From Pseudodesulfovibrio indicus (GTDB lineage: Bacteria; Desulfobacterota; Desulfovibrionia; Desulfovibrionales; Desulfovibrionaceae), in NCBI RefSeq assembly GCF_001563225.1, contig NZ_CP014206.1, positions 2,170,001 through 2,234,000 on the forward strand: 64,000 nucleotides of DNA. The letters run 5' to 3'. Position numbers and translations under genes: made by a program. The notes under the pieces are model-generated. The model was not told the origin of the DNA. It did not search any database and saw nothing but the letters and a program-made list of their open reading frames with translations. Of the stretch, positions 1-64,000 are shown piece by piece (positions within the stretch are counted from its first letter, which is position 1; each line of letters opens with the position of its first letter).

Positions 1-176
1 AAGCCTGGATTGATCTTGAAAAGACCAAGATCGGCTACCAGATCAGCTTCAACAAGCATTTCTACAAGCACACCCCGCTGCGCTCTTTGGAGGAGGTTGC
101 CGCCGACATTCTTCAGTTGGAATCGGAAACCGATGGTTTGCTGAAAAAGCTGATGAACTTTGAGGGAGCGCAATAA
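1..176 (+). CDS. hsdM: Type I restriction-modification methyltransferase subunit HsdM, C-terminal end (partial)
   Basis: Only the last 57 codons lie in the window (reading frame from base 3, stop TAA at 174-176). The stop overlaps by one base the ATG of the specificity gene, the tight coupling normal for hsdM-hsdS. The visible end includes FNKHFYKHTPLRSLEEV and a short acidic helix, which fits the C-terminus of N6-adenine methylase subunits. The catalytic NPPF motif would be upstream and is not seen. The assignment rests mainly on the following hsdS and hsdR genes, so the name is an inference from context. Confidence 0.7.
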   Translation, partial: AWIDLEKTKIGYQISFNKHFYKHTPLRSLEEVAADILQLESETDGLLKKLMNFEGAQ

Positions 177-1483
177 TGATGCAGCTACCCAGATATGAAT
201 CGTATAAAGATAGTGGTGTCGAATGGCTTGGCGAGATTCCTGAGGAATGGGATGTTGAACGGAACTTGGGAATTTTCGATGAACGCAAAATGGTTAACCA
301 TCCAGACAAAGAGCTGCTTTCCGTTACGATTGAAAGAGGTGTAATCAAACAAACCGAGATCACAACCAAAAAAGACAGTTCCAATGAAGATAAAAGTAAA
401 TACAAACTCCTGAAGCCCGGCTATCTTGCGTATAATAAAATGCGCATGTGGCAGGGGGCTGTGGGCATGTCAGAGTATGAAGGGATTGTCAGCCCTGCCT
501 ACATTGTCCTGAGCCCTCGTGACAAAGCGTATTCCAGATTTTTCCATTACCTTCTGAGAAGTGACCAATTCCTCATTGAGTCGAATCGTCTTTCTTACGG
601 ATTGTGCGATGACATGAACAGTCTGAGATACGAAGATTTTAAGGGCATTTACACTCCCTTACCTCCAAAGAACACAATGGAACGGATCGTCTCCTTCCTC
701 GACCAAAAAACAGCCGAAATCGACGAAGCCATTGCCAAGAAGCAAAAGCTCATTGAGCTGCTTCAGGAGCAGAAGTCCATTCTTATCAATCAGGCCGTGA
801 CCAAAGGGCTGAGTCCAGATGCACCCATGAAAGATAGCGGAGTTGAATGGATTGGGGAGATTCCGGCGCATTGGGAAGTGAAGCGGCTGAAGCATATTAG
901 CTCTTTTCAAAGTGGCATCACCCTTGGGAAATCGTATTCAGGGAACAATCAACGGGACTACCCCTATTTACGAGTTGCCAACGTTCAGTATGGGTATTTT
1001 GACCTAGAAGATGTTGCAGAACTCAGGTTGCCACCAGCTATTGCTGAATCTTACAAGCTAAGACCCAATGACATACTAGTCACCGAAGGTGGTGACATTG
1101 ATAAGCTCGGCAGAGGTACTGTGTGGAAAGGTGAAATCGAGGAATGTCTTCACCAAAACCACATATTTGCTGTGCGTGTAAATAACGTTTATGCGCTGGA
1201 AGAGTACGTCTCGACAGTCATGGAGTCAGATTGTGGAAGACATTATTTTACTTGGACGGCAAATAAAACAACTAACTTAGCCTCGACCAATAAATCAAAA
1301 CTCGGTGATTTCAAGCTCCCGCTGCCTAGCAAAACAGAACAAGCTCAAATTGCAACTCATGTGGAAGCAACAAAAACCGAAATCAATGGACTTATTTCTT
1401 CAGTTGAGAAGGAAATCAAGACTCTTGATGAATATAAGAAGACGACAATCTCCTCAGCAGTCACAGGAAAGATCAAGGTCTAG
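176..1483 (+). CDS. hsdS: Type I restriction-modification specificity subunit HsdS
   Basis: 435 residues, the usual size for HsdS. It contains two target recognition domains, each opening with a near-identical DSGVEW-GEIP block (about residues 12-22 and 220-230) and each ending in a coiled-coil spacer (about residues 180-210 and 395-430). Each domain would read one half of a bipartite DNA target. The protein acts with HsdM for methylation and with HsdR for cleavage. The start ATG overlaps the hsdM stop, with GAGGGAG upstream; a second ATG follows directly. The base composition is lower in GC than the genome to the right of 5400, which fits a transferred defence locus. The DNA target cannot be predicted from reading alone. 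Confidence 0.93.
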   Translation: MMQLPRYESYKDSGVEWLGEIPEEWDVERNLGIFDERKMVNHPDKELLSVTIERGVIKQTEITTKKDSSNEDKSKYKLLKPGYLAYNKMRMWQGAVGMSEYEGIVSPAYIVLSPRDKAYSRFFHYLLRSDQFLIESNRLSYGLCDDMNSLRYEDFKGIYTPLPPKNTMERIVSFLDQKTAEIDEAIAKKQKLIELLQEQKSILINQAVTKGLSPDAPMKDSGVEWIGEIPAHWEVKRLKHISSFQSGITLGKSYSGNNQRDYPYLRVANVQYGYFDLEDVAELRLPPAIAESYKLRPNDILVTEGGDIDKLGRGTVWKGEIEECLHQNHIFAVRVNNVYALEEYVSTVMESDCGRHYFTWTANKTTNLASTNKSKLGDFKLPLPSKTEQAQIATHVEATKTEINGLISSVEKEIKTLDEYKKTTISSAVTGKIKV

Positions 1484-1491
1484 GAGTCACC

Positions 1492-4458
1492 ATGCCCAGC
1501 CAAACCAATGAAGCGGCTCTTGAGAGCCATATTGAAAACGCATTCCTTGCTGATGGATATGAAGCTGGGAATCCTGCCAATTTCGATTCGCACTTTGCGA
1601 TTGATACCGAAGTGTTTTGGCGATTCCTGGAGGCGACTCAACCAAAGGAATTGGACAAGCTCTCCTCGCAACATAATTGGCGGCGCATGGTTCTTGAACG
1701 GCTGGACCGCAAAATCAAATCGGACGGAATTCTGTCCGTACTCAAGAAAGGGCTGTCCATTGACAATGCCCACCTGACGCTCCTCTACCGGGCTCCGTAC
1801 AATGACTTGAACCCAGAGGTTATTCAGCTTTTCAAATCAAATATCTTCACCATCACCCGACAGGTTCACTACTCTGTCGGCGAGCCGCACAAGTCCGTGG
1901 ACATGGTGCTCTCCATAAATGGTCTACCCATAGCAACCTTTGAGTTGAAAAATCCCTGGACCGGACAGAACGTCAATCACGCCAGGAAGCAGTATTGCAA
2001 TGACCGTGACCCCAGAGAAACGCTTTTTCAGTTCAGGAGGTGTCTCGTTCATTTTGCCGTGGACCCGGACCTCGTGTTCATGGCCACCAAGATTGATGGA
2101 GCAAAGACCTTCTTCCTGCCCTTCAACAAGGGGTACAAATTCGGCAAGGGCAACCCGCCAAATATGCTCGGGCACAAGACCGCGTATCTGTGGGAAGAGG
2201 TGCTGACCCGCCTGAGCCTGACCAACATCATCGAGCATTTCAGCAAAGAGGTGGTTGAGAAAGACCCGAAGACGAAGAAAAAGACTCGGAAGCTCTATTT
2301 CCCACGCTACCATCAGCTCGATGTGGTTCGAAAAATCCTGGCGCATGCAAAGGCAAACGGGGTGGGAAACAGCTACCTCATCCAGCACTCGGCAGGATCA
2401 GGAAAATCAAACTCCATAACCTGGCTGGCGTATCAGCTCATTGAACTTTACAATCAGGCCGGGGCGACGAACATTTTCGATTCCGTGATCGTGGTCACGG
2501 ACCGCAAGGTGCTGGACAAGCAAATACGCGACAACATCAAGCAGTTTGCCGAAGTCAAAAATATTGTCGCTCCTGCCTTCAGTTCACGAGAACTCAGAGA
2601 GAATCTCGAAAAAGGCAAAAAGCTCATCATCACCACGGTTCAGAAATTCCCCTTCATCGTGGAAGGCATTGAAGACCTTTCCGAAAGAAATTTTGCGGTA
2701 CTCATCGACGAAGCGCATTCTTCCCAGAGCGGCCGAGCGGCAGACCAGATGAACACCAGCCTCGGAGAACGAGAAGAGGAAGAGGAAATGGATTGGCAGG
2801 ACAAGATTCTTGCCGCCATGAAAGGTCGTCGTATGAATGCCAATGCCTCTTACTTCGCATTCACGGCGACACCTAAGCCTGCCACCTTGGAAAAATTCGG
2901 AACCCAGGACCGAGACGGGAAATTCAATCCTTTCCATCTCTACTCCATGAGGCAGGCCATTGAAGAAGGGTTCATCCTGGATATTCTTGCCAACTACACG
3001 ACCTACAAGAGCTACTACAAAATCCATAAATCCATCGAAGATAATCCGATCTTCGACAAATCTAAGGCACAACGAAAGCTCAAGGCGTTTGTGGAGTCGC
3101 ATCCTGATACCATCGAAGCCAAAGCCAAAGTCATGGTGGACCATTTCATCAGCAGCGTATGGCAAAAGAAAAAACTCAAAGGCAAAGCCAAAGCGATGGT
3201 GGTGACGCAATCCATCAACAGCGCGATTCGTTATTTCTTTGCCATTCGAAAAGAGCTGAATGAACGGAATATGCCCTTCGGCGCGCTGGTGGCGTTTTCT
3301 GGCGACAAAACAGTGGATGGAGTGAAGCACACTGAGGACTCGCTGAACGGGTTCCCTGGTGGCGAAATCGCCGAGAAGTTCAAGCTGGACGACTATAAAA
3401 TTTTGGTTGTCGCCAACAAGTTCCAAACTGGATTTGATGAACCGCTCCTGCACACCATGTACGTGGACAAGCGGCTTCAAGGGGTTATGGCTGTCCAGAC
3501 CTTGTCCCGCTTGAATCGCTGCAACGACAAGATGGGCAAGAAGGATACGTTTGTCCTCGACTTCTTCAACTCCGTGGAAGAGATCAAGAACGCCTTTGAC
3601 CCGTTCTATACGGCAACATCCCTGTCTGAGCCAACAGACGTGAATGTCCTGCATGACATCAAGGAACAGCTCGACTTTACCGGAGTGTACGAATGGGATG
3701 AAGTTGAAGCATTCAACAAGCTCTTTTTTGAAGAGGCAGAAGCCGATCAGCTTTCACCAATTCTGGATACGGTGGTTGAACGATTTGAAGAAGACCTTGA
3801 TGACGATGAAAAGATCGACTTCAAGATCAAGGCAAAGCAGTTCGTAAAAATCTACTCCCAGGTTGCCAGCATCATTCCTTTCGAAAACATGGAATGGGAG
3901 ATGCTGCACTGGTTCCTAAAATTCTTGATTCCCAAGCTCAAGGTCAAGAACCCTGAAGACGATCAAATCGACGACCTCTTGAACAGTATCGACCTCTCGA
4001 CCTATGGCTTACAGCGAAACAAGCTCGGCGCAAAGATCGAGCTGGACTCAGAGGAGTCAGAGCTTCCTCCCCAGAACCCGAACGTCAGAGGGGTTCATGG
4101 GGAACCGGAAGAAGACCCTCTCGATGAAATCATCAAGGTGTTCAATGAACGCCATTTCGATGGTTGGGACGCAACTCCAGAAGAGCAGAAAATCAAGCTG
4201 ATTAACATCGCTCAACACGTTGTAAACAATCCGAAATATGCTGAGCAAGTTGCCAATAACCCGGACCAGCAAAACAGCGAGTTGGCTCTAAAGAAACTCA
4301 TCAAGCTTGCCGTCAATTCTGAAAGAAAACGGGAGCTTGATTTATACAAGAGCTACGCGAACGACAAGGCCTTCGAAAGAACCTTTGATTCAACGATTGC
4401 AAGATTGCTTACCCATTTTTCGACTCAAGAAATTCACGATTTGGCGGCGGGTCGGTAA
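1492..4458 (+). CDS. hsdR: Type I restriction endonuclease subunit HsdR
   Basis: 988 residues. The N-terminal part has the PD-(D/E)xK nuclease signature: Asp137 and Glu151-x-Lys153 in ATFELKNPW. A translocase of the DEAD/DEAH superfamily 2 type follows, with Walker A HSAGSGKSNS (about 298-308), DEAH box DEAHSS (about 406), FAFTATP, and a later FQTGFDEP / QTLSRLNR block. The C-terminal third is helical and should bind the HsdM-HsdS core. The gene starts 8 bases after hsdS with a good AGGAG. The protein would cut unmethylated foreign DNA after ATP-driven translocation. No frameshift or missing motif is seen, so the system looks intact. Confidence 0.95.
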   Translation: MPSQTNEAALESHIENAFLADGYEAGNPANFDSHFAIDTEVFWRFLEATQPKELDKLSSQHNWRRMVLERLDRKIKSDGILSVLKKGLSIDNAHLTLLYRAPYNDLNPEVIQLFKSNIFTITRQVHYSVGEPHKSVDMVLSINGLPIATFELKNPWTGQNVNHARKQYCNDRDPRETLFQFRRCLVHFAVDPDLVFMATKIDGAKTFFLPFNKGYKFGKGNPPNMLGHKTAYLWEEVLTRLSLTNIIEHFSKEVVEKDPKTKKKTRKLYFPRYHQLDVVRKILAHAKANGVGNSYLIQHSAGSGKSNSITWLAYQLIELYNQAGATNIFDSVIVVTDRKVLDKQIRDNIKQFAEVKNIVAPAFSSRELRENLEKGKKLIITTVQKFPFIVEGIEDLSERNFAVLIDEAHSSQSGRAADQMNTSLGEREEEEEMDWQDKILAAMKGRRMNANASYFAFTATPKPATLEKFGTQDRDGKFNPFHLYSMRQAIEEGFILDILANYTTYKSYYKIHKSIEDNPIFDKSKAQRKLKAFVESHPDTIEAKAKVMVDHFISSVWQKKKLKGKAKAMVVTQSINSAIRYFFAIRKELNERNMPFGALVAFSGDKTVDGVKHTEDSLNGFPGGEIAEKFKLDDYKILVVANKFQTGFDEPLLHTMYVDKRLQGVMAVQTLSRLNRCNDKMGKKDTFVLDFFNSVEEIKNAFDPFYTATSLSEPTDVNVLHDIKEQLDFTGVYEWDEVEAFNKLFFEEAEADQLSPILDTVVERFEEDLDDDEKIDFKIKAKQFVKIYSQVASIIPFENMEWEMLHWFLKFLIPKLKVKNPEDDQIDDLLNSIDLSTYGLQRNKLGAKIELDSEESELPPQNPNVRGVHGEPEEDPLDEIIKVFNERHFDGWDATPEEQKIKLINIAQHVVNNPKYAEQVANNPDQQNSELALKKLIKLAVNSERKRELDLYKSYANDKAFERTFDSTIARLLTHFSTQEIHDLAAGR

Positions 4459-4555
4459 CTCTGGCAATCAACGAATTCTGAACAACACAGGCAAGGGGCG
4501 TGGCTATAAGACTCTTCTCTTACCTCCTTGTGCATATACTCTGAGCATAAAGAAA

Positions 4556-4579
4556 GGCGGCAGGGAAACCCATACCGCC
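4556..4579. terminator. Hairpin between convergent hsdR and hsp20
   Basis: Nested inverted repeat: GGCGG, CA, GGG, AAA, CCC, ATA, CCGCC. On the minus strand it is followed by CTTTCTTTAT, so it would best terminate the small heat-shock gene. It may also act weakly on hsdR transcripts. Confidence 0.45.
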
Positions 4580-4606
4580 ATTCTTGAAGTTGTGTAAGGC
4601 GAAGAG

Positions 4607-5098
4607 CTATTGTTTTTTGGATTCTTTTGCCTCAATTGCCGGAGTCGTATTGATTTCAATTTTCCTTGCCTTGAACTTTTCCGGCTTGGGCAGCGAGATC
4701 GTCAACACGCCTTTGTCGAAGGACGCTGACACATCTCCTTCAGCCACGCTCGGAGGCAGTCGGAATGCTCGGGTAAACGAACCGTAGCTTCGTTCGGAGC
4801 GGTGGTACCTGTTTTCTTTCGCATCACCTTCGAATTTTTTCTCGCCCTTGATGGTCAACAGACCGTTTTCCAGGGTGATCTCAACATCGGACGGATCAAC
4901 GCCAGGAAGCTCGGCAGTCAACATCACGTGGTCATCGTTTTCCGAGATTTCCACTGCGGGAAAGAGGCCTTCATGACGACGGGTGTTCATTCCGTCGAGT
5001 GAGTCACGCCAGAACTCCTCAAAGAAGCTGGCGATATCAAAAGGCCCATGATTAACAAATCCGGTCAGATTTTTAGCAGGTGAATACTTGCTAAGCAT
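4607..5098 (-). CDS. Hsp20/alpha-crystallin family small heat-shock protein
   Basis: 163 residues. The alpha-crystallin domain runs from about residue 45 to 140, with the typical ELPGVDPSDVEITLENGLL strand pair and a closing GVLTISLPK, and then the basic tail. These proteins form oligomers that hold unfolding proteins in a refoldable state, independent of ATP. The N-terminus (YSPAKN...FFEEFWRDSL) matches class A deltaproteobacterial Hsp20. The start ATG has a strong GGAGGT site. The gene is convergent to hsdR and sits inside the putative island, so it may be cargo. A sigma-70-like promoter lies upstream; no CIRCE element or sigma-32 box was seen. Confidence 0.93.
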   Translation of the reverse strand: MLSKYSPAKNLTGFVNHGPFDIASFFEEFWRDSLDGMNTRRHEGLFPAVEISENDDHVMLTAELPGVDPSDVEITLENGLLTIKGEKKFEGDAKENRYHRSERSYGSFTRAFRLPPSVAEGDVSASFDKGVLTISLPKPEKFKARKIEINTTPAIEAKESKKQ

Positions 5099-5154
5099 GA
5101 CAATACCTCCTGATATATTGTTTGGTTAAAGGGTTAAAGAGGCTTCTGCGACTA

Positions 5155-5182
5155 TTAATAAATCAGCCGAAAAAGTTGTCAA
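5155..5182 (-). promoter_or_regulatory. Putative sigma-70 promoter of hsp20
   Basis: On the minus strand, TTGACA (5182-5177) and TATTAA (5160-5155) are separated by 16 bases. The start codon of the heat-shock gene lies about 57 bases downstream. Confidence 0.55.
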
Positions 5183-5340
5183 CATCTCCATGTGAATTTT
5201 TTTGTGAAAAAGTAACGTGGGCTTTGTGCTGAGAAAGGAGCCACCATCCTCTTGCCAACTGCTCCCCAAACTGCTACACCAAGGCATCGGAAGCAGATAT
5301 AAAAAGTCAATGATTCTAGGGCTTGTGTGAGTGATTTCTA

Positions 5341-5360
5341 AAATCCTCTCCTCTCCGCCA
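5341..5360 (+). other. tRNA-Ser 3'-end remnant: putative attachment site of a genomic island
   Basis: The 20 bases AAATCCTCTCCTCTCCGCCA match the T-loop-to-CCA end of a bacterial serine tRNA: acceptor strand CCTCTCC, discriminator G, then CCA. No cloverleaf precedes it; the T-stem 5' half is absent. A perfect terminator follows 11 bases later. This is the expected layout of the distal att repeat left by an integrase that targets a tRNA 3' end. The intact tRNA-Ser and the integrase should lie left of base 1 and are not visible. Seen: the sequence match and the terminator. Inferred: the island. Confidence 0.6.
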
Positions 5361-5371
5361 CGAATATCAAG

Positions 5372-5403
5372 GGGCTTACGAGAAAATCTCGTAAGCCCTT
5401 TTT
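5372..5403 (+). terminator. Perfect intrinsic terminator behind the tRNA remnant
   Basis: GGGCTTACGAGA (5372-5383), loop AAA, TCTCGTAAGCCC (5387-5398), then TTTTT. No plus-strand protein gene precedes it, so it was probably the terminator of the tRNA-Ser gene before island insertion. Confidence 0.85.
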
Positions 5404-5452
5404 CATTGTATCCGCCCGTAATGCTTTGGGGGGTTGCAGGCACCGCGCGGGG

Positions 5453-7318
5453 TCAGTCCAGCAGGCCTTCGCTTTTCAACATCTCCAGGAAAGCCGGGAT
5501 GTTCACCACGCAGAGCCCGCGATGGTCCGCGTTGTCGGTGCTGAATATGGGGTATCTGTAGAATTTGACCGGGTAGTCCGCCAGTTGATCCTGCAGGTTG
5601 ATGTCGGAGAAGGTGTGCCCCGTGACCAGGACACTGGGTTTGTTCAGGCAGTAGGCCAGGGCGTAGCGGGAGCTCGCTTCGTTGAAGACCATGACCCGGG
5701 CGCGGTTGATGATGTGGATTTTTTCCGTCTCGGTGAAATTGTGCGGATGAAAGACGTAGAAGCCGTTGTCTTGGAGGATTCGCTCCAGTTCGTGCTCTCC
5801 GACGGTCGACCGCATCTTGATTTTGGCCGCCGGTCCGTTGGCGTCGGCCTGGGACCGGTCGGAGCGTGAAAAATAGATCTTGTCGAATTGCAGGGCCCGC
5901 TGCGCCTCCTGCGAGAGGCTCGCCACCGGGGCGCGCAGGGCGTTTCGGGCCATGAAGCGGTAAATCTCCCGGTGACATTCCCTGGCATAGGCGTAGAGCA
6001 CGTTGCTGGGTTCGGGGATGACGACGTGCCGCAACATCCTGGGCCGGTCCGGATGGATGATCCTGTCGCGATGAATATTCAATAATTCCAGGGTGTCGAA
6101 TTGCCATTCGTGGGTCAGGGCCTTGGGAAACATGAATTTTCCGTCCCAAGGCCGGTTGCAGAGATACCAGGCGACGCTCAGTCCCTGCTCCATCCAATGG
6201 CCATAGTGGCCGCCCCAACCCCACATGAAGAGGACCGATTCCTGTTCCAGCTCCATCTCGCCTTTTCCGCGAGGGGGCTTGAAGAAGGGCAATGGGATGG
6301 GGAAATGCGCAAGCGTATCGTTGAATCGAAACCCGAAGAAGACCGACTGGGGGATGATGCGGCCGCTCCTGTCGTAAAGCGCCATGTGATCCTTGTGGCT
6401 GCAAACGATTTTCGCCTCGAAGGTTTTGGGTTCGTCCGGCACCACGCCGATCAGGGGTTTGGCCAGAGGGACCTCGGGCGCATCTTCGAACACGTAGGAA
6501 TTCTGCTGCGACGAGCTGAAGGACGCCTTGATGTAGTAGTGAAGAATCTTGGTCAGGCACAGGTTGACCGTGGGGACGATGTCGATGGAGACGGCCCTCG
6601 GAATGGCGTGATCGATGGAGGGAACCGGAGCATTTCTCGGGATCAGCGCCGACTCCTTGCCGAGGCTCTTGAGCGTCTCTTCCTGTTGGTCGATGAACAG
6701 GGTGAGCACCAGCAAGTCCGTCAGCCGGTCGTTTATGTGTTTCTGCGCATCGAATGCGGACACCGTGAGCCCATGGTTCAACGCCTTTTGAAAGTTCGCC
6801 TTGAACAGGGGTTCCAGAAACATGTTCGCGTCGCTCGATGGGCAGCTCGCGTAGTGGGGCGATTTGCGGTGAAGGACCTTGCAATAGCCCAGGGCGCGCG
6901 CAAAGTTTCCCTGCTCGCAATAGATGCGCGCCAATCGTTCATAGCTTTCGGGCAGGTCCGGAAATGTGCCTTGGAAAAACAACAGGTGCTTTTCCGCATC
7001 CTCGAATTTCCCCTCCTGCAGCAGGGCGTCCGCATACCAGGCGTAGCCGTCGCTCAAGTTGGGGAACCTGTCCACGATGTGCTTGCATATCCTGGAGGCT
7101 TTTTCGTGCTGATCCTTGCGGGTCGCAATGCGGGCCATCCGCTCATAGAAAACGACCTGGTCCGGGAAACGGAGGGCGCCTTGCCGGAATATCCTTTCCG
7201 CCTCGTCGAGCTTCCCTTCTTCCACGAGGGCATTGCCAAGAGCGGCCAGCTCGATCGTTTCCGGCGCGTCCTTGGTTTTGTTCAGCCGGGGCTGGTTCGT
7301 TTCGGGCATGCTCATCAT
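5453..7318 (-). CDS. TPR-containing glycosyltransferase, family 61 (DUF563) type
   Basis: 621 residues. The N-terminal third (about 20-170) is made of tetratricopeptide-like helical pairs. The C-terminal part (about 300-600) carries the family 61 pattern: GWGGHYGHWMEQ, the DKIYFSRSD strand, a GEHELERIL block and VMVFNEASSRYALAYC near the nucleotide-sugar site. Such enzymes build capsule or LPS sugars. It is the last gene of the dideoxyhexose operon. Its first ATG overlaps the stop of the preceding flavoprotein gene by four bases, so translation is probably coupled. No signal peptide is seen, so it should be cytoplasmic or peripheral. The acceptor and donor sugar are unknown; the context suggests the CDP-sugar made by the upstream genes. 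Confidence 0.78.
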   Translation of the reverse strand: MMSMPETNQPRLNKTKDAPETIELAALGNALVEEGKLDEAERIFRQGALRFPDQVVFYERMARIATRKDQHEKASRICKHIVDRFPNLSDGYAWYADALLQEGKFEDAEKHLLFFQGTFPDLPESYERLARIYCEQGNFARALGYCKVLHRKSPHYASCPSSDANMFLEPLFKANFQKALNHGLTVSAFDAQKHINDRLTDLLVLTLFIDQQEETLKSLGKESALIPRNAPVPSIDHAIPRAVSIDIVPTVNLCLTKILHYYIKASFSSSQQNSYVFEDAPEVPLAKPLIGVVPDEPKTFEAKIVCSHKDHMALYDRSGRIIPQSVFFGFRFNDTLAHFPIPLPFFKPPRGKGEMELEQESVLFMWGWGGHYGHWMEQGLSVAWYLCNRPWDGKFMFPKALTHEWQFDTLELLNIHRDRIIHPDRPRMLRHVVIPEPSNVLYAYARECHREIYRFMARNALRAPVASLSQEAQRALQFDKIYFSRSDRSQADANGPAAKIKMRSTVGEHELERILQDNGFYVFHPHNFTETEKIHIINRARVMVFNEASSRYALAYCLNKPSVLVTGHTFSDINLQDQLADYPVKFYRYPIFSTDNADHRGLCVVNIPAFLEMLKSEGLLD

Positions 7319-8658
7319 CCCTTCCCGCCCTGCACGGCTTCCCGGCTTCTAAGCCAGGACAGGGCGTTGTTCCTGCCGCTTAACAGGCTTTGGTCGCTCC
7401 AGAAGTAATCCCATTCACCGAAGCGGCCCATGGGGATGATGTTGTTTTTCCTGTAAAAGCCGATCACGGCCTCTCGCGCCTCGTATATTTCGGGAGTGAA
7501 GATGACGTTGGCGTAGGGGATGGGGCGGACATCGGTGAAGTCCACGTCCCGCTTGTCGATGACGTCCATGGCATCCAGTTTGGCGATGGTGTGCTCAAGG
7601 AGTGCCTCGAAGGAATCACGGCGCAACTTTTTCGGCGAAAAGTAAATTTCCGCCTGCAGGGAATGGCGTTTGTCCGGCGTCGTGGAGGAGCTCAGGCGGC
7701 TGGGGGAATAGACCCGGGCCGGCAGGATGTCCTCATCATAGATATAAAAGTACAGACCGGAAAACCGGGGACTGCTTTTCAGCCCGAGGGAAACGATGAC
7801 CCCGCTGGTGGCCGACAATCGATCGCAGGCGGAAGTGATTTCCCGCGGCAGGTCCGGGGTTGCCTTGCACAGCTCGGGAAGGGGCATGGAGGAAAAGATG
7901 GTTTCGTACTGCGCGGTTTCGCCGGTGTCGAAGGTGATTTTGCGGGAGCGGGCGTCCAAACGGACGATAGTGTGGTCATAGAGTATGTCCACGCTTTGGG
8001 CCAGATGGCTGAAGAAGGACTGGAATCCCCCCCGGACCGGGTAACGGACTTCGTTGAAGTAGTGCTTTTGCGGGGGATTTCGCGACAGGGCCCCGACCAT
8101 CACTTCCTTCAGGCTCGGATTGTAGAGGCGCGATCCGACCCATTTGTCTTCGAGTTCCGCCGCTTCCACGGTCCAGTACTTGCGAGTGTATTTGAGCGGG
8201 AAATTGTCGACGTAATAATCGCCGTATTGAGCGCGCAGCCATTGCTCATAGTTGTGATCATCGGACCGGGGGCGTCTTCCGCGCTTGATGAAATCCAGGA
8301 TGCACCTGGATTTGACGGAAAAGGGCAGGGGAGCGAGGTTGGTTATTATCGGATGCGTGACCCAGTGTCGGCTCCAATAATTGGTTATGGCGAAATTGTT
8401 GTGGGTCTCAAAGTCCGTGGCCTCGGCAAAAATCCGATTGACCCAGGTCTCCTTGCTGAATGCCGCGTGGATGAATTTGTCGAAGGTATAGCCGTCGCGT
8501 TCGAAGCTGCCGCACAGCCCCGCGTAAGTGGCGTCCTTTTCAAGGACAACGGGAACGACGCCCTGCTCTTGCAAGGTGTAGGCGCAGGCCAACCCCGCAG
8601 GCCCGGCCCCGATGACGGCAATATCCCGGTCGATGCCGCCGCTATAACTGGAGGTCGG
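7315..8658 (-). CDS. FAD-dependent oxidoreductase (amine oxidase / UDP-galactopyranose mutase-like)
   Basis: About 447 residues from the ATG at 8658. The dinucleotide motif AVIGAGPAGLACAY is at the N-terminus, followed by an acidic residue in VVLEKD and the GGxxR-like segment YPVRGGFQSFF, all usual for protoporphyrinogen-oxidase or UGM-like flavoproteins. An in-frame ATG at 8697 is possible, but it would place 13 extra residues before the Rossmann strand and overlap the preceding gene by 56 bases. The ATG at 8658 has GGGA eight bases upstream. In the operon it could rearrange or oxidise a nucleotide sugar or a lipid-linked sugar. The reaction is not determined, and it is not a ferredoxin-type CDP-sugar reductase. 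Confidence 0.7.
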   Translation of the reverse strand, partial: PTSSYSGGIDRDIAVIGAGPAGLACAYTLQEQGVVPVVLEKDATYAGLCGSFERDGYTFDKFIHAAFSKETWVNRIFAEATDFETHNNFAITNYWSRHWVTHPIITNLAPLPFSVKSRCILDFIKRGRRPRSDDHNYEQWLRAQYGDYYVDNFPLKYTRKYWTVEAAELEDKWVGSRLYNPSLKEVMVGALSRNPPQKHYFNEVRYPVRGGFQSFFSHLAQSVDILYDHTIVRLDARSRKITFDTGETAQYETIFSSMPLPELCKATPDLPREITSACDRLSATSGVIVSLGLKSSPRFSGLYFYIYDEDILPARVYSPSRLSSSTTPDKRHSLQAEIYFSPKKLRRDSFEALLEHTIAKLDAMDVIDKRDVDFTDVRPIPYANVIFTPEIYEAREAVIGFYRKNNIIPMGRFGEWDYFWSDQSLLSGRNNALSWLRSREAVQGGKG

Positions 8659-9499
8659 CATATTTGGTCCCATCGCCCCAAATGGCCATCGGTTCATGGG
8701 TGTTGTACGGATAGTGGCCCAGATTGAGGTGAATCGAGGCGTTCATCCGTTCGATTGTCGTCTCTGCCAGGGTGCGAAGGGAAGTGGGGGTCCCGGAGCA
8801 TATGTTGTAAATGCCCTCGGCTTCGGCTGCCGCCGCCAATTTGGCGATCCGGTCTGCGGCGACGACCACGGGGATGAAGTCCCGCAGCTGCTCCCCCGCC
8901 GACATGTTGAACGACTTCTCGTTGTTCTTGATGGCGGAAATCAGCTGCGCCAGGAACGTACCCTTGTTCTGCCCTTCGCCATACACGTTGAACAGCCTGC
9001 ACCAGCAAAGGGAAAAGCCCGTGGCGTCCTGTGCGAGCAGGGCGAGCATCTTTCTGAGCGTGTCCTTGGCGATGCTGTACGGAGTGGTGGGGTCCGACAA
9101 GGCTTCCTCCTTCATGCAGCCGTCGTGGTTACCGTATTCCGCATAGGTCCCGCCTGCGTAGACGAGCCTCTTGAGCCCCGAGGCGATCATGTGTTTGTGG
9201 AATCTGTATTCCTCGAAGAGCACATGCTCGAAATGGGACGCCTGCGTGTAGTTGGGGAAGCCGCTCCACGCCAGGTGGATCAGCACGTCCGGTTTGTTGA
9301 AAAGCTCGTAGGGGTCGACCGTCCGGTCGTAGATGTCGTGCGCCATGTATTCCACATCGGAATACCATGAGGTCTTTCTGGCCTTTTCGAGGCTTGTGGA
9401 CGTCGCGACGATCTCGTTTCCCGAACCATGGGATTTCACGAGCTCGGTGACGACGTGATTGCCTATGAATCCGGTCGCGCCGGTGATCAGTATGCGCAT
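8642..9499 (-). CDS. NAD-dependent epimerase/dehydratase family protein (nucleotide-sugar reductase candidate)
   Basis: 285 residues of the short-chain dehydrogenase extended type. The NAD motif ILITGATGFIGNH is at the N-terminus. The expected YxxxK is present as YSIAKDTL, and the substrate region has a GEGQNKGTF block. The ATG at 9499 overlaps the rfbH stop by one base; a GTG at 9502 is the alternative, but the GGAGG spacing favours the ATG. Directly after RfbH, a protein of this kind normally reduces the C4 ketone of the CDP-3,6-dideoxy sugar, as AscF, RfbJ and RfbS types do. This role is inferred from position. Simple UDP-sugar epimerases share the fold. Confidence 0.75.
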   Translation of the reverse strand: MRILITGATGFIGNHVVTELVKSHGSGNEIVATSTSLEKARKTSWYSDVEYMAHDIYDRTVDPYELFNKPDVLIHLAWSGFPNYTQASHFEHVLFEEYRFHKHMIASGLKRLVYAGGTYAEYGNHDGCMKEEALSDPTTPYSIAKDTLRKMLALLAQDATGFSLCWCRLFNVYGEGQNKGTFLAQLISAIKNNEKSFNMSAGEQLRDFIPVVVAADRIAKLAAAAEAEGIYNICSGTPTSLRTLAETTIERMNASIHLNLGHYPYNTHEPMAIWGDGTKYADLQL

Positions 9500-10839
9500 C
9501 ACGCCTCCCGTCCGAATCGTTTGATGAACGCTTTGATCTGTTGGGCCATGTAGTCGAGGCGGGGGGCGTCCATGCCCGGATAGACTCCGATCCAGAGCGT
9601 GTTGTTCATGACGAAATCGGTGTTGGGGAGCCCGCCGACAACGCGGTATTCCTTGCCTTCCGTCAAATGATCAACACAGGGGTGTTTCAGGATGTTGCCG
9701 GAGAACAGATTGCGGGTTTGTATCTTCCTGCTTTCCAGGAACTCCGCCAGGTCGTTGCGGGTGAAGGGGGAATCATCCTTGACGCTCAATCCGAAACCGA
9801 ACCAGGACGGCTCGGAGCCGGGTTCCGGCTTGATGAAGTGAACATGATCCCGAACCTCTTCGAGTGCGCCCGCCAGGTAGTCGAAATTGGAGCGGCGGGC
9901 GGCCACGAATTCCGGCAGTTTGGCCAGCTGGGCGCACCCTACGGCGGCCTGCATGTCCGTGGCCTTCAGGTTGTAGCCGAAGTGGCTGTACACGTACTTG
10001 TGGTCGTACCCCTCGGGCAGCTGGCCGAATTGTTTGGAAAATCTGTGCTTGCAGGTGTTGTCGGCGCCCGGTGCGCACCAGCAGTCGCGGCCCCAGTCCC
10101 TCAGGGAGAGCATGATCCTGTGCAACAGCTTGTCGCTGGTATACACCGCGCCGCCCTCGCCCGTGGTGATATGATGGGCTGGATAAAAGCTGCTCGTTCC
10201 GATATCGCCGAAGGTTCCGGTTTTCCGGCCCTGGTAGAGAGAACCCAGGGCGTCGCAATTGTCTTCAATCAACCAGAGGTTGTGCCTGGTGCAAAAATCC
10301 CTGACGTAAGCGATATTGAAGGGGTTCCCGAGGGTGTGGGCAAGAAATACGCACTTGGTCCTGGGGCTCAGCGCCGCTTCGAGTCTGGACGTGTCTACGT
10401 TGAGCGTCTCCCTGTCGATATCGACGAATACCGGGATGGCCCCATATTGGATGATCGGAGCCACCGTGGTCGGGAAGCAGGCCGCCACGGTGATGACCTC
10501 GTCTCCGGGGCGGATCATCCGCTCCCGCAGCAGGGGCGAGGTCAGGGTCATGAACGCCAGGAGATTGGCGGAAGACCCGGAATTGACCAGCAAAGCCTTT
10601 TTGACGCCCAGGTACTCGGCAAAAGCGGCCTCGAACTCGGCCGTGTATTTGCCCGCCGTAAGCCAGAAACAGAGCGCGGAATCGACCAGGTTGGTGAGTT
10701 CCTTTGCGTCGAATACCCTTCCCGCATAGTTGACCTGCGTCTGTTGCGGGACGAAGTCGGCGGGTCGCGCAAAGGCTTCTTCGTAGTATCTGTTCACAAG
10801 AGCCATTATCTCTGCGTGCAAATCCGAGGTGGTCGACAT
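9499..10839 (-). CDS. rfbH: CDP-6-deoxy-4-keto-glucose 3-dehydrase, RfbH / DdhC (E1) type
   Basis: 446 residues from the ATG at 10839, which is close to the family size. It has the aminotransferase I fold of the DegT/DnrJ/EryC1 class. The catalytic lysine is replaced by histidine in FYPAHHITTGEGG, the known hallmark of E1. The Fe-S cysteines are in DCWCAPGADNTC. E1 uses PMP and a [2Fe-2S] cluster to remove the C3 hydroxyl. Longer ORF starts were rejected because the residues before this ATG are unlike the family and AGAGAG precedes it. The known partner reductase E3 (RfbI/DdhD) is not in this operon. It lies between the epimerase-like gene and the reductase-like gene. Confidence 0.93.
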   Translation of the reverse strand: MSTTSDLHAEIMALVNRYYEEAFARPADFVPQQTQVNYAGRVFDAKELTNLVDSALCFWLTAGKYTAEFEAAFAEYLGVKKALLVNSGSSANLLAFMTLTSPLLRERMIRPGDEVITVAACFPTTVAPIIQYGAIPVFVDIDRETLNVDTSRLEAALSPRTKCVFLAHTLGNPFNIAYVRDFCTRHNLWLIEDNCDALGSLYQGRKTGTFGDIGTSSFYPAHHITTGEGGAVYTSDKLLHRIMLSLRDWGRDCWCAPGADNTCKHRFSKQFGQLPEGYDHKYVYSHFGYNLKATDMQAAVGCAQLAKLPEFVAARRSNFDYLAGALEEVRDHVHFIKPEPGSEPSWFGFGLSVKDDSPFTRNDLAEFLESRKIQTRNLFSGNILKHPCVDHLTEGKEYRVVGGLPNTDFVMNNTLWIGVYPGMDAPRLDYMAQQIKAFIKRFGREA

Positions 10840-10850
10840 ATTCAACTCTC

Positions 10851-11393
10851 TTACTTGAAGCATGTGTCGAATTGACTGAGGGGCGGGAACGACCGATCCC
10901 GTTCCGAGATGATCGGATCGGCGACGCCCCAGTCCTTGCCGAAGGAGTTCCACAGGATGCCGCTGTCGTGGGCCGGGGAATAACCGGTGGAAACCTTGTA
11001 GTGCATCGTGGTGTTGTCGGCCAGGGACAGAAAGCCGTGCGCAATGCCCGGCGGGAGATAGACCATGTTCGCCCGGTCGCCCGACAGGCGCAGCTCTGCG
11101 TACCGGCCGAATGTCGGCGAGGATTGTCTCAGGTCGAGGATGACGTCGAGCGCCTCCCCCCTTGAGCAGTAGACGAGTTTGAAATGATCCGTCGGGGGCG
11201 TCTGGAAATGCATGCCGCGCAGGACGTTCCTGTTCGAGATCGAGTAGTAGTCCTCGGCAAAGTCGCAGCAGAGGCCGTGCTTCTCGAACAGCTCCTCGCT
11301 GTACGTCTTCACGAAGAGACCGCGCGCGTCCGGCCTGACCACGGGCTGTAGTTCAAGGCAGCCAGGCAGCTCCAACTGTCTGAGTTCAAGCAT
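10851..11393 (-). CDS. dTDP-4-dehydrorhamnose 3,5-epimerase-like sugar epimerase
   Basis: 180 residues, the usual length of RmlC-like cupins. The start ATG (MLELRQLELPG) overlaps the end of rfbG by eight bases. Recognisable family segments are DARGLFVKTY, RNVLRGMHFQ (with the catalytic-type His), LDVILDLRQSSPTFG and PPGIAHGF. Since the neighbours use CDP-sugars, the substrate is probably a CDP-4-keto sugar rather than a dTDP one. An epimerase like this turns CDP-3,6-dideoxy-4-keto-glucose towards ascarylose in Yersinia (AscE). Whether it acts before or after RfbH cannot be told from sequence. Confidence 0.85.
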   Translation of the reverse strand: MLELRQLELPGCLELQPVVRPDARGLFVKTYSEELFEKHGLCCDFAEDYYSISNRNVLRGMHFQTPPTDHFKLVYCSRGEALDVILDLRQSSPTFGRYAELRLSGDRANMVYLPPGIAHGFLSLADNTTMHYKVSTGYSPAHDSGILWNSFGKDWGVADPIISERDRSFPPLSQFDTCFK

Positions 11394-12495
11394 GTTCGGT
11401 CCACCCCATCCCTTGGGCCACGGCCGCTTCGGCGTATTGAAGGAGCTGGGCCTTGGAAACAATATCTCCGGTGGTGTAATAGTCCTTGTACCATTGGATC
11501 GTCTTTTCCAGGGCCGGCGACACATCGCTCCAGACCGGTCTCCAGTTGAGGCTTCGCCGCGCACGGGTGCTGTCGAGATAGAGCAGCTTGGCCTCGTGCG
11601 GCTCGTTGCCCCCGGGTTGGTTGCATGTGAAGGTGAAGTCGGGCCAGATGTCCTTGACGGCGCGGACCACCTCCTCGACGGTCAGGTTGCCGTTCAGCTG
11701 CGGGCCGAAGTTCCAGGCCCCGACAAACTGCTTTCGGCCTTCGAGCAGCCTTTGCCCCAGCAGGAGATAGCCGCTCAAACATTCCAGGACGTGCTGCCAG
11801 GGGCGTGTCGATCCGGGGTTGCGGATGGTCATTTCGGTCTTACCGGTGATGGCCCGGACGATGTCGGGAATCAGCCTGTCCTCGGACCAGTCGCCTCCGC
11901 CGACGACGTTGCCCGCGCGGCAGGAGGCGATCAGCGGGCTTCCTTCCTTCGAGAAAAAGGACCGGCGATAGGCGGTGGCGACCAGCTCGGCGCAGGCCTT
12001 GGAGACGCTGTAGGGGTCATGTCCGCCAAGGCGGTCGGCCTCGCGATACCCCCAGTCCCATTCAACGTTCTCATAGCACTTGTCCGAGGTGATGATCACT
12101 GCGGCGGAAACGGAAGGGGTCTGCCGAACGGCTTCCAGGATGTTTGCCGTGCCCATGACGTTGGAGTTCAGGGTCAGCAGCGGGTCCGCATAGGATGCGC
12201 GCACCAGAGGCTGCGCGGCCAGGTGAAAAACGATTTCCGGCTGAAATTCCCGGAAGACATCGAGCAGCGTTGGGTAGTCGCAGACGTCGCCGATGACTTC
12301 CGGATGGCCCAGGTTCAGCAGTTCGTAATGGCTCGGCGAGGTCAACGGGCTCTGGCTGTAGCCGAAGACCTTTGCCCCCATCCGCTCCAGCCACAGGCTC
12401 AGCCAGGACCCCTTGAACCCGGTGTGGCCCGTGACCAGCACGGGCTTCCCCTTGTATATCCCCCCGAAAAGGCGTCCTATGTCCAGAGTTTCCAC
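11386..12495 (-). CDS. rfbG: CDP-glucose 4,6-dehydratase
   Basis: 369 residues beginning with GTG at 12495 inside the end of rfbF (19-base overlap); AAGGTG lies about ten bases upstream. The N-terminal VLVTGHTGFKGSWLSLWL is diagnostic for RfbG rather than for dTDP-glucose dehydratases. The active-site YSVSKACAELV (YxxxK) and the TSDKCYEN segment are present. It converts CDP-glucose to CDP-4-keto-6-deoxyglucose with bound NAD. It is the second step of the dideoxyhexose route, and the operon order rfbF-rfbG-x-rfbH matches known O-antigen loci. Confidence 0.95.
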   Translation of the reverse strand: METLDIGRLFGGIYKGKPVLVTGHTGFKGSWLSLWLERMGAKVFGYSQSPLTSPSHYELLNLGHPEVIGDVCDYPTLLDVFREFQPEIVFHLAAQPLVRASYADPLLTLNSNVMGTANILEAVRQTPSVSAAVIITSDKCYENVEWDWGYREADRLGGHDPYSVSKACAELVATAYRRSFFSKEGSPLIASCRAGNVVGGGDWSEDRLIPDIVRAITGKTEMTIRNPGSTRPWQHVLECLSGYLLLGQRLLEGRKQFVGAWNFGPQLNGNLTVEEVVRAVKDIWPDFTFTCNQPGGNEPHEAKLLYLDSTRARRSLNWRPVWSDVSPALEKTIQWYKDYYTTGDIVSKAQLLQYAEAAVAQGMGWTEHA

Positions 12496-13250
12496 GGCGC
12501 TTCACCTTGCCACAGTTCTTCCAGTTTGACCTTGTCCCGAAGCGTGTCCATGGCCTTCCAAAAGCCGTCATGCTTGTAGGTGTACAGCATGTGGTCCCGC
12601 GAGAGATCCTCTAGCGGCCTGCGTTCGAGAATGGTGTCGTCCCCGTCCTTGATATAGTCGAAGATCTCGGGCTCGAAGACGAAGAACCCCGCGTTGATCC
12701 ACTGCTTGTCGCCCTTGGGCTTTTCGAAAAATGTCTGCACCGAACCGTCGGAGTCGGCCACCACGCTACCGAATCTTCCCTCCGGCAGAACGGATGTCAA
12801 GGTGGCCACGCCTCCCTTTTCCTCGTGGAAGGCGAGCAGCTTGTTCATGTCGACATCCCCCACGCCGTCTCCGTAGGTGAGCATGAACCGCTCACCTTCC
12901 AGGTACCGCTTGGCCCGCAGGAGCCGTCCTCCGGTCATGGTGCCGTCCCCGGTGTCGACCATCGTGACCTTCCAAGGCTCGGCCACCTTGTTGTGAACGA
13001 TGTACTCGTTGTTGGCTATGTCGAAGGTGACGTCGTTCTGATAGATGAAATAATGGGTGAAATAGTCCTTTATGATGTTGCCCTTGTAACCGAGCAGGAT
13101 GACGAATTCATTGATGCCGAAAAAGGAATAGATCTTCATGATGTGCCAGATGATCGGCTTCCCGCCGATCTCGACCATGGGCTTGGGGATCAGGTGTGTC
13201 TCCTCGCTCAGCCTGGTGCCGTAGCCACCCGCAAGAATTACTGCTTTCAT
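12477..13250 (-). CDS. rfbF: Glucose-1-phosphate cytidylyltransferase
   Basis: 257 residues, the family length. The N-terminus MKAVILAGGYGTRLSEET is the nucleotidyltransferase signature, followed by PKPMVEIGGKPIIWHIM, which is typical of RfbF. YGDGVGDVDMNKLL carries the metal-binding Asp. The start ATG has a strong AAGGAG six bases upstream; the longer ORF upstream lacks family similarity. It makes CDP-glucose from CTP and glucose-1-phosphate and so commits sugar to the pathway encoded by the next genes. It is the first gene of the seven-gene operon. Confidence 0.96.
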   Translation of the reverse strand: MKAVILAGGYGTRLSEETHLIPKPMVEIGGKPIIWHIMKIYSFFGINEFVILLGYKGNIIKDYFTHYFIYQNDVTFDIANNEYIVHNKVAEPWKVTMVDTGDGTMTGGRLLRAKRYLEGERFMLTYGDGVGDVDMNKLLAFHEEKGGVATLTSVLPEGRFGSVVADSDGSVQTFFEKPKGDKQWINAGFFVFEPEIFDYIKDGDDTILERRPLEDLSRDHMLYTYKHDGFWKAMDTLRDKVKLEELWQGEAPWKLWT

Positions 13251-13551
13251 GTTATCTCCTTCCCGTATGTCGGAGCGCTCGGTTTTTTGCGTGAGATTAA
13301 AGCAAGATCGATACCAATGCCCGTCGGCTCTGCCTTCCCGGTGCGAGGGCCGTGGTGGGGGTTGCGTTTTTGACGCCATGGGCGAGCCTTCCCGCCGTCG
13401 CACGGACCGTTGCCGGGGGCGGCCGCGCGGGGCGGTCCCTGGACTCGCGTCGAGGGAAAGGGCTGGTCCGTCGGGGGACGCTGTGCTACGCTTGTTCTCG
13501 GCGGAGGGCCGTCTTGTGGAGACGGCTCGGGAATCCATTGGAGTTTTTGGG
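13251..13551. other. Divergent intergenic region of rfbF and a binding-protein gene
   Basis: About 300 bases without a convincing gene. It must hold the start signals of both divergent transcripts. The only clear structure is a perfect 7-bp hairpin, GCCGTCT-TGTGG-AGACGGC (13508-13526), just ahead of the plus-strand start codon. No firm promoter could be chosen by eye. Confidence 0.4.
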
Positions 13552-14313
13552 ATGCGGAGTATTCCCATTGCATGTTTCCGGGCGCTTCTCTGTTGCCTGA
13601 TGATAAGTTGTCTTGCCCGGCCGGCGGCAGCCCTGGACGAGGTCTACCACTGCGGCATGGCCTTGGGCTATCCTCCGTACCAATATCTCGATGAAGGCGG
13701 TGAGCCGGACGGGCTCGACGTCGAGGTCGCGCGAATGGTCTTCGAGCGCATGGGGGCGAAGCCCGCCTTTGAGCCGGGAATCTGGGACAACGTGGTCGCG
13801 AGCCTGCGTCTGGATCGGCTGGACTGTGTGGCCGGCATGGAGATCAACGACGAGCGCAGGGTTTTCTTCGACTTTACCACCCCCTATTACAGCCGCCGGG
13901 TGGTCCTCTTCGTCCGCGCGGAGGACCGGTCCATCAACGGGCTGAAGGACCTCCATCTGAAGGCCGTGGCGGGCGACCGCCATTCCTTTGTGGAACGGCG
14001 TCTTCAGGAGGAGGGGTTGCTGCGGACCGTGCGGATCGTCAAGACCCGCACCAAGGACGAGTCCATGCGCATGCTGCTCCAGGGGAACGTGATCGCGGTC
14101 ATCGCGCCCAGGGCCGTGGGGCTTTCCCTGGCCAGGCGTTACGGCATGGCCGTGCGGGTCATCGACGTGGGCGATCCCGGCTCTCCGGTGGGGTTCGCCG
14201 TGGCCAAGGGCAACGCGGAGCTGCGCGACAGGATGGAGAACGCCCTGCGCGAGCTGGAACAGTCGGGGCTGTTGCAGCCCGTCCTGGACAAATGGCTGGG
14301 AAGTTCCTGGTAA
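13552..14313 (+). CDS. Periplasmic solute-binding protein, family 3 (amino-acid ABC type)
   Basis: 253 residues from the ATG at 13552, which follows a GGAG. A signal peptide is clear: a basic start, the hydrophobic [17 protein letters not shown] and a cut near AAA-LDE. The mature part has family 3 features: [22 protein letters not shown], then [20 protein letters not shown] and a C-terminal VLDKWLG. These proteins bind amino acids or similar small ligands. No permease or ATPase gene is adjacent, and a histidine kinase follows. It may be an orphan sensor subunit or work with a distant transporter. Longer upstream starts would remove the signal peptide from the N-terminus. Confidence 0.85.
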
Positions 14314-14365
14314 TCGTTTCCATGCCGCGCCGTCGGAGACGGGGCGAAGTCCCGCCACGAGGGAA

Positions 14366-14404
14366 TCGAGGCTCCGGTCCGCCGCGTGCGGGCCGGAGCC
14401 TCGA
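14366..14404. terminator. Strong hairpin after the binding-protein gene
   Basis: Perfect 12-bp stem TCGAGGCTCCGG / CCGGAGCCTCGA with an inner CCGC / GCGG hairpin. ATTTACCCCTTT follows on the plus strand. It is a likely terminator ahead of the histidine kinase. Confidence 0.7.
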
Positions 14405-14515
14405 ATTTACCCCTTTGAGTGTTTCCTTTTCCGCCGTTTCCATATATATCGCGTAGATGATTATAATTGCATGAAGAGCCGCGTTGAGGTTCCATCGTTG
14501 CAAAAGGTCCCCAAA

Positions 14516-17500
14516 ATGGCATTGAGCAAGAAACAGAGAGGGAGACGATCCCTGGTCCAGCACCTGACGGCGAGCCTCGTGGTCGTCGTTTTCCTTTCGT
14601 CCATTGCCATTTCCTCGGTCATCTTCGTGGTCCTCTTCCAGAAGTCGGAGGCGCAGTTCGAGCAGCGCGCGGACGAGGCCCTTACCCATCTCTCCAACAG
14701 CCTTGAATCCTACCTCTGGCACATGGAGGAGGAATCCGTCGTCAGCCTCTGCGAGACCTTCGCCAACATCGACATCGTGGTCTACATCCAGGTCAGGGAC
14801 CACCGCGGCAACGAGATATATCGCTACGGCGAGATCACCAAGGGCCAGACCATCCTCAAGGAAAAGAAGGTCAGCTACGACAACATCGAGGTCGGTGTGG
14901 TCGAGCTGGGCCTGACGCCAGTGATATTCCAGGAAAAGGTCTACGAGACCACCTGGATCAGCCTGTTGTCCCTGCTCTCGGTGGTCATCGTCCTCGGCCT
15001 CTCGACCCGGATTCTCCTCAACCGCAATCTGCGAAAGCCGCTGGGGCAGCTCATCCGAAGGACCGAGGCCCTGTCCGAGGGCAAGTATTCCGAGACCTTC
15101 GAGGAGGAGAGCTTTCAGGAGATCCAGCGCATCCTTTCCAAGTTCAACGAGATGGCCGAGCAGGTCCGCTTGCGCGAGACCGAGCTCAGGGTCAGCGAGG
15201 AGAAGTACCGCCGGTTGTTCGAGACCAGCATCGAAGGCATCGTCATGATCAACGAGTCCTTGCGGATCGCCATGGTCAACCAGGTCTTTGCCCGGATGCT
15301 GGGCTATGCCGAGGAGGAGCTGGTCGGCATGGAGGTGACGGACATCATCGACAAGGACGATCTGGAAGAGCACGCCCTTGAGGTGGAGAAGCGGCGCTCC
15401 GGCCTGGCCTCGCAATACGAGCGGCGGTTCGTGCGCAAGGACGGCAGCGACATCTGGACCCTGGTCTCGGCCACGCCCCAGTTCAACGACAAGAACGAAT
15501 TTTCCGGCGTCTTCGCCATGATCACGGACATCACGGCCCTGCGCATCGCCCAGGCCGAGCTGAAAATGGCCTACGACGAGATGGAGCAGCGCGTCATCGC
15601 CCGCACCGAGGAGCTGAACCAGACCAACCGGCTGCTGACCTCGGAGATCCACATCCGCAAGCAGACCGAGAAGGAGATCATCAAGGCCAAGGAGGCTGCG
15701 GAAAAGGCCACCCAGGCCAAGAGCGAATTCCTGGCCAACATGAGTCACGAGATCCGAACGCCCATGAACGCGATCATCGGCATGACGCATCTGATCAAGA
15801 TGACCGAGCTGACCGCCACCCAGCGCGACTACCTGAACAAGATCGACATCTCGGCCAAGTCCCTGCTCGGCATCATCAACGACGTCCTCGACCTGTCCAA
15901 GATCGAGGCGGGCATGCTCTCGGTGGAGGCCGTGGGATTCCGGCTGGACCAGGTCCTGGAGCAACTGACCACCATCGTCTCGCCCCGGGCCAACGAGAAG
16001 CGGCTGGAATTTCTCATCGACGTGGCCCCGGACGTGCCGACCGCCATACAGGGCGACCCCATGCGTTTGGCCCAGATTCTCATCAATCTGTGCAACAACG
16101 CCGTCAAGTTCACCGAGGAAGGGGCCGTGGTCGTGTCCATCTCCGCAGTGGAGCAGGGCCACGACGCGGCCCGGCTGCGCTTCACGGTCAAGGACGACGG
16201 CATCGGCATCAAGCCGGACAAGATCGAGGAGCTCTTCCAGCCCTTCACCCAGGCCGACGCCTCCACGACCCGCAAGTACGGCGGCACCGGCCTCGGACTG
16301 AGCCTGTGCAGCCAGCTGGTCAGCCTCATGGACGGGGCCATCGGCGCCGAGAGCGAGGTGGGCAAGGGCAGCCTGTTCTGGTTCGAGATCACCTTCCCCC
16401 TGTTCGACGAGCGGGACGAGGAAGTGGTGCTGCCGCAGGAACTGCAGGGCACCAGGGCGCTGGTGGTGGACGACAACCCCACCTCGCGGATCATCCTCAA
16501 GGGCATGCTGGAGCACATGGGGTTGACCGTGGAGCTGGCCAAATCCGGTAGGGAGGCTCTGGACAAGCTCCGGGCCAGCCAGGGCGACGACGCCTTCAAG
16601 CTGTTCGTGGTGGACTGGCGCATGCCCGGCCTGGACGGTCTCGAAACCGCCGAGGCGGTGCTCCGCGACGACGATATTCAGGTCAAGCCGCCCATGTTCA
16701 TGGTCTCGGCCTACGGCAACGCCACCCTGGTCAAGAAGACCAACGAGCTGGGCTTCAAGGGTCTGCTCTTCAAGCCCGTGAACCAATCCTTCCTTTTCAA
16801 CCTGGTGGTGGAGACCCTTGGCAAGGGCATGGTCACCCTGCGGATGCCGTCCGCGCAGGAGCAACCTCTGGCCGGGCTGGCCGGGGCGCGTATCCTGCTG
16901 GTGGAGGACAACGAGATCAACCGCCAGGTGGCTTTGGAGATACTGGGCTCGGTCGGCGTGGAGGTTTACGAGGCCTTTAATGGCGAGAACGCCTTGGAAT
17001 TTTTGGATAAGCATGAGGTGGATCTGGTGCTCATGGACATCCAGATGCCGGTCATGGACGGTCACGAGGCCACCAGGCGCATCCGCGGTCAGGAGCGGTT
17101 CAAGGACCTGCCGATCATCGCCATGACCGCCCACGCCATGGTCGCGGATATCGAGAAGAGCCGAGATGTCGGCATGAACGACCACATCGCCAAGCCGTTC
17201 GAGCCGGACGATCTGTTTGCCGTGCTTCTCAAGTGGCTCAGCCCCAAGGGGGAGGAAGAGGGAGCCGGGCAGCCGGAACAGAGCACGGTTGAATCGCAGC
17301 CCGCCAAGAGCCTGACCGTCCCCCTGGTGATGGCGGGCATCGACGTGGAGCTCGGGCTGAAGCGGGCCAGGGGCAACGAGAAGCTCTACCGCACGCTGCT
17401 GCTCCTGCTGGATGAGAAGTATGCCGACGCCGCCGAGCAGATCGCCACGGCCCTCAAGGAGAACCGGCGGCAGGACGCCGTGGCCCTGGCCCACTCGGTC

Positions 17501-17926
17501 AAGGGGACCTCGGGGATGCTGGGGGCCATGGAGCTCTTCGAAGCCGCCTCGGAGTTGGAGAAGGGGCTGGACGACGAGCACGAGGACGTGGTCGACTCTC
17601 TGGCCCTGTTCACCGCCAAGCTGGACCAGGTGGTGGAAAGCATCAGCGTGCTCAAGGCCGAGGGCGGCGAGGACTCCGGGTTGCCCACCGAGGGCAAGCC
17701 CGCTTCCGTCGAGACCCTGCTGGACAGCCTGGAAAAGCTCAAGCGGCCGCTGGCTCAGGGCGCGCCCGTGGAGTGCCGCGAGAAAAGCAAGGGCGTGCGC
17801 GAATTGGTCTGGCCCCGCGACTACCATGTGGATGTGGCGCAGATGCTCAAGCACATCGTGGAGTACGACTTCAAGAAGGCCCTGGCCCTGCTCGAGGAAA
17901 TCTCGGCCAGGCTCGGCAACGAATAG
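14516..17926 (+). CDS. Hybrid sensor histidine kinase (PAS, HisKA, HATPase, two receiver domains, Hpt)
   Basis: 1136 residues from the ATG at 14516, which has AAAAGG at good spacing; the ATG at 14471 lacks one. The order is: TM1 (about 14-36), a periplasmic region of about 110 residues, TM2, a HAMP-like segment, PAS ([17 protein letters not shown]), coiled coil, HisKA with His411 in [11 protein letters not shown], and HATPase ([22 protein letters not shown]). Receiver 1 has Asp700 in VVDWRMPG and receiver 2 has Asp841 in [11 protein letters not shown]. The Hpt domain has His993 in [10 protein letters not shown]. This is a complete His-Asp-His phosphorelay in the inner membrane. The output partner is not adjacent. 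The signal is unknown; the binding protein just upstream may feed it. Confidence 0.93.
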
Positions 17927-17945
17927 TTTTCCCTTCCCAAATGAA

Positions 17946-17975
17946 AAAGGCGCGTTCATCGCTGAACGCGCCTTT
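17946..17975. terminator. Shared bidirectional terminator of the histidine kinase and SRP RNA
   Basis: AAAGGCGCGTTCA, loop TCGC, TGAACGCGCCTTT: a perfect 13-bp stem. On the minus strand it is followed by TTCATTT, making a classical terminator for the SRP RNA gene. On the plus strand it closes the kinase transcript. Confidence 0.85.
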
Positions 17976-17978
17976 GAG

Positions 17979-18065
17979 TGGAAACCGGACACCCGGGAGC
18001 AACCAATACCGCTGCTTCCTCTCGGATCTGACGGGGTTCTCGGCGCGACCGCCGTCCGGCTTCCC
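17979..18065 (-). ncRNA. ffs: Signal recognition particle 4.5S RNA (bacterial small type)
   Basis: The minus strand contains GTCAGATCCGAGAGGAAGCA followed by GCGG, the conserved SRP domain IV loop that binds Ffh. The outer ends pair as an 11-bp helix (GGAAGCCGGAC with GTCCGGTTTCC, one G-U). The terminator lies just downstream and a promoter just upstream. The RNA is about 85 bases, the usual small bacterial form without an Alu domain. It works with Ffh and FtsY in co-translational membrane targeting. The exact ends are estimated from the helix. Confidence 0.88.
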
Positions 18066-18082
18066 TCTGATCGGGAAGGGTT

Positions 18083-18111
18083 TTCCTACAGCGTTCCCGC
18101 CGGTTCGTCAA
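18083..18111 (-). promoter_or_regulatory. Putative promoter of the SRP RNA
   Basis: On the minus strand, TTGACG (18111-18106), a 17-base spacer and TAGGAA (18088-18083) are placed about 20 bases before the RNA helix begins. Confidence 0.5.
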
Positions 18112-18228
18112 CTCTTCCTTTGCGTTCCCGGCCGATGTTCCGGCGTCGGGCCTCCCCGCCGCAGGGTGTTGCCAATCCTGCGGGTTTATGCATATATTTA
18201 AATAATAACAACAAAAGGTGGACTCTAT

Positions 18229-19173
18229 ATGAACAGCTTTGACGCCAAGGTCGGCGGGCCGCTGCACGCCGCCGATCTGGATATATTGCAGGTCAACGTC
18301 GGCCTCAGATGCAACCAGGCATGCATTCACTGCCATCTGGAGTGTTCCCCGGCGCGGGACGAGGTGATGTCCGCCGAGACCATGCACCGCATTGCGGGCC
18401 TGGCCGACGCCATCCGCCCGAAGCTGGTGGACATCACCGGCGGCGCGCCCGAACTGAACCCGAACCTGCGCGGTTTCGTTGCCGCACTGGCGGACGCGGG
18501 CCATACGGTCCAGGTGCGCACCAACCTGTCCGCCATGGAGGAGCCGGGGTGCGGCGACTATCCGGAATTTTTCGCCGAGAAGGGCGTGGGACTGGTCGCC
18601 TCCATGCCGTGCTACCTGGAGGAGAACGTGGACCGCATGCGCGGCGAGCACTGCTACGCGAGCTCCATCCGCATGCTCAAGCGGCTGAACGGGCTGGGCT
18701 ACGGCAGGGGAGAGGGTTTGACCCTCGATCTGGTCTTCAACCCCGGCGGCCCGGCGCTCCCTCCGGGCCAGGCGTGCCTGGAGCAGGACTACAAGCGCGA
18801 GATGGCGTCCCGCCACGGCGTGGTCTTCGACCGGCTGCTGACCATCACCAACCTGCCCATCGGCCGGTTCATGAAGACCCTCAAGTCCGAGGGCGGCGAC
18901 GCCGAGTACATGCATCTGCTCGACAGCTCCTTCAATCCCGCCACGGTTTCCGGGCTCATGTGCCGCCATCAGGTGAATGTGGGCTGGGACGGGCGGCTCT
19001 ACGACTGCGATTTCAATCAGGCCCTCGGGCTGCCCCTGGCCGACGGTGCGCCGTCCTCCCTGGACGAATTCGACCTTACGGCCATGGTGGAGCGGGTCAT
19101 CGTCACCGGGCCGCATTGTCTCGGCTGCACGGCAGGGGCGGGATCGAGCTGCGGCGGGGCATTGGACGGCTGA
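18229..19173 (+). CDS. ArsS-like radical SAM / Cys-rich protein (arsenosugar biosynthesis family)
   Basis: 314 residues. The radical SAM cluster motif is CNQACIHCH (C-x3-C-x2-C) near residue 27. The DITGGAPELNP segment and the C-terminal DUF3641-like part, with MCRHQVNVGWDG, YDCDFNQALG and CLGCTAGAGSSCGG, match the ArsS / rSAM-SeCys family. Known relatives add the deoxyadenosyl group to dimethylarsenite. Many members carry selenocysteine near the C-terminus; here the positions read as cysteine. The RBS is AGGTGG. A possible promoter is TTGCCA (18169) with TATATT (18193), spacer 18. The next gene is a carrier, and no arsenite methyltransferase is nearby. The function is family-based; arsenic as substrate is not proven here. 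Confidence 0.82.
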   Translation: MNSFDAKVGGPLHAADLDILQVNVGLRCNQACIHCHLECSPARDEVMSAETMHRIAGLADAIRPKLVDITGGAPELNPNLRGFVAALADAGHTVQVRTNLSAMEEPGCGDYPEFFAEKGVGLVASMPCYLEENVDRMRGEHCYASSIRMLKRLNGLGYGRGEGLTLDLVFNPGGPALPPGQACLEQDYKREMASRHGVVFDRLLTITNLPIGRFMKTLKSEGGDAEYMHLLDSSFNPATVSGLMCRHQVNVGWDGRLYDCDFNQALGLPLADGAPSSLDEFDLTAMVERVIVTGPHCLGCTAGAGSSCGGALDG

Positions 19174-19222
19174 TTTTTGTCCCCGCATTGACAAAAACGC
19201 GCTTTTGGGCCACCCCACGGGC

Positions 19223-20146
19223 ATGATTTTCGAAGCCGTACCCCGTCTCATCGAAAAAAACTTCATCCCCATCGCCGTGGCCCTGTGCGCGGTCGCGCTG
19301 GCCTATCCGCCTTCCTTCACCTGGGTGAAGCCGCACATCCCCCTGGGGCTGGGCGTCATCATGTTCGGCATGGGGCTGACCCTGGAGTTCGGCGACTTCG
19401 CCCAGATCCTGCGCAAGTGGCCCGTGGTCGGGCTGGGCATGGTCCTGCAATACGCCATCATGCCCGGGTTGGCCGTGGCCATTTCCTCTGTATTGGGGCT
19501 GCCTGCGGACATCGCCATCGGCATGATCGTGGTCGGGGCGTGTCCCGGCGGCACGGCGTCCAACGTCATCGCCTACCTGGCCAAGGCCAACGTCCCCCTG
19601 TCCGTGACCATGACCCTGGCCTCCACCTGCCTGGCCCCGGTGCTGACCCCGGCCATCATCTATTTCCTTCTGGAACGCCAGGTGGAGATCGAATTCCTGT
19701 CCATGGTCAAGTCCGTGTTCTGGATCGTGGTCTTTCCCCTGATCGACGGGCTGATACTGCGGCGGCTGCTCCGGCGGCGGCTGGAGCCGTTCCTGCGCTG
19801 GTTCCCGTCCCTGTCGATCATCGTCATTGCCTTGCTCATCGCCTGCATCATCGGCCTGAACCAGGCCACCCTCCTCGGATTGCCCTTCCTGGCCCTGCTG
19901 GCCGTGATCCTGCACAACGGGTTCGGCCTGGCCCTTGGCTACGGGCTGGCCCGGCTGGCGCGCTGCCAAAGGCGCGATGCCCGTACCCTGGCCATCGAGG
20001 TGGGCATGCAGAACTCCGGCCTGGGCGTGGCCCTGGCGGTGAAGCATTTCGGCGCGGCTTCGGCTCTGCCGGGCGCGCTTTTCAGCCTGTGGCACAATCT
20101 CTCCGGTGTGGCCCTGGCCAAGCGCTGGCGCTCCCTCGACAAATGA
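19223..20146 (+). CDS. Bile acid:sodium symporter family (BASS) permease
   Basis: 307 residues with eight to ten hydrophobic segments. Family signatures are GVIMFGMGLTLEFGDF at the N-terminus and ACPGGTASNVIAYLAKANV in the middle, followed by QNSGLGVALAVKHF, the usual conserved crossover region. The start ATG at 19223 is preferred because upstream residues in the frame belong to the antisense of arsS. Such carriers move organic anions, often with sodium, inwards. It follows the ArsS-like gene by 49 bases and is probably co-transcribed. The related ACR3 arsenite exporters share the superfamily, but their conserved cysteine pattern is not seen. The substrate is unknown. Confidence 0.85.
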   Translation: MIFEAVPRLIEKNFIPIAVALCAVALAYPPSFTWVKPHIPLGLGVIMFGMGLTLEFGDFAQILRKWPVVGLGMVLQYAIMPGLAVAISSVLGLPADIAIGMIVVGACPGGTASNVIAYLAKANVPLSVTMTLASTCLAPVLTPAIIYFLLERQVEIEFLSMVKSVFWIVVFPLIDGLILRRLLRRRLEPFLRWFPSLSIIVIALLIACIIGLNQATLLGLPFLALLAVILHNGFGLALGYGLARLARCQRRDARTLAIEVGMQNSGLGVALAVKHFGAASALPGALFSLWHNLSGVALAKRWRSLDK

Positions 20147-20275
20147 TTCCTCCGGCGATGCGCTGAAGACCGAATCCTTTTTTTTGCTTGACGAGTGGCA
20201 CGAATTTGATACGAGTATGCATCGATCGATCAACAATCTTGAGTTGTTCTACACACTGCTTATGAGGAGCGTATG

Positions 20276-21022
20276 ATGAAAAAGCTGACTGCCGCCCTTG
20301 CGGCCCTGTGCGTAATTCTTTTCGCGGGCAATGCGTTCGCCCATTTCGGCATGCTCATCCCGGACACCGACGAGCTGACCCAGGAGAAGCGGACCGTCGA
20401 GCTGACCCTGTCCTTCTCCCATCCCTTCGAGGGCCAGGGCATGGTCCTGGAAAAGCCCGCCGCCTTTTTCATGACCGTGGACAACGGCGACCGCGTCGAT
20501 CTGCTGTCCACCCTCAAGGAGACCAAGGTCATGGACTTCCCGGCATGGAAGACTGCGTATACCGCCAAGCGGCCCGGTCTGCTGACCTTCGTCTTCGACC
20601 CGGTCCCCTACAAGGAGGACGCGGAGAACAATTACATCCGGCACATCACCAAGGTCGTGGTGGACGCCTATGGCGAGGGTGAGGAATGGAACACGCCGGT
20701 CGGCCTGGATACCGAGATCGTGCCCCTGACTCGGCCCTTCGGGAACTATGCGGGTAACGTCTTCCAGGGCGTGGTCCTGGTGAACGGCAAGCCCGCTCCC
20801 TACACCCGCGTGGAAGTTGAGTTCTACAACAAGGACGGCAAGCGCCAGGCGCCCAACGACCGCATGGTCACCCAGGAAGTGCTGTGCGACGGCCAGGGCG
20901 TGTTCACCTTCGCTTGTCCCTGGAAGGGATGGTGGGGGTTTGCCGGTCTGAACACCGCCGAGAAGCCCTATGAGGGCCGTGAACTCGAAATGGGCGCTGT
21001 CATTTGGGTTGAAATGAAGTAA
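20276..21022 (+). CDS. DUF4198 (NikK-like) periplasmic protein
   Basis: 248 residues from the second of two adjacent ATGs, which has better spacing to GAGGAG. A signal peptide (KKLTAALAALCVILFAGNAFA) is followed directly by HFGMLIPD, so the mature protein starts with histidine. The domain has the DUF4198 look: FSHPFEGQGM, then a beta-rich end with GVFTFACPWKGWWGFAG. DUF4198 proteins are tied to nickel and cobalt ECF uptake systems, where the N-terminal His is thought to bind metal. ECF ATPase and T subunits are encoded 2 kb downstream, so a link is plausible but not shown. Confidence 0.75.
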   Translation: MKKLTAALAALCVILFAGNAFAHFGMLIPDTDELTQEKRTVELTLSFSHPFEGQGMVLEKPAAFFMTVDNGDRVDLLSTLKETKVMDFPAWKTAYTAKRPGLLTFVFDPVPYKEDAENNYIRHITKVVVDAYGEGEEWNTPVGLDTEIVPLTRPFGNYAGNVFQGVVLVNGKPAPYTRVEVEFYNKDGKRQAPNDRMVTQEVLCDGQGVFTFACPWKGWWGFAGLNTAEKPYEGRELEMGAVIWVEMK

Positions 21023-21065
21023 TGAGCCTGCGCGTCCGGCAAGGGACCCTGGCGCGAACGCAACG

Positions 21066-21503
21066 TCAGGGCTTGCCGGGCGCTTTTTCCAGCATGCGGA
21101 GGAGGATGGGGGTGACCACTTCGTCGGGGATGGCGCCGCAGGCCGCGCCCGCATAAGCCCCCAGAATCGAGCCGATCACCAGGTTGGCTCCGTCCGGGCT
21201 GGCCGCCACCTGGAGCAGGGTGCCGGCCAGCGCGCCCAGGAAGCCGCCCATCACCCAGCCGTCGTTGTTGATCCCTCGATAGGGCTTCAGGCCGCGCCAG
21301 GTGCGCAGGCAGTCCTTGAGGAAAAAGCCGGTGAACCCCCCGAAAAAGGCCCCCAGAAGGGTCAGCAGCATGCCCGGAAACGCGGTGTGCAAGGTCAATC
21401 CGTAGCGGATGGACCCCTCGATGACGCCCGCCAGCGCACCCACGGCCAACAGACCGTGGAAGCTCTTCTCCTTGGTATCCAAAGTGGGAATCAGTTCCCG
21501 CAT
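21066..21503 (-). CDS. Small glycine-rich membrane protein, unknown function
   Basis: 145 residues from the ATG at 21503, which has GGAGGT four bases upstream. A GTG at 21509 lies inside that site and was rejected. Four hydrophobic segments rich in glycine and alanine (for example LLTLLGAFFGGFTGFFLKD and GGFLGALAGTLL) alternate with short charged loops. The pattern is like a glycine-zipper inner-membrane protein. It is convergent to the DUF4198 gene. No family was recognised, and nothing shows its role. Confidence 0.65.
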   Translation of the reverse strand: MRELIPTLDTKEKSFHGLLAVGALAGVIEGSIRYGLTLHTAFPGMLLTLLGAFFGGFTGFFLKDCLRTWRGLKPYRGINNDGWVMGGFLGALAGTLLQVAASPDGANLVIGSILGAYAGAACGAIPDEVVTPILLRMLEKAPGKP

Positions 21504-21615
21504 GCGCACCTCCGTTCCGTCTGGGAAATACTTTCCCGGTTTTCGGTCACCCCTTGAGGATTGCCAGAATTGTGCCGCCCGGAAACGGGTTTTTCCGGTT
21601 CGGGAAAAAACTGTT

Positions 21616-21672
21616 AAACAGCTGTTTGAAAAGGCTTTTCCGTTTTACATTTATTTGGTGCTCGTGTATGGA
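21616..21672 (+). promoter_or_regulatory. Palindromic operator candidate and promoter ahead of the FadL-like gene
   Basis: A perfect 12-bp palindrome AAACAGCTGTTT (21616-21627) is preceded by CTGTTAAACAG. Downstream lie TTTACA (21644-21649), a 17-base spacer and TATGGA (21667-21672). The palindrome is just upstream of the -35 box, where an activator or repressor could bind. The regulator is unknown. Confidence 0.45.
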
Positions 21673-21795
21673 TGGGCAGTTTGTGCAAAAAATAACATCA
21701 ATGTTTCCGGGCGGGATGGCCCGCAGCATCTGGGAGGGTGGCGGAGACATTGACAAGACACCGCCGCAAGCGCGGCGACTGCCTAAGGGGGAAGG

Positions 21796-23016
21796 ATGAA
21801 ACGCGCATCCGCATTCTTTGTTTTCAGTTTCCTGGTCTGTCTGCTGGCGACCACTTCCATGGTCCATGCCGGAGGCTTCGCCCTGTACGAGTGGGGCAAC
21901 CGTGCCCTGGGCATGGGTACGGCCAACTACGCCACCGGCAATGACGCCTCCGTGGTCGCCTACAACCCGGCCCAGATGACCAGGCTCGAGGGAACCAACG
22001 TCTACGCGGGCGTGACGGCCATCTCGCCGTCTTCCGACGTATACATCAACGGCAACAAGAACCAGACCCAGAACCAGGTGTTCCCGGTTCCTCACGGGTA
22101 CGTCACCCACCAGCTCAACGACGATTGGACCTTGGGCGTCGGCGTCTTCACCCGCTTCGGCCTGGGCACCGACTACAACAACGACTGGGCCGGTTCGACC
22201 CTGCTCAAGGACGCCCTGCTCGAGACTTTCTCCCTGAACCCGAGCGCTGCCTACAAGGTCAACGACGACCTCTCCATCGGCGGCGGCATCGAGATCATCA
22301 AGGGCAGCTTCATCGTGCGCAAGGACTTGCCCGCGGCATTCGGCAGCGGCGGCCTGAAGACCGACGTGAGCGGCACCTCCGTGGCCTTCAACCTCGGTCT
22401 GCTCTACGACATCAACGATATGCTTTCCCTGGGCGTGTCCTACCGTTCTCCCGTCCATTTCGAGGGTGAAGGCAGTGCCCAAGTCACGGGCAACGGGTTC
22501 GGCCTGAACGCCGACGGCAACTGCAAGATGACCGCCGACTTCCCGGCCAGCTACAACCTCGGCCTCGGCTTCACGCCCATCGAGGACCTGACCATCGAGT
22601 TCGACGTGGTCTACACCCAGTGGGAGCAGTTCGACCGCATCGAGTTCGACTTCTCCGGGTTCACCCTTCCCGACAAGAGCGAGGACTTCAACTACAAGTC
22701 CACCTGGCGCTTCCAGTTGGGGGCTGAATACCTGTTCACGGATTACTTCGCCTTGCGCGCGGGTTACGTCTACGACCAAACCCCGACCCGCGGGGACTAC
22801 GCCTCCCCGATGCTGCCTGCCAACGACCGCCAGATGTTCACTCTGGGTGCGGGCTACAACTGGGACAAATGGACGCTTGACCTCGCTGGCATGTACATCA
22901 TCACCAAGGCCCGCACCGGCATGACCATGGCTGATGCAGCTGGCACTTCCTACAGCGTGGACTTCAAGGGCGGACGCACCTGGGGTCTGGGCACTTCCAT
23001 CGGCTACAGCTTCTAG
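21796..23016 (+). CDS. OmpP1/FadL/TodX family outer-membrane transport protein
   Basis: 406 residues with a signal peptide ending at HA-GGFALYEWGNRALGMG. This is the classic FadL start: the N-terminal hatch strand, then GTANYATGNDASVVAYNPAQM. The rest is amphipathic beta-strands and ends with an aromatic residue (GYSF). FadL-type barrels let hydrophobic compounds such as long-chain fatty acids or aromatics pass the outer membrane by lateral diffusion. The RBS is AAGGGGGAAGG. A strong terminator follows, so it is likely a single-gene unit. The substrate is not readable from the sequence. Confidence 0.92.
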   Translation: MKRASAFFVFSFLVCLLATTSMVHAGGFALYEWGNRALGMGTANYATGNDASVVAYNPAQMTRLEGTNVYAGVTAISPSSDVYINGNKNQTQNQVFPVPHGYVTHQLNDDWTLGVGVFTRFGLGTDYNNDWAGSTLLKDALLETFSLNPSAAYKVNDDLSIGGGIEIIKGSFIVRKDLPAAFGSGGLKTDVSGTSVAFNLGLLYDINDMLSLGVSYRSPVHFEGEGSAQVTGNGFGLNADGNCKMTADFPASYNLGLGFTPIEDLTIEFDVVYTQWEQFDRIEFDFSGFTLPDKSEDFNYKSTWRFQLGAEYLFTDYFALRAGYVYDQTPTRGDYASPMLPANDRQMFTLGAGYNWDKWTLDLAGMYIITKARTGMTMADAAGTSYSVDFKGGRTWGLGTSIGYSF

Positions 23017-23038
23017 CGGCAGGGCCATGGAGAAAACG

Positions 23039-23066
23039 GCCCCCGCTCAGGCGGGGGCTTTTTTTT
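23039..23066 (+). terminator. Intrinsic terminator of the FadL-like gene
   Basis: GCCCCCGC, loop TCAG, GCGGGGGC, then eight T. It is a canonical rho-independent terminator. Confidence 0.95.
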
Positions 23067-23121
23067 GTTCTTCCGTTGACAGTCTCCCCGAGGATGCTGA
23101 ACTGTTGTTCGAGAGGAAATC

Positions 23122-23862
23122 ATGATCGATCTGAATACCGTGACCTACGCCTATCCTTCCGGCGACGAAGTCCTTTCCGACATATCCCTGGTCCTGCCCA
23201 AGGGCGGGCTGCTCGGGCTGGCCGGGGCCAACGGCAGCGGCAAATCCACGCTGCTCGCCCTCATGGCCGGGTTGTTCGCACCCACCAGGGGATCCCTGGA
23301 AGTGGCGGGGCGGGTCAGTCCCGGCAACGAGGGGTCCATCCGCTCGGTCTGCCGTCTGGTCATGCAGGACGCCGACCTCCAGATCCTGGGGGCCACGGTG
23401 GAGGAGGACCTGCTCCTGGGCCGCAAGCGGTCCGGGGAGGTGGTGGAGGAGGCCCGGGCCATGGCCGAGCGGCTGAACCTGCTCAAGTACTGGGACCACC
23501 CGGTGCAGACCCTGTCCTGGGGAACCAAGCGCAAGCTCTGCCTGGCCGCGGCCCTGCTCGACAAGCCGCGCGTCCTGCTCCTGGACGAGCCGTTTTCCGG
23601 CCTCGATTATCCGGGCATGAAGGAGATGCGCGCCCTTATCCGCGACAACCGCGCCGCAGGGCTGACCCAGGTGGTGGCCAGCCACGACCTGGAGAGCCTC
23701 ATCGACCTCGTGGACGGCCTGGCCGTGCTCGACAACGGCGTGCTGGCCCTGAACGGCCCGGCCGAGACCGTGCTCGACCGCGTGGCGGAACACGGCGTGC
23801 GCGCGCCCGGTTCGTGGACCGCCTGCCGGACCGTCGTCCCCTGGGACGGGGAGCCCGCCTGA
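23122..23862 (+). CDS. ECF-type ABC transporter ATPase (CbiO/EcfA-like)
   Basis: 246 residues. Walker A is GANGSGKST (about 36), the Q-loop is MQDADLQILGATVEEDL and Walker B is RVLLLDEPFSGLD. The H-loop is ASHDLE. The DAD-QIL and EEDL pattern of the Q-loop is typical of ECF ATPases for metals and vitamins. The ABC signature is LSWGTKRKL instead of LSGGxxxR, a notable change. The stop overlaps the ATG of the membrane subunit gene by one base. No second ATPase gene and no S component gene are adjacent. The RBS GAGGAAATC precedes the ATG. Confidence 0.88.
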   Translation: MIDLNTVTYAYPSGDEVLSDISLVLPKGGLLGLAGANGSGKSTLLALMAGLFAPTRGSLEVAGRVSPGNEGSIRSVCRLVMQDADLQILGATVEEDLLLGRKRSGEVVEEARAMAERLNLLKYWDHPVQTLSWGTKRKLCLAAALLDKPRVLLLDEPFSGLDYPGMKEMRALIRDNRAAGLTQVVASHDLESLIDLVDGLAVLDNGVLALNGPAETVLDRVAEHGVRAPGSWTACRTVVPWDGEPA

Positions 23863-24572
23863 TGTCCCCGATTGCAGCCTTTGTCCGGGGGCTGGACCCT
23901 CGGCTCAAGTTGGCGGCCGCCCTGGTCATCGGCCCTTGTCTGTGGAAGGTCCACATCTTCATGGCGGTGGCCTGTGCCCTGTTCCTGCTCTTCCTGGCCG
24001 TGCCGCTGGCCGCCGGGCAAGCGGTGGGGGGGAAGATGGTCCGCAGCCTGCTGTCCTTCGTCCTGCTCTGGGTTGCGGTCAAGGGGGGGCTGGACGCGCT
24101 GGGCGGCGTCCCTTCGGAATACATCGCCATGGATGCGGCCCAGTTGTCGGTCCGGCTGACCGCGCTGCTCCTGCTCGGCCTGACCCTGGCCCTGTCCACC
24201 TCGGCCCGGTCCCTCGGCCTGGCCGTGGCCTGGGCGCTGCGTCCGGTCCTCGGGCGAGAGCGCGCCTGGCGCGTGGCCCTGTCCCTCTCGCTGATGGTCC
24301 ATTTTCTGCCCGCCTGCCTGGCCTCCATGTCCCAGGTCCGCGAGGTGGCGGCCCGGCGCTGTCCGGAGGCGGGGTTCTTCGCCCGCATGCGCATCGTGCC
24401 CCAGGCCGTGATCCGCAACCTCGGCCAAAAAACCTGGAACCAGACCCTGGCCGTGGCCTGTCGCCGCCTGGACGGCGCCGATGCCTGGGCTTCGGACTTC
24501 GTCTGGACGGGGCGCGACTGGATTGCCGCTTCGTTCCTGCTCCCCGTCGTGGCCCTGATGCTTTTTCTCTAG
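23862..24572 (+). CDS. ECF transporter transmembrane subunit (CbiQ/EcfT-like)
   Basis: 236 residues with about five membrane segments. The start ATG overlaps the ATPase stop. The family coupling helices are represented by LSTSARSLGLAVAWAL and by MSQVREVAARRCPEAG, where EcfT normally has Ala-Arg-x motifs that dock on the ATPase. The last helix is near the C-terminus. It should form the energising module with the preceding ATPase. The substrate-binding S protein would be encoded elsewhere, or it is replaced by an unknown partner. The assignment to CbiQ rather than to a generic T protein is uncertain. Confidence 0.8.
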   Translation: MSPIAAFVRGLDPRLKLAAALVIGPCLWKVHIFMAVACALFLLFLAVPLAAGQAVGGKMVRSLLSFVLLWVAVKGGLDALGGVPSEYIAMDAAQLSVRLTALLLLGLTLALSTSARSLGLAVAWALRPVLGRERAWRVALSLSLMVHFLPACLASMSQVREVAARRCPEAGFFARMRIVPQAVIRNLGQKTWNQTLAVACRRLDGADAWASDFVWTGRDWIAASFLLPVVALMLFL

Positions 24573-24680
24573 CCCTTTCCGTCCATATTGACGGGCCGAG
24601 CCGTCCTGCCCTAGAGTTTTTCGACCAATGTGGCTCTTTTCTCTGTTCATCGGACCAAATCAGCCCCATGGAGGGGAATC

Positions 24681-25505
24681 ATGTCGACCATATCGCAGAT
24701 GACGCCCGATCAGGCCCGCAGATTCATGGAAGCAGGCAAGCCCGATGCCTACACCCTTCTCGATGTCCGCCAGGACTGGGAATACGAGGAGGACCATCTC
24801 CCCGGAGCGCTGCACATCCCCCTGCCGGAGCTCCCGGACCGCATTCAGGAGTTGGACCCCGAGGGGACGTTGCTCGTCTATTGCGCCTCCGGCGGGCGGA
24901 GCATGGCCGCCGCCGCGTTGTTGGAAGGGCAGGGCTTCGAGGACATCAACAACCTCGTGGGCGGTATGTCCGCCTGGGAAGGCCATTCCGCCTTCGGCCC
25001 CATGGAGCTGGGGCTGGTCGCCTACACAGGGGCGGAAAGCCCGGCCGAGGTGCTGCTCAAGGCCTACGCCATGGAGGACGCCCTCCAGATATTTTACGTG
25101 GAGCGCGCGGACATGGCCGAGACCATGGAGCGCATCCAGCTGTTCATGGAGCTGGCCGGGTTCGAGGACAAGCACAAGGACACCCTGTACGAGCTGTACA
25201 CCCGTGTGGTCGACGAGCCCATGAGCCGGGACGAGTTCGAGGAGACCGCCCTGCGCAACCTGGCCGAGGAGGTCGAGGGCGGGGTACCCATCGGCGAATT
25301 TCTGGATCAGTTTCCGGGGGCCTTCGACGACGACCAGGGCGTGCTCCAGCTCGCCTCCATGGTCGAGGCCCAGGCCCTGGACTACTACCTGCGTTGTGTG
25401 CGGCGGTCCAAGGTGGAGGAGACCCGAAAGGTCCTCCAGATACTGGCCCGCGAGGAGAAGGCCCACCTCAAGGTGCTCGGCAAGCACATGGACCGGCGGG
25501 AATGA
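24681..25505 (+). CDS. Rhodanese domain fused to a ferritin-like (rubrerythrin-type) domain
   Basis: 274 residues from the ATG at 24681, which has GAGGGG six bases upstream. Residues about 1-110 form a rhodanese with the active loop CASGGRS (Cys72, CxxGxR type). Residues about 125-270 are helical, with spaced EE, ExxH-like and KAHLK motifs such as AREEKAHLK, typical of ferritin-like diiron folds. Such fusions may link sulfur transfer with peroxide or iron handling in anaerobes. The upstream TM-gene end is 108 bases away. No partner is obvious. The metal ligands were judged only by eye. Confidence 0.85.
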   Translation: MSTISQMTPDQARRFMEAGKPDAYTLLDVRQDWEYEEDHLPGALHIPLPELPDRIQELDPEGTLLVYCASGGRSMAAAALLEGQGFEDINNLVGGMSAWEGHSAFGPMELGLVAYTGAESPAEVLLKAYAMEDALQIFYVERADMAETMERIQLFMELAGFEDKHKDTLYELYTRVVDEPMSRDEFEETALRNLAEEVEGGVPIGEFLDQFPGAFDDDQGVLQLASMVEAQALDYYLRCVRRSKVEETRKVLQILAREEKAHLKVLGKHMDRRE

Positions 25506-25518
25506 TCCACCGGTCCGG

Positions 25519-26394
25519 CTAGGCCAACTGGGGCCTTCTGCGGCGGAGGTTCGGCACTACGATGCCGAAGATGATCAAACCCGCGCCGCCCATTTGCAGC
25601 CAGACCACCTGCTCCCCCAGAAACGCGGCGGCCGCCGAAAGGGTGATGATCGGTTCGACCGAGGAGAAGATGCACGCGTAGGCGCTGCCGATCTTCTCTA
25701 TGGCCGTGTACAGGAAGGCCACCGCCATCACGCCGGGGATCAGCCCCAGGGCCAGGGCGATGGCCGTCTGCTGGCCGCCGTCCAGCCGCATCCAGGCGGT
25801 GACGTCGCCCGACAGGGTGAAGGAAACCGCCGCACCCAGCATGATGTAGAAGGTCGCCTTGAGGGGACGGATATTCTTGAGCAGCACCTGCATCAGGATC
25901 AGGTATACCGAAAAGGTGGCCATGGCCCCCAGGGCGTAAGCCAGTCCGGTCGGGTCCACCGCGCGCAGGAAGGCGTCGTAGAACACCAGGCAGCAGCCGG
26001 TCATGACCAGCCCCAGCGACAGGAGCATGGTCCGGTTGACGGGCATCTTGAGGAACAGGCCGGAGAGCAGGGTCACGACCATGGGGTGGCCGTACAGGAC
26101 CAGGGCCGTGGTCGAGGCCGGGATGGTCTCCAGCGCCGCCACGAAGCAGGTGGTCTGCGTCCAGTAGGCCACCATCCCCAGAAAAGCGCACTTGGCCAGG
26201 TCGCGCAGGGAGATGCGCAGCAGGGTCCGGTCCTTGGCCAAGAGGTAGAAAAACAGGAGCAGGGTGCCGAAGGAGAATCGGAACTGCATCATCACCGGCC
26301 CGGACATGCCCGCCGCGTAGCCGAGCTTGACCAGGATGGCCATGGAGCCGAAGCAGGCGGCCGAGATGACCGCGAAGACGAGTCCCTGGAACAT
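25519..26394 (-). CDS. DMT superfamily (EamA) permease
   Basis: 291 residues forming ten hydrophobic helices arranged as two EamA repeats (about 1-140 and 150-285). Family features include the N-terminal AAACFGS-like segment, TSALVLYGHPMVVTLLS in repeat one and IFSSVEPIITLSAAAAFLGE in repeat two, the conserved EP-containing helix. These proteins usually export amino acids or metabolites. It starts five bases after tlyA stops, so it ends a thrC-tlyA-permease operon. The substrate is unknown. Confidence 0.9.
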   Translation of the reverse strand: MFQGLVFAVISAACFGSMAILVKLGYAAGMSGPVMMQFRFSFGTLLLFFYLLAKDRTLLRISLRDLAKCAFLGMVAYWTQTTCFVAALETIPASTTALVLYGHPMVVTLLSGLFLKMPVNRTMLLSLGLVMTGCCLVFYDAFLRAVDPTGLAYALGAMATFSVYLILMQVLLKNIRPLKATFYIMLGAAVSFTLSGDVTAWMRLDGGQQTAIALALGLIPGVMAVAFLYTAIEKIGSAYACIFSSVEPIITLSAAAAFLGEQVVWLQMGGAGLIIFGIVVPNLRRRRPQLA

Positions 26395-26399
26395 GGCGG

Positions 26400-27146
26400 C
26401 TATTCAGGCTTTTGCATGTAGGCCATGTATTCCTGGTTGCCCTTGGGCCCCAGGATCTTCGACGGCACCACGCCCAGGACGGTGAGCCCCAACTCGTCGG
26501 TGCAGAAGCGCAGGACCGTGTCCACGGCCTCCTTGCGCAGCCCCTCGTCGCGGACCACGCCCTTGTCGGTCTGGCCCGGCCCGACCTCGAACTGCGGCTT
26601 GATGAGCACCACCAACTCGCCCCCGGCCCGCAGGAACTGCAGGCAGGCGGGCAGTATCTTGGTCAGGGAGATGAAGGACACGTCGGCCACGATGACGTCC
26701 ACGGTCTCCGGGATCAGGTCGGGTTCGGCGTGGCGCACGTTGGTCCGTTCCAGGTTGACCACCCGGTCGTCCTGCCGGAGCTTTTCGTGCAGCTGGCCGT
26801 AGCCCACATCCACGGCGTAGACCCGCGTCGCCCCGTACTGGAGCATGCAGTCCGTGAACCCGCCGGTGGAAGCGCCCGCGTCGAGCGCGACCTTTCCCTC
26901 GAACCCGATGGAGAATTCCTCGATGGCCGTGAGCAGCTTGTACGCCCCGCGCGACACGAACCGGTCGTCGTCCGGGACCACGAACTCGGTGTCGGGCGCG
27001 AACTGCTGGCCCGGCTTGGTCACCGGCGTCTTCTGTCCATGGTCCATGTAATGGACCTTTCCGGCCATGATCAGCCGCTTGGCCTTTTCCCGGCTTTCGG
27101 TAAGGCCCTGGGAGGCCAGCAGCTGGTCCGCCCGTTCCTTCTTCAT
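26400..27146 (-). CDS. tlyA: TlyA family rRNA 2'-O-methyltransferase / putative hemolysin
   Basis: 248 residues. An S4 RNA-binding domain occupies about residues 1-65 (KKERADQLLASQGLTESRE). The FtsJ-like methyltransferase has the SAM motif LDAGASTGGFTDCML and the conserved VDVGYGQL. The Lys-Asp-Lys-Glu set seems present (K in FEGKVALDAG, D in IVADVSFISL, K in VLIKPQFE). TlyA methylates 16S and 23S rRNA cytidines in bacteria sensitive to capreomycin. The name hemolysin is historical. It lies between thrC and a DMT permease on the same strand. Confidence 0.93.
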   Translation of the reverse strand: MKKERADQLLASQGLTESREKAKRLIMAGKVHYMDHGQKTPVTKPGQQFAPDTEFVVPDDDRFVSRGAYKLLTAIEEFSIGFEGKVALDAGASTGGFTDCMLQYGATRVYAVDVGYGQLHEKLRQDDRVVNLERTNVRHAEPDLIPETVDVIVADVSFISLTKILPACLQFLRAGGELVVLIKPQFEVGPGQTDKGVVRDEGLRKEAVDTVLRFCTDELGLTVLGVVPSKILGPKGNQEYMAYMQKPE

Positions 27147-27159
27147 GCGTGGGCTCCGG

Positions 27160-28608
27160 CTATTTCTTTTCCAGTCCGAGTTTGGCGACCACCAGGTCGG
27201 CGGTCTTGCGGGTGTAGTCCGCCTCGGACAGGGCTTCCTTCTCCTCCGGGGAGATGATCAGCTGCGGCTTGTTGGCCAGGGCCATGTCCGGCTGGACCTC
27301 AAACTCGGGCGGGAAGGCGTTGTCGAAATACATGTTCTGGAAATCCACGAACTTGAGCTGGTGGGCCGTGGAGTCGAGGATGCACAGCTCGTCCTTGGAG
27401 ACCAGGCCCAGCTCCAAGGCCCGCTTGGCCCCGGCAAAGGACTCGCCGCCCTGGGTACAGGCGATGTGGCCGTTGCGGTTGGCCTGGATCATGGAGTCCA
27501 TGATCTGCTGCTCGGTGACCTGGATGACCTGGAACGCTTCCTTGCCGCCCACGGCCTCGAACTTCTCGGCGAAGTACTTCACGCGCGGGAAGGAGACGGG
27601 GTTGCCGATCATGGCCGCCTGGGCCACGGAGGCGCTGACCTTCATGGGCTTGTAGGCGCGCTCCTTGGGGTCGTCCACGGCGTAGTAGCGGTAGACCGGG
27701 TCCGCGTGGTGGGACTGCACGCCGAAGATGCGCGGCAGGTCGGTGATCACGCCCAGGGCGTGCAGCTTCAGGAAACCGGCCATGATGGCGGTGATGTTGC
27801 CCGCGTTGCCGATGGGCACGAAGATGCACTTGCCCTTCATGTCCCAGTCGTACCACTGGGCGCATTCGAAGGCATAGGACTCCTGGCCCAGGATGCGCCA
27901 GGCGTTCTTGGAGTTGAGCAGGGCCACGCGGTAGTTGTCGGCCAGGTGCTCGACCACCTTCATGCAGTCGTCGAACACGCCGGGCACTTCCAGGACCACG
28001 GCCCCGGAGCCGAGCGGCTGGGCCAGCTGGGCCGGGGTGACCTTGCCGTGGGGCAGGATGACCACGGACTTGATGGCTCCGCCCACGTAGGAGGCGTAGA
28101 GCGCGGCGGCGGCCGAGGTGTCGCCGGTGGAGGCGCAGACCGTCAGGATCTGGTCCCAGCCGTTCTTGCGGATCAGGGAGCGCAGGTAGGAGAAGCCGCA
28201 GGCCATGCCCCGGTCCTTGAAGGACGCGGACGGGTTCTGGCCGTCGTTCTTGTAGGCCGTGCGCAGGCCGGTGGCCGCCCGCAGGGTGGGGCTGGACTCG
28301 ATGACCGGGGTGTTGCCCTCGCCCAGGTAGACGATGTCCTCTTCCTCCAGCACCGGGGCCATCAGTTCGTAGAACCGGAAGACGCCGCGCAGGGCGATCT
28401 TCTTGGAGGCCGCGCGGCCGTCGAAGATGGCGCGCCACTGTTCGCCGGAGGTCTTCTTGAGTTCGTCGAAATTCAGGTTGTCGAGCAGGAACACGCCGCC
28501 GCAGTCGGGGCAGGTGTAGTACAGCTCGTCCGTGGGGAATCGCTTGCCGCAACCAAGGCAGAAGTATTCCATGTGTCCGCGGTAGGAAGGAAACAGATCG
28601 GCAGTCAT
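27160..28608 (-). CDS. thrC: Threonine synthase
   Basis: 482 residues from the ATG at 28608. The PLP lysine is in PSASFKDRGM (about residue 130), followed by the phosphate cup TGDTSAAAALYA. The last step of threonine synthesis, from O-phosphohomoserine, is expected. Unusually, the N-terminus holds a zinc-ribbon-like CLGCGKRF and YTCPDCGG (four cysteines), a feature of one class of archaeal and deltaproteobacterial ThrC. The ORF could extend upstream to 28809, but those residues are not conserved. It is the first gene of a short operon with tlyA and a permease. Confidence 0.92.
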   Translation of the reverse strand: MTADLFPSYRGHMEYFCLGCGKRFPTDELYYTCPDCGGVFLLDNLNFDELKKTSGEQWRAIFDGRAASKKIALRGVFRFYELMAPVLEEEDIVYLGEGNTPVIESSPTLRAATGLRTAYKNDGQNPSASFKDRGMACGFSYLRSLIRKNGWDQILTVCASTGDTSAAAALYASYVGGAIKSVVILPHGKVTPAQLAQPLGSGAVVLEVPGVFDDCMKVVEHLADNYRVALLNSKNAWRILGQESYAFECAQWYDWDMKGKCIFVPIGNAGNITAIMAGFLKLHALGVITDLPRIFGVQSHHADPVYRYYAVDDPKERAYKPMKVSASVAQAAMIGNPVSFPRVKYFAEKFEAVGGKEAFQVIQVTEQQIMDSMIQANRNGHIACTQGGESFAGAKRALELGLVSKDELCILDSTAHQLKFVDFQNMYFDNAFPPEFEVQPDMALANKPQLIISPEEKEALSEADYTRKTADLVVAKLGLEKK

Positions 28609-28763
28609 TGGCTCACCCGGTGAAAAAAGGTTCTCTCCATGCCCGAAAAGGGCATGAAAGGTTCGCTTAAAAGGTAGTGAATGGCAAGTCGAAATTGTGT
28701 AGGCTGGCCTCGCAAACAGCGGGACGGCAGGGCGAAACCGCCTTCGGCCGTCCGGGAGAATCC

Positions 28764-29648
28764 ATGAAGAAAAGAACCATATCCCTGGTCCTGGGCAGCG
28801 GCGGCGCACGCGGGCTGGCCCACATCGGCGTCATCCGCTGGCTGGAGGAACACGATTGCGAGATCAAAGCCATCTCGGGCTGCTCCATGGGCGCGCTGGT
28901 GGGCGGCATCCACGCCATCGGCAAGCTCGATGAATACGAGCGCTGGGCGCGCGCCATCACCAAGCGGGACATGCTCGCCCTGCTGGACGTCTCCTTCGGC
29001 CTGGACGGGCTGATCAAGGGCGACCGGCTCATCGAGACCCTGCGCAACCTGGTGGGCGAGGCGCGCATAGAGGACCTGCCGATCAACTTCACCGCCGTGG
29101 CCGCGAACATCTCCCGGCGCAAAGAGGTCTGGTTCACCCAGGGACCGGTCTTCGACGCGGTCAAGGCGTCCATCGCCCTGCCGATCTTTTTCAAGCCCGT
29201 GGTCATCGACGGCGAGGACATCATCGACGGCGGCATCCTCAACCCGGTGCCCATCGCCCCGACCTTCAGCGACCGCAACGATTTCACCATCGCGGTCAAT
29301 CTCTGCGCCCCTCCGGTGAAAGGCGTGGAGATATCCGCAGACAAGGTTTCGGGAGAGGAGGAAGGTTCGGGACTGTCCAATGCCGTGGCCGACTTCATCG
29401 GCAGCCTGACCGACAAGATTTCCATGAAGCGCAAGGAATTCCGCGCCTACGATATCCTCTACAAGTCCTTCGACGCCATGCAGGGGACCATCGCCCGGCA
29501 GAAGATCGCGGCCTATCCGCCCGACGCGGTGCTGGACATCCCCATCAACCTGGGGAGCCTGATGGACTTCGACAAGGCCGCGCCCATGATCCGCTACGGC
29601 TACGACCTTGCCGGGGAGAAGCTGCCCAAGATCCTCGGCTCCCGTTAG
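28764..29648 (+). CDS. Patatin-like phospholipase family protein
   Basis: 294 residues from the ATG at 28764, which follows GGGAGAA. The oxyanion-hole motif GSGGARG, the nucleophile elbow GCSMGAL (GxSxG, Ser about residue 45) and the catalytic DGG in IIDGGILNP are all present, giving a complete Ser-Asp dyad. No signal peptide is seen, so it is probably a cytoplasmic or peripheral lipid hydrolase of the RssA type. The last four bases overlap the convergent LysR gene. The physiological lipid is unknown. Confidence 0.92.
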   Translation: MKKRTISLVLGSGGARGLAHIGVIRWLEEHDCEIKAISGCSMGALVGGIHAIGKLDEYERWARAITKRDMLALLDVSFGLDGLIKGDRLIETLRNLVGEARIEDLPINFTAVAANISRRKEVWFTQGPVFDAVKASIALPIFFKPVVIDGEDIIDGGILNPVPIAPTFSDRNDFTIAVNLCAPPVKGVEISADKVSGEEEGSGLSNAVADFIGSLTDKISMKRKEFRAYDILYKSFDAMQGTIARQKIAAYPPDAVLDIPINLGSLMDFDKAAPMIRYGYDLAGEKLPKILGSR

Positions 29649-30514
29649 GGGACGAGGAGCAGTTCCTGGCGCATGAACCCGGCGAAGGCCTCCAGGATGG
29701 CCGGCCTCTTGTTCCGTCCGGCCCTGAGTTGAATGGCGACGGGCCGGATTTCCGGCAATCCGTCGCCGGGCACGGCCAGGCGGCAGCCCTCGGCCACCGT
29801 GCCCACGGAGACAGGCCCCACGGCAAGCCCGGCGCGGATGGCCGCCAGGACGCCCGTCATGCTCGGGCTGCCATACGCCACGCGGTAGGGGATGGACGCC
29901 CGCTCCAGTGCGGCCAGCCCGTTGCGCCGGTACAGGCAGCCCTGGTGGTACAGGGCGAGGGGCAATGGGCGGCGCTCCACGGGCGCTCCTCTGTCGGCCA
30001 CCAGCCAGGCCAGGGGCAGCGGGCGCGAATCCACGGCCCCGGCGGTTTCTTCGGTGGTCAGAACGACGTCCAGCTCACCGGCCCGGTACATTTCCCGCAG
30101 CCTTGAGGAGTCATCGCAGTAGACGTCCACCTGAACTCTCGGGTGGGCGGCGGCGAACCGTTGGAGCGCGCCCGGCAGATAGCGGGTGGCGTAGTCTTCG
30201 GGCGCGCCGCAGCGGACCACGCCGTGCATCCGGGGGGTGCCGATGGCGACAAGGGCCTCGTCGTGCAGGTCGAGCAGCCGCCGGGCATACCTGTAGAGCA
30301 CATCGCCCTCGGTCGTCAGGGCCACACCGCGTCCCTCGCGCCGGAACAGCTCCCTTCCCAGGTCGGTCTCCAGCCGTTTCATCTGCATGCTCACCGCCGA
30401 CTGAGTGCGGTGAACAAGCGGGGCCGCCCGGGTGAAGCTGCCGCTGTCGGCCGCTGCCACAAAGGTACGCAGCAGGTCGGGCGGGAGTTGGATCAAGGAT
30501 GTCTCATCAAGCAT
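29645..30514 (-). CDS. LysR family transcriptional regulator
   Basis: 289 residues. The N-terminal winged helix (LRTFVAAADSGSFTRAAPLV, then QSAVSMQMKRLE) is standard LysR. The effector domain begins near residue 90 (MHGVVRCGAPEDYATRYLP). It is divergent from a carboxymuconolactone decarboxylase-like gene 83 bases away, the typical LysR arrangement for the controlled target. The effector is not known. Confidence 0.93.
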   Translation of the reverse strand: MLDETSLIQLPPDLLRTFVAAADSGSFTRAAPLVHRTQSAVSMQMKRLETDLGRELFRREGRGVALTTEGDVLYRYARRLLDLHDEALVAIGTPRMHGVVRCGAPEDYATRYLPGALQRFAAAHPRVQVDVYCDDSSRLREMYRAGELDVVLTTEETAGAVDSRPLPLAWLVADRGAPVERRPLPLALYHQGCLYRRNGLAALERASIPYRVAYGSPSMTGVLAAIRAGLAVGPVSVGTVAEGCRLAVPGDGLPEIRPVAIQLRAGRNKRPAILEAFAGFMRQELLLVP

Positions 30515-30597
30515 GCTTATGTCTTAAATGAAAATAATTCGTTTATCGAATGCCTTGCGCCCGGCCATAGTGACGGAAACAAAAGCAAGGAGACGCC

Positions 30598-30945
30598 ATG
30601 CTCGAAAATCAGACGGAACTTCGGAAGAACATCGAAAGGAACTGGGCCGCCTTCAAGCGGGCCATGCCGGAACTGACGCAGGCGCAGGAGGCGCACACCA
30701 TGGAGGTGTACAAGGACGGCGAGGTCGGCGGGAAGCACAAGCGGCTCATGGCCCTTGTCGGCGCGCTGGTCAGCGGCTGCCGAGGGTGCATCCTCTTCCA
30801 GACCAACGCGGCCCTGGAGCTGGGAGCCACGGCGGGCGAGATCCTCGAATCGTGCGCAGTGGCGGTCTCGCTCGGCGGGACCATGGCCTCGGCCAACACC
30901 GTGCGGGTGATCGAGTACCTCGTCGAGAACGGGGTTATGGAATAG
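30598..30945 (+). CDS. Carboxymuconolactone decarboxylase / AhpD-like protein
   Basis: 115 residues. The AhpD-type CxxC is in VSGCRGCILFQTNAALELG, followed by the helix ATAGEILESCAVAVSLGG. CMD family proteins with this motif act as small thiol peroxidase partners; those without it decarboxylate lactones. The Cys pair argues for a redox role. The RBS is AAGGAGACG. The gene is probably controlled by the divergent LysR regulator. Confidence 0.85.
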   Translation: MLENQTELRKNIERNWAAFKRAMPELTQAQEAHTMEVYKDGEVGGKHKRLMALVGALVSGCRGCILFQTNAALELGATAGEILESCAVAVSLGGTMASANTVRVIEYLVENGVME

Positions 30946-30958
30946 GCGAGAGCCCTGC

Positions 30959-31456
30959 CTAGGGCCAGATGCGGGGGATGGACAGGATGACCATGGACGC
31001 GCCGATGGCGGTCTTGACCGTGAAGCCCAGCGCCTTGCCCACGAACGCGCCCTTGGCGGCGCGCAAGGCCTCGGGCCGGGTGCGGCCGGGCATTTCGGCC
31101 ACCAGGCAGCCGAGCCACGCGCCGCCCAGGGCGCCGATGAGCGCCCCCAGGCCGAAGAGGAAGGACGCGCCGAAGATCGCTCCGGCGATGGCCCCGACGA
31201 TGCCGCCCAGGTTGCCCCGCACGGACGCCCCGTAGCGGCCCGCGCCCCAGGCCTGGAGCGCGAACTCCAGCGCTTCGCCCATGGCCGCGGCCACGCCGAG
31301 CAGGAGCACGTAGTTCCAGGTCATGGACTCGGGGTAGACGTACTTCCACAGCGCCACCAGAGCCAGGGCCAGCCAGTTGGCGGGCAGGCTGAATATCTGG
31401 AGCACCTGGGAGAGCATCAGCCCCAGGATGAGCAGGATGGCCCAGAAGTATTCCAT
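30959..31456 (-). CDS. DUF456 family membrane protein
   Basis: 165 residues with four or five hydrophobic segments rich in glycine. The order matches DUF456: MEYFWAILLILGLMLSQVLQ, then a GIVGAIAGAIFGASFLFGLG glycine-zipper core and a final amphipathic helix. The function is unknown in the family. It starts six bases after the phenylacetate-CoA ligase stop and closes the long ribosomal-protein/dnaB-linked transcription unit. Confidence 0.82.
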   Translation of the reverse strand: MEYFWAILLILGLMLSQVLQIFSLPANWLALALVALWKYVYPESMTWNYVLLLGVAAAMGEALEFALQAWGAGRYGASVRGNLGGIVGAIAGAIFGASFLFGLGALIGALGGAWLGCLVAEMPGRTRPEALRAAKGAFVGKALGFTVKTAIGASMVILSIPRIWP

Positions 31457-31462
31457 GCGGGC

Positions 31463-32752
31463 CTATTCCTTGTCGCGCAGGTCCACCACGCGGACGGCCT
31501 TGCCCTCGGCCTTGGGGATGGAGTCGGACTGGCACAGCTCCACGCGCGGGGTGACCAGGATCTCGCTGCACAGATTCTTGGCGATGCGCTTCTGCAAGCC
31601 TTGCAGGGCGCGCATGTCCTCGACGAAGAATTCGTCCTTGATCTCGACCTTGACCTTCATCTGGTCGGAGATGCCGTCGCTGACCAGCTCGATGAGATAG
31701 TTCTGGCCCACCTCGGGCATGGCCATGAGGCACTGCTCGATCTGCATGGGATAGATGTTCACGCCCTTTAAGATCATCATGTCGTCGGCCCGGCCGGTGA
31801 TGCGGTCGATGCGCCGGTGGGTGCGTCCGCACTCGCACTTGCCGGGGATGAACCGGGTCAGGTCGCGGGTGCGGTAGCGGATGATCGGCATGCCCTCGCG
31901 CGTGAGGGTGGTCATGACCAGCTCGCCCACTTCGCCCTCGGCCACGGGTTCGCCGGTCTCGGGGTTGATGATCTCGGCGATGTAGGCGTCCTCCCACAGG
32001 TGCATGCCGTTTTGGTGCACGCACTCGAAGGCCACGCCCGGGCCGTTCATCTCGGAGAGGCCGTAGGAATTGTACGCCTTGATGTGCATCAGCTTCTCGA
32101 TCTTGGCGCGGGCCTCCTCGGTGTGCGGCTCGGCGCCGATGAGGGCGATGCGCCACGGCATGTCCTCGGGCTCGAATCCTTCCTCGCGCACCTTCTGGGC
32201 GAAATACAGGGCAAAGGACGGGATGATGTGCAGGACCGTGACCTGGTGGTCGCGGATGAGCTTGATCTGGCGCTTGGTGTTGCCCGCGCCCGCCGGGATG
32301 GTCAGCATGCCGAGGCGCTCGGACCCGTAGTGGATGCCCAAACCGCCGGTGAACAGCCCGTAGCCGGAGGTGTTCTGGAGCACGTCGGTCTTGCGGCAGC
32401 CGCAACAGTACATGGACCGGGCCATGAGGTCGGCCCAGGTATCCAGATCCTTCTGGGTGTAGAAGACCGCCACCGGGGTGCCGGTGGTGCCGCTGGAGGC
32501 GTGCAGCCGCACGAACTCCTCAAGGGGCTTGGTCAGCAGGCCGTGGGGATACTGGCTGCGCAGGTCGTCCTTGGTGGTGAAGGGCAGCTTGGCCACGTCG
32601 GCCGGGGTCCTGATGTCGTTCGGGTCGATGGACTTGAACCGCTCTGCGTAGAAGGGCGAGCGTTTGGCGTTCTCGATGGTCTCTCGCAGGCGTTCGACCT
32701 GGAGTTCCTCCAGGGCGGCGCGGTCCATGGCTTCTACTGGATCGTAGTACAT
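31463..32752 (-). CDS. paaK: Phenylacetate-CoA ligase
   Basis: 429 residues, the PaaK length. The AMP-binding motif is HASSGTTGTPVAVFYT, followed by SGYGLFTGGLGIHYG, the aryl-CoA ligase pattern and the late segment GRADDMMILKGVNIYP. It forms an acyl-AMP and then a CoA thioester from phenylacetate or a related aryl acid. No other paa genes are nearby, so in an anaerobe it may serve indole-acetate or phenylpyruvate metabolism instead. The ATG lies 21 bases after dnaB. Confidence 0.92.
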   Translation of the reverse strand: MYYDPVEAMDRAALEELQVERLRETIENAKRSPFYAERFKSIDPNDIRTPADVAKLPFTTKDDLRSQYPHGLLTKPLEEFVRLHASSGTTGTPVAVFYTQKDLDTWADLMARSMYCCGCRKTDVLQNTSGYGLFTGGLGIHYGSERLGMLTIPAGAGNTKRQIKLIRDHQVTVLHIIPSFALYFAQKVREEGFEPEDMPWRIALIGAEPHTEEARAKIEKLMHIKAYNSYGLSEMNGPGVAFECVHQNGMHLWEDAYIAEIINPETGEPVAEGEVGELVMTTLTREGMPIIRYRTRDLTRFIPGKCECGRTHRRIDRITGRADDMMILKGVNIYPMQIEQCLMAMPEVGQNYLIELVSDGISDQMKVKVEIKDEFFVEDMRALQGLQKRIAKNLCSEILVTPRVELCQSDSIPKAEGKAVRVVDLRDKE

Positions 32753-32773
32753 AGCGGTTCCGCAGGATTAGGG

Positions 32774-34228
32774 TTAGTCGGAGTCCTGGTGGAATCCCTC
32801 GGGCAGTTCGGAGGGATAGGCCGTGGCGTCCATGTTCTCGAACAGGGTGTATTCCTTCTTGAAGAAGAGCTCGCAGCGGCCGGTGGGACCGTTGCGCTGC
32901 TTGCCGATGATGACTTCCGCGTGGTTCTTGAGCGGGTTGTCCTCGCTCTTGTTGTACGCGGCGTCGCGGTAGAGAAAGATGATGATGTCCGCGTCCTGCT
33001 CGATGGCCCCGGATTCGCGAAGGTCCGACATCATGGGCCGCTTGTCCGTGCGTTCCTCGACCTTGCGGTTGAGCTGGGACAGGGCGATGACCGGCACGTC
33101 CAGCTCCTTGGCCAGCGCCTTGAGGTGCCGGGAGATGTCCGAGATCTCCTGCTCGCGGGAGTCGGGCCGGGCGCTGGAGCGCATGAGCTGGAGGTAGTCG
33201 ATGACGATCAGGCCGAGGTTGTGCTCCGCCTTGAGGCGGCGGCAGCGGGCCTGGAGCTCCAGGGTGGACAGGGCCGGGGTGTCGTCGATGTAGATCGGGG
33301 CCTTGCTCAGGACGTCCGCGCCCTCGTAGAGCTTGTTCCAGTCCGAGTCGTCCAGGTAGCCGGTACGCAGGTTGGACAGCTCCACCTTGGATTGCACGGC
33401 GAGCAGACGGGTCATGAGCTGCTCCATGGACATTTCCAGGGAGAAGATGGCCGTGGGACACTCGGACCGGGCCGCGGCGCGCAGGGCCACGTTCAGGGCG
33501 AAGGCGGTCTTGCCCATGGACGGGCGGCCCGCGATGATGATCAGGTCGGAGTTCTGCAACCCGGCGGTCATGGCGTCGAAGTCGTGATAGTGGGTCTGGA
33601 TGCCGGTGACCACGGATTTGTTGTTGAAGCGGGCCGTCAGCTCGTCGAAGACCTTGGGCACGAGCTGGCCGCTGGACATCAGGCCGCGCATCTCCTTGCT
33701 TTGTGCGATGCGGAAGATTTCCTTCTCGGATTCGTCCAGGACCTCGCCCACGTCGCGCGAGGAGAAGCAGTTGGAGATGATGCCGCTAGAAATGTCGATC
33801 AGTTCGCGCAGGATGCATTTGTCGCGCACGATCTGGGCGTGGTGCAGGGCGTTGGAGGCGCTGACCACGGAATCGGAGAGTTCGGCCAGATAGACCGGCC
33901 CGCCCACGGTGTCCAGGGTGTCGTTCTTGGCCAACTGGTTGGCCACGGTGATCACGTCGATGGGCTGGTGGTCGTCGTAGAGCTGGACGAACGACTTGAA
34001 GATGTCGCGGTGGACGGGAGAATAGAAATCGTCCGGGCCGATGATGTCCACCAGCTGGTGGAACATGTGCTCGGACTGGAACACGCCGCCGAGGACGGCC
34101 TGCTCCGCTTCAAGGGAGTGCGGGGGGACTTTGCGTAAGAGATCGGAAGAGGCCCTGTCCAGGGCCTCTTCCGGATTATCAGCGTATTGGCCTGATCTAG
34201 GCCTCTGCGGTTTCGGCGTCTTCGGCAT
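32774..34228 (-). CDS. dnaB: Replicative DNA helicase DnaB
   Basis: 484 residues. The N-terminal domain starts at VPPHSLEAEQAVLGG (about residue 36). RecA-like motifs include GRPSMGKTAFALN (Walker A), LIVIDYLQLM (Walker B) and the closing arginine segment. It is the hexameric ring helicase of the replication fork. The only good start is the ATG at 34228, which overlaps the rplI end by 32 bases and adds about 35 residues before the conserved part. A perfect hairpin lies in this leader-coding stretch. No intein is seen. Confidence 0.95.
   Translation of the reverse strand: MPKTPKPQRPRSGQYADNPEEALDRASSDLLRKVPPHSLEAEQAVLGGVFQSEHMFHQLVDIIGPDDFYSPVHRDIFKSFVQLYDDHQPIDVITVANQLAKNDTLDTVGGPVYLAELSDSVVSASNALHHAQIVRDKCILRELIDISSGIISNCFSSRDVGEVLDESEKEIFRIAQSKEMRGLMSSGQLVPKVFDELTARFNNKSVVTGIQTHYHDFDAMTAGLQNSDLIIIAGRPSMGKTAFALNVALRAAARSECPTAIFSLEMSMEQLMTRLLAVQSKVELSNLRTGYLDDSDWNKLYEGADVLSKAPIYIDDTPALSTLELQARCRRLKAEHNLGLIVIDYLQLMRSSARPDSREQEISDISRHLKALAKELDVPVIALSQLNRKVEERTDKRPMMSDLRESGAIEQDADIIIFLYRDAAYNKSEDNPLKNHAEVIIGKQRNGPTGRCELFFKKEYTLFENMDATAYPSELPEGFHQDSD
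34145..34172. terminator. Terminator-like perfect hairpin inside the 5' end of dnaB
   Basis: GGAAGAGGCCCT, loop GTCC, AGGGCCTCTTCC on the plus strand: a perfect 12-bp stem with a 4-base loop. On the minus strand it lies 24 bases after the rplI stop and within codons 19-28 of dnaB. The following bases (GATCTCTTACG) give only a weak U-tract. It may attenuate transcription or slow translation between the ribosomal genes and dnaB. Confidence 0.5.
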
Positions 34229-34739
34229 TCGCTACGGATTCCTCGACGGCCTCGGCCTTTTCTGCGGGTTCTTCAATTTCCTCGACAACGGGGCCGCCAT
34301 GACGGACCACGGCAAGCTTCAGCTCGCCCATGACGTCGGGGTGCAGACGGATTTCGATGTCGTATTCACCCAGGGAACGGATGGGTTCGGCCAGCAGGAT
34401 CTTGCGGCGATCGATGTCGATGCCGGCGGCTTCCATGGCGTCACCGATGTTGGAGGTGGTGACGGAGCCGTACAGCTTGTCGCCGTCGCCAACGCGAACC
34501 TCGATCTCGATCGGGGTGGCGGCGATGCGCTCGGCCAGACCTTCGGCCTGGGCGCGCAGGGAATCGGCCTGCTCCTGCAGTTTGCGGCGTTCCAGCTCGA
34601 AGGCCTTCAGGTTCGCCTTGGTGGCCGGCTTGGCCAGACCCTGCGGGATCAGGTAGTTGCGGCCGTAGCCGGGCTTGACAGTGACGATGTCTCCGAGTCG
34701 ACCCAGAGAGTCGACGTCAGCGCGTAAAATAAGTTTCAT
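34197..34739 (-). CDS. rplI: 50S ribosomal protein L9
   Basis: 180 residues. The N-terminal part has the standard MKLILRADVDSLGRLGDIV and the GYGRNYLIPQGLA loop that binds 23S rRNA. The long connecting helix and the C-terminal domain follow. About 30 extra residues at the C-terminus are acidic and alanine-rich (EEPAEKAEAVEES), longer than the usual length of about 150 residues. The role of the tail is unknown. It lies 12 bases after rpsR in the classic rpsF-rpsR-rplI-dnaB unit. Confidence 0.97.
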   Translation of the reverse strand: MKLILRADVDSLGRLGDIVTVKPGYGRNYLIPQGLAKPATKANLKAFELERRKLQEQADSLRAQAEGLAERIAATPIEIEVRVGDGDKLYGSVTTSNIGDAMEAAGIDIDRRKILLAEPIRSLGEYDIEIRLHPDVMGELKLAVVRHGGPVVEEIEEPAEKAEAVEESVANAEDAETAEA

Positions 34740-34751
34740 CGGTCCTCCCTC

Positions 34752-35015
34752 CTACATGGAGCTCCGCTTCTTCACATCAGTGCTGTGAACGGTGGTGTAG
34801 AAAAGCAGGGCCATCTGACGGGCGCGCTTGATTTCGTTGGTCAGCCGGCGCTGGTGCTTGGCGCAGGTGCCGGTGATGCGGCGGGCAATGATCTTGCCGC
34901 GCTCGGTGACGAAATCCCGGAGGATGTCCGGGCGCTTGTAATCCAGGGGAAGTTCGGCGTCCGCGCAGAAGCGGCAGAACTTTTTCCTCGGGGTGAATTT
35001 CTTGCGAAATGCCAT
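34752..35015 (-). CDS. rpsR: 30S ribosomal protein S18
   Basis: 87 residues. Conserved segments are [35 protein letters not shown] and [18 protein letters not shown]. Cysteines 14, 17 and 51 give a zinc-binding look (the C+ form). S18 binds S6 in the platform of the small subunit. It lies 11 bases after rpsF. Confidence 0.97.
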
Positions 35016-35026
35016 GGTGAAACCTC

Positions 35027-35317
35027 CTAGGCAGCCAGTTTGACGGTCATGAACTTGAAGATGCCGTCGGTGATGCGGATGTTGCGTTCAAGCTCGGCAA
35101 CCAGCGCGCCGGGGGCTTCGTACACCATGCGAACGTAGTATCCACGGGTCTGCTTCTGGACGGGGTAGGCCAGCTGGCGCATGCCCCAGTCGTCGGTCTC
35201 AACCATTTTGCCGCCGTCGCGATCCACGATGCCGGTGAGGGTGTCCAGGATGGTTCTCCTGTCTTCCTCAGCCAGCTCCGGAGAGAGCAGGACGAGCGTC
35301 TCGTAATTGTTTGCCAT
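35027..35317 (-). CDS. rpsF: 30S ribosomal protein S6
   Basis: 96 residues from the ATG at 35317, with AAAAGGAG nine bases before. The family pattern is clear: [16 protein letters not shown] at the start and [16 protein letters not shown] in the middle. A short leader of about 55 bases follows the promoter and can fold through CTCC and GGAG arms. In many bacteria the S6-S18 complex represses this operon through such a leader, but the motif was not verified here. It is the first gene of the unit that runs to DUF456. Confidence 0.96.
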
Positions 35318-35377
35318 TTTGGTACTCCTTTTGGTCATTGGCCCTCCACCACATGGGGAGAGCAAGGCAAGAGGGGT

Positions 35378-35406
35378 TACATATTGGGAAACGGGCCGTC
35401 TGTCAA
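35378..35406 (-). promoter_or_regulatory. Promoter of the rpsF-rpsR-rplI-dnaB unit
   Basis: On the minus strand, TTGACA (35406-35401), a 17-base spacer and TATGTA (35383-35378). This is a near-consensus sigma-70 promoter, 17 bases downstream of the end of the small UGA-containing reading frame. Confidence 0.8.
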
Positions 35407-35423
35407 GAGGCCCCCCCATCCCT

Positions 35424-35567
35424 CTACTTGTCGTCTTTCTTTTCGGGCGGCTTCCAACCGCACCTGTCGCTGCCGGGGCCTCAGCCCCCGCCGAACTTGC
35501 CCCGGATGAGGCGGCCTACGGCCAGCCCCACGATCACCAGGGCTATGAGCTGCAACCATTCGGGCAT
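35424..35567 (-). CDS. Candidate small membrane selenoprotein with in-frame UGA (47 residues)
   Basis: A minus-strand ATG at 35567 follows AGGAGGGAGACGAC, a near-perfect ribosome binding site. The frame reads MPEWLQLIALVIVGLAVGRL, then IRGKFGGG, then TGA (35483-35481), then GPGSDRCGWKPPEKKDDK and TAG (35426-35424). Without recoding it would be a 28-residue one-helix membrane peptide ending in GGG. The 18 codons after the UGA have 15 G or C third positions, one Cys and a charged, soluble tail, as a genuine coding end would. A single N-terminal membrane helix with a Gly-rich, UGA-containing tail resembles SelK/SelS in layout. Possible stem-loops follow the UGA (GCGGT with GCCGC, about 21 bases on). 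Selenocysteine is inferred; sel genes were not seen in the window. It is not in the usual size range of gene callers. Confidence 0.5.
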
Positions 35568-35601
35568 GTCGTCTCCCTCCTATGGTGTCCGCGAAATACA
35601 C

Positions 35602-35613
35602 GAACAATTGTTC
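35602..35613. promoter_or_regulatory. Perfect 12-bp palindrome upstream of the small UGA-containing gene
   Basis: GAACAATTGTTC is a perfect palindrome centred about 40 bases before the start codon at 35567. It could be an operator for a dimeric repressor. No match to a named regulator was recognised. Confidence 0.35.
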
Positions 35614-35629
35614 CGCTTGGGATCGCTGT

Positions 35630-35673
35630 CCGAAAAACGCGGTTTTCGGCTTGCTCCGCCGCTTTCAGCGGCG
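35630..35673 (-). terminator. Hairpins downstream of purC
   Basis: Two inverted repeats lie between purC and the small gene: CGCCGCT-TTC-AGCGGCG (35657-35673) and CCGAAAA-ACGCGG-TTTTCGG (35630-35649). On the minus strand the second contains a T-run in its right arm. They are likely to end or weaken purC transcription. Confidence 0.5.
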
Positions 35674-35739
35674 CTTCACCCGGACGGGTGCTATCGTGCC
35701 GCGCCCGATTGCCGATGATGCAACCAACAGGACGCGACA

Positions 35740-36636
35740 CTAGACCTTGAGGTCCTCGCCGGTCAGAAGCCTGTAGGCTTCAAGGTATTTGGCGCGGGTC
35801 CGGGCGGCGATGTCGGCCGGGATGCGCGGCGCGGGCGGCTGCTTGTTGAAGCCGATCTCCACCAGCCAGTCGCGGAAGTACTGCTTGTCGAAGCTCGGCT
35901 GTGACTGGCCGGGCACGTAGCCGTCTTCGGGCCAGAACCGGGAGGAGTCCGGGGTCAGGGCCTCGTCGATGAAGATCAGCTCGCCGTCGATGGTCCCGAA
36001 CTCGAACTTGGTGTCCGCGATGAGGATGCCGCGCGCCTTGGCGTAGTCGCGGGCGCGGGTGTAGATGTCGAGCGCCAGTTTCTCGACCTTGCGCATCATC
36101 TCCTCGCCCAGCAGCTCGGCGGCCTTGTCCAGGGAGATGTTCTCGTCGTGCTCGCCCAGGTCCGCCTTGGTGGACGGGGTGAACAGGGCGGTTTCGAGCA
36201 TCTCGGATTCCTTCAGCCCGGCGGGCAGCTTGTGGCCGCAGACCTCGCCGGTCTTCTTGTAGTCGGACCAGCCGGACCCGGTGATGAAGCCGCGCACGAT
36301 GCACTCGATGGGCAGGGGCTTGGCCTTTTTGGCCAGCACGGAGCGGTCCTGGAGCTGGTCGCGGTACTTGCGCAGCGGTTCCGGATATTCGTCCACATCC
36401 GTGGCGATGATGTGGTTGGGCACCAGGTCCTTCATCATGTCCATCCAGAACAGGGTGATCTGGTTCAGGACCTTGCCCTTGTCCTCGATGGGGTCGGGCA
36501 TGACCACGTCGAAGGCCGAGAGACGGTCCGTCGTCACCAGGAGCAGGGTGTCCGCGTCGATTTCGTAGATGTCGCGGACCTTGCCCCGGGAGATGAGCGG
36601 GTACTCGGTGATGTTGGTCTCAAAAACGGCTGCCAT
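35740..36636 (-). CDS. purC: Phosphoribosylaminoimidazole-succinocarboxamide synthase
   Basis: 298 residues, the longer PurC type. The ATP-grasp-like start has RGKVRDIYE, then LVTTDRLSAFD, the conserved ECIVRGFITGSGWSDYKKTG and a late IFIDEALTPDSSRFW. It joins aspartate to CAIR in purine synthesis. It follows hisD on the same strand with a 25-base gap. Co-transcription of purC and hisD fits the shared use of AICAR in both pathways. Confidence 0.95.
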   Translation of the reverse strand: MAAVFETNITEYPLISRGKVRDIYEIDADTLLLVTTDRLSAFDVVMPDPIEDKGKVLNQITLFWMDMMKDLVPNHIIATDVDEYPEPLRKYRDQLQDRSVLAKKAKPLPIECIVRGFITGSGWSDYKKTGEVCGHKLPAGLKESEMLETALFTPSTKADLGEHDENISLDKAAELLGEEMMRKVEKLALDIYTRARDYAKARGILIADTKFEFGTIDGELIFIDEALTPDSSRFWPEDGYVPGQSQPSFDKQYFRDWLVEIGFNKQPPAPRIPADIAARTRAKYLEAYRLLTGEDLKV

Positions 36637-36661
36637 GAATATTCCCTCTTTTAAAATGATA

Positions 36662-37966
36662 TTACTTGTTGCGTTGTTCCACGCTGCGGGCGTGGGCTTC
36701 GAGCCCTTCCAGCCGCGCCAGGCGGGCGATCTTGGCGCCGTGCTCGGCGACGTAGCCGGGGCTTGCGGCGATCACGCTCGATTTCTTGCAGAAATTCTGG
36801 ACCGACAGGGCCGAGGAGAAGCGCACCGTGCGCAGGGTGGGGAGCACGTGGTTCGGCCCTGCGAAGTAGTCGCCCACGGGTTCGGGCGAATTGTGGCCCA
36901 TGAAGATCGCTCCGGCGTGGCGGATGGAGCCGAGCATGGACCACGGGTCGGCCAGGGCCAGCTCCAGGTGCTCGGCGGCCAGCAGGTTGATCAGCTCCGC
37001 GCCGGTTTCGAGGTCGGGCACGGTGATGATCGCGCCCCAGCTCTTCAGCGAGTTGGCCGCGATCTCGCAGCGGGGCAGGGCGTCGCACTGGGTGACCAGC
37101 TCGGCGCGCACGGCGGCGGCCAGCTCCGTGTCCGGGGTGACCAGGATGGAGGCGGCCAGCGGGTCGTGTTCGGCCTGGGAGAGCATGTCCGCGGCCAGCC
37201 AGGCGGGAGTGGCGGAGGAGTCGGCCAGGATGGCGATCTCGCTCGGACCGGCCACCATGTCGATGCCCACGTGGCCGATGAGCTGGGACTTGGCCGTGGC
37301 CACGAAGATGTTGCCCGGACCGGCCAGCACGTCGCAGGGCGCGATGGTCTCGGTGCCGTAGGCCAGCGCCGCGATGGCCCAGGCGGACCCGGCGAGGAAT
37401 ATCTCGTCGAGGCCGAGCAGCGCAGCGGTGGCCAGTATGTACGGGTTCAGGGTGCCGTCCTTGCGCGGGGGCGAGGTCACGGCGATGGACGGGACCCCGG
37501 CCACCTGGGCCGGAACGGCGTTCATGATCAGGCTGGAGACGAGCGGCGTCTCACCGCCTTGGCCGCCGGGAACGTACAGCCCCACGCGGTCCACCGGGCG
37601 GACCATCTGGCCCAGGATCGTGCCGTCCTCATCGGTGGTCCACCAGGATTTTTCCTTCTGGTTCAGATGGAAGGTTCGTACGCGATGGATGGCTTCTTCC
37701 AGAATTTCGATATCTTCCGAAGGAATTGCCTCCAGGGCGTCGTGGATCAGCTGCGCGGGAACGCGCAGTGCGGCGGTTTCGAAAGTTTCGCAGTCGAACT
37801 TGCGGGTGTATTCGGTCAGTGCCTCGTCGCCGCGCTCGCGCACGTTGGCGAGGATGTCCCGGACGATGGCGTCCACCTTGGTGTCCGGGTCCTTGCGCTT
37901 TTCGAGCCAGCCCTGAATGGCGGCCCAGTCGGCCCGGCTGGCAAAGGTCATTTCTCTACAGGGCAT
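36662..37966 (-). CDS. hisD: Histidinol dehydrogenase
   Basis: 434 residues. Landmarks are VGLYVPGGQGGETPL, AGPGNIFVATAKSQ, DMVAGPSEIAILAD and AGPNHVLPT near the C-terminus, with the zinc-binding Gln, His and Asp positions in a normal order. It oxidises L-histidinol to histidine with two NAD. The start is the ATG at 37966 with AAGAGG upstream; an ATG five codons later is possible. A TATAAT box (38019-38014, minus strand) lies upstream, but a matching -35 was not found. Confidence 0.95.
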   Translation of the reverse strand: MPCREMTFASRADWAAIQGWLEKRKDPDTKVDAIVRDILANVRERGDEALTEYTRKFDCETFETAALRVPAQLIHDALEAIPSEDIEILEEAIHRVRTFHLNQKEKSWWTTDEDGTILGQMVRPVDRVGLYVPGGQGGETPLVSSLIMNAVPAQVAGVPSIAVTSPPRKDGTLNPYILATAALLGLDEIFLAGSAWAIAALAYGTETIAPCDVLAGPGNIFVATAKSQLIGHVGIDMVAGPSEIAILADSSATPAWLAADMLSQAEHDPLAASILVTPDTELAAAVRAELVTQCDALPRCEIAANSLKSWGAIITVPDLETGAELINLLAAEHLELALADPWSMLGSIRHAGAIFMGHNSPEPVGDYFAGPNHVLPTLRTVRFSSALSVQNFCKKSSVIAASPGYVAEHGAKIARLARLEGLEAHARSVEQRNK

Positions 37967-38143
37967 GAAGACCTCTTTTGAAGGATTGATTGGCAGTGTG
38001 CGTCCAAGGAGAAATTATATAGCCGAGGGGCGTTCAAAAGTCGAGAGCGGCGGGGGAAAGAATAGCGGCCCGTGGCGTGTTGCGCGCCGTTCTCCTCACT
38101 GTTCGGACGGGAGCGTTCGGTGGTCCTGTCCGGCAAAATGAAA

Positions 38144-38175
38144 AGAGGGCCGGGGTTTGCACTCCCCGGCCCTCT
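38144..38175 (-). terminator. Intrinsic terminator of the porin gene
   Basis: A 12-bp stem AGAGGGCCGGGG / CCCCGGCCCTCT with an 8-base loop. On the minus strand it is followed by TTTCATTTT. It lies 48 bases after the porin stop. Confidence 0.85.
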
Positions 38176-38222
38176 GGCGTTACTTGGCGTTTAAGCTTTT
38201 CAGCTTAAGGTTCTAAGCGAGC

Positions 38223-39551
38223 TTAGAACTTGTAGACAACACCAGTGGCAACCTTCCAAGCGTCGTCCTTGAGGTTGGCGCCCCAGACGTTCTCGGAGAA
38301 GTCGCTGTTGATGTAACCCAGCTGGCCGTACAGGGTCAGCTCGTCGTACACGGCGTAAGCGGTGTTGAAGTCAACTTCCCACAGGGAGTCCTTCTCGGTC
38401 AGGTAGTTGCCACGGGCGCCGAGGGCGGCGCGGGTGTCGTTGGTACCTTCGGCGTACAGGACGTGGAAGTCGTGGGTCAGGCCCTGGGCGAAGGACTGGA
38501 TGCCGGTCAGGGACAGGCCGATGGTCCAGAAGCCGAGGGAGGTGTCGTTGCCGTTGATGTCGTCACCGGTGATGAGGCCGCCACCGAAGAAGAAGGAACC
38601 GACAGCCCAGTCGCCGTCCAGGACGGGCATGGTCTCGGCGCCATCAGTAGCGTCGTCGTCGTCACCGGAGGTGTAGACACCGAAAGCGGACACGGTCATG
38701 AAGTCAAAGCCGGTGTAGTCCAGGCCAATGGCGCCCATCCAACCGGAAGCATCCAGGGTGTCGGTGTCGTAGTCAGCCTTACCGTAGTTGAAGTCGGCCT
38801 TGATGATGAACGGGTCAAACATGGACATGGTGAAGTTGGTACCATACCAGTAAGCGGAGCCATCTTCGCCGGAACCGTTGAAGTTGTCACCCAGGGCGCC
38901 GTACAGGAAGAACGGGGTCAGGGAGATGCCTTCGAAGTTCAGGGGCACGGCAATCAGGTAACCGTCAAGGTAGTTGTCGTCGTTGGCGGCGCTGTTGTCG
39001 GTGGGGATGGTGGTACCAGGGATGGTGGTGGTGTCGTTGTCGTTGGCCAGGCGGGTGTAACCAGCCAGGACGGAGACGTTGTCGGTAACCGGAGCGGTGA
39101 CCATGACGGCGCCAGCGCGCTCGGCAACGATCATGGAAGCGGAGCCGACGGACTGCGGCAGAGCAACGGTGTAGATACCGGCTTTGACGTTGACGTCGGT
39201 GCCGGGCCAGTTGAAGTCGATGTAAGCATCACGGATGTTCATCTGAGCAGTGCCAGCGCTGCCGGGCTGACCCAGAGCGAAGCCGCCCTTGCCCCACTCG
39301 CCGCGGTCGGAACGAAGGCCGAGGACGCCCTTCAGGTTCTCGTTGGCGGTGACGGTGAAGTACAGGTCAGCACGTTCCATGATGCGCATGGACTCTTTGT
39401 TGGCATTGTTTTTGGCGAAGTTCCAGTTGTCATTCCACACGGCGTTCACGAGCAGGTTACCGGAGATGGAAACCTCGGGAGCGGCGGATGCGGAAACAGC
39501 CATGCCCAGGACCAGGGTCAGGGCGACTGCGAGCATAACCAAACGTTTCAT
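38223..39551 (-). CDS. Major outer-membrane porin (Desulfovibrio-type)
   Basis: 442 residues with a signal peptide (MKRLVMLAVALTLVLGMAVS, cut after ASA). The mature part begins APEVSISGNLLVNAVWNDN and is made of alternating beta-strands with acidic, Asn- and Asp-rich loops. It ends in WKVATGVVYKF, with the terminal Phe used for outer-membrane insertion. Codon choice is narrow, favouring GGC, GGT, AAG, AAC and GTT or GTC, which suggests high expression. A good promoter, RBS (AGGAAG) and terminator make it a single-gene unit. The pore selectivity is unknown. Confidence 0.88.
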   Translation of the reverse strand: MKRLVMLAVALTLVLGMAVSASAAPEVSISGNLLVNAVWNDNWNFAKNNANKESMRIMERADLYFTVTANENLKGVLGLRSDRGEWGKGGFALGQPGSAGTAQMNIRDAYIDFNWPGTDVNVKAGIYTVALPQSVGSASMIVAERAGAVMVTAPVTDNVSVLAGYTRLANDNDTTTIPGTTIPTDNSAANDDNYLDGYLIAVPLNFEGISLTPFFLYGALGDNFNGSGEDGSAYWYGTNFTMSMFDPFIIKADFNYGKADYDTDTLDASGWMGAIGLDYTGFDFMTVSAFGVYTSGDDDDATDGAETMPVLDGDWAVGSFFFGGGLITGDDINGNDTSLGFWTIGLSLTGIQSFAQGLTHDFHVLYAEGTNDTRAALGARGNYLTEKDSLWEVDFNTAYAVYDELTLYGQLGYINSDFSENVWGANLKDDAWKVATGVVYKF

Positions 39552-39606
39552 AGTGGTTCTTCCTTTTTTTTGCGATTCAAGACCAAGTTAACGCCTAACT
39601 GGATTC

Positions 39607-39635
39607 CGTTTACCCCACCTCAGGAGCCATTGCAA
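39607..39635 (-). promoter_or_regulatory. Putative promoter of the porin gene
   Basis: On the minus strand, TTGCAA (39635-39630), a 17-base spacer and TAAACG (39612-39607), about 56 bases before the start codon. The AT-rich stretch further upstream (39650-39700) could act as an UP element. Confidence 0.5.
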
Positions 39636-39831
39636 GGGTTTGGGACCAAAAAAATGAAAAAGGTAAAAATTTTTTTACCGGCCAAAAAATTGAACTCACG
39701 GTGCTCCTGTTGTTGAATTAATGTAAAAAATTACGACATGTTATTGGCGTTTTGTCGAAGGGTGATTTGTTCCGCATTTTCCCGTATAGTGGGTTCCGCC
39801 TGATTTTGTGTTGAAAAAATACCACACCGCC

Positions 39832-41640
39832 ATGGATACCGAGTACAAATTTTTTGCCGCCAACTTCCCGGACACTTCCGGCGTCTATCTTATGAAGGAT
39901 GGACGGGGGCGCATCCTCTATGTGGGCAAGGCCAAGCACCTTCGCCGCAGGCTCTCCTCCTACTTCCGCAACGCGGCGGCGCACACCCCCAAGACCCGCG
40001 CCCTGGTGAGCCGCATCCGGCACATCGACATCCTGCTCACGGCCACGGAAAAGGAGGCCCTGCTCCTGGAGTCCGGGCTGATCAAGAAGCACCGGCCCCG
40101 GTACAACGTGGTTCTCAAGGACGACAAGCAGTACGTCCTGTTCCGGCTGGACAGGACGGCCGAGTTCCCCCGGCTGTCCATGACCCGCAAGGTGGTCCGC
40201 GACGGGTCGGTCTATTTTGGGCCGTTCACCTCGGCGTCGGCCGCGCGCACGGTCTGGAAGCTGCTCGGCAAGGTCTTCCCTTTGCGCAAGTGCAAGGACA
40301 CCGCCTTTCGCAATCGGGTGCGGCCCTGCCTGTACCACGACATCGGCCAATGCTGGGCGCCCTGTGTCCTGGATGTGGACCGCGAGGCATACGCGGACAT
40401 GGTGCACCGGGTGGAGATGCTCTTGTCGGGCCGCAGCATGGAGCTGGTGGACGGGCTGACCCGCCGCATGAAGGAGGCGTCCAAGGCCCTCGAATTCGAA
40501 CGGGCCGCCGCCTACCGCGACCAGATCAGGGCCGTGCGCAAGACCGTGGAGGGGCAGGCCGCCGTGATCCACGACAACCGCGACCGCGACGTGATCGGCC
40601 TGGCCGAGACCCCGCAGGGGCTCGGGCTCGGGCTGCTCTTCGTGCGCCAGGGGCGGCTGCTGGACCAGAAACAGTTTTTCTGGCCGGGGCTGACCCTGGA
40701 CGAGGGCGTGGAGGTTGTGGAGAGCTTCATCGGCCAGTTCTACGGGCCGGGACGGTTCATTCCGTCGCTGATCATCACCCCCATGGACCTGGCCGACACG
40801 CCCCTGGACGAGGTCCTGGCCGAGCGCGGCGGCGCGAGCGTGCGCATAGCGCCGCCCAAGTCCACCCAGGAGAAACAGCTCCTCGGCATCGCCCGAAACG
40901 TGGCGGCCCAGGCCACCGAAGTGCGCGAGTCCATAGCCTCGCGGCTGCAAAAGGCGCTCAGGCTTCCCGAGGAGCCGGTGCGCATCGAATGCGTGGACGC
41001 CTCGCACCTGGGCGGCACGGACATGCGCGTGGGCCAGGTCGTCTTCGAGGACGGGCGGCGCAGCCCGGAGGCCTCGCGGCTCTATGCCTTCCCGGAGCTG
41101 GAGGGCGCGGGGGACGACTACGCGGCCCTGGCCGGATGGGCCAGGCGCAGGATGGAGTCCGGCCCGCCGTGGCCGGACCTGGTGCTCATCGACGGCGGAC
41201 GCGGTCAGCTGTCCGCGGTGGAGAAGGGGCTGGCAGAGTGCACCCTGGAGTGCGGCTGGGAGCTGGCGGCCATCGCCAAGGGCGAGTCCCGGCGGGCGGG
41301 CGAGCTGGGCGACGTGATCTTCCGGCCGGGCCGCAAGAACCCAATGCCGCTCAAGCCCGGCAGCCCGGAGCTGCTCTTTCTGCAGAAGATCCGCGACGAG
41401 GCCCACCGTTTCGTGCTGGGCCGCCAGCGACGGGCGCGCAAGAAGGCGGTTTTGAGCAGCGAGCTGACCTCCCTGCCCGGCATAGGGCCCAAGACCGCTC
41501 GCATTCTGTGGGACCATTTCGAATCCCTGGAGGCCATGCTGGAGGCGGACGGCGCGGCGATCGCCGGGCTGCCCGGCATCGGCCCCAAGCGGGGCGGAAA
41601 GATATTCGAAGCCCTCCAGGCGTTGCGCGCCACCCGCTGA
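39832..41640 (+). CDS. uvrC: Excinuclease ABC subunit C
   Basis: 602 residues from the ATG at 39832; a GTG at 39808 would add eight residues. Neither has a clear Shine-Dalgarno site. The GIY-YIG nuclease opens with FPDTSGVYLMKD and YVGKAKHLRRRL. The UVR helix (SKALEFERAAAYRDQI), the RNase H-like nuclease with IECVDASHLGG and LVLIDGGRGQL, and the C-terminal tandem helix-hairpin-helix (LPGIGPKTARIL, LPGIGPKRGGKI) complete the protein. It makes both incisions in nucleotide excision repair. After its TGA the same frame continues into an aldo-keto reductase-like remnant. Confidence 0.95.
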   Translation: MDTEYKFFAANFPDTSGVYLMKDGRGRILYVGKAKHLRRRLSSYFRNAAAHTPKTRALVSRIRHIDILLTATEKEALLLESGLIKKHRPRYNVVLKDDKQYVLFRLDRTAEFPRLSMTRKVVRDGSVYFGPFTSASAARTVWKLLGKVFPLRKCKDTAFRNRVRPCLYHDIGQCWAPCVLDVDREAYADMVHRVEMLLSGRSMELVDGLTRRMKEASKALEFERAAAYRDQIRAVRKTVEGQAAVIHDNRDRDVIGLAETPQGLGLGLLFVRQGRLLDQKQFFWPGLTLDEGVEVVESFIGQFYGPGRFIPSLIITPMDLADTPLDEVLAERGGASVRIAPPKSTQEKQLLGIARNVAAQATEVRESIASRLQKALRLPEEPVRIECVDASHLGGTDMRVGQVVFEDGRRSPEASRLYAFPELEGAGDDYAALAGWARRRMESGPPWPDLVLIDGGRGQLSAVEKGLAECTLECGWELAAIAKGESRRAGELGDVIFRPGRKNPMPLKPGSPELLFLQKIRDEAHRFVLGRQRRARKKAVLSSELTSLPGIGPKTARILWDHFESLEAMLEADGAAIAGLPGIGPKRGGKIFEALQALRATR

Positions 41641-41760
41641 TTTCCGCAGCCGAAGCGGCCGGCCGAAAGCCTGGCGATTGCCGATTTCGAGCTGTCCGTC
41701 GAAGACATGGCCGCGATCTCAGGGGCGGCGAAACCGGACGGCCGCCTCAAGGGACGGGCC
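41641..41760 (+). pseudogene. Aldo/keto reductase C-terminal remnant
   Basis: Directly after the uvrC TGA and in the same frame, the sequence reads FPQPKRPAESLAIADFELS and then VEDMAAISGAAKPDGRL. This matches the conserved C-terminal block of aldo/keto reductases (PKS-xP-ERxxENL, FDFELS-EDMAAI, DGRL). There is no start codon, no barrel and no own stop. It is a gene fragment left by a deletion, not a functional gene. Confidence 0.6.
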
Positions 41761-41790
41761 CGGGCGGAGATTGAGGCGTTCGAGGCGCGC

Positions 41791-42468
41791 CTAGAGCGTG
41801 ACCGGTTTGCCCACGGCCAGTTCGAGCAGTTCGGTGCCCGGCGCGACCAGGGCGAGCTGTTCGGCCAGCGCCTTGGTGTTCTGGTCCAGGATGCCCCAAG
41901 TCCCCCAATGCTGGGGGATGATCTTCTTGCACTGGAGCAGCGAGCAGGCGTAGGCGGCCTGCCGGGCGTCCATGGTGAACCGTCCGCCGATGGGCAGCAT
42001 GGCCACGTCGATGTCGTGGAATTTCCCGAACAGCTCCATGTCCCCGAACAGCCCGGTGTCGCCGGAGTTGTAGACGCACAACCCCTTGGGGTCGGTGATG
42101 ATGAACCCCGCGGGCATGCCGTGCACGGACGAGTGCATGGCCTGGACCATCTTGATGTCCAGCCCCAGGCGGGTGACCGTGCCGCCGATGTTCATGCCCA
42201 CGCCCAGGTGCTCGGGCAGGCCCAGCTCGATGAGGTCGCGGATGATGTCGAACATGGCGACCACCTCGGCGTCGTGCTTGATGGCCAGCTCCAGGGTCTG
42301 GCCGATGTGGTCGTGGTGGTCGTGGGTGACGAGGATCAGGTTGCACTCATCGATGTCCCTGTAGTCGGCGGGGGCGCTCGGGTTGCCCACGAAGAAGGGG
42401 TCGATGAACAGGGTGGCGTCGGCGGCCTTGAGTCTGAAATTCGCGTGGCCGAACCAGGTAATCTCCAT
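41791..42468 (-). CDS. Metal-dependent hydrolase, UPF0173-type beta-lactamase fold
   Basis: 225 residues from the ATG at 42468, which has GGAGAAG nine bases before. The N-terminus MEITWFGHANFRL and the metal motif THDHHDHIGQ are typical of the YtkL/UPF0173 metallo-beta-lactamase-like family. YNSGDTGLFGDM and PQHWGTWG give further metal ligands. Its substrate is not known in the family. It overlaps nothing and sits 11 bases after ubiX, so the two may be co-transcribed. Confidence 0.9.
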   Translation of the reverse strand: MEITWFGHANFRLKAADATLFIDPFFVGNPSAPADYRDIDECNLILVTHDHHDHIGQTLELAIKHDAEVVAMFDIIRDLIELGLPEHLGVGMNIGGTVTRLGLDIKMVQAMHSSVHGMPAGFIITDPKGLCVYNSGDTGLFGDMELFGKFHDIDVAMLPIGGRFTMDARQAAYACSLLQCKKIIPQHWGTWGILDQNTKALAEQLALVAPGTELLELAVGKPVTL

Positions 42469-42479
42469 TGGCGCTTCTC

Positions 42480-43046
42480 CTACTCCCCCCATCGCCGGTA
42501 CAGGTCGTGGGGGATATCCAGTTGATCGAGGATCTTTCCGGCCAAGTGGGCGGTCAGGTCCTCGATGGTTGCCGGGCGGTGATAGAAGCCCGGGCTGGCC
42601 GGTAGAATGACTGCCCCGGCCCGTGAGGCCGCGAGCATGTTGTGCAGATGGATGTCCGAGAGCGGGGTCTCGCGCGGGACCAGGATCAGTCTCCGGCGCT
42701 CCTTGAGGGTCACGTCGGCGGCGCGGTGCAGCAGGTTGTGGCCGTAGCCGTTGGCCACCGCGGACAGGGTGGCCATGGAGCAGGGGCAGACGATCATGCC
42801 GTCGTGCTTCCAGGAGCCGCTGGCGGGCGGGGCGGCGATGTCCTCCGGGGCGTGCACCCCGGCGGCGCCGCGTTCCAGGGCCTCGGGGGCGAGGTCGGTT
42901 TCCACGGCCAGGACCTTGCGGGCGGCGGCGGAGATGATGACGTGCAGCTCCACGTCGCTGCGTCCGCCGAGAGCGCGGACGAGCGCTTCCGCGTAGAGGG
43001 TGCCGCTGGCGCCGCTGACCCCCAGGATGATGCGTTTCGTGCCCAT
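42480..43046 (-). CDS. ubiX: Flavin prenyltransferase UbiX
   Basis: 188 residues from the ATG at 43046, with GCAGGAG upstream. It starts MGTKRIILGVSGASGTLYA and contains CPCSMATLSAVANGYGHNLL and LVPRETPLSDIHLHNM, all classic. It attaches dimethylallyl phosphate to FMN to make prenyl-FMN, the cofactor of UbiD decarboxylases. A UbiD gene lies 1.3 kb away on the other strand, past a tRNA, so the pair is local but not an operon. The longer upstream ORF is not conserved. Confidence 0.94.
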   Translation of the reverse strand: MGTKRIILGVSGASGTLYAEALVRALGGRSDVELHVIISAAARKVLAVETDLAPEALERGAAGVHAPEDIAAPPASGSWKHDGMIVCPCSMATLSAVANGYGHNLLHRAADVTLKERRRLILVPRETPLSDIHLHNMLAASRAGAVILPASPGFYHRPATIEDLTAHLAGKILDQLDIPHDLYRRWGE

Positions 43047-43172
43047 GGGAACTCCTGCCCTGATCCGTTGCTGTGTGATATAGACTTTTTTTAGACTTTT
43101 TTGCAAGGGGAAACCGGCCTGCGCCGTTTCCCTGCGGTTCGTTGTTTCATTTCCGGCGCGCATAGTATAGTC

Positions 43173-43201
43173 TTGACAAAGGAGTAGGCGAAGTATAGCT
43201 A
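43173..43201 (+). promoter_or_regulatory. Putative promoter of tRNA-Arg
   Basis: TTGACA (43173-43178) with TATAGC or TAGCTA (43194-43201) at 15-17 bases. The mature tRNA begins about 13 bases further on. Confidence 0.6.
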
Positions 43202-43213
43202 CTTCCTTCCCGC

Positions 43214-43290
43214 GGGCTATTAGCTCAGTTGGATAGAGTGCTTGCCTCCGGAGCAAGAGGTCGCAGGTTCGAATCCTGCATAGCCCGCCA
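43214..43290 (+). tRNA. tRNA-Arg (anticodon CCG)
   Basis: 77 bases. Acceptor arms GGGCTAT and ATAGCCC, D-arm GCTC/GAGT, anticodon arm CTTGC-CTCCGGA-GCAAG with CCG at the anticodon, and T-arm GCAGG-TTCGAAT-CCTGC. Discriminator G and encoded CCA. It reads CGG arginine codons. Confidence 0.96.
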
Positions 43291-43307
43291 CCGCGAAACG
43301 AAAAAAG

Positions 43308-43332
43308 GCCCCTGCCGATGCAGGGGCTTTTT
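43308..43332. terminator. Terminator of tRNA-Arg, usable in both directions
   Basis: GCCCCTGC, loop CGAT, GCAGGGGC, then TTTTTC. A-run before it on the plus strand gives a T-run on the minus strand, so it can also close the hemerythrin transcript. Confidence 0.92.
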
Positions 43333-43352
43333 CTTTTTCGGGACCAGCCGGG

Positions 43353-43757
43353 CTACGCGCCTTCGTCGTTGCGCGGGGGGAGGTAGGGGAGCAGCTTGCG
43401 GTCCTCGACCATGATGTGGTTGGTCAGCCAGCGGCTCAGAAAGATGAAGATCTCGGTCAGGTTGGTCCTGGACCGCATGGTGCGCCGGAAATCCTCCGCC
43501 TTCTCGGCGAATTGGCCGTGCATCTCCCGGTGGGCATCCAACTCCGGGAAGCCGCAGCTGCGCATGACCGACTCCTCGGTCTCGAAATGTACCTCGGCAT
43601 ACTCGCGCATGTGGTCCACCAGTTCCATCAGGCGAGACTCGTCGCTACGCTGGATCGCCTCGAACGCCTCGTTGATCAGGGCGATCAGCTCCATGTGCTG
43701 CTCGTCCAGTTCATCCAAACCCACGGACATGGTCTCGTCCCATTGCATCAACGGCAT
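43353..43757 (-). CDS. Bacteriohemerythrin
   Basis: 134 residues from the ATG at 43757, with GGAGGG seven bases upstream. The diiron ligand set is visible in order: DEQHMEL, HFETEE, HREMHGQF and HIMVEDRKL. These proteins reversibly bind oxygen and help anaerobes or microaerobes sense or buffer it. There is no chemoreceptor fusion, so it is the free cytoplasmic form. The longer ORF to 43886 lacks similarity and a ribosome site. Confidence 0.95.
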   Translation of the reverse strand: MPLMQWDETMSVGLDELDEQHMELIALINEAFEAIQRSDESRLMELVDHMREYAEVHFETEESVMRSCGFPELDAHREMHGQFAEKAEDFRRTMRSRTNLTEIFIFLSRWLTNHIMVEDRKLLPYLPPRNDEGA

Positions 43758-43981
43758 AGGCGCCCTCCGGTTTTGTTCCGGCGAATCTAGCAGATGCCCC
43801 GCAAATGACAAGTGGCGGCGGAGGGACGCGCCGGACCGCCCGTCTTTTCGGTAAGTTGGGGCGAAAAACGGGGGGGACGGCCTCATTTTTCGCCGAGTTC
43901 CGGACGGATTATAATACTAAAAATGCGCTGCCTGTGATTGCATGTGAAACTGAGATCATACCCGGTTCGGAGGTGTATAAC

Positions 43982-44260
43982 ATGCGTAAAATGGTAACGA
44001 TGTCAAACAATTGCCTGGAGTGTGTCTTCCACCACAAGAAGTGCATCCTCGGGCACCAGCGTCCCTGGAATTCCTTGAGCTGCGACGACTACAGGCCCTA
44101 TTGCCTGGTCTGCACGTATCCCGAGGAATTCTGCAACACCTGCCGCAATCTCGCCTCAAGGTGGATGAAGCCTCTCGACGAGGATTCCCATCCGTCCTTC
44201 CGGCAGGCGGACCCCGTCCTCTTCGATTGCGTCTGGCAGCCGCCCTCGTCGCGACAATAG
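43982..44260 (+). CDS. Small cysteine-rich protein, unknown
   Basis: 92 residues from the ATG at 43982, with GGAGG eight bases upstream. Cysteines come in pairs and triplets: CLECVFHHKKC, CDDYRPYCLVC, EFCNTC, and a lone one near the end (FDCVWQ). This looks like a zinc- or iron-sulfur-binding module, but no family was recognised. There is no signal peptide or membrane segment. The gene stands alone between hemerythrin and ubiD on the plus strand. Confidence 0.65.
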   Translation: MRKMVTMSNNCLECVFHHKKCILGHQRPWNSLSCDDYRPYCLVCTYPEEFCNTCRNLASRWMKPLDEDSHPSFRQADPVLFDCVWQPPSSRQ

Positions 44261-44369
44261 CGGTTTCCCGCCCACATGGGGGACCGCGCGCGCTTCCCGA
44301 TTCTCCGCTTAACTTTTCCTCCTTTTCCGTCTAGATTGTCTCGCCACAACCAATTCAACGGGAACCGCA

Positions 44370-46214
44370 ATGGGATACAGGAACACGCGAGACTGCCTCG
44401 ACGCGCTCGAGGCCAAGGGCGATCTCGTCCGCATCGACAAGTCCGTCGACGCGGAGCTTGAGATCGGCGCCATCCAACGAAGGGTCTTCCAGGCCAAGGG
44501 GCCGGCGCTGTTGTTCAACAACGTGCGCGGCTGCCGCTTCCCCATGGCCGCCAACATCTACGGCACGCGGGAGCGCATGCGCTTCATCTTCCGCGACACC
44601 CTCGAGACGGTGGAGCGGCTGATGAAGCTCAAGCTCGACCCCATGGAGCTGCTCAAGCATCCGTGGCGGTATCTCAAGGCCCCGGTGACCGCCTGGCACA
44701 CCCTGCCCAGACGGGTCGGGTCCGGCCCGGTCACGGCCAACGAGACGACCGTTTCGAGCCTGCCCCGGCTCAAGTCGTGGCCCATGGACGGCGGGGCGTA
44801 CGTGACCCTGCCCCAGGTCTACAGCGAGGACCCGTCCAACCCCGGCTTCGCGGGGTCCAACCTCGGCATGTACCGCGTCCAGCTGACCGGCAACGAGTAC
44901 GAGAAGGACCGCGAAGTGGGGCTGCACTACCAGATCCACCGGGGCATCGGGCACCACCACGCCGAGGCCATCCGGCGGGGCGTGCCCCTCAAGGTGAACG
45001 TCGTGGTCGGCGGCGCGCCGTCCATGACCCTGGCGGCCATGATGCCGCTGCCCGAGGGGTTGGCCGAACTCTTTTTCGCCGGGGCGCTCGGCGGCCACCG
45101 CATCCCCATGGTCCGCCGGCCCGGCGGGCTGCCCATCCCGGCCCAGGCGGATTTCTGCATCTGCGGGCATGTGACCCTGGGCGAGGAAAAGCCCGAAGGC
45201 CCCTTCGGCGACCATCTGGGCTACTACAGCCTGGCCCACGGCTTCCCGGTCCTGAAGGTGGACAAGGTCTTTCACCGCGACGACGCGGTCTGGCCGTTCA
45301 CCACCGTGGGCCGTCCGCCGCAGGAGGACACCATGTTCGGCCAGTTCGTGCACGAGCTGACCGCCGAGCTGGTCCCGTCGGTCTTCTCCGGGGTGCACGA
45401 GGTCCACGCCGTGGACGCGGCCGGGGTGCACCCGCTGCTCCTGGCCGTGGGCAGCGAGCGGTATGTCCCCTACGCGGCGGAGCGCCAGCCCCAGGAGCTT
45501 CTGACCAACGCCATGGCGCTGCTCGGCAACACCCAGACTTCGCTCTCCAAGTACGTGCTCATCGCGGCGCGGGAGGACCTGCCCTACGGGCTGACCTGCC
45601 ACGACGTGCCGGGCTTCTTCCGCCACCTGCTGGAGCGGGCGGACCTGACCCGCGATCTCCATTTCATCACCCGGACCACCATCGACACCCTGGACTATTC
45701 CGGCATCAGCCTGAACCAGGGGTCCAAGCTGGTTTTCGCCGCGGCCGGGAGCCGCAAGCGGGAGCTGGGGACCGAGCTGCCGTCCGGCCTGGACCTGCCG
45801 CGCGGGTTCCGCGACCCGCAGGTCTTCGCGCCCGGCATCCTGGTCCTCAAGGGACCCAAGCACCGCCGCAAGCGCGACCAGCAGGACCCGGCCCTGGAGC
45901 GGCTGGGCGAGCTGTTCGCCCGGGTGGAGGGCATCGAGCGGTTCCCCATGATCGTGGTGGCCGACGACGCGAACTTCACCGCCGCGAACTGGGACAATTT
46001 CCTGTGGGTGACCTTCACCCGCTCGGACCCGGCCACGGACATCTACGGCGCGGGGGGCTTCACCCACGCCAAGCACTGGGGGGCCGAAAAGGCGATCGTC
46101 ATCGACGCCCGGCTCAAGACCTATCACGCGCCGCCGCTGGAACCGGACCCCGAGGTGGAACGGCGCGTGGACGAACTGGGAGCCAAGGGCGGCCCCCTGC
46201 ACGGAATCATCTGA
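44370..46214 (+). CDS. ubiD: UbiD family decarboxylase, long form
   Basis: 614 residues, longer than the usual 490. The conserved prenyl-FMN and metal-binding core includes KPEGPFGDHLGYYS (with the catalytic Glu), HRGIGHHHAEAI and VGGAPSMTLAAMMPLPEG. The extra length is mainly in the middle and C-terminal parts. Long UbiD forms of this kind occur in deltaproteobacteria and Bacteroidetes. It may decarboxylate an aromatic or polyprenyl acid, perhaps in menaquinone synthesis. UbiX nearby supplies the cofactor. Confidence 0.92.
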   Translation: MGYRNTRDCLDALEAKGDLVRIDKSVDAELEIGAIQRRVFQAKGPALLFNNVRGCRFPMAANIYGTRERMRFIFRDTLETVERLMKLKLDPMELLKHPWRYLKAPVTAWHTLPRRVGSGPVTANETTVSSLPRLKSWPMDGGAYVTLPQVYSEDPSNPGFAGSNLGMYRVQLTGNEYEKDREVGLHYQIHRGIGHHHAEAIRRGVPLKVNVVVGGAPSMTLAAMMPLPEGLAELFFAGALGGHRIPMVRRPGGLPIPAQADFCICGHVTLGEEKPEGPFGDHLGYYSLAHGFPVLKVDKVFHRDDAVWPFTTVGRPPQEDTMFGQFVHELTAELVPSVFSGVHEVHAVDAAGVHPLLLAVGSERYVPYAAERQPQELLTNAMALLGNTQTSLSKYVLIAAREDLPYGLTCHDVPGFFRHLLERADLTRDLHFITRTTIDTLDYSGISLNQGSKLVFAAAGSRKRELGTELPSGLDLPRGFRDPQVFAPGILVLKGPKHRRKRDQQDPALERLGELFARVEGIERFPMIVVADDANFTAANWDNFLWVTFTRSDPATDIYGAGGFTHAKHWGAEKAIVIDARLKTYHAPPLEPDPEVERRVDELGAKGGPLHGII

Positions 46215-46225
46215 GGGAGAACCAC

Positions 46226-46735
46226 ATGGACGAAAAGATCACCCAGGAACTGAAACTCGCCTTTGCCTGCGATCTCTACGAGACCGTCAAGGCGGCCCGC
46301 AAGAACCGGGAGGAGAGCGTCTTCCGCCACACCATGGCCGAGGAGAACGGGCAGATGGTCTTTGTGGGGATGTTCCCCAAGAAGGAGATTCTGGCCTTCC
46401 CGGACCTGACCGAGGAGTTCAAGGCCAAGCTGTCCACCTTCAACCTGCTGGGCGTGGTCACGGACGGAAAATCCGGCCTGGACATGTTCCACGTCGGCGG
46501 GGCGAACAAGCCGTTCACCACTCTGGCCAGCGCCCAGGAAGTGGCCCGGTGCCTGGCCGACGAGCCGCTGCTGGCCTTCCTCGAACTGTACTTTCGGGTC
46601 AAGGGCGTGATGCTCGATTTCCGGGTCATGACCTACGAGGAGTTCCTCAAGGCCGTGGAGAGCGAGGTCTTCAAGAACACGTCGTTCGGCCAGATGAGCG
46701 ACGCCCAGGATCTGCTGGCGAAATTCCGGAATTAG
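46226..46735 (+). CDS. Conserved hypothetical protein, probably co-transcribed with ubiD
   Basis: 169 residues beginning 11 bases after ubiD, with GAGGGAGAACCAC ahead of the ATG. No signal peptide, membrane segment or clear motif was found. It is a mixed alpha/beta protein: a helix (TQELKLAFACDLYETVKAARK), then strands and a C-terminal helix. The position suggests a role with UbiD, but no family was recognised. Confidence 0.7.
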   Translation: MDEKITQELKLAFACDLYETVKAARKNREESVFRHTMAEENGQMVFVGMFPKKEILAFPDLTEEFKAKLSTFNLLGVVTDGKSGLDMFHVGGANKPFTTLASAQEVARCLADEPLLAFLELYFRVKGVMLDFRVMTYEEFLKAVESEVFKNTSFGQMSDAQDLLAKFRN

Positions 46736-46754
46736 GCCTTCACGAGAACGAAAA

Positions 46755-46784
46755 AAAGGCCGCGCCCGTCCGGGTGCGGCCTTT
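46755..46784. terminator. Bidirectional terminator between convergent genes
   Basis: AAAGGCCGC, then CCCG-TC-CGGG, then GCGGCCTTT, with A-run before and T-rich sequence after. It closes the ubiD unit and, on the other strand, the cheV-hpt unit. Confidence 0.8.
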
Positions 46785-46801
46785 CCATTTGGAAAAGGAA
46801 T

Positions 46802-47203
46802 TTATTCCCCGTCCAGGGTCTTCTGTACCGCGGCTTCGAGCATGTGCTTGTGCAGCCGGGTGGAGATGGTCTCGCTGCGCTCCACGTTCTCGATCAGCTC
46901 GCGCAGCTTGTCCACGGACTCCAGGCAGGCGGTGACGATGATCTCCGAGGGGCTGATCTTCTGCTTGCGGATCATCTCCAGGACGTTCTCCAGCTTGTGG
47001 GCCAGGTCCTCGACGTTGGTCAGCTTGAGGAGATTGGAGCCCGCCTTGACCGAATGGGCATCGCGGAAGATGGAGTTGATGGTCTCCTGGCTGCAGTCCA
47101 GGCCGCACGTTTCCAAACGGAGAAGGCCCGACTCGATGGAGTCGAGCCGTTCGGCCGTTTCCTCAAGGAATATTTCAAGAACCTCGTCGCCTCGTTGAAT
47201 CAA
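46802..47203 (-). CDS. Hpt (CheA P1-like) phosphotransfer protein
   Basis: 133 residues beginning with TTG at 47203, overlapping the cheV stop by four bases; GGTGG precedes it. The phosphorylatable His is in the helix FRDAHSVKAGSNLL, the usual P1/Hpt motif. It resembles the isolated N-terminal part of CheA. It carries no kinase domain, so it must receive phosphate from another kinase, perhaps a hybrid type, and may pass it to the CheV receiver. Confidence 0.88.
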   Translation of the reverse strand: MIQRGDEVLEIFLEETAERLDSIESGLLRLETCGLDCSQETINSIFRDAHSVKAGSNLLKLTNVEDLAHKLENVLEMIRKQKISPSEIIVTACLESVDKLRELIENVERSETISTRLHKHMLEAAVQKTLDGE

Positions 47204-48144
47204 CCTGCACCACCTTCAATGAGTTCCAGTGCGACTTGCGGGATGGTGTGGAGATCGGGCTTGGATATCTGCATGTCCGCGCCCACGGATTCGCCCTTGT
47301 GCCGCAGCTCGTTCGTGATGATGGAAGAGTACAGGATCACCGGCAGCTTGCGCAAGACCGGATCCTGCTTGATGTTCTTGGTCAGGCTGAACCCGTCCAT
47401 GAGCGGCATCTCGATGTCCGAGATGACCAGGTCCACGTACTCGGTGATGTCCTTGCCCTCTTCTTCTGCCTTGGCCTTCAGGTTGAGGATGGTGCGCAAC
47501 GCCTCGTCGCCGTTGTTGGTGATCAGCGGCTTGAAGTTGGCCTCGGCCAGGTTGGACTTGATCATGGCCCGGATGGTGGCCGAGTCGTCGGCCACGAGGA
47601 CCTTGTACTCATGGGCGGACACGGCCATCTGCACGCCGTCGTCCGGCTCGAACTGGGACAGGATGGTCTCCAGGTCCAGGAGCTGGACGAAGTAGTCGCC
47701 CTTGTCGATGAGGCCGACGATGGCGTCCGTGTTGGTGGAAATGATGCTCGACGGCGGGATGACCTCGCCCCAGCCCACGCGGTGGATCTCGGTCACGCCG
47801 GAGACCAGGAAGCCCGTCACGGACTTGCTGAACTCGGTGACGATGACGATGTCCCGTTCCGTCTTGGGCATGTCCAGCTCCAGCCAGACCGACAGGTCCA
47901 GCACGGGCAGGATGAGGTCGCGCAGGGGGATGGTGCCCATAAAGGAAGGGTGGGGCGCCGATTCCGGCGGCTCCAGGTTGGGCGTCTCTATGACCTGCAT
48001 GACCTTGGCGACGTTGATGCCGAAGAAGTTGGGAACCGGGTCCTCGCCGGGCTTGCGGATTTCATTGATATAGAATTCCAGGATTTCAAGCTCGTTGGTG
48101 CCTGTTTCCAACAGAATTCCGGTATCGATTGCGCTTTTGCTCAT
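47200..48144 (-). CDS. cheV: CheV-type chemotaxis coupling protein (CheW-REC)
   Basis: 314 residues from the ATG at 48144, with GGGAGA upstream. The CheW-like domain (about 15-165) has NFFGINVAKVMQVIE and PLRDLILPVLDLSVWL. The receiver (about 180-310) has VLVADDSATIRAMI, the Asp in VDLVISDIEMPLMDG and a late Lys in QISKPD. CheV links receptors to CheA and adapts through phosphorylation. It is translationally coupled to the Hpt gene downstream, so the two likely form one small signalling unit. Confidence 0.93.
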   Translation of the reverse strand: MSKSAIDTGILLETGTNELEILEFYINEIRKPGEDPVPNFFGINVAKVMQVIETPNLEPPESAPHPSFMGTIPLRDLILPVLDLSVWLELDMPKTERDIVIVTEFSKSVTGFLVSGVTEIHRVGWGEVIPPSSIISTNTDAIVGLIDKGDYFVQLLDLETILSQFEPDDGVQMAVSAHEYKVLVADDSATIRAMIKSNLAEANFKPLITNNGDEALRTILNLKAKAEEEGKDITEYVDLVISDIEMPLMDGFSLTKNIKQDPVLRKLPVILYSSIITNELRHKGESVGADMQISKPDLHTIPQVALELIEGGAG

Positions 48145-48360
48145 GTCTGTCTCCCGTTTCGGGACGGCGTCCCCGAGTCTGAGTGATACCCATTCATACG
48201 CTTTCGCCTTTTTTATGTCCACGCCATTAGATTGATAACGCTCACATTTATAACGTCTCGATCGGTTGGGGGGAACCGGCGCAGGGGGTTGACGCAATGC
48301 ATCGGCCCATGCACAACGATAGGGAAATAAACTGTCCCCCAAACACAAGGGAGAAGAACA

Positions 48361-51318
48361 ATGAACGGGAAGTATCCGACCGAGCAAGCGAAAATTCAGG
48401 ATAAGCTCGTGAAAACCCTGCAAGACTCGGCCGAGGAGCTCATTCCGTGGTTTTACGGCGAGATGCCGGAATATTATTTTCTCACCCACAGCGAGGACGA
48501 GCAGTTGCAGCACCTGCGGGCGCTGCTTTCGGGCATGGTCCGCGAGGAGAAGCAGTCCATCGCCCTGCACAGCCCGTGCGGTTCGCGGGTGACGCACATC
48601 TCCCCCGGCGGGGACATGGACACCCTCGGCTGGGTGCTCAAGCAGTACCGCGACATGGACATCCAGACCGCGCGCATCTATTCCAGCCGCGACGACACCC
48701 TGCGGCTGGACACCTTCGTGGTCGGGCCGCAGCCCGCCTGCGCGGCGGACAACGTCCAGCTCCAGGAAATCCTGGCCCAGGCCAAGGCCGGGAACATCTC
48801 CCTGGATTCCGGCGAGCTGGAAGGGTTCACCCGGTTTCTCGGCCAGGTCAACGAAGATTACCTGGAGAAGTTCGAGCCGGGCCGCGCCGTGCGCCATTTC
48901 CGGACCTGCGGCTGCGTGGAGGGCCACGACCGGGTCCAGGTCCTGCTGGAGAAGAACATCCACGACGGGTTCGACCGCATCTCCGTGGCCATGGTCCAGC
49001 CGCCCAGAAAGGGGCTGTTGCACCGGGTGGTCAACGTCCTGGCGCGCGAAGGCGTGCCGGTCGACCGGGCCTATGCCGACGAGTTCGACCGGGGCGACAA
49101 GCCGTCCATCTCGATCATGAGCTTCTACCTCGACACGAACCGCATCGACCTGGACCCCGAGGGCGAGCGGTGGCGGCGCATCGAGCGCCAGCTGGAGATG
49201 TGCAAGTGGTTCGCGGCCCACGGTCTGGAGGCCCTGGCCTATGAGGACGGGTGGGAGCTGGGCCAGGTCATGCTCATGCAGGCCGCCGGCGAATTCGCCC
49301 ACCAGTTCCTCATCCGCAGGGACCTGCACGCCTATCCGTCCAGCCGCGTGGTCTACGCCCTGCTCAAGCACAGGGACGTGACCAAGCTGCTGTTCGAGTT
49401 CTTCGACGCCCGGTTCAATCCCGCCTTCGAAGGGAACCGCGAGGAGGCCATGGCCACGCTGCGCGGCCGGGTGCGCGCGGCCCTCAAGGACGTGGGCAAC
49501 GCCATCCATCGCGACATCCTGAACTACGTCTACAAGTTCTTCCGCTACACCCTGCGGACCAACTACTATCTGGAGCACAAGTTCGGCCTGAGTTTCCGGC
49601 TGGACCCGCTTATCCTGGCGCCGCTGCCCCGGGCGGAGCGGCCATTCGGCATCTACTGCTTCCACGGCCCCTACAGCTGGGGCTTCCAGGTGCGCTACCG
49701 CGACATGGCGCGCGGCGGGGTCCGGGTGGTCCGGACCTGGAGCCAGGAGCAGTTCGAAGTGGAGTCCAACCGCCTCTTCGACGAGGTCACCAAGCTGGCC
49801 AAGGCGCAGCAGTTCAAGAACAAGGACATCCCGGAGGGCGGGTCCAAGGCGGTCATCCTCCTCGGCCCGGACGGCAACATCGACCTGGCGGTGAAGTCCA
49901 TGGTCGATTCCTTCCTGGACCTGCTCGTCATCCCCGAGGGCGCGGACGGTTTCGTCCAGCCCGGCATCGTGGACTACCTGGGCCGCGAGGAGATCATCTT
50001 CCTCGGCCCGGACGAGAACATCACCCCGGCGCACATCGAGTGGATGGCCGAGCGGGCCGCCAAGCGCGGCTACAAGTGGCCGAGCGCCTTCATGAGCTCC
50101 AAGCCGGGGGCGGGCATCGCCCACAAGAAATACGGCGTGACCTCCGAGGGGGTCATCGTCTTCGCCGAGGAACTGCTGCACACGCTCGGCATCGACCCGC
50201 GCAAGCAGCCTTTCACGGTCAAGCTCACGGGCGGCCCGGCGGGCGACGTGGCCTCCAACGTCATGCGCATCCTCATGCGCGAGTACGGCGACAACGCCCG
50301 CATCGTGGCCATGACCGACGGCCACGGTGCGGTCTACGACCCCGAGGGCATGGACCACGCCGAGCTGCTCCGGCTGATGGACAACGACCTCAAGGCCGCG
50401 GACTTCAACCGCGCCAAGCTCAAGGGCCAGGGCGCGCTGGCCGTGTCCACCGCCAATCCGGACGGGACGCGCCTGCGCAACTCCCTGCACAACACCGTGG
50501 TAGCCGACATCTTCATCCCGTCCGGCGGCAGGCCCGACACCGTGAACATGTCCAATTGGAAGGAGTTCCTGCAAAAGGACGGGACCCCCTCGGCCAGGGG
50601 CATCGTCGAGGGCGCGAACATCTTCATCTCCGCCGACGCCCGCGCCCATCTGGAGCAGGCGGGCGCGCTCGTCGTGCCCGGCCCTTCGGCGAACAAGACC
50701 GGGGTCATCTGCTCGTCCTACGAGATCCTGGCCGGGCTGATCCTGAGCGAGGCCGAGTTCCTGGAGATCAAGGACGACTACGTGGCCCAGCTCCTGGACA
50801 TCCTCCGGCTGCGCGCCCGGTCCGAGGCGCGGGTGCTCATGCGCGAGTACAGGCTGGCCGGGGGAGAGCGGACCATCACCCAGCTCTCCTATGCCCTGTC
50901 CGAGTCCATCAACACCCTGGCCGACCGCGTGGACGCAGTACTCATGGAGTCCGTGGACCGGGTGGCCGACGACCCGGAGCTTGTCGAAGTCCTGCTCGCC
51001 TACTGCCCGCAGGTCCTGGTGGAGCGGTTCCGTGAGCGGATCGTGAACGACCTGCCCAGGGCGCACCAGCTGGCTCTGCTGGCCTCCTACATCTCGGCCA
51101 AGATGCTGTACCAGGAGGGCATGGGCTGGGCCGACCGGCTGGTCTCCCTGCGCGACGTGCGCCAGGTGGTTCGCAGCTACCTGGCCGAGGAAAAGGTCGT
51201 CGGCGGGCTGCTGGCCGAGGTCCGGCAGGCCGGGCTGTCCCACGCCGAACTGATCGAGCGCATCCTCGACCACTCCGGGCGCAAGCTCCTGACCCTCGAC
51301 CGCCTCGGCCTGGGCTAG
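48361..51318 (+). CDS. NAD-dependent glutamate dehydrogenase, large 115-kDa type
   Basis: 985 residues. The catalytic half has RYRDMARGGVRVVRTW, the Lys in FKNKDIPEGGSKAV, KPGAGIAHKKYGVTSEG and the NAD fold VKLTGGPAGDVASNVM. The N-terminal half (1-400) has no clear motif and resembles the regulatory part of the large GDHs. It oxidises glutamate to 2-oxoglutarate for catabolism. The RBS is AAGGGAGAAG. Upstream is a TTGACG, but no clear -10 was found. Confidence 0.93.
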   Translation: MNGKYPTEQAKIQDKLVKTLQDSAEELIPWFYGEMPEYYFLTHSEDEQLQHLRALLSGMVREEKQSIALHSPCGSRVTHISPGGDMDTLGWVLKQYRDMDIQTARIYSSRDDTLRLDTFVVGPQPACAADNVQLQEILAQAKAGNISLDSGELEGFTRFLGQVNEDYLEKFEPGRAVRHFRTCGCVEGHDRVQVLLEKNIHDGFDRISVAMVQPPRKGLLHRVVNVLAREGVPVDRAYADEFDRGDKPSISIMSFYLDTNRIDLDPEGERWRRIERQLEMCKWFAAHGLEALAYEDGWELGQVMLMQAAGEFAHQFLIRRDLHAYPSSRVVYALLKHRDVTKLLFEFFDARFNPAFEGNREEAMATLRGRVRAALKDVGNAIHRDILNYVYKFFRYTLRTNYYLEHKFGLSFRLDPLILAPLPRAERPFGIYCFHGPYSWGFQVRYRDMARGGVRVVRTWSQEQFEVESNRLFDEVTKLAKAQQFKNKDIPEGGSKAVILLGPDGNIDLAVKSMVDSFLDLLVIPEGADGFVQPGIVDYLGREEIIFLGPDENITPAHIEWMAERAAKRGYKWPSAFMSSKPGAGIAHKKYGVTSEGVIVFAEELLHTLGIDPRKQPFTVKLTGGPAGDVASNVMRILMREYGDNARIVAMTDGHGAVYDPEGMDHAELLRLMDNDLKAADFNRAKLKGQGALAVSTANPDGTRLRNSLHNTVVADIFIPSGGRPDTVNMSNWKEFLQKDGTPSARGIVEGANIFISADARAHLEQAGALVVPGPSANKTGVICSSYEILAGLILSEAEFLEIKDDYVAQLLDILRLRARSEARVLMREYRLAGGERTITQLSYALSESINTLADRVDAVLMESVDRVADDPELVEVLLAYCPQVLVERFRERIVNDLPRAHQLALLASYISAKMLYQEGMGWADRLVSLRDVRQVVRSYLAEEKVVGGLLAEVRQAGLSHAELIERILDHSGRKLLTLDRLGLG

Positions 51319-51327
51319 GCCCCCCGT

Positions 51328-51358
51328 CGCCCGGCGGCGCACCGCGCGCCGCCGGGCG
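51328..51358 (+). terminator. GC-rich hairpin after the glutamate dehydrogenase gene
   Basis: Perfect 13-bp stem CGCCCGGCGGCGC / GCGCCGCCGGGCG with a 5-base loop, 10 bases after the stop. There is no U-tract, so it may only stabilise the mRNA or aid termination. Confidence 0.45.
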
Positions 51359-51372
51359 GAAGCGGGGAGGGG

Positions 51373-51425
51373 TTGACATCCGGCAACGCTTGGTTATACT
51401 GTTATGACAAATGAGTGAATGTTCA
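51373..51425 (+). promoter_or_regulatory. Promoter and candidate operator of the ArsR-family gene
   Basis: TTGACA (51373-51378), 16-base spacer, TATACT (51395-51400): nearly consensus. The expected start is near 51407. TGAATGTTCA (51416-51425), an inverted repeat TGAA-TG-TTCA, lies just after it, where a repressor such as ArsR/SmtB would bind. Confidence 0.7.
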
Positions 51426-51440
51426 TACGAGGTGAGTGAA

Positions 51441-51797
51441 ATGTCGAACATCGCATGCAGTGACACCGAGCAGCACGCCAAAAACGTGGCCTCGGCCAAG
51501 CAGTCCATGCTTTCCGAGCGGGAGTTCCTGTTCCTGGCCGAGCTGTTCAAGGCGCTGGGTGACTATACCCGGGTGCGCATCCTGTTCGCCCTGTCCGTGG
51601 GCGAGCTGTGCGTCTGCGCCCTTGCCGAGGTGCTGGACATGTCCCAGTCCGCCATCTCCCACCAGCTCCGGCTGCTGCGCGCCGCCAAGCTGGTGCGCTA
51701 CCGCAAGGAAGGCAAAAACGTGTTTTACTCCCTGGACGACGACCACGTGCGCAACCTGGTCTCGCAGGGACTCGACCACATCAAGGAAGAGGCGTAG
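51441..51797 (+). CDS. ArsR/SmtB family metal-sensing repressor
   Basis: 118 residues from the ATG at 51441, with GAGGTGAG upstream. The ATG at 51411 is only about four bases from the predicted transcript start and lacks a ribosome site. The winged helix runs LFKALGDYTRVRILFAL to MSQSAISHQLRLLRAAKLV. The ELCVCAL segment is the alpha-3 metal box that binds As(III), Sb(III) or soft metals in ArsR-type sensors. Release of the repressor should open the permease gene downstream, which has its own palindromes upstream. Confidence 0.92.
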   Translation: MSNIACSDTEQHAKNVASAKQSMLSEREFLFLAELFKALGDYTRVRILFALSVGELCVCALAEVLDMSQSAISHQLRLLRAAKLVRYRKEGKNVFYSLDDDHVRNLVSQGLDHIKEEA

Positions 51798-51827
51798 CCC
51801 GCCTCCTCCTTTTTTTTGTTCAATTTT

Positions 51828-51850
51828 ATGAATACCTACTCATTCATGAA
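51828..51850 (+). promoter_or_regulatory. Inverted repeats ahead of the permease gene
   Basis: ATGAAT (51828-51833) and ATTCAT (51842-51847) with an 8-base spacer, overlapping a perfect TTCATGAA (51843-51850). The TGAA/TTCA half-sites are like those at 51416-51425, so this may be a second site for the same repressor. Confidence 0.45.
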
Positions 51851-51876
51851 CAAGACGTAGGTGTGAGGATTTTCGA

Positions 51877-52947
51877 ATGATCGATCTGTTGACGGGCATA
51901 TTGGCCGCTTCCTGGAACGTTCTGGTGGAGGCGGGGCCGTATGTCCTTTTCGGCTTTTTCGTGGCCGGACTGCTCAAGGCGTTCGTGCCCGACTCCTTCA
52001 TGGCCCGCCACCTGGGGGGCGATTCCGTCGGCTCGGTGGTCAAGGCCGCCGTGATCGGCGTGCCGCTGCCCCTGTGCTCCTGCGGGGTGCTGCCCGCCGC
52101 CCTCGGGCTGCGCAAGCAGGGCGCGAGCAAGGGCGCGACCACCGCGTTCATGATCTCCACCCCCGAGACCGGGGTGGACTCCATGGCCGTGACCTACGCG
52201 CTCATCGACCCGTTGATGACCGTGATCCGGCCCTTGGCCGCCACCGTGACCGCCGTGTTCGCCGGGGTACTGATCAACGCCTTTCCGGACCGCAAGGCCG
52301 AGCCGCAGCCTCTTGCGGGGTTGTCCGACAGCTCGGCGGCCTGCACCGGCTGCGGCTGCGGCGGGTCCTGCGCCGTCCCGCCCGGAGAGTCGGTCGCGGC
52401 CCGGTTCCGCAGCGGCATGGAGTACGCCTTCGGCGAGATGATCTCGGACATCGGGCGCTGGCTGCTGGTGGGCGTGCTCATCGCCGGGGTCATCTCCGCG
52501 GCCATGCCCGCCGACGCCCTGGACCGCTACGTGGGCACCGGGCTGCTCTCCTACCTGGCCATGCTGGTGGTGGCGCTGCCTCTGTACGTCTGCGCCACGG
52601 CGTCCACGCCCATCGCGGCCTCGCTGCTGCTCAAGGGGCTTTCGCCGGGCGCTGCCCTGGTCTTCCTGCTGGCCGGTCCGGCCACCAACGGCGCGACCAT
52701 CACGGTCATGCTCAAGACGCTGGGCAGGCGTGCCGCCGGGCTGTACGTGGGGTCCATCATCGTCTGCTCCCTGGCCCTGGCCTACGCCACGGACCATCTC
52801 TACGCGGCGCTCGGCCTGGACATCCGGGCCGTGGTCTCCGAGGTGGGCGAGCTGCTGCCCCATTGGGTGGGCGTGACCTCCGCCGTGATCACGCTCCTGC
52901 TGGTGGCGCGCAGTTTTCTGAAGCGGGATCACGAATCCCACGGCTGA
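51877..52947 (+). CDS. DUF318/YraQ-type permease (SO_0444 family metal efflux)
   Basis: 356 residues with eight to ten membrane helices in two halves. The diagnostic IGVPLPLCSCGVLPAALGLR lies near residue 65. A central soluble loop is Cys-rich (CTGCGCGGSC, about residues 155-165) and probably binds metal. The second half has ALPLYVCATASTPIAASLL and LAGPATNGATITV. Members near ArsR regulators export copper, zinc or arsenicals. Its RBS is TGAGGA. A strong terminator follows. Confidence 0.88.
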   Translation: MIDLLTGILAASWNVLVEAGPYVLFGFFVAGLLKAFVPDSFMARHLGGDSVGSVVKAAVIGVPLPLCSCGVLPAALGLRKQGASKGATTAFMISTPETGVDSMAVTYALIDPLMTVIRPLAATVTAVFAGVLINAFPDRKAEPQPLAGLSDSSAACTGCGCGGSCAVPPGESVAARFRSGMEYAFGEMISDIGRWLLVGVLIAGVISAAMPADALDRYVGTGLLSYLAMLVVALPLYVCATASTPIAASLLLKGLSPGAALVFLLAGPATNGATITVMLKTLGRRAAGLYVGSIIVCSLALAYATDHLYAALGLDIRAVVSEVGELLPHWVGVTSAVITLLLVARSFLKRDHESHG

Positions 52948-52980
52948 GGCTAGGTCCGGTCCCGGTCGGGACCGTGCGAG

Positions 52981-53017
52981 AAGGCGGGCTAGCGCGAGCT
53001 GTCCCGCCTTTCTTTTC
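52981..53017 (+). terminator. Terminator of the permease gene
   Basis: AAGGCGGG / CCCGCCTT stem with an inner AGC-GCGA-GCT hairpin, then TCTTTTC. A GGTCCC-GGTC-GGGACC hairpin lies just ahead of it. Confidence 0.8.
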
Positions 53018-53065
53018 TCCGAGCAACATGCTAATAGCCCGCCATCAAATTCGAGGGGAACGACC

Positions 53066-53992
53066 ATGAAAAAACTCTTCCTCGCCCTGGCCCTGATCCT
53101 GGCCATGGCGACCGCCGCCCGCGCCGACGCCGTCTCCATCAGGTTCGGCATCCTGCCGGTCATCGATACCCTGCCGCTCCAGGTGGCGGAGAAGGACGGC
53201 CTGTTCGCCGAGAACGGGCTGGACGTCACCCTGGTCAACTTCATGTCCGCCCTGGAGCGCGACACGGCCATGCAGACCGGCCAGATCGACGGCTATTTCG
53301 GCGACCTGGTGGCCACCTATCTGCTGCTCAACCAGGGCGTGCCCATGCACATCGCCCTGACCTCCTGGCGGACCACGCCCGGCTATCCCATGTTCGGCAT
53401 CGCGCTCGCGCCCGCCAACCGCGACCGCGACCTGGGCGGTATGAGGGGGGGCTCCCTGGCCCTGTCCAAGTCCACGGTCATGGAGTTCCTGGCCGACAAG
53501 CTGGAAATGAGCCTCGGCGTTGACCAGGGGTACTTCGTCCGGACCGAGGTCAAGAAGATGCCCATCCGCCTCCAGATGCTCCTCACCGACCAGGTGGACT
53601 CCGCGCTCCTGCCCGAGCCGCTCCTGTCCCTGGCCCGGCTCAAGGGCGGCGGGGTGCTGGCCACGGCCGAGAACCTGGACCTGCCCCTGACCGTGCTCTG
53701 CCTGCGCAAGCGGTATTTCGAGAACGACGGCGAAGGGTACCGGCGGTTCGTCAAGGCCTATGCCGAGGCCGTGAAGCGGCTCCGGGAAGCCCCGGAGAAG
53801 TACCGCGCCCTCATGGCCGAGACCTGCCGCATCCCCAAGCCCCTGATATCCGAATTCCCGGTCTATCCCTTCCCCGCGCCCGCGCTGCCGACCTCGGCGG
53901 AGCTGGAGGACGTCCAGGCGTGGATGGTCTCCAAGGGGCTGCTCAAGGCCCGGATTTCCGACGCGCAAGCGTTGTCGCCCGTCAAGCCGTAA
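53066..53992 (+). CDS. ABC transporter substrate-binding protein, nitrate/sulfonate/taurine type
   Basis: 308 residues with a signal peptide (KKLFLALALILAMATAARA). The mature part reads SIRFGILPVIDTLPLQVAEKDGL and LDVTLVNFMSALERDTAM, the SsuA/ThiY/NrtA pattern. It should hand ligand to the ATPase and permease encoded directly behind it. The ligand is not fixed by the sequence. Four bases separate it from the next ATG. Confidence 0.88.
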   Translation: MKKLFLALALILAMATAARADAVSIRFGILPVIDTLPLQVAEKDGLFAENGLDVTLVNFMSALERDTAMQTGQIDGYFGDLVATYLLLNQGVPMHIALTSWRTTPGYPMFGIALAPANRDRDLGGMRGGSLALSKSTVMEFLADKLEMSLGVDQGYFVRTEVKKMPIRLQMLLTDQVDSALLPEPLLSLARLKGGGVLATAENLDLPLTVLCLRKRYFENDGEGYRRFVKAYAEAVKRLREAPEKYRALMAETCRIPKPLISEFPVYPFPAPALPTSAELEDVQAWMVSKGLLKARISDAQALSPVKP

Positions 53993-53995
53993 GCG

Positions 53996-54730
53996 ATGCT
54001 GACGGCGGAGAAACTGGGCAAGTCCTATGACGGCAAGCGCGTCATCGAGGACGTCTCCTTCACCCTGGACGGCGGGCAGACCCTGGCCGTGGTCGGGCCT
54101 TCCGGCTGCGGCAAGACGACCCTGCTGTACCTCCTGAGCGGGCTGGCCGCGCCCGACACGGGCCGGGTCCTCATGGACGGTCGCCCGGTGACCAAGCCCT
54201 CGCCGGATATCTCGATCATTCTCCAGGACTACGGGCTGCTGCCGTGGCGCACCGTGGTGGACAACGTGGCGCTGGGCCTCAAGATCCAAGGCATGGGCCG
54301 CCGGGAGCGGCTCAAGCGCGCCCGCGAGCAGCTGGCCGAAGTGGGCATCGTCGGGCGCGACAACGACTATCCCGCCAATCTCTCCGGCGGCGAGCAGCAG
54401 CGGGTGGCCATCGCCCGCGCCTTCGTCACCCGCCCCGGCCTGACGCTGCTGGACGAACCGTTCTCCTCCCTGGACGCCCTGACCCGCGAGCGGCTGCAAC
54501 TGGCCCTGCTCGACGCCTGGCAACTGCGCCGGACGCCCTACGTGCTGGTCACGCACTCCCTTGAGGAGGCGGTCATGCTCGGCCAGCGGATCATGGTCAT
54601 GTCCGCGCGCCCGGCCCGGCCCGTGGCCGTGTTCGACAATCCCGGCTTCGGCGACGCCCGCATCCGCGACACCGAGGCGTGCTTCGCCCTGCTCAAGGAG
54701 CTCCGGCACACCGTGGAGGCGCAATGGTAG
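53996..54730 (+). CDS. ABC transporter ATP-binding protein
   Basis: 244 residues. Walker A is [11 protein letters not shown], the Q-loop [10 protein letters not shown], the signature LSGGEQQR and Walker [13 protein letters not shown]. The H-loop is VTHSLEEAV. The LPWRT segment is typical of the SsuB/TauB/NrtD class. It overlaps the permease gene by seven bases. It energises import of the ligand bound by the preceding protein. Confidence 0.94.
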
Positions 54731-55488
54731 GGCTGTTGCGCTCCCTGGCCCGCTACGGGCTGGTGATCCTGGTCATGGGCGTGCTCTGGAAGCTCGCGGC
54801 CCTGGCGCTGGGCGGGGTCATCCTGCCCGATCCCGAGGACGCGGTGGCGGCCCTGGCCCGGGCCATGACCACGCAAATCTTCTGGGAGCATTTCGGGGTC
54901 AGCCTGTACCGCTCGGTGACCGCCATGGGACTGGCCTGGATCATCGCCTTCCCCCTGGGGCTGGTCATGGGCAGCGTCAAGCGGGTGGACAAGCTCCTGG
55001 CCCCCTTCGTGTTCCTGACCTATCCGGTGCCCAAGATCGTGCTCCTGCCGGTGTTCCTGCTCCTGCTCGGGCTGGGCGACACCTCCAAGATCGCCATGAT
55101 CGCGCTCATCCTCGGCTACCAGATCCTGGTCACCACCCGCGACGGCGTGCGTTCCATCCATCCCAAGTATTTCGACTCGGTCCGCTCCCTGGGCGGGACG
55201 AGTTCGGACGTGCTCCGCGAGGTGCTGCTCCCCGCCGCGCTGCCCCACGGATTCACCTCCCTGCGGCTCGGCACCGGCGTGTCGGTGGCGGTCCTGTTTT
55301 TCGTGGAATCCTTTGCCACCTCGCGCGGCCTGGGATATATGATTATGGACGCCTGGGGAGCCATGGACTACCTGACCATGTTCGCCGGCATCCTGGGCAT
55401 GTCCATCATGGGCGCGGCCCTGTACGAGATCGCCAACGTCTTTGAACGCAAGGCGTGCCGGTGGATGTTCCTGCGCGCCAAGGACTAA
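54724..55488 (+). CDS. ABC transporter permease, SsuC/TauC type
   Basis: 254 residues from the ATG at 54724, inside the ATPase end. Six membrane helices. The coupling loop is EAA-like (AALPHGFTSLRLGTGVSV, about residue 175). The 14 residues of the longer ORF start lie within the ATPase gene and were rejected. It completes a binding protein-ATPase-permease operon. phoH follows after a 16-base gap, so read-through into phoH is likely. Confidence 0.92.
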   Translation: MVGLLRSLARYGLVILVMGVLWKLAALALGGVILPDPEDAVAALARAMTTQIFWEHFGVSLYRSVTAMGLAWIIAFPLGLVMGSVKRVDKLLAPFVFLTYPVPKIVLLPVFLLLLGLGDTSKIAMIALILGYQILVTTRDGVRSIHPKYFDSVRSLGGTSSDVLREVLLPAALPHGFTSLRLGTGVSVAVLFFVESFATSRGLGYMIMDAWGAMDYLTMFAGILGMSIMGAALYEIANVFERKACRWMFLRAKD

Positions 55489-55504
55489 TTCGGAGGAACC
55501 AGTT

Positions 55505-56473
55505 CTGCCCACCACCAAGCTCGAATTCGACGACGGCCGCATGGCCGGCCAGCTCTTCGGCCCCCATGACCAGCACCTCAAGCTCCTGGGCGAACGCGTG
55601 GGCGTGCGCATCGAAAGCCGGGGGTCCACCCTGACCATCCACGCCCCGGAAGGGGAGGCGGAGAAGGGCGATCTGGCCGCCCAGGTCCTGACCCAGCTCT
55701 ACGCCATGGTCCGCAAGGGCAAGTCGGTCTATCCGCAGGACGTGGACTTTGCCTGCCGCATCCTGGAGCGGCAGCCCTCCGCCGATGTGGGCGAGGTCTT
55801 CAAGGGCGACGTCTACGCCACCTCCGGCAAGCGGACCGTGTCGCCCAAGTCCTTGAACCAGCGTGAATATCTCGACGCCATCCGCGATTCGGACATGACC
55901 TTCGGCATCGGCCCGGCGGGCACCGGCAAGACATACCTGGCCGTGGCCATGGCCGTGGGCGCCCTGGCCCGGCGAGAGGTCAAGCGCATCGTCCTGACCC
56001 GGCCCGCCGTGGAGGCGGGGGAGAAGCTCGGCTTCCTGCCCGGCGACCTGGCCGAGAAGATCAACCCGTACCTGCGCCCCCTGTACGACGCCCTGCACGA
56101 CATGCTGGATTTCGCCAAGGTCCAGGACTATCAGGACTCCGGTATCATCGAGGTCGCGCCCCTGGCCTTCATGCGCGGGCGCACCCTGAACGACGCCTTC
56201 ATCATCCTGGACGAGGCCCAGAACACCACCCCGGAGCAGATGAAGATGTTCCTGACCCGCCTCGGCTTCGGGTCCAAGGCGGTGATCACCGGCGACGTGA
56301 CCCAGATCGACCTGCCGTCCCAGGCCCGGTCCGGCCTGCTCCACGCCCGCACCATCCTGGAAGGGGTCAAGGGCGTGCGCTTCATTCTTTTCGACGAGAA
56401 GGACGTCATCCGCCATCCGCTGGTGGGCCGCATCGTCCGCGCCTACGACGCCCACGAGGGGAACGGCCAATGA
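55505..56473 (+). CDS. PhoH-like ATPase
   Basis: About 322 residues. The conserved part starts [22 protein letters not shown]. Walker A is [12 protein letters not shown], followed by the [16 protein letters not shown] block and [14 protein letters not shown] (Walker B). It belongs to the PhoH/Ybez family linked to RNA or ribosome metabolism and to YbeY. The likely start is CTG at 55505, seven bases after GGAGGA. The first in-frame ATG (55442) is inside the permease gene, and the next (55598) would cut the conserved start. The stop overlaps ybeY by four bases. Confidence 0.9.
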
Positions 56474-56937
56474 GCCTCGCCTCCCCGGTGACCGTGGTCC
56501 GGGAAACCAGGCTCGACCCGCGTTTTCCCCTGTCCGGGGGCGAGCTGCGCGCGCTCTGCGAGACGCTCCTCGACGCCCTGGGCCTGGACGGGCGGACCTT
56601 TTCCCTCAAGCTCGTGGACGACCGGGAGATCGCCCGGCTCAACCGCGAGTTCCTGGGCTGCACCGGCCCGACCAACATCCTGAGCTTTCCGGCCCATGAC
56701 CCGGACGATCCCGAACTCCCGGGAGACGAGGGCGCTTTCCTCGGCGAGCTGGCCCTGTCCGTGGACACCCTGGCCCGCGAGACCGACCTCTACGGCCAGA
56801 CTCCGCTGGAACACCTGGCCCGGCTGCTGGCCCACGGGCTGCTCCATCTGGCCGGCTTCGATCACGGCGAGATCATGTTCGACATGACCGACGCGGCCGT
56901 GGACCGGGCGCTCCTGGAGCACGGGGGCGCGGCGTAG
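56470..56937 (+). CDS. ybeY: Endoribonuclease YbeY
   Basis: 155 residues. The zinc motif HGLLHLAGFDH near the C-terminus is HGxLHLxGyDH, as in YbeY. FLGCTGPTNILSFP precedes it, the conserved TDVLSFP-like strand. It matures 16S rRNA and takes part in ribosome quality control. Its ATG overlaps the phoH stop by four bases, so the phoH-ybeY pair is coupled, as in most bacteria. Confidence 0.95.
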   Translation: MSLASPVTVVRETRLDPRFPLSGGELRALCETLLDALGLDGRTFSLKLVDDREIARLNREFLGCTGPTNILSFPAHDPDDPELPGDEGAFLGELALSVDTLARETDLYGQTPLEHLARLLAHGLLHLAGFDHGEIMFDMTDAAVDRALLEHGGAA

Positions 56938-56939
56938 CC

Positions 56940-58505
56940 ATGGCGGCCATCCGGGGCAGGGAGCTCTACCAGGTCCTCTTCTACGGGGTCATCTTCGTGG
57001 TGGCGGCCGTCGGCGCGCTGGCCTACTGGGGCGTGCGCGAGATCCGGCGCGACGCGGCGGTGGTGGCCGTGGAGAACTCGGCGCGCGGCCTGTCCGGGGC
57101 CGTGACCGTGCTGCTCGACGCGGTCCTGAGCACCAACGAGGAGATCGGCGAGGGGCTGCTCGACAGCCTGGAGCCGGAGGTGTTGCGCAGGGAATTCCGC
57201 AAGGTGTTCGAGCGCCACCAGAACGTGGCCGCGGTCATGATCAGCGACGGCCAGGGGCTGCGCTACCTGCTGACGCGAAGATACGGCGGCGTGGTCGAGG
57301 GCGTGCCGGACACCCTGCACACCGAGCTGGACTGGAGTCAGTTCAAGGACGCCAGGGACAAGGGCGCGCCTTTCAAGGGATGGTCCGTGGACCTGCCCGA
57401 GGTGGACCGCGCCCTGGCCGAGGAGTTCGCCCATCTGGAGCCGGGTCAGGTCAACTGGCGCAGCTCCAACCGGTTCCACGGCGTGGGCGAGGCCTGGGTT
57501 ACGGCCTCCGCGCTGGAGGACACCAAGGCCGGGGAACGGCTGATGCTCTCCTTCGCCTTTCCGGTGGACGCCCTGCTGTCCCGGCTGGGCGGCGCGGAGC
57601 GGGGCGGGGCGGAACGGATTTTCCTGTACCTGGGCAACGGCAAGGCCATGCCCGTTGTCGGCGTGGGCGAAGGCGTGGCCACCGGCGTGGCCGACGCGGC
57701 GGTGAAGGGCGGCGAACTGGCCGACCCGGTGCTGGCCGGGGCGGTCAAACGGGTGGCGGCGGCTGATCCGACCGGGCCAGAGAAGCCGTTCTCCTACCAG
57801 GTGGACGGCGAGGTCTGGTGGGCCTGGGCCATGCCCCTGACCGTGTTCGGGGACACCCTGTCCCTGGGCGTGGCCGTGCCGCGCAAGAACGTGCTGTCCG
57901 CCCTGACCAGCGACACCTTTCTCCAGGGCGGTGCGGTGCTGCTTATCGTCATCGCCTTCGGCGTGCTCGTTGTCCTGCAGCGCAACCGGGGGAGGATAGA
58001 GGCCATGGGCCGACGGCGCGAGGCCGCGGTGACCGCCGAGGAGATCAAGTCCCTGCTCCTCGAAGGGGAGGGCGGACGCCTGGAGTTCAAGCAGACCCTG
58101 CGCTTCAACCTCAAGTCCGGCAAGAACGGCAAGGAGATCGAGCACGCCTGCCTCAAGACCGTGTCCGCATTCCTCAACTCCGAGGGCGGCACCCTGCTCG
58201 TCGGGGTGGCCGACGACGGCACCGTGACCGGATTCGGCGAGGACAATTTCGAGAGCGACGACCGTGCGCTGCTGCACTTCAACAACCTGGTGGACCGGCA
58301 CATCGGCACCGAATTTTCGCGCTACATCGACAGCGCGGTCATCGACGTGGACGGGGTCAAGGTCCTGCGCATCCACTGCATTCCGGCCCGGGCCCCGGCC
58401 ATTCTGGATGCGGCCAAGGGTGAGGAGTTCTACGTCCGCAGCGGCCCCGCGAGCCGCGCCCTGACCTTCCGGCAGTTTCGCGAATGGCTGGAAAAACATC
58501 AGTGA
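56940..58505 (+). CDS. Membrane sensor with a C-terminal AlbA_2 / Schlafen-like domain
   Basis: 521 residues. TM1 is about 10-32 and TM2 about 326-346, enclosing about 290 periplasmic residues that look like a double-Cache or similar sensor. A short coiled linker leads to a cytoplasmic AlbA_2-type domain (about 365-480): EGGRLEFKQTLRFNLKSG, then NSEGGTLLVGVADDGTVTGF and a late GEEFYVRSG. AlbA_2 domains bind nucleic acids or NTPs and usually occur in cytoplasmic regulators. Joining one to a periplasmic sensor is unusual. It starts two bases after ybeY. Confidence 0.75.
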   Translation: MAAIRGRELYQVLFYGVIFVVAAVGALAYWGVREIRRDAAVVAVENSARGLSGAVTVLLDAVLSTNEEIGEGLLDSLEPEVLRREFRKVFERHQNVAAVMISDGQGLRYLLTRRYGGVVEGVPDTLHTELDWSQFKDARDKGAPFKGWSVDLPEVDRALAEEFAHLEPGQVNWRSSNRFHGVGEAWVTASALEDTKAGERLMLSFAFPVDALLSRLGGAERGGAERIFLYLGNGKAMPVVGVGEGVATGVADAAVKGGELADPVLAGAVKRVAAADPTGPEKPFSYQVDGEVWWAWAMPLTVFGDTLSLGVAVPRKNVLSALTSDTFLQGGAVLLIVIAFGVLVVLQRNRGRIEAMGRRREAAVTAEEIKSLLLEGEGGRLEFKQTLRFNLKSGKNGKEIEHACLKTVSAFLNSEGGTLLVGVADDGTVTGFGEDNFESDDRALLHFNNLVDRHIGTEFSRYIDSAVIDVDGVKVLRIHCIPARAPAILDAAKGEEFYVRSGPASRALTFRQFREWLEKHQ

Positions 58506-58575
58506 TCCAATATAATTGACAGCGTTTTTCCGAGTAACTATGCGGCAGTAAATAGCAATCCAGGGAGGAGGAGCC

Positions 58576-59739
58576 GTGGCCGTTACAGGAATACGCCCCA
58601 GGGAAACCTTCGTCCGGATCGTCGGGCTGTCCCTCATGCTGTCGATCCTGGCGCTGGCCGTTTTTGCGTCTTCCGAGGCGTCCGCCGCCAATCCCGTGCG
58701 CATCGCCATGATCACCGCCAAGACGGGCGAGGCCGGGCCGACCAATTCCCTGTCCTTCGAGGCCGCCCGGTACTCGGTCAACGTCATCAACGGGGATCGA
58801 GGCATCCTCGGCCGACCGGTGGAGCTCCTGGAATACGATAACCAGAGCACCCCGGAGGGGAGCGCCGAAGCCGCCCGCCAGGCGCTCGCCGACGGCGCGG
58901 TGGCCGTGGTGGGCTGCAACTGGAGCTCTCATTCCCTGGCCATGGCCGAGGTCCTGCAAAAGGCCCGCATCCCCATGATCACCCACATGTCCACCAACCC
59001 CGCCGTGACCTGGACCGGGGACTACATCTTTCGCGCCTGCTTCACCGACGAGCTCCAGGGCGCCGGGCTGGCGCATTTCGCAGGGGACAAGTTGCGGGCC
59101 AAGACCGCCGTGATCCTGGTGGACAGGGGCCGTACCTACAGCAAGGGGCTGGCCAAATCCTTTGCCGAGAGCTTCGAGGCCGAGGGAGGGGCGGTCCTGT
59201 GGACCGCCGAATACGATTCCGGCAACCTGAACCCGGACATGTACCTGGAGAACGTCTCCCAGCTCGACCCCGACCTGCTCTTCGTTCCCGGGGGGTACGC
59301 GGATGTGGCGGCCTTCTTCGGGAGGACCGCCCGGCACAATGTCCGCGCGGCCCGCATGAGCGGCGACGGCATCAGCGTCAAGCTCTACTCGTACATAGGC
59401 GAGCTGGCCGATGGGGTGTATTTCAGCGGCCACTGGAACCGCTGGGTGAACACCCGCCTGTCCCGCGAATTCGTCCGCGAATACGAGAAGGAGTCCGGGA
59501 AGATCAGGGAGAACACCCAGGCCCTGGTCTACGACAGCTTCATGCTCCTGCGCGAGGCCATGGAGTGGGCCGGGACCACGGACGGGCCGGAGGTGCGCGA
59601 CGCCCTGTTCCGCATCTCCGGGTTCGAGGGCGTGACCGGCGAGATCACCTTTGACCGCAACGGCGATCCGATCAAGCCGCTGACCATCAATCAACTCCGA
59701 TACGGAGGATTGCTGTACCTCGAACAGGTCCATCCCTGA
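58576..59739 (+). CDS. Branched-chain amino acid-type (Peripla_BP_6) binding protein
   Basis: 387 residues beginning with GTG at 58576, which has a strong GGGAGGAGG. The signal peptide (LSLMLSILALAVFASSEASA) is followed by VRIAMITAKTGEAG and the LivK-like blocks VAVVGCNWSSHSLAMAEV and TDELQGAGLAHFAGDKL. Three leading residues before the hydrophobic core are longer than normal, so the N-terminus may be trimmed. No LivHMGF genes are nearby. It follows the AlbA_2-type sensor by 70 bases and may bring its signal. Confidence 0.88.
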   Translation: MAVTGIRPRETFVRIVGLSLMLSILALAVFASSEASAANPVRIAMITAKTGEAGPTNSLSFEAARYSVNVINGDRGILGRPVELLEYDNQSTPEGSAEAARQALADGAVAVVGCNWSSHSLAMAEVLQKARIPMITHMSTNPAVTWTGDYIFRACFTDELQGAGLAHFAGDKLRAKTAVILVDRGRTYSKGLAKSFAESFEAEGGAVLWTAEYDSGNLNPDMYLENVSQLDPDLLFVPGGYADVAAFFGRTARHNVRAARMSGDGISVKLYSYIGELADGVYFSGHWNRWVNTRLSREFVREYEKESGKIRENTQALVYDSFMLLREAMEWAGTTDGPEVRDALFRISGFEGVTGEITFDRNGDPIKPLTINQLRYGGLLYLEQVHP

Positions 59740-59740
59740 G

Positions 59741-59768
59741 CCGCCCCGTGCTCCCCGCGCAGGGGCGG
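59741..59768 (+). terminator. Hairpin after the binding-protein gene
   Basis: CCGCCCC and GGGGCGG arms around a 14-base loop with GTGC/GCGCA. There is no U-tract. It probably separates this gene from argF. Confidence 0.4.
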
Positions 59769-59885
59769 CCCGCCTGGATTATCACCGGATTTGGAGTGCC
59801 CAATTCCCTTTACATTCATGGTGATATGGGCCAAAATCTTTCTCTTTCCCGATATTCCGGCAATAGATGATGGAGTGAACGTACG

Positions 59886-60785
59886 ATGCCCAAACATTTT
59901 TTGACCATTCCCGACATCCCCAAGGATGAGGTATTGCAGGTCATCCTCCGCGCCAAGGAGATGAAGGACAACAAAGTCCGGACCGATCTCCTGGCGGGCA
60001 GGACCCTGCTGCTGATTTTCGAAAAAGCGTCCACCAGGACCCGCGTGTCCTTCGAGGTCGGCGTGCGCCAGCTCGGCGGAGACCCGGTGTTCATCGCCGC
60101 CCGCGATTCCCAGCTGGGCCGCAGCGAGCCGCTCAAGGACACCGCGCGCGTCCTGTCGCGCTACGCCGACGGGCTCATCGTGCGAACCTTCGGCCAGGAG
60201 AAATTGGAAACCCTGGTCGAATACGGCGACATCCCGGTGGTCAATGCCCTGACCGACGAATACCATCCCTGCCAGATCATGGCCGACGTGCTGACCATGT
60301 ACGAGCGGACCCCGGACCTCGCGTCCCTGAAGGTTGCCTGGGTGGGCGACGGCAACAACATGGCCCATTCCTTCATCAACGGTTCGGCCGCCTTCGGCTA
60401 CGAGCTGGCCCTGGCCTGCCCGGAAGGGTACGAGCCGGACGCGGCCATCCTCGACGCCGCCGTGAACCGGGGCGCCAAGGTCACCCTGACCCGCGATCCC
60501 GCCGTGGCCGTGTCCGGCGCGCACTACGTCAACACCGACGTGTGGGCGTCCATGGGCCAGGAGGAAGAGCAGAAGAAGCGCGAGGCCGCCTTCGCCGGAT
60601 ACGAGGTCAACGACGCCCTGATGGCCAAGGGCGCGAGCGACGTCAAATTCATGCACTGCCTGCCCGCCCACCGGGGCGAGGAGGTCTCCGAGGCCGTGTT
60701 CGAATCCCCGGCCTCCATCGTCTGGGACCAGGCCGAGAACCGGCTGCACGCACAGAAAGCCATTCTCGAATGGATATATAAATAA
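59886..60785 (+). CDS. argF: Ornithine carbamoyltransferase
   Basis: 299 residues. The carbamoyl-phosphate motif is EKASTRTRVSFEVG, with HPCQIMADVLT and the ornithine motif HCLPAHRGEE. It makes citrulline from ornithine and carbamoyl phosphate. It is the first gene of an argF-argG-argH run, separated by 24 bases from argG. Codons and motifs are all normal. No ArgR box was identified upstream by eye. Confidence 0.97.
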   Translation: MPKHFLTIPDIPKDEVLQVILRAKEMKDNKVRTDLLAGRTLLLIFEKASTRTRVSFEVGVRQLGGDPVFIAARDSQLGRSEPLKDTARVLSRYADGLIVRTFGQEKLETLVEYGDIPVVNALTDEYHPCQIMADVLTMYERTPDLASLKVAWVGDGNNMAHSFINGSAAFGYELALACPEGYEPDAAILDAAVNRGAKVTLTRDPAVAVSGAHYVNTDVWASMGQEEEQKKREAAFAGYEVNDALMAKGASDVKFMHCLPAHRGEEVSEAVFESPASIVWDQAENRLHAQKAILEWIYK

Positions 60786-60809
60786 CCGAAAAGATACGAG
60801 GAATATACA

Positions 60810-62042
<1,233 letters not shown>

Positions 62043-62046
62043 ACCG

Positions 62047-63432
62047 ATGGCAGAAAAGAAGATGTGGGGCGGGCGGTTCGCCGAAGGAACGGCCGCGTCC
62101 ATGGAGGCGTATTCCGAGTCGGTCTCCTTTGACCGGCTGCTGTACGCCGAGGACATTCGCGGCTCCCAGGCCCACGCCCGCATGCTGGCGAAGCAGGGCT
62201 TCCTGACGGACGACGAGGCAAAGATCATCTGCGACGGCCTGGACAAGGTCCGGGCTGAGATCGAGTCCGGCGAGTTCGTCTGGAAGACCGAGATGGAAGA
62301 CGTGCACATGAACGTCGAGTCCCGGCTGACCGAGATCATCGGCCCCCTGGGCGGCAAGCTGCACACCGCGCGCAGCCGCAACGACCAGGTGGCCCTGGAC
62401 TTCCGGTTGTTCGTCGCCGCGCGCCTTGCCGTGTGGAAGGAGCTCCTGGCCTCACTGGTCCGGACCTACGTGGACCGGGCCGAGGAGCACCGGGAGACCA
62501 TGCTCCCCGGCTGCACCCACTTCCAGCCCGCCCAGCCCGTGAGCCTGGCCCACCATCTGCTGGCCTACTGCCAGATGTTCAAGCGGGACCACGAGCGCGT
62601 GGCCGACGCCCTGAAGCGGGTGCGGGTCATGCCGCTGGGCGCGGCGGCACTGGCCGGAACCACCCATCCCGTGGCTCCCGCTGTGGTGGCCGAGGACCTC
62701 GGTTTCGAGGCCGTCTTCGCCAACTCCATGGACGCCGTCAGCGACCGCGACTTCGTGCTGGAGGCCGTGTTCGACGGCTCCCTGATCATGGCCCACCTCT
62801 CGCGCATGTGCGAGGAGCTGATCATCTGGGCCAATCCGAACTTCGGCTACGTGAAGCTGCCGGACCAGTATTCCACCGGCTCCTCCATCATGCCCCAGAA
62901 GAAGAACCCGGACGCCTGCGAGATCATGCGCGGCAAGACGGGCAGGGTGGTCGGCGACCTCATGGGGCTGCTGGTCCTGATCAAGGGGCTGCCCATGACC
63001 TACAACCGGGACATGCAGGAGGACAAGGAGCCGTTCTTCGACGCGGACCGCACCGTGTCCGCCTCGCTCGGCATCATGGCCGACATGCTCCGGCTCATGG
63101 TGTTCGTGCCGGAAAAGATGGCGGCCACCGTCAAGCGCGGCTTCCTGAACGCCACCGAACTGGCCGACTACCTGGCCGCCAAGGGCGTTCCCTTCCGGGA
63201 GGCGCACCACATCACCGGCGCGGCCGTGGCCTACGCGGAGAAGAAAGGCGTCGGGCTGGAAGACCTGGAGCTTACGGAATTGCAGGAATTTTCCGGTGAA
63301 ATCGGGGAAGACGTCTATGCGGTCCTCGACTATCAGGCGGCCATCGAGCGGCGGGCGACCCCCGGCGGGACCGGCCCAAAATCCGTGGCCGCCCAGATCG
63401 GCGCGCTGAAAGAATGGCTCGGCTCCCTGTAG
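62047..63432 (+). CDS. argH: Argininosuccinate lyase
   Basis: 461 residues from the ATG at 62047. The fumarase/aspartase signature [17 protein letters not shown] is intact, and the N-terminus has [19 protein letters not shown]. It yields arginine and fumarate and ends the pathway encoded by the previous two genes. No terminator is obvious before ftsH, 145 bases later. Confidence 0.97.
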
Positions 63433-63577
63433 CGGGGACGCCCGGCGCGGAGTTTTTTTGCAAAGTGTCTTGATTTTTGGGATAAGGGCATTAGTTTAAG
63501 ATACCTTTAACCGTGAAGACAACGCTTCCGAGCCGGGCCTGCGGGCCGTTCATCTGACCTTTAGGGAGGACTCCCCT

Positions 63578-64000
63578 TTGAATAACCATATGAAAAATTT
63601 AGTAATCTGGGCGATCATATTCATCTTGATGGTCGTCCTGTTCAACCTTTTCAACCAGCCTCCGATGCCCAAGGACACGCCCTCCTACAGCGAGTTCCTG
63701 GCCATGGTGGACAGCGGGGCGGTGGCCCAGGTCAAGATACAGGGGCCGAAGATCACCGGCCTGAAAAGCTCCGGCGAGCAGTTCCAGACCTACGCCCCCG
63801 ACGATCCGAACATGATCGAGAACCTCATTTCCAAGGGGGTCGAGGTCAAGGCGGAGCCGCCGGACGAGTCGCCGTGGTACCTGACCCTGCTCCTGTCCTG
63901 GTTCCCCATGATCCTGCTCATCGGCGTGTGGATATTCTTCATGCGCCAGATGCAGGGCGGCGGCAGCGGCGGACGCGGGGCCATGAGCTTCGGCCGCTCC
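63578..64000 (+). CDS. ftsH: ATP-dependent zinc metalloprotease FtsH, N-terminal part (partial)
   Basis: 141 codons before the window ends. TTG at 63578 is the likely start (GGGAGG eight bases upstream); an ATG at 63590 is too far from it. The N-terminal TM (LVIWAIIFILMVVLFNLF), the periplasmic loop with PSYSEFLAMVDSGAVAQVK and the second TM before FFMRQMQGGGSGGRGAMSF are typical of FtsH. The AAA+ and protease domains lie beyond the end. A possible promoter, TTGATT (63470) with TTTAAG, was noted upstream. Confidence 0.92.
   Translation, partial: MNNHMKNLVIWAIIFILMVVLFNLFNQPPMPKDTPSYSEFLAMVDSGAVAQVKIQGPKITGLKSSGEQFQTYAPDDPNMIENLISKGVEVKAEPPDESPWYLTLLLSWFPMILLIGVWIFFMRQMQGGGSGGRGAMSFGRS

Follow-up and report, generated by a model that had tools for sequence, protein, structure and literature searches.

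Selenoproteins K and S (SelK/SelS) combine a short N-terminal segment, a single membrane helix, and a Gly-rich basic tail, with selenocysteine (Sec) near the C-terminus and probably facing the cytosol. A gene for a protein of comparable layout lies in the 64,000-nucleotide stretch of Pseudodesulfovibrio indicus DNA analyzed here (the window), which belongs to a complete 3.97-Mb genome. The predicted protein and its relatives resemble SelK/SelS in layout alone, sharing the single N-terminal membrane helix, the Gly-rich stretch, and the position of Sec near the C-terminus. They differ in having a bacterial-type SECIS within the coding region, a length of about 50 residues, and usually a Cys after the Sec. 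The likeness to eukaryotic SelK/SelS drawn in a preliminary description of the locus thus stands for layout; it does not extend to homology by Pfam, as no SelK/SelS match was found at E <= 0.1 in 39 members.

The names of KCU-star, UXX-star, and other short-tailed bacterial selenoproteins (NF033934, NF041114, NF041211) imply Sec near the C-terminus (PMC13188914). That list does not contain the motif of the present family, in which a membrane helix is followed by [T/S/G]U-x4-6-C. No NCBIfam selenoprotein model matches any member tested, and Pfam returned sub-threshold matches only. Seven of 39 members gave such matches to the FeoB-associated family PF12669 (best E 0.0052; hhalign probability 47%), against which the window protein scores 13.6 bits (curated cut-off 27 bits). 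Proteins of both families are tiny and single-helix, the helix being followed by a basic flank, Gly/Ser, and then Cys. Unlike PF12669, the present family is without a CxC/CGC cluster, carries Sec instead, and does not lie beside feoB in the loci read. PF12669 was considered as a Cys homologue and rejected, since the similarity is weak and low-complexity. Separate small Cys-rich membrane proteins of FeoB-associated-like type are also encoded by two genomes of the host genus (L172, G027:C15; L177, G016:C12); these likewise combine a helix with Cys and are possibly very distant relatives.

As summarized in Table 1, the 47-codon reading frame with its in-frame UGA was confirmed at the position first proposed, together with its strong ribosome-binding site and its location between purC and rpsF; all three genes lie on the minus strand. 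Translation of the minus-strand frame gives MPEWLQLIALVIVGLAVGRLIRGKFGGG-U-GPGSDRCGWKPPEKKDDK as the predicted product. Of 115 homologues, 106 have a Shine-Dalgarno-like motif ahead of the start. A scan for sigma-70 promoters and terminators found none.

Table 1. Features of the small gene and its surroundings, in window coordinates.
Feature	Position	Strand	Remarks
Predicted selenoprotein gene	35424..35567	-	47 codons (46 standard + Sec29), TAG stop; homologues with the same UGA
Start ATG	35567-35565	-	
UGA	35483-35481	-	
Stop TAG	35426-35424	-	
Ribosome-binding site AGGAGG	35576..35581	-	8 nt from ATG
In-frame UGA, codon 29, predicted to be read as selenocysteine	35481..35483	-	TGA in all homologues read, Cys in none
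Conserved Cys36 codon TGC	35460..35462	-	7 residues past Sec, within CGW(T/K)PP motif
Bacterial SECIS-type hairpin GCGGUU-GGA-AGCCGC	35447..35461	-	Apical loop 25 nt after UGA, G first in loop
Single transmembrane helix, residues 3-24	35496..35561	-	AlphaFold2 model, alignment of 26 members
purC	35740..36636	-	Upstream neighbor, syntenic in host's own family; stop at 35740
rpsF	35027..35317	-	Downstream neighbor, heads rpsF-rpsR-rplI

One argument of the preliminary description had to be given up. The open tail of 18 codons after the UGA was held to be unlikely by chance, and yet a run of 18 or more sense codons follows 925 (54%) of the window's 1712 TGA triplets. Since tails of this length are commonplace after TGA, proof must be comparative. 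Four properties go beyond chance: the conserved position of the UGA, the conserved frame past it, a covarying hairpin, and purifying selection.

At the loci read, the UGA is conserved throughout. Within the host genus, a single-sequence search was positive for 31 of 36 genomes, with a TGA inside every match. Diverged copies were recovered by profile in three complete genomes missed by the single sequence (G009, G016, G028), which brings gene and UGA to 34 of 36 genomes. In the remaining two (G027, G029), which are 81-82% complete, the profile did not find the gene. Across the host's own family (Desulfovibrionaceae), 10 of 44 genera were positive by single-sequence search. At the level of the phylum, a first profile of 39 members matched 104 of 395 genomes. 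A second, built from 47 members, matched 170 of the 395 at E <= 0.001 (best 1.5e-21), with a TGA inside every one among the matches listed. Direct reading of loci confirmed TGA at the site in 25 of 25 and in 59 of 60 cases; the sixtieth was a spurious match.

A separate search covered 84,980 species with the DNA pattern N[RK]W[VIL][LF]P[RK]LG, which was built on a nine-sequence subset; broad alignments had no usable conserved stretch. The pattern covers only sequence upstream of the site and is blind to the site itself, so that versions with Cys or a stop would be equally findable. It yielded 71 confirmed loci, which by record title belong to Desulfobacterota, Spirochaetota, and Planctomycetota; TGA is present in all 71. 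The locus sets overlap in part (L085 and L143, for example, are the same place), and their counts are not additive. Well over 150 distinct loci were seen, and Cys, TAA, and TAG do not occur at the UGA site in any of them.

A hairpin follows the UGA in nearly all members. The bSECIS model describes a loop of 3-9 nt with G in the first two positions, 16-37 nt from the UGA, and an energy <= -7.5 (PMC13188914). Hairpins were counted here if they had suitable spacing, a loop G, at least 4 pairs, and an energy <= -4 kcal/mol. By this measure they occur in 98% of 43 host-family members and 93% of 71 wider ones (108 of 114 over both sets), compared with 25% and 16% of the respective codon-shuffled controls. 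The -7.5 limit, applied with a simple stem score, is reached by 77% and 58% of members. The window hairpin agrees with the bSECIS model in position, loop, and pairing; at -6.3 kcal/mol, with a U-G pair, it falls short of the energy limit and is weaker than those of most relatives.

Covariation supports the stem. In 16 wide members, 84.7% of stem cells are paired and six of nine pairs have changed on both sides. The covariation score is 0.372, a value reached by 0 of 500 shuffles; it compares with 0.173 in shuffled alignments and 0.015-0.136 in slid registers, and further runs gave a similar result. Compensatory changes are also seen in the host family, where GUGGC/GCCAC (L023) and CGAC/GUCG (L027) replace GCGGC/GCCGC; in L027, pairing is kept while the protein changes. 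The Thr and Pro codons in the hairpin are almost always ACG and CCG while other third positions vary, and the synonymous rate of the tail is reduced at the stem position. The stem-loops suggested earlier for the region 3' of the UGA are hence borne out by a covarying hairpin across relatives and not by the lone sequence: folding of the window member is not significant (z = +0.5), and the hairpin is not its minimum-free-energy structure. For this reason, the SECIS claim rests on comparison. An Rfam search of the window gave no SECIS match.

The frame past the UGA also evolves as protein. For 22 members of the genus, pN/pS was 0.217/0.613 in the codons preceding the UGA and 0.283/0.559 in those following it; the frame beyond is conserved, with dN/dS about 0.35. 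By these ratios, the tail evolves as coding sequence under purifying selection. The homologue search thus returned relatives with the same UGA and coding conservation past it, not the homologues with a conserved stop and nothing beyond that the preliminary description had named as refuting evidence.

The other refuter named there, a genome lacking the selenocysteine machinery, did not occur either. The host encodes selA, selB, selC (tRNA-Sec, 81 bits), and a UGA-containing selD. Its selD (L063, G000:C1:420357-421286) has an in-frame TGA inside and is probably a selenoprotein itself. In the phylum sample, selA was undetected in 6 of 170 carriers vs 29 of 225 non-carriers (p = 0.001). All six of these carriers have tRNA-Sec; five have a full-length selB and the sixth has selB fragments. 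No carrier without any part of the Sec machinery was found in this sample. With both refuters absent, the selenoprotein interpretation is supported. From the comparative sequence evidence, the small frame almost certainly encodes a Sec-decoded selenoprotein, in which the UGA would be decoded as Sec29 by SelB with Sec-tRNA. A small single-pass membrane selenoprotein is very probably the best explanation of the gene as a whole.

The single membrane helix noted at the outset was recovered by AlphaFold2, with pLDDT about 89 over residues 1-20; the remainder is of low confidence and the tail has no modeled structure. In the host's own family, the tail carries the motif UGPxxxxCGW(T/K)PP. Outside it, the layout is M-helix-N(R/K)WxLP(K/R)LGxxT-U-x4-6-C-basic tail, with a tail that differs from the host family's and U-x4-6-C as the wider motif. 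A Cys lies 5-9 residues past Sec in 106 of 115 members (92%), in 105 of them at 5-7. Nine members are without it. In three of these (L029, L166, L167), Cys stands directly before Sec instead (CU), which suggests a relocated redox partner and that pairing of Sec with a Cys matters. The other six (L158-L160, L162-L164) form one lineage with no Cys beside Sec and the sequence PSUGAPxDAGRH. Because of these six, a Sec-Cys pair cannot be required everywhere. Over the 115 members, the N-terminus is acidic on average and the tail basic; from charge and the positive-inside rule, the tail probably faces the cytoplasm.

A Sec-Cys redox role is the likeliest function, one in which we place about as much confidence as doubt. 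The helix would anchor the protein with its acidic N-terminus outside and its Lys/Arg-rich flank and tail inside, so that a flexible tail would sit on the cytoplasmic side of the membrane. Sec29 and Cys36 could form a reversible selenenylsulfide pair, and this membrane-tethered redox tail would reduce an oxidized partner near the membrane. Peroxide, polysulfide, lipid hydroperoxide, or a protein disulfide are candidate substrates, and the tail may be re-reduced by a thioredoxin-type system. No gene neighbor that might point to the partner is conserved across the family in the loci read.

In a less probable but serious contender, the selenoprotein would use its Sec, alone or together with the Cys, to bind a metal or metalloid ion, or would serve as an accessory to a respiratory complex, in place of acting as a thiol-type reductase. 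The layout recalls the FeoB-associated Cys-rich small membrane proteins. In addition, the gene lies directly downstream of a multihaem cytochrome c gene at ten loci, comprising five of the six Cys-less ones above and five that bear the Cys, and a 4Fe-4S ferredoxin-like gene precedes the cytochrome in nine of the ten. This neighborhood is confined to one locus group, however, while neighbors differ elsewhere (purC/rpsF in the host family), and each chain would offer just one or two ligands.

It is improbable that the gene is instead a selenium sensor, that is, a leader ORF whose selenium-dependent read-through would regulate the downstream rpsF operon. In the host's own family, 44 of 49 loci have the gene placed between purC and rpsF, which would suit such a role. 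Outside that family, however, what lies downstream is unrelated and often encoded on the opposite strand, whereas helix, Sec, and Cys are retained; tandem copies, each with the UGA, are even present in two genomes.

Lower still in probability is a 28-residue membrane peptide with a real UGA stop, behind which lies no more than an RNA element or an open frame that arose by chance. The helix part alone is plausible as a small membrane protein, and open tails of the observed length are, as noted, common after TGA. Yet the tail shows a conserved protein motif of its own together with low pN/pS. A genuine stop would vary between TGA, TAA, and TAG over evolution, while TAA and TAG never occur at the site in the more than 150 relatives. 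Given this conservation, the plain peptide and the chance coding that the preliminary description had offered as alternatives are both very unlikely. Reading of the UGA as another residue, or read-through without a SECIS, is hardly credible in view of the covarying SECIS-type hairpin, the presence of tRNA-Sec in all carriers tested for it, and a UGA that is never swapped for TAG or TAA.

The selenoprotein family described here is new, in that it is absent from the catalogues checked; an earlier notice elsewhere is possible. A 2026 table of 119 prokaryotic selenoprotein families contains nothing similar (PMC13188914), nor do the accessible portions of PMC1914089 and of the deep-Sep report (PMC12013277). 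The case is now stronger than the one first made, concerning a widespread, apparently Sec-obligate family and not a candidate from one genome. We consider it likely that this is an unrecorded Sec-obligate family of membrane selenoproteins of about 45-60 residues, present in more than 40% of sampled Desulfobacterota genomes, extending to some Spirochaetota and Planctomycetota, and lacking a Cys form in all that was sampled. To our knowledge, nearly all known bacterial selenoprotein families have Cys homologues, which is usual and not required. None was seen here in the pattern-scan, hand-read, or profile loci.

The family would have been missed for two reasons: gene prediction ends the frame at the UGA, so that annotation would here record a mere 28 residues, and selenoprotein detection depends on homologues with Cys. 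According to its authors, deep-Sep may overlook selenoproteins lacking Cys homologues (PMC12013277), in keeping with the present case. If the interpretation is correct, the family would rank among the selenoproteins that occur more widely in sulfate reducers and related bacteria. Current searches filter on Cys forms and would miss this family, which is common in an anaerobic phylum that is well studied; this points to a blind spot for short Sec-only genes. In layout, the family would also be the bacterial equivalent of SelK and SelS, both small membrane selenoproteins. Its apparent avoidance of Cys would make the long-standing question of why sulfur cannot replace selenium testable in a protein of 47 residues.

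Two variations in gene structure were observed. Five members from Planctomycetota MAGs (L121, L126, L141, L149, L150) have longer tails after Sec and a very regular hairpin. The tandem copies occur in two members of the host genus (L169/L176, G009:C1:2255262-2255560; L171/L178, G028:C4:341475-341767), and in these the final TGA of the first copy overlaps the ATG of the second.
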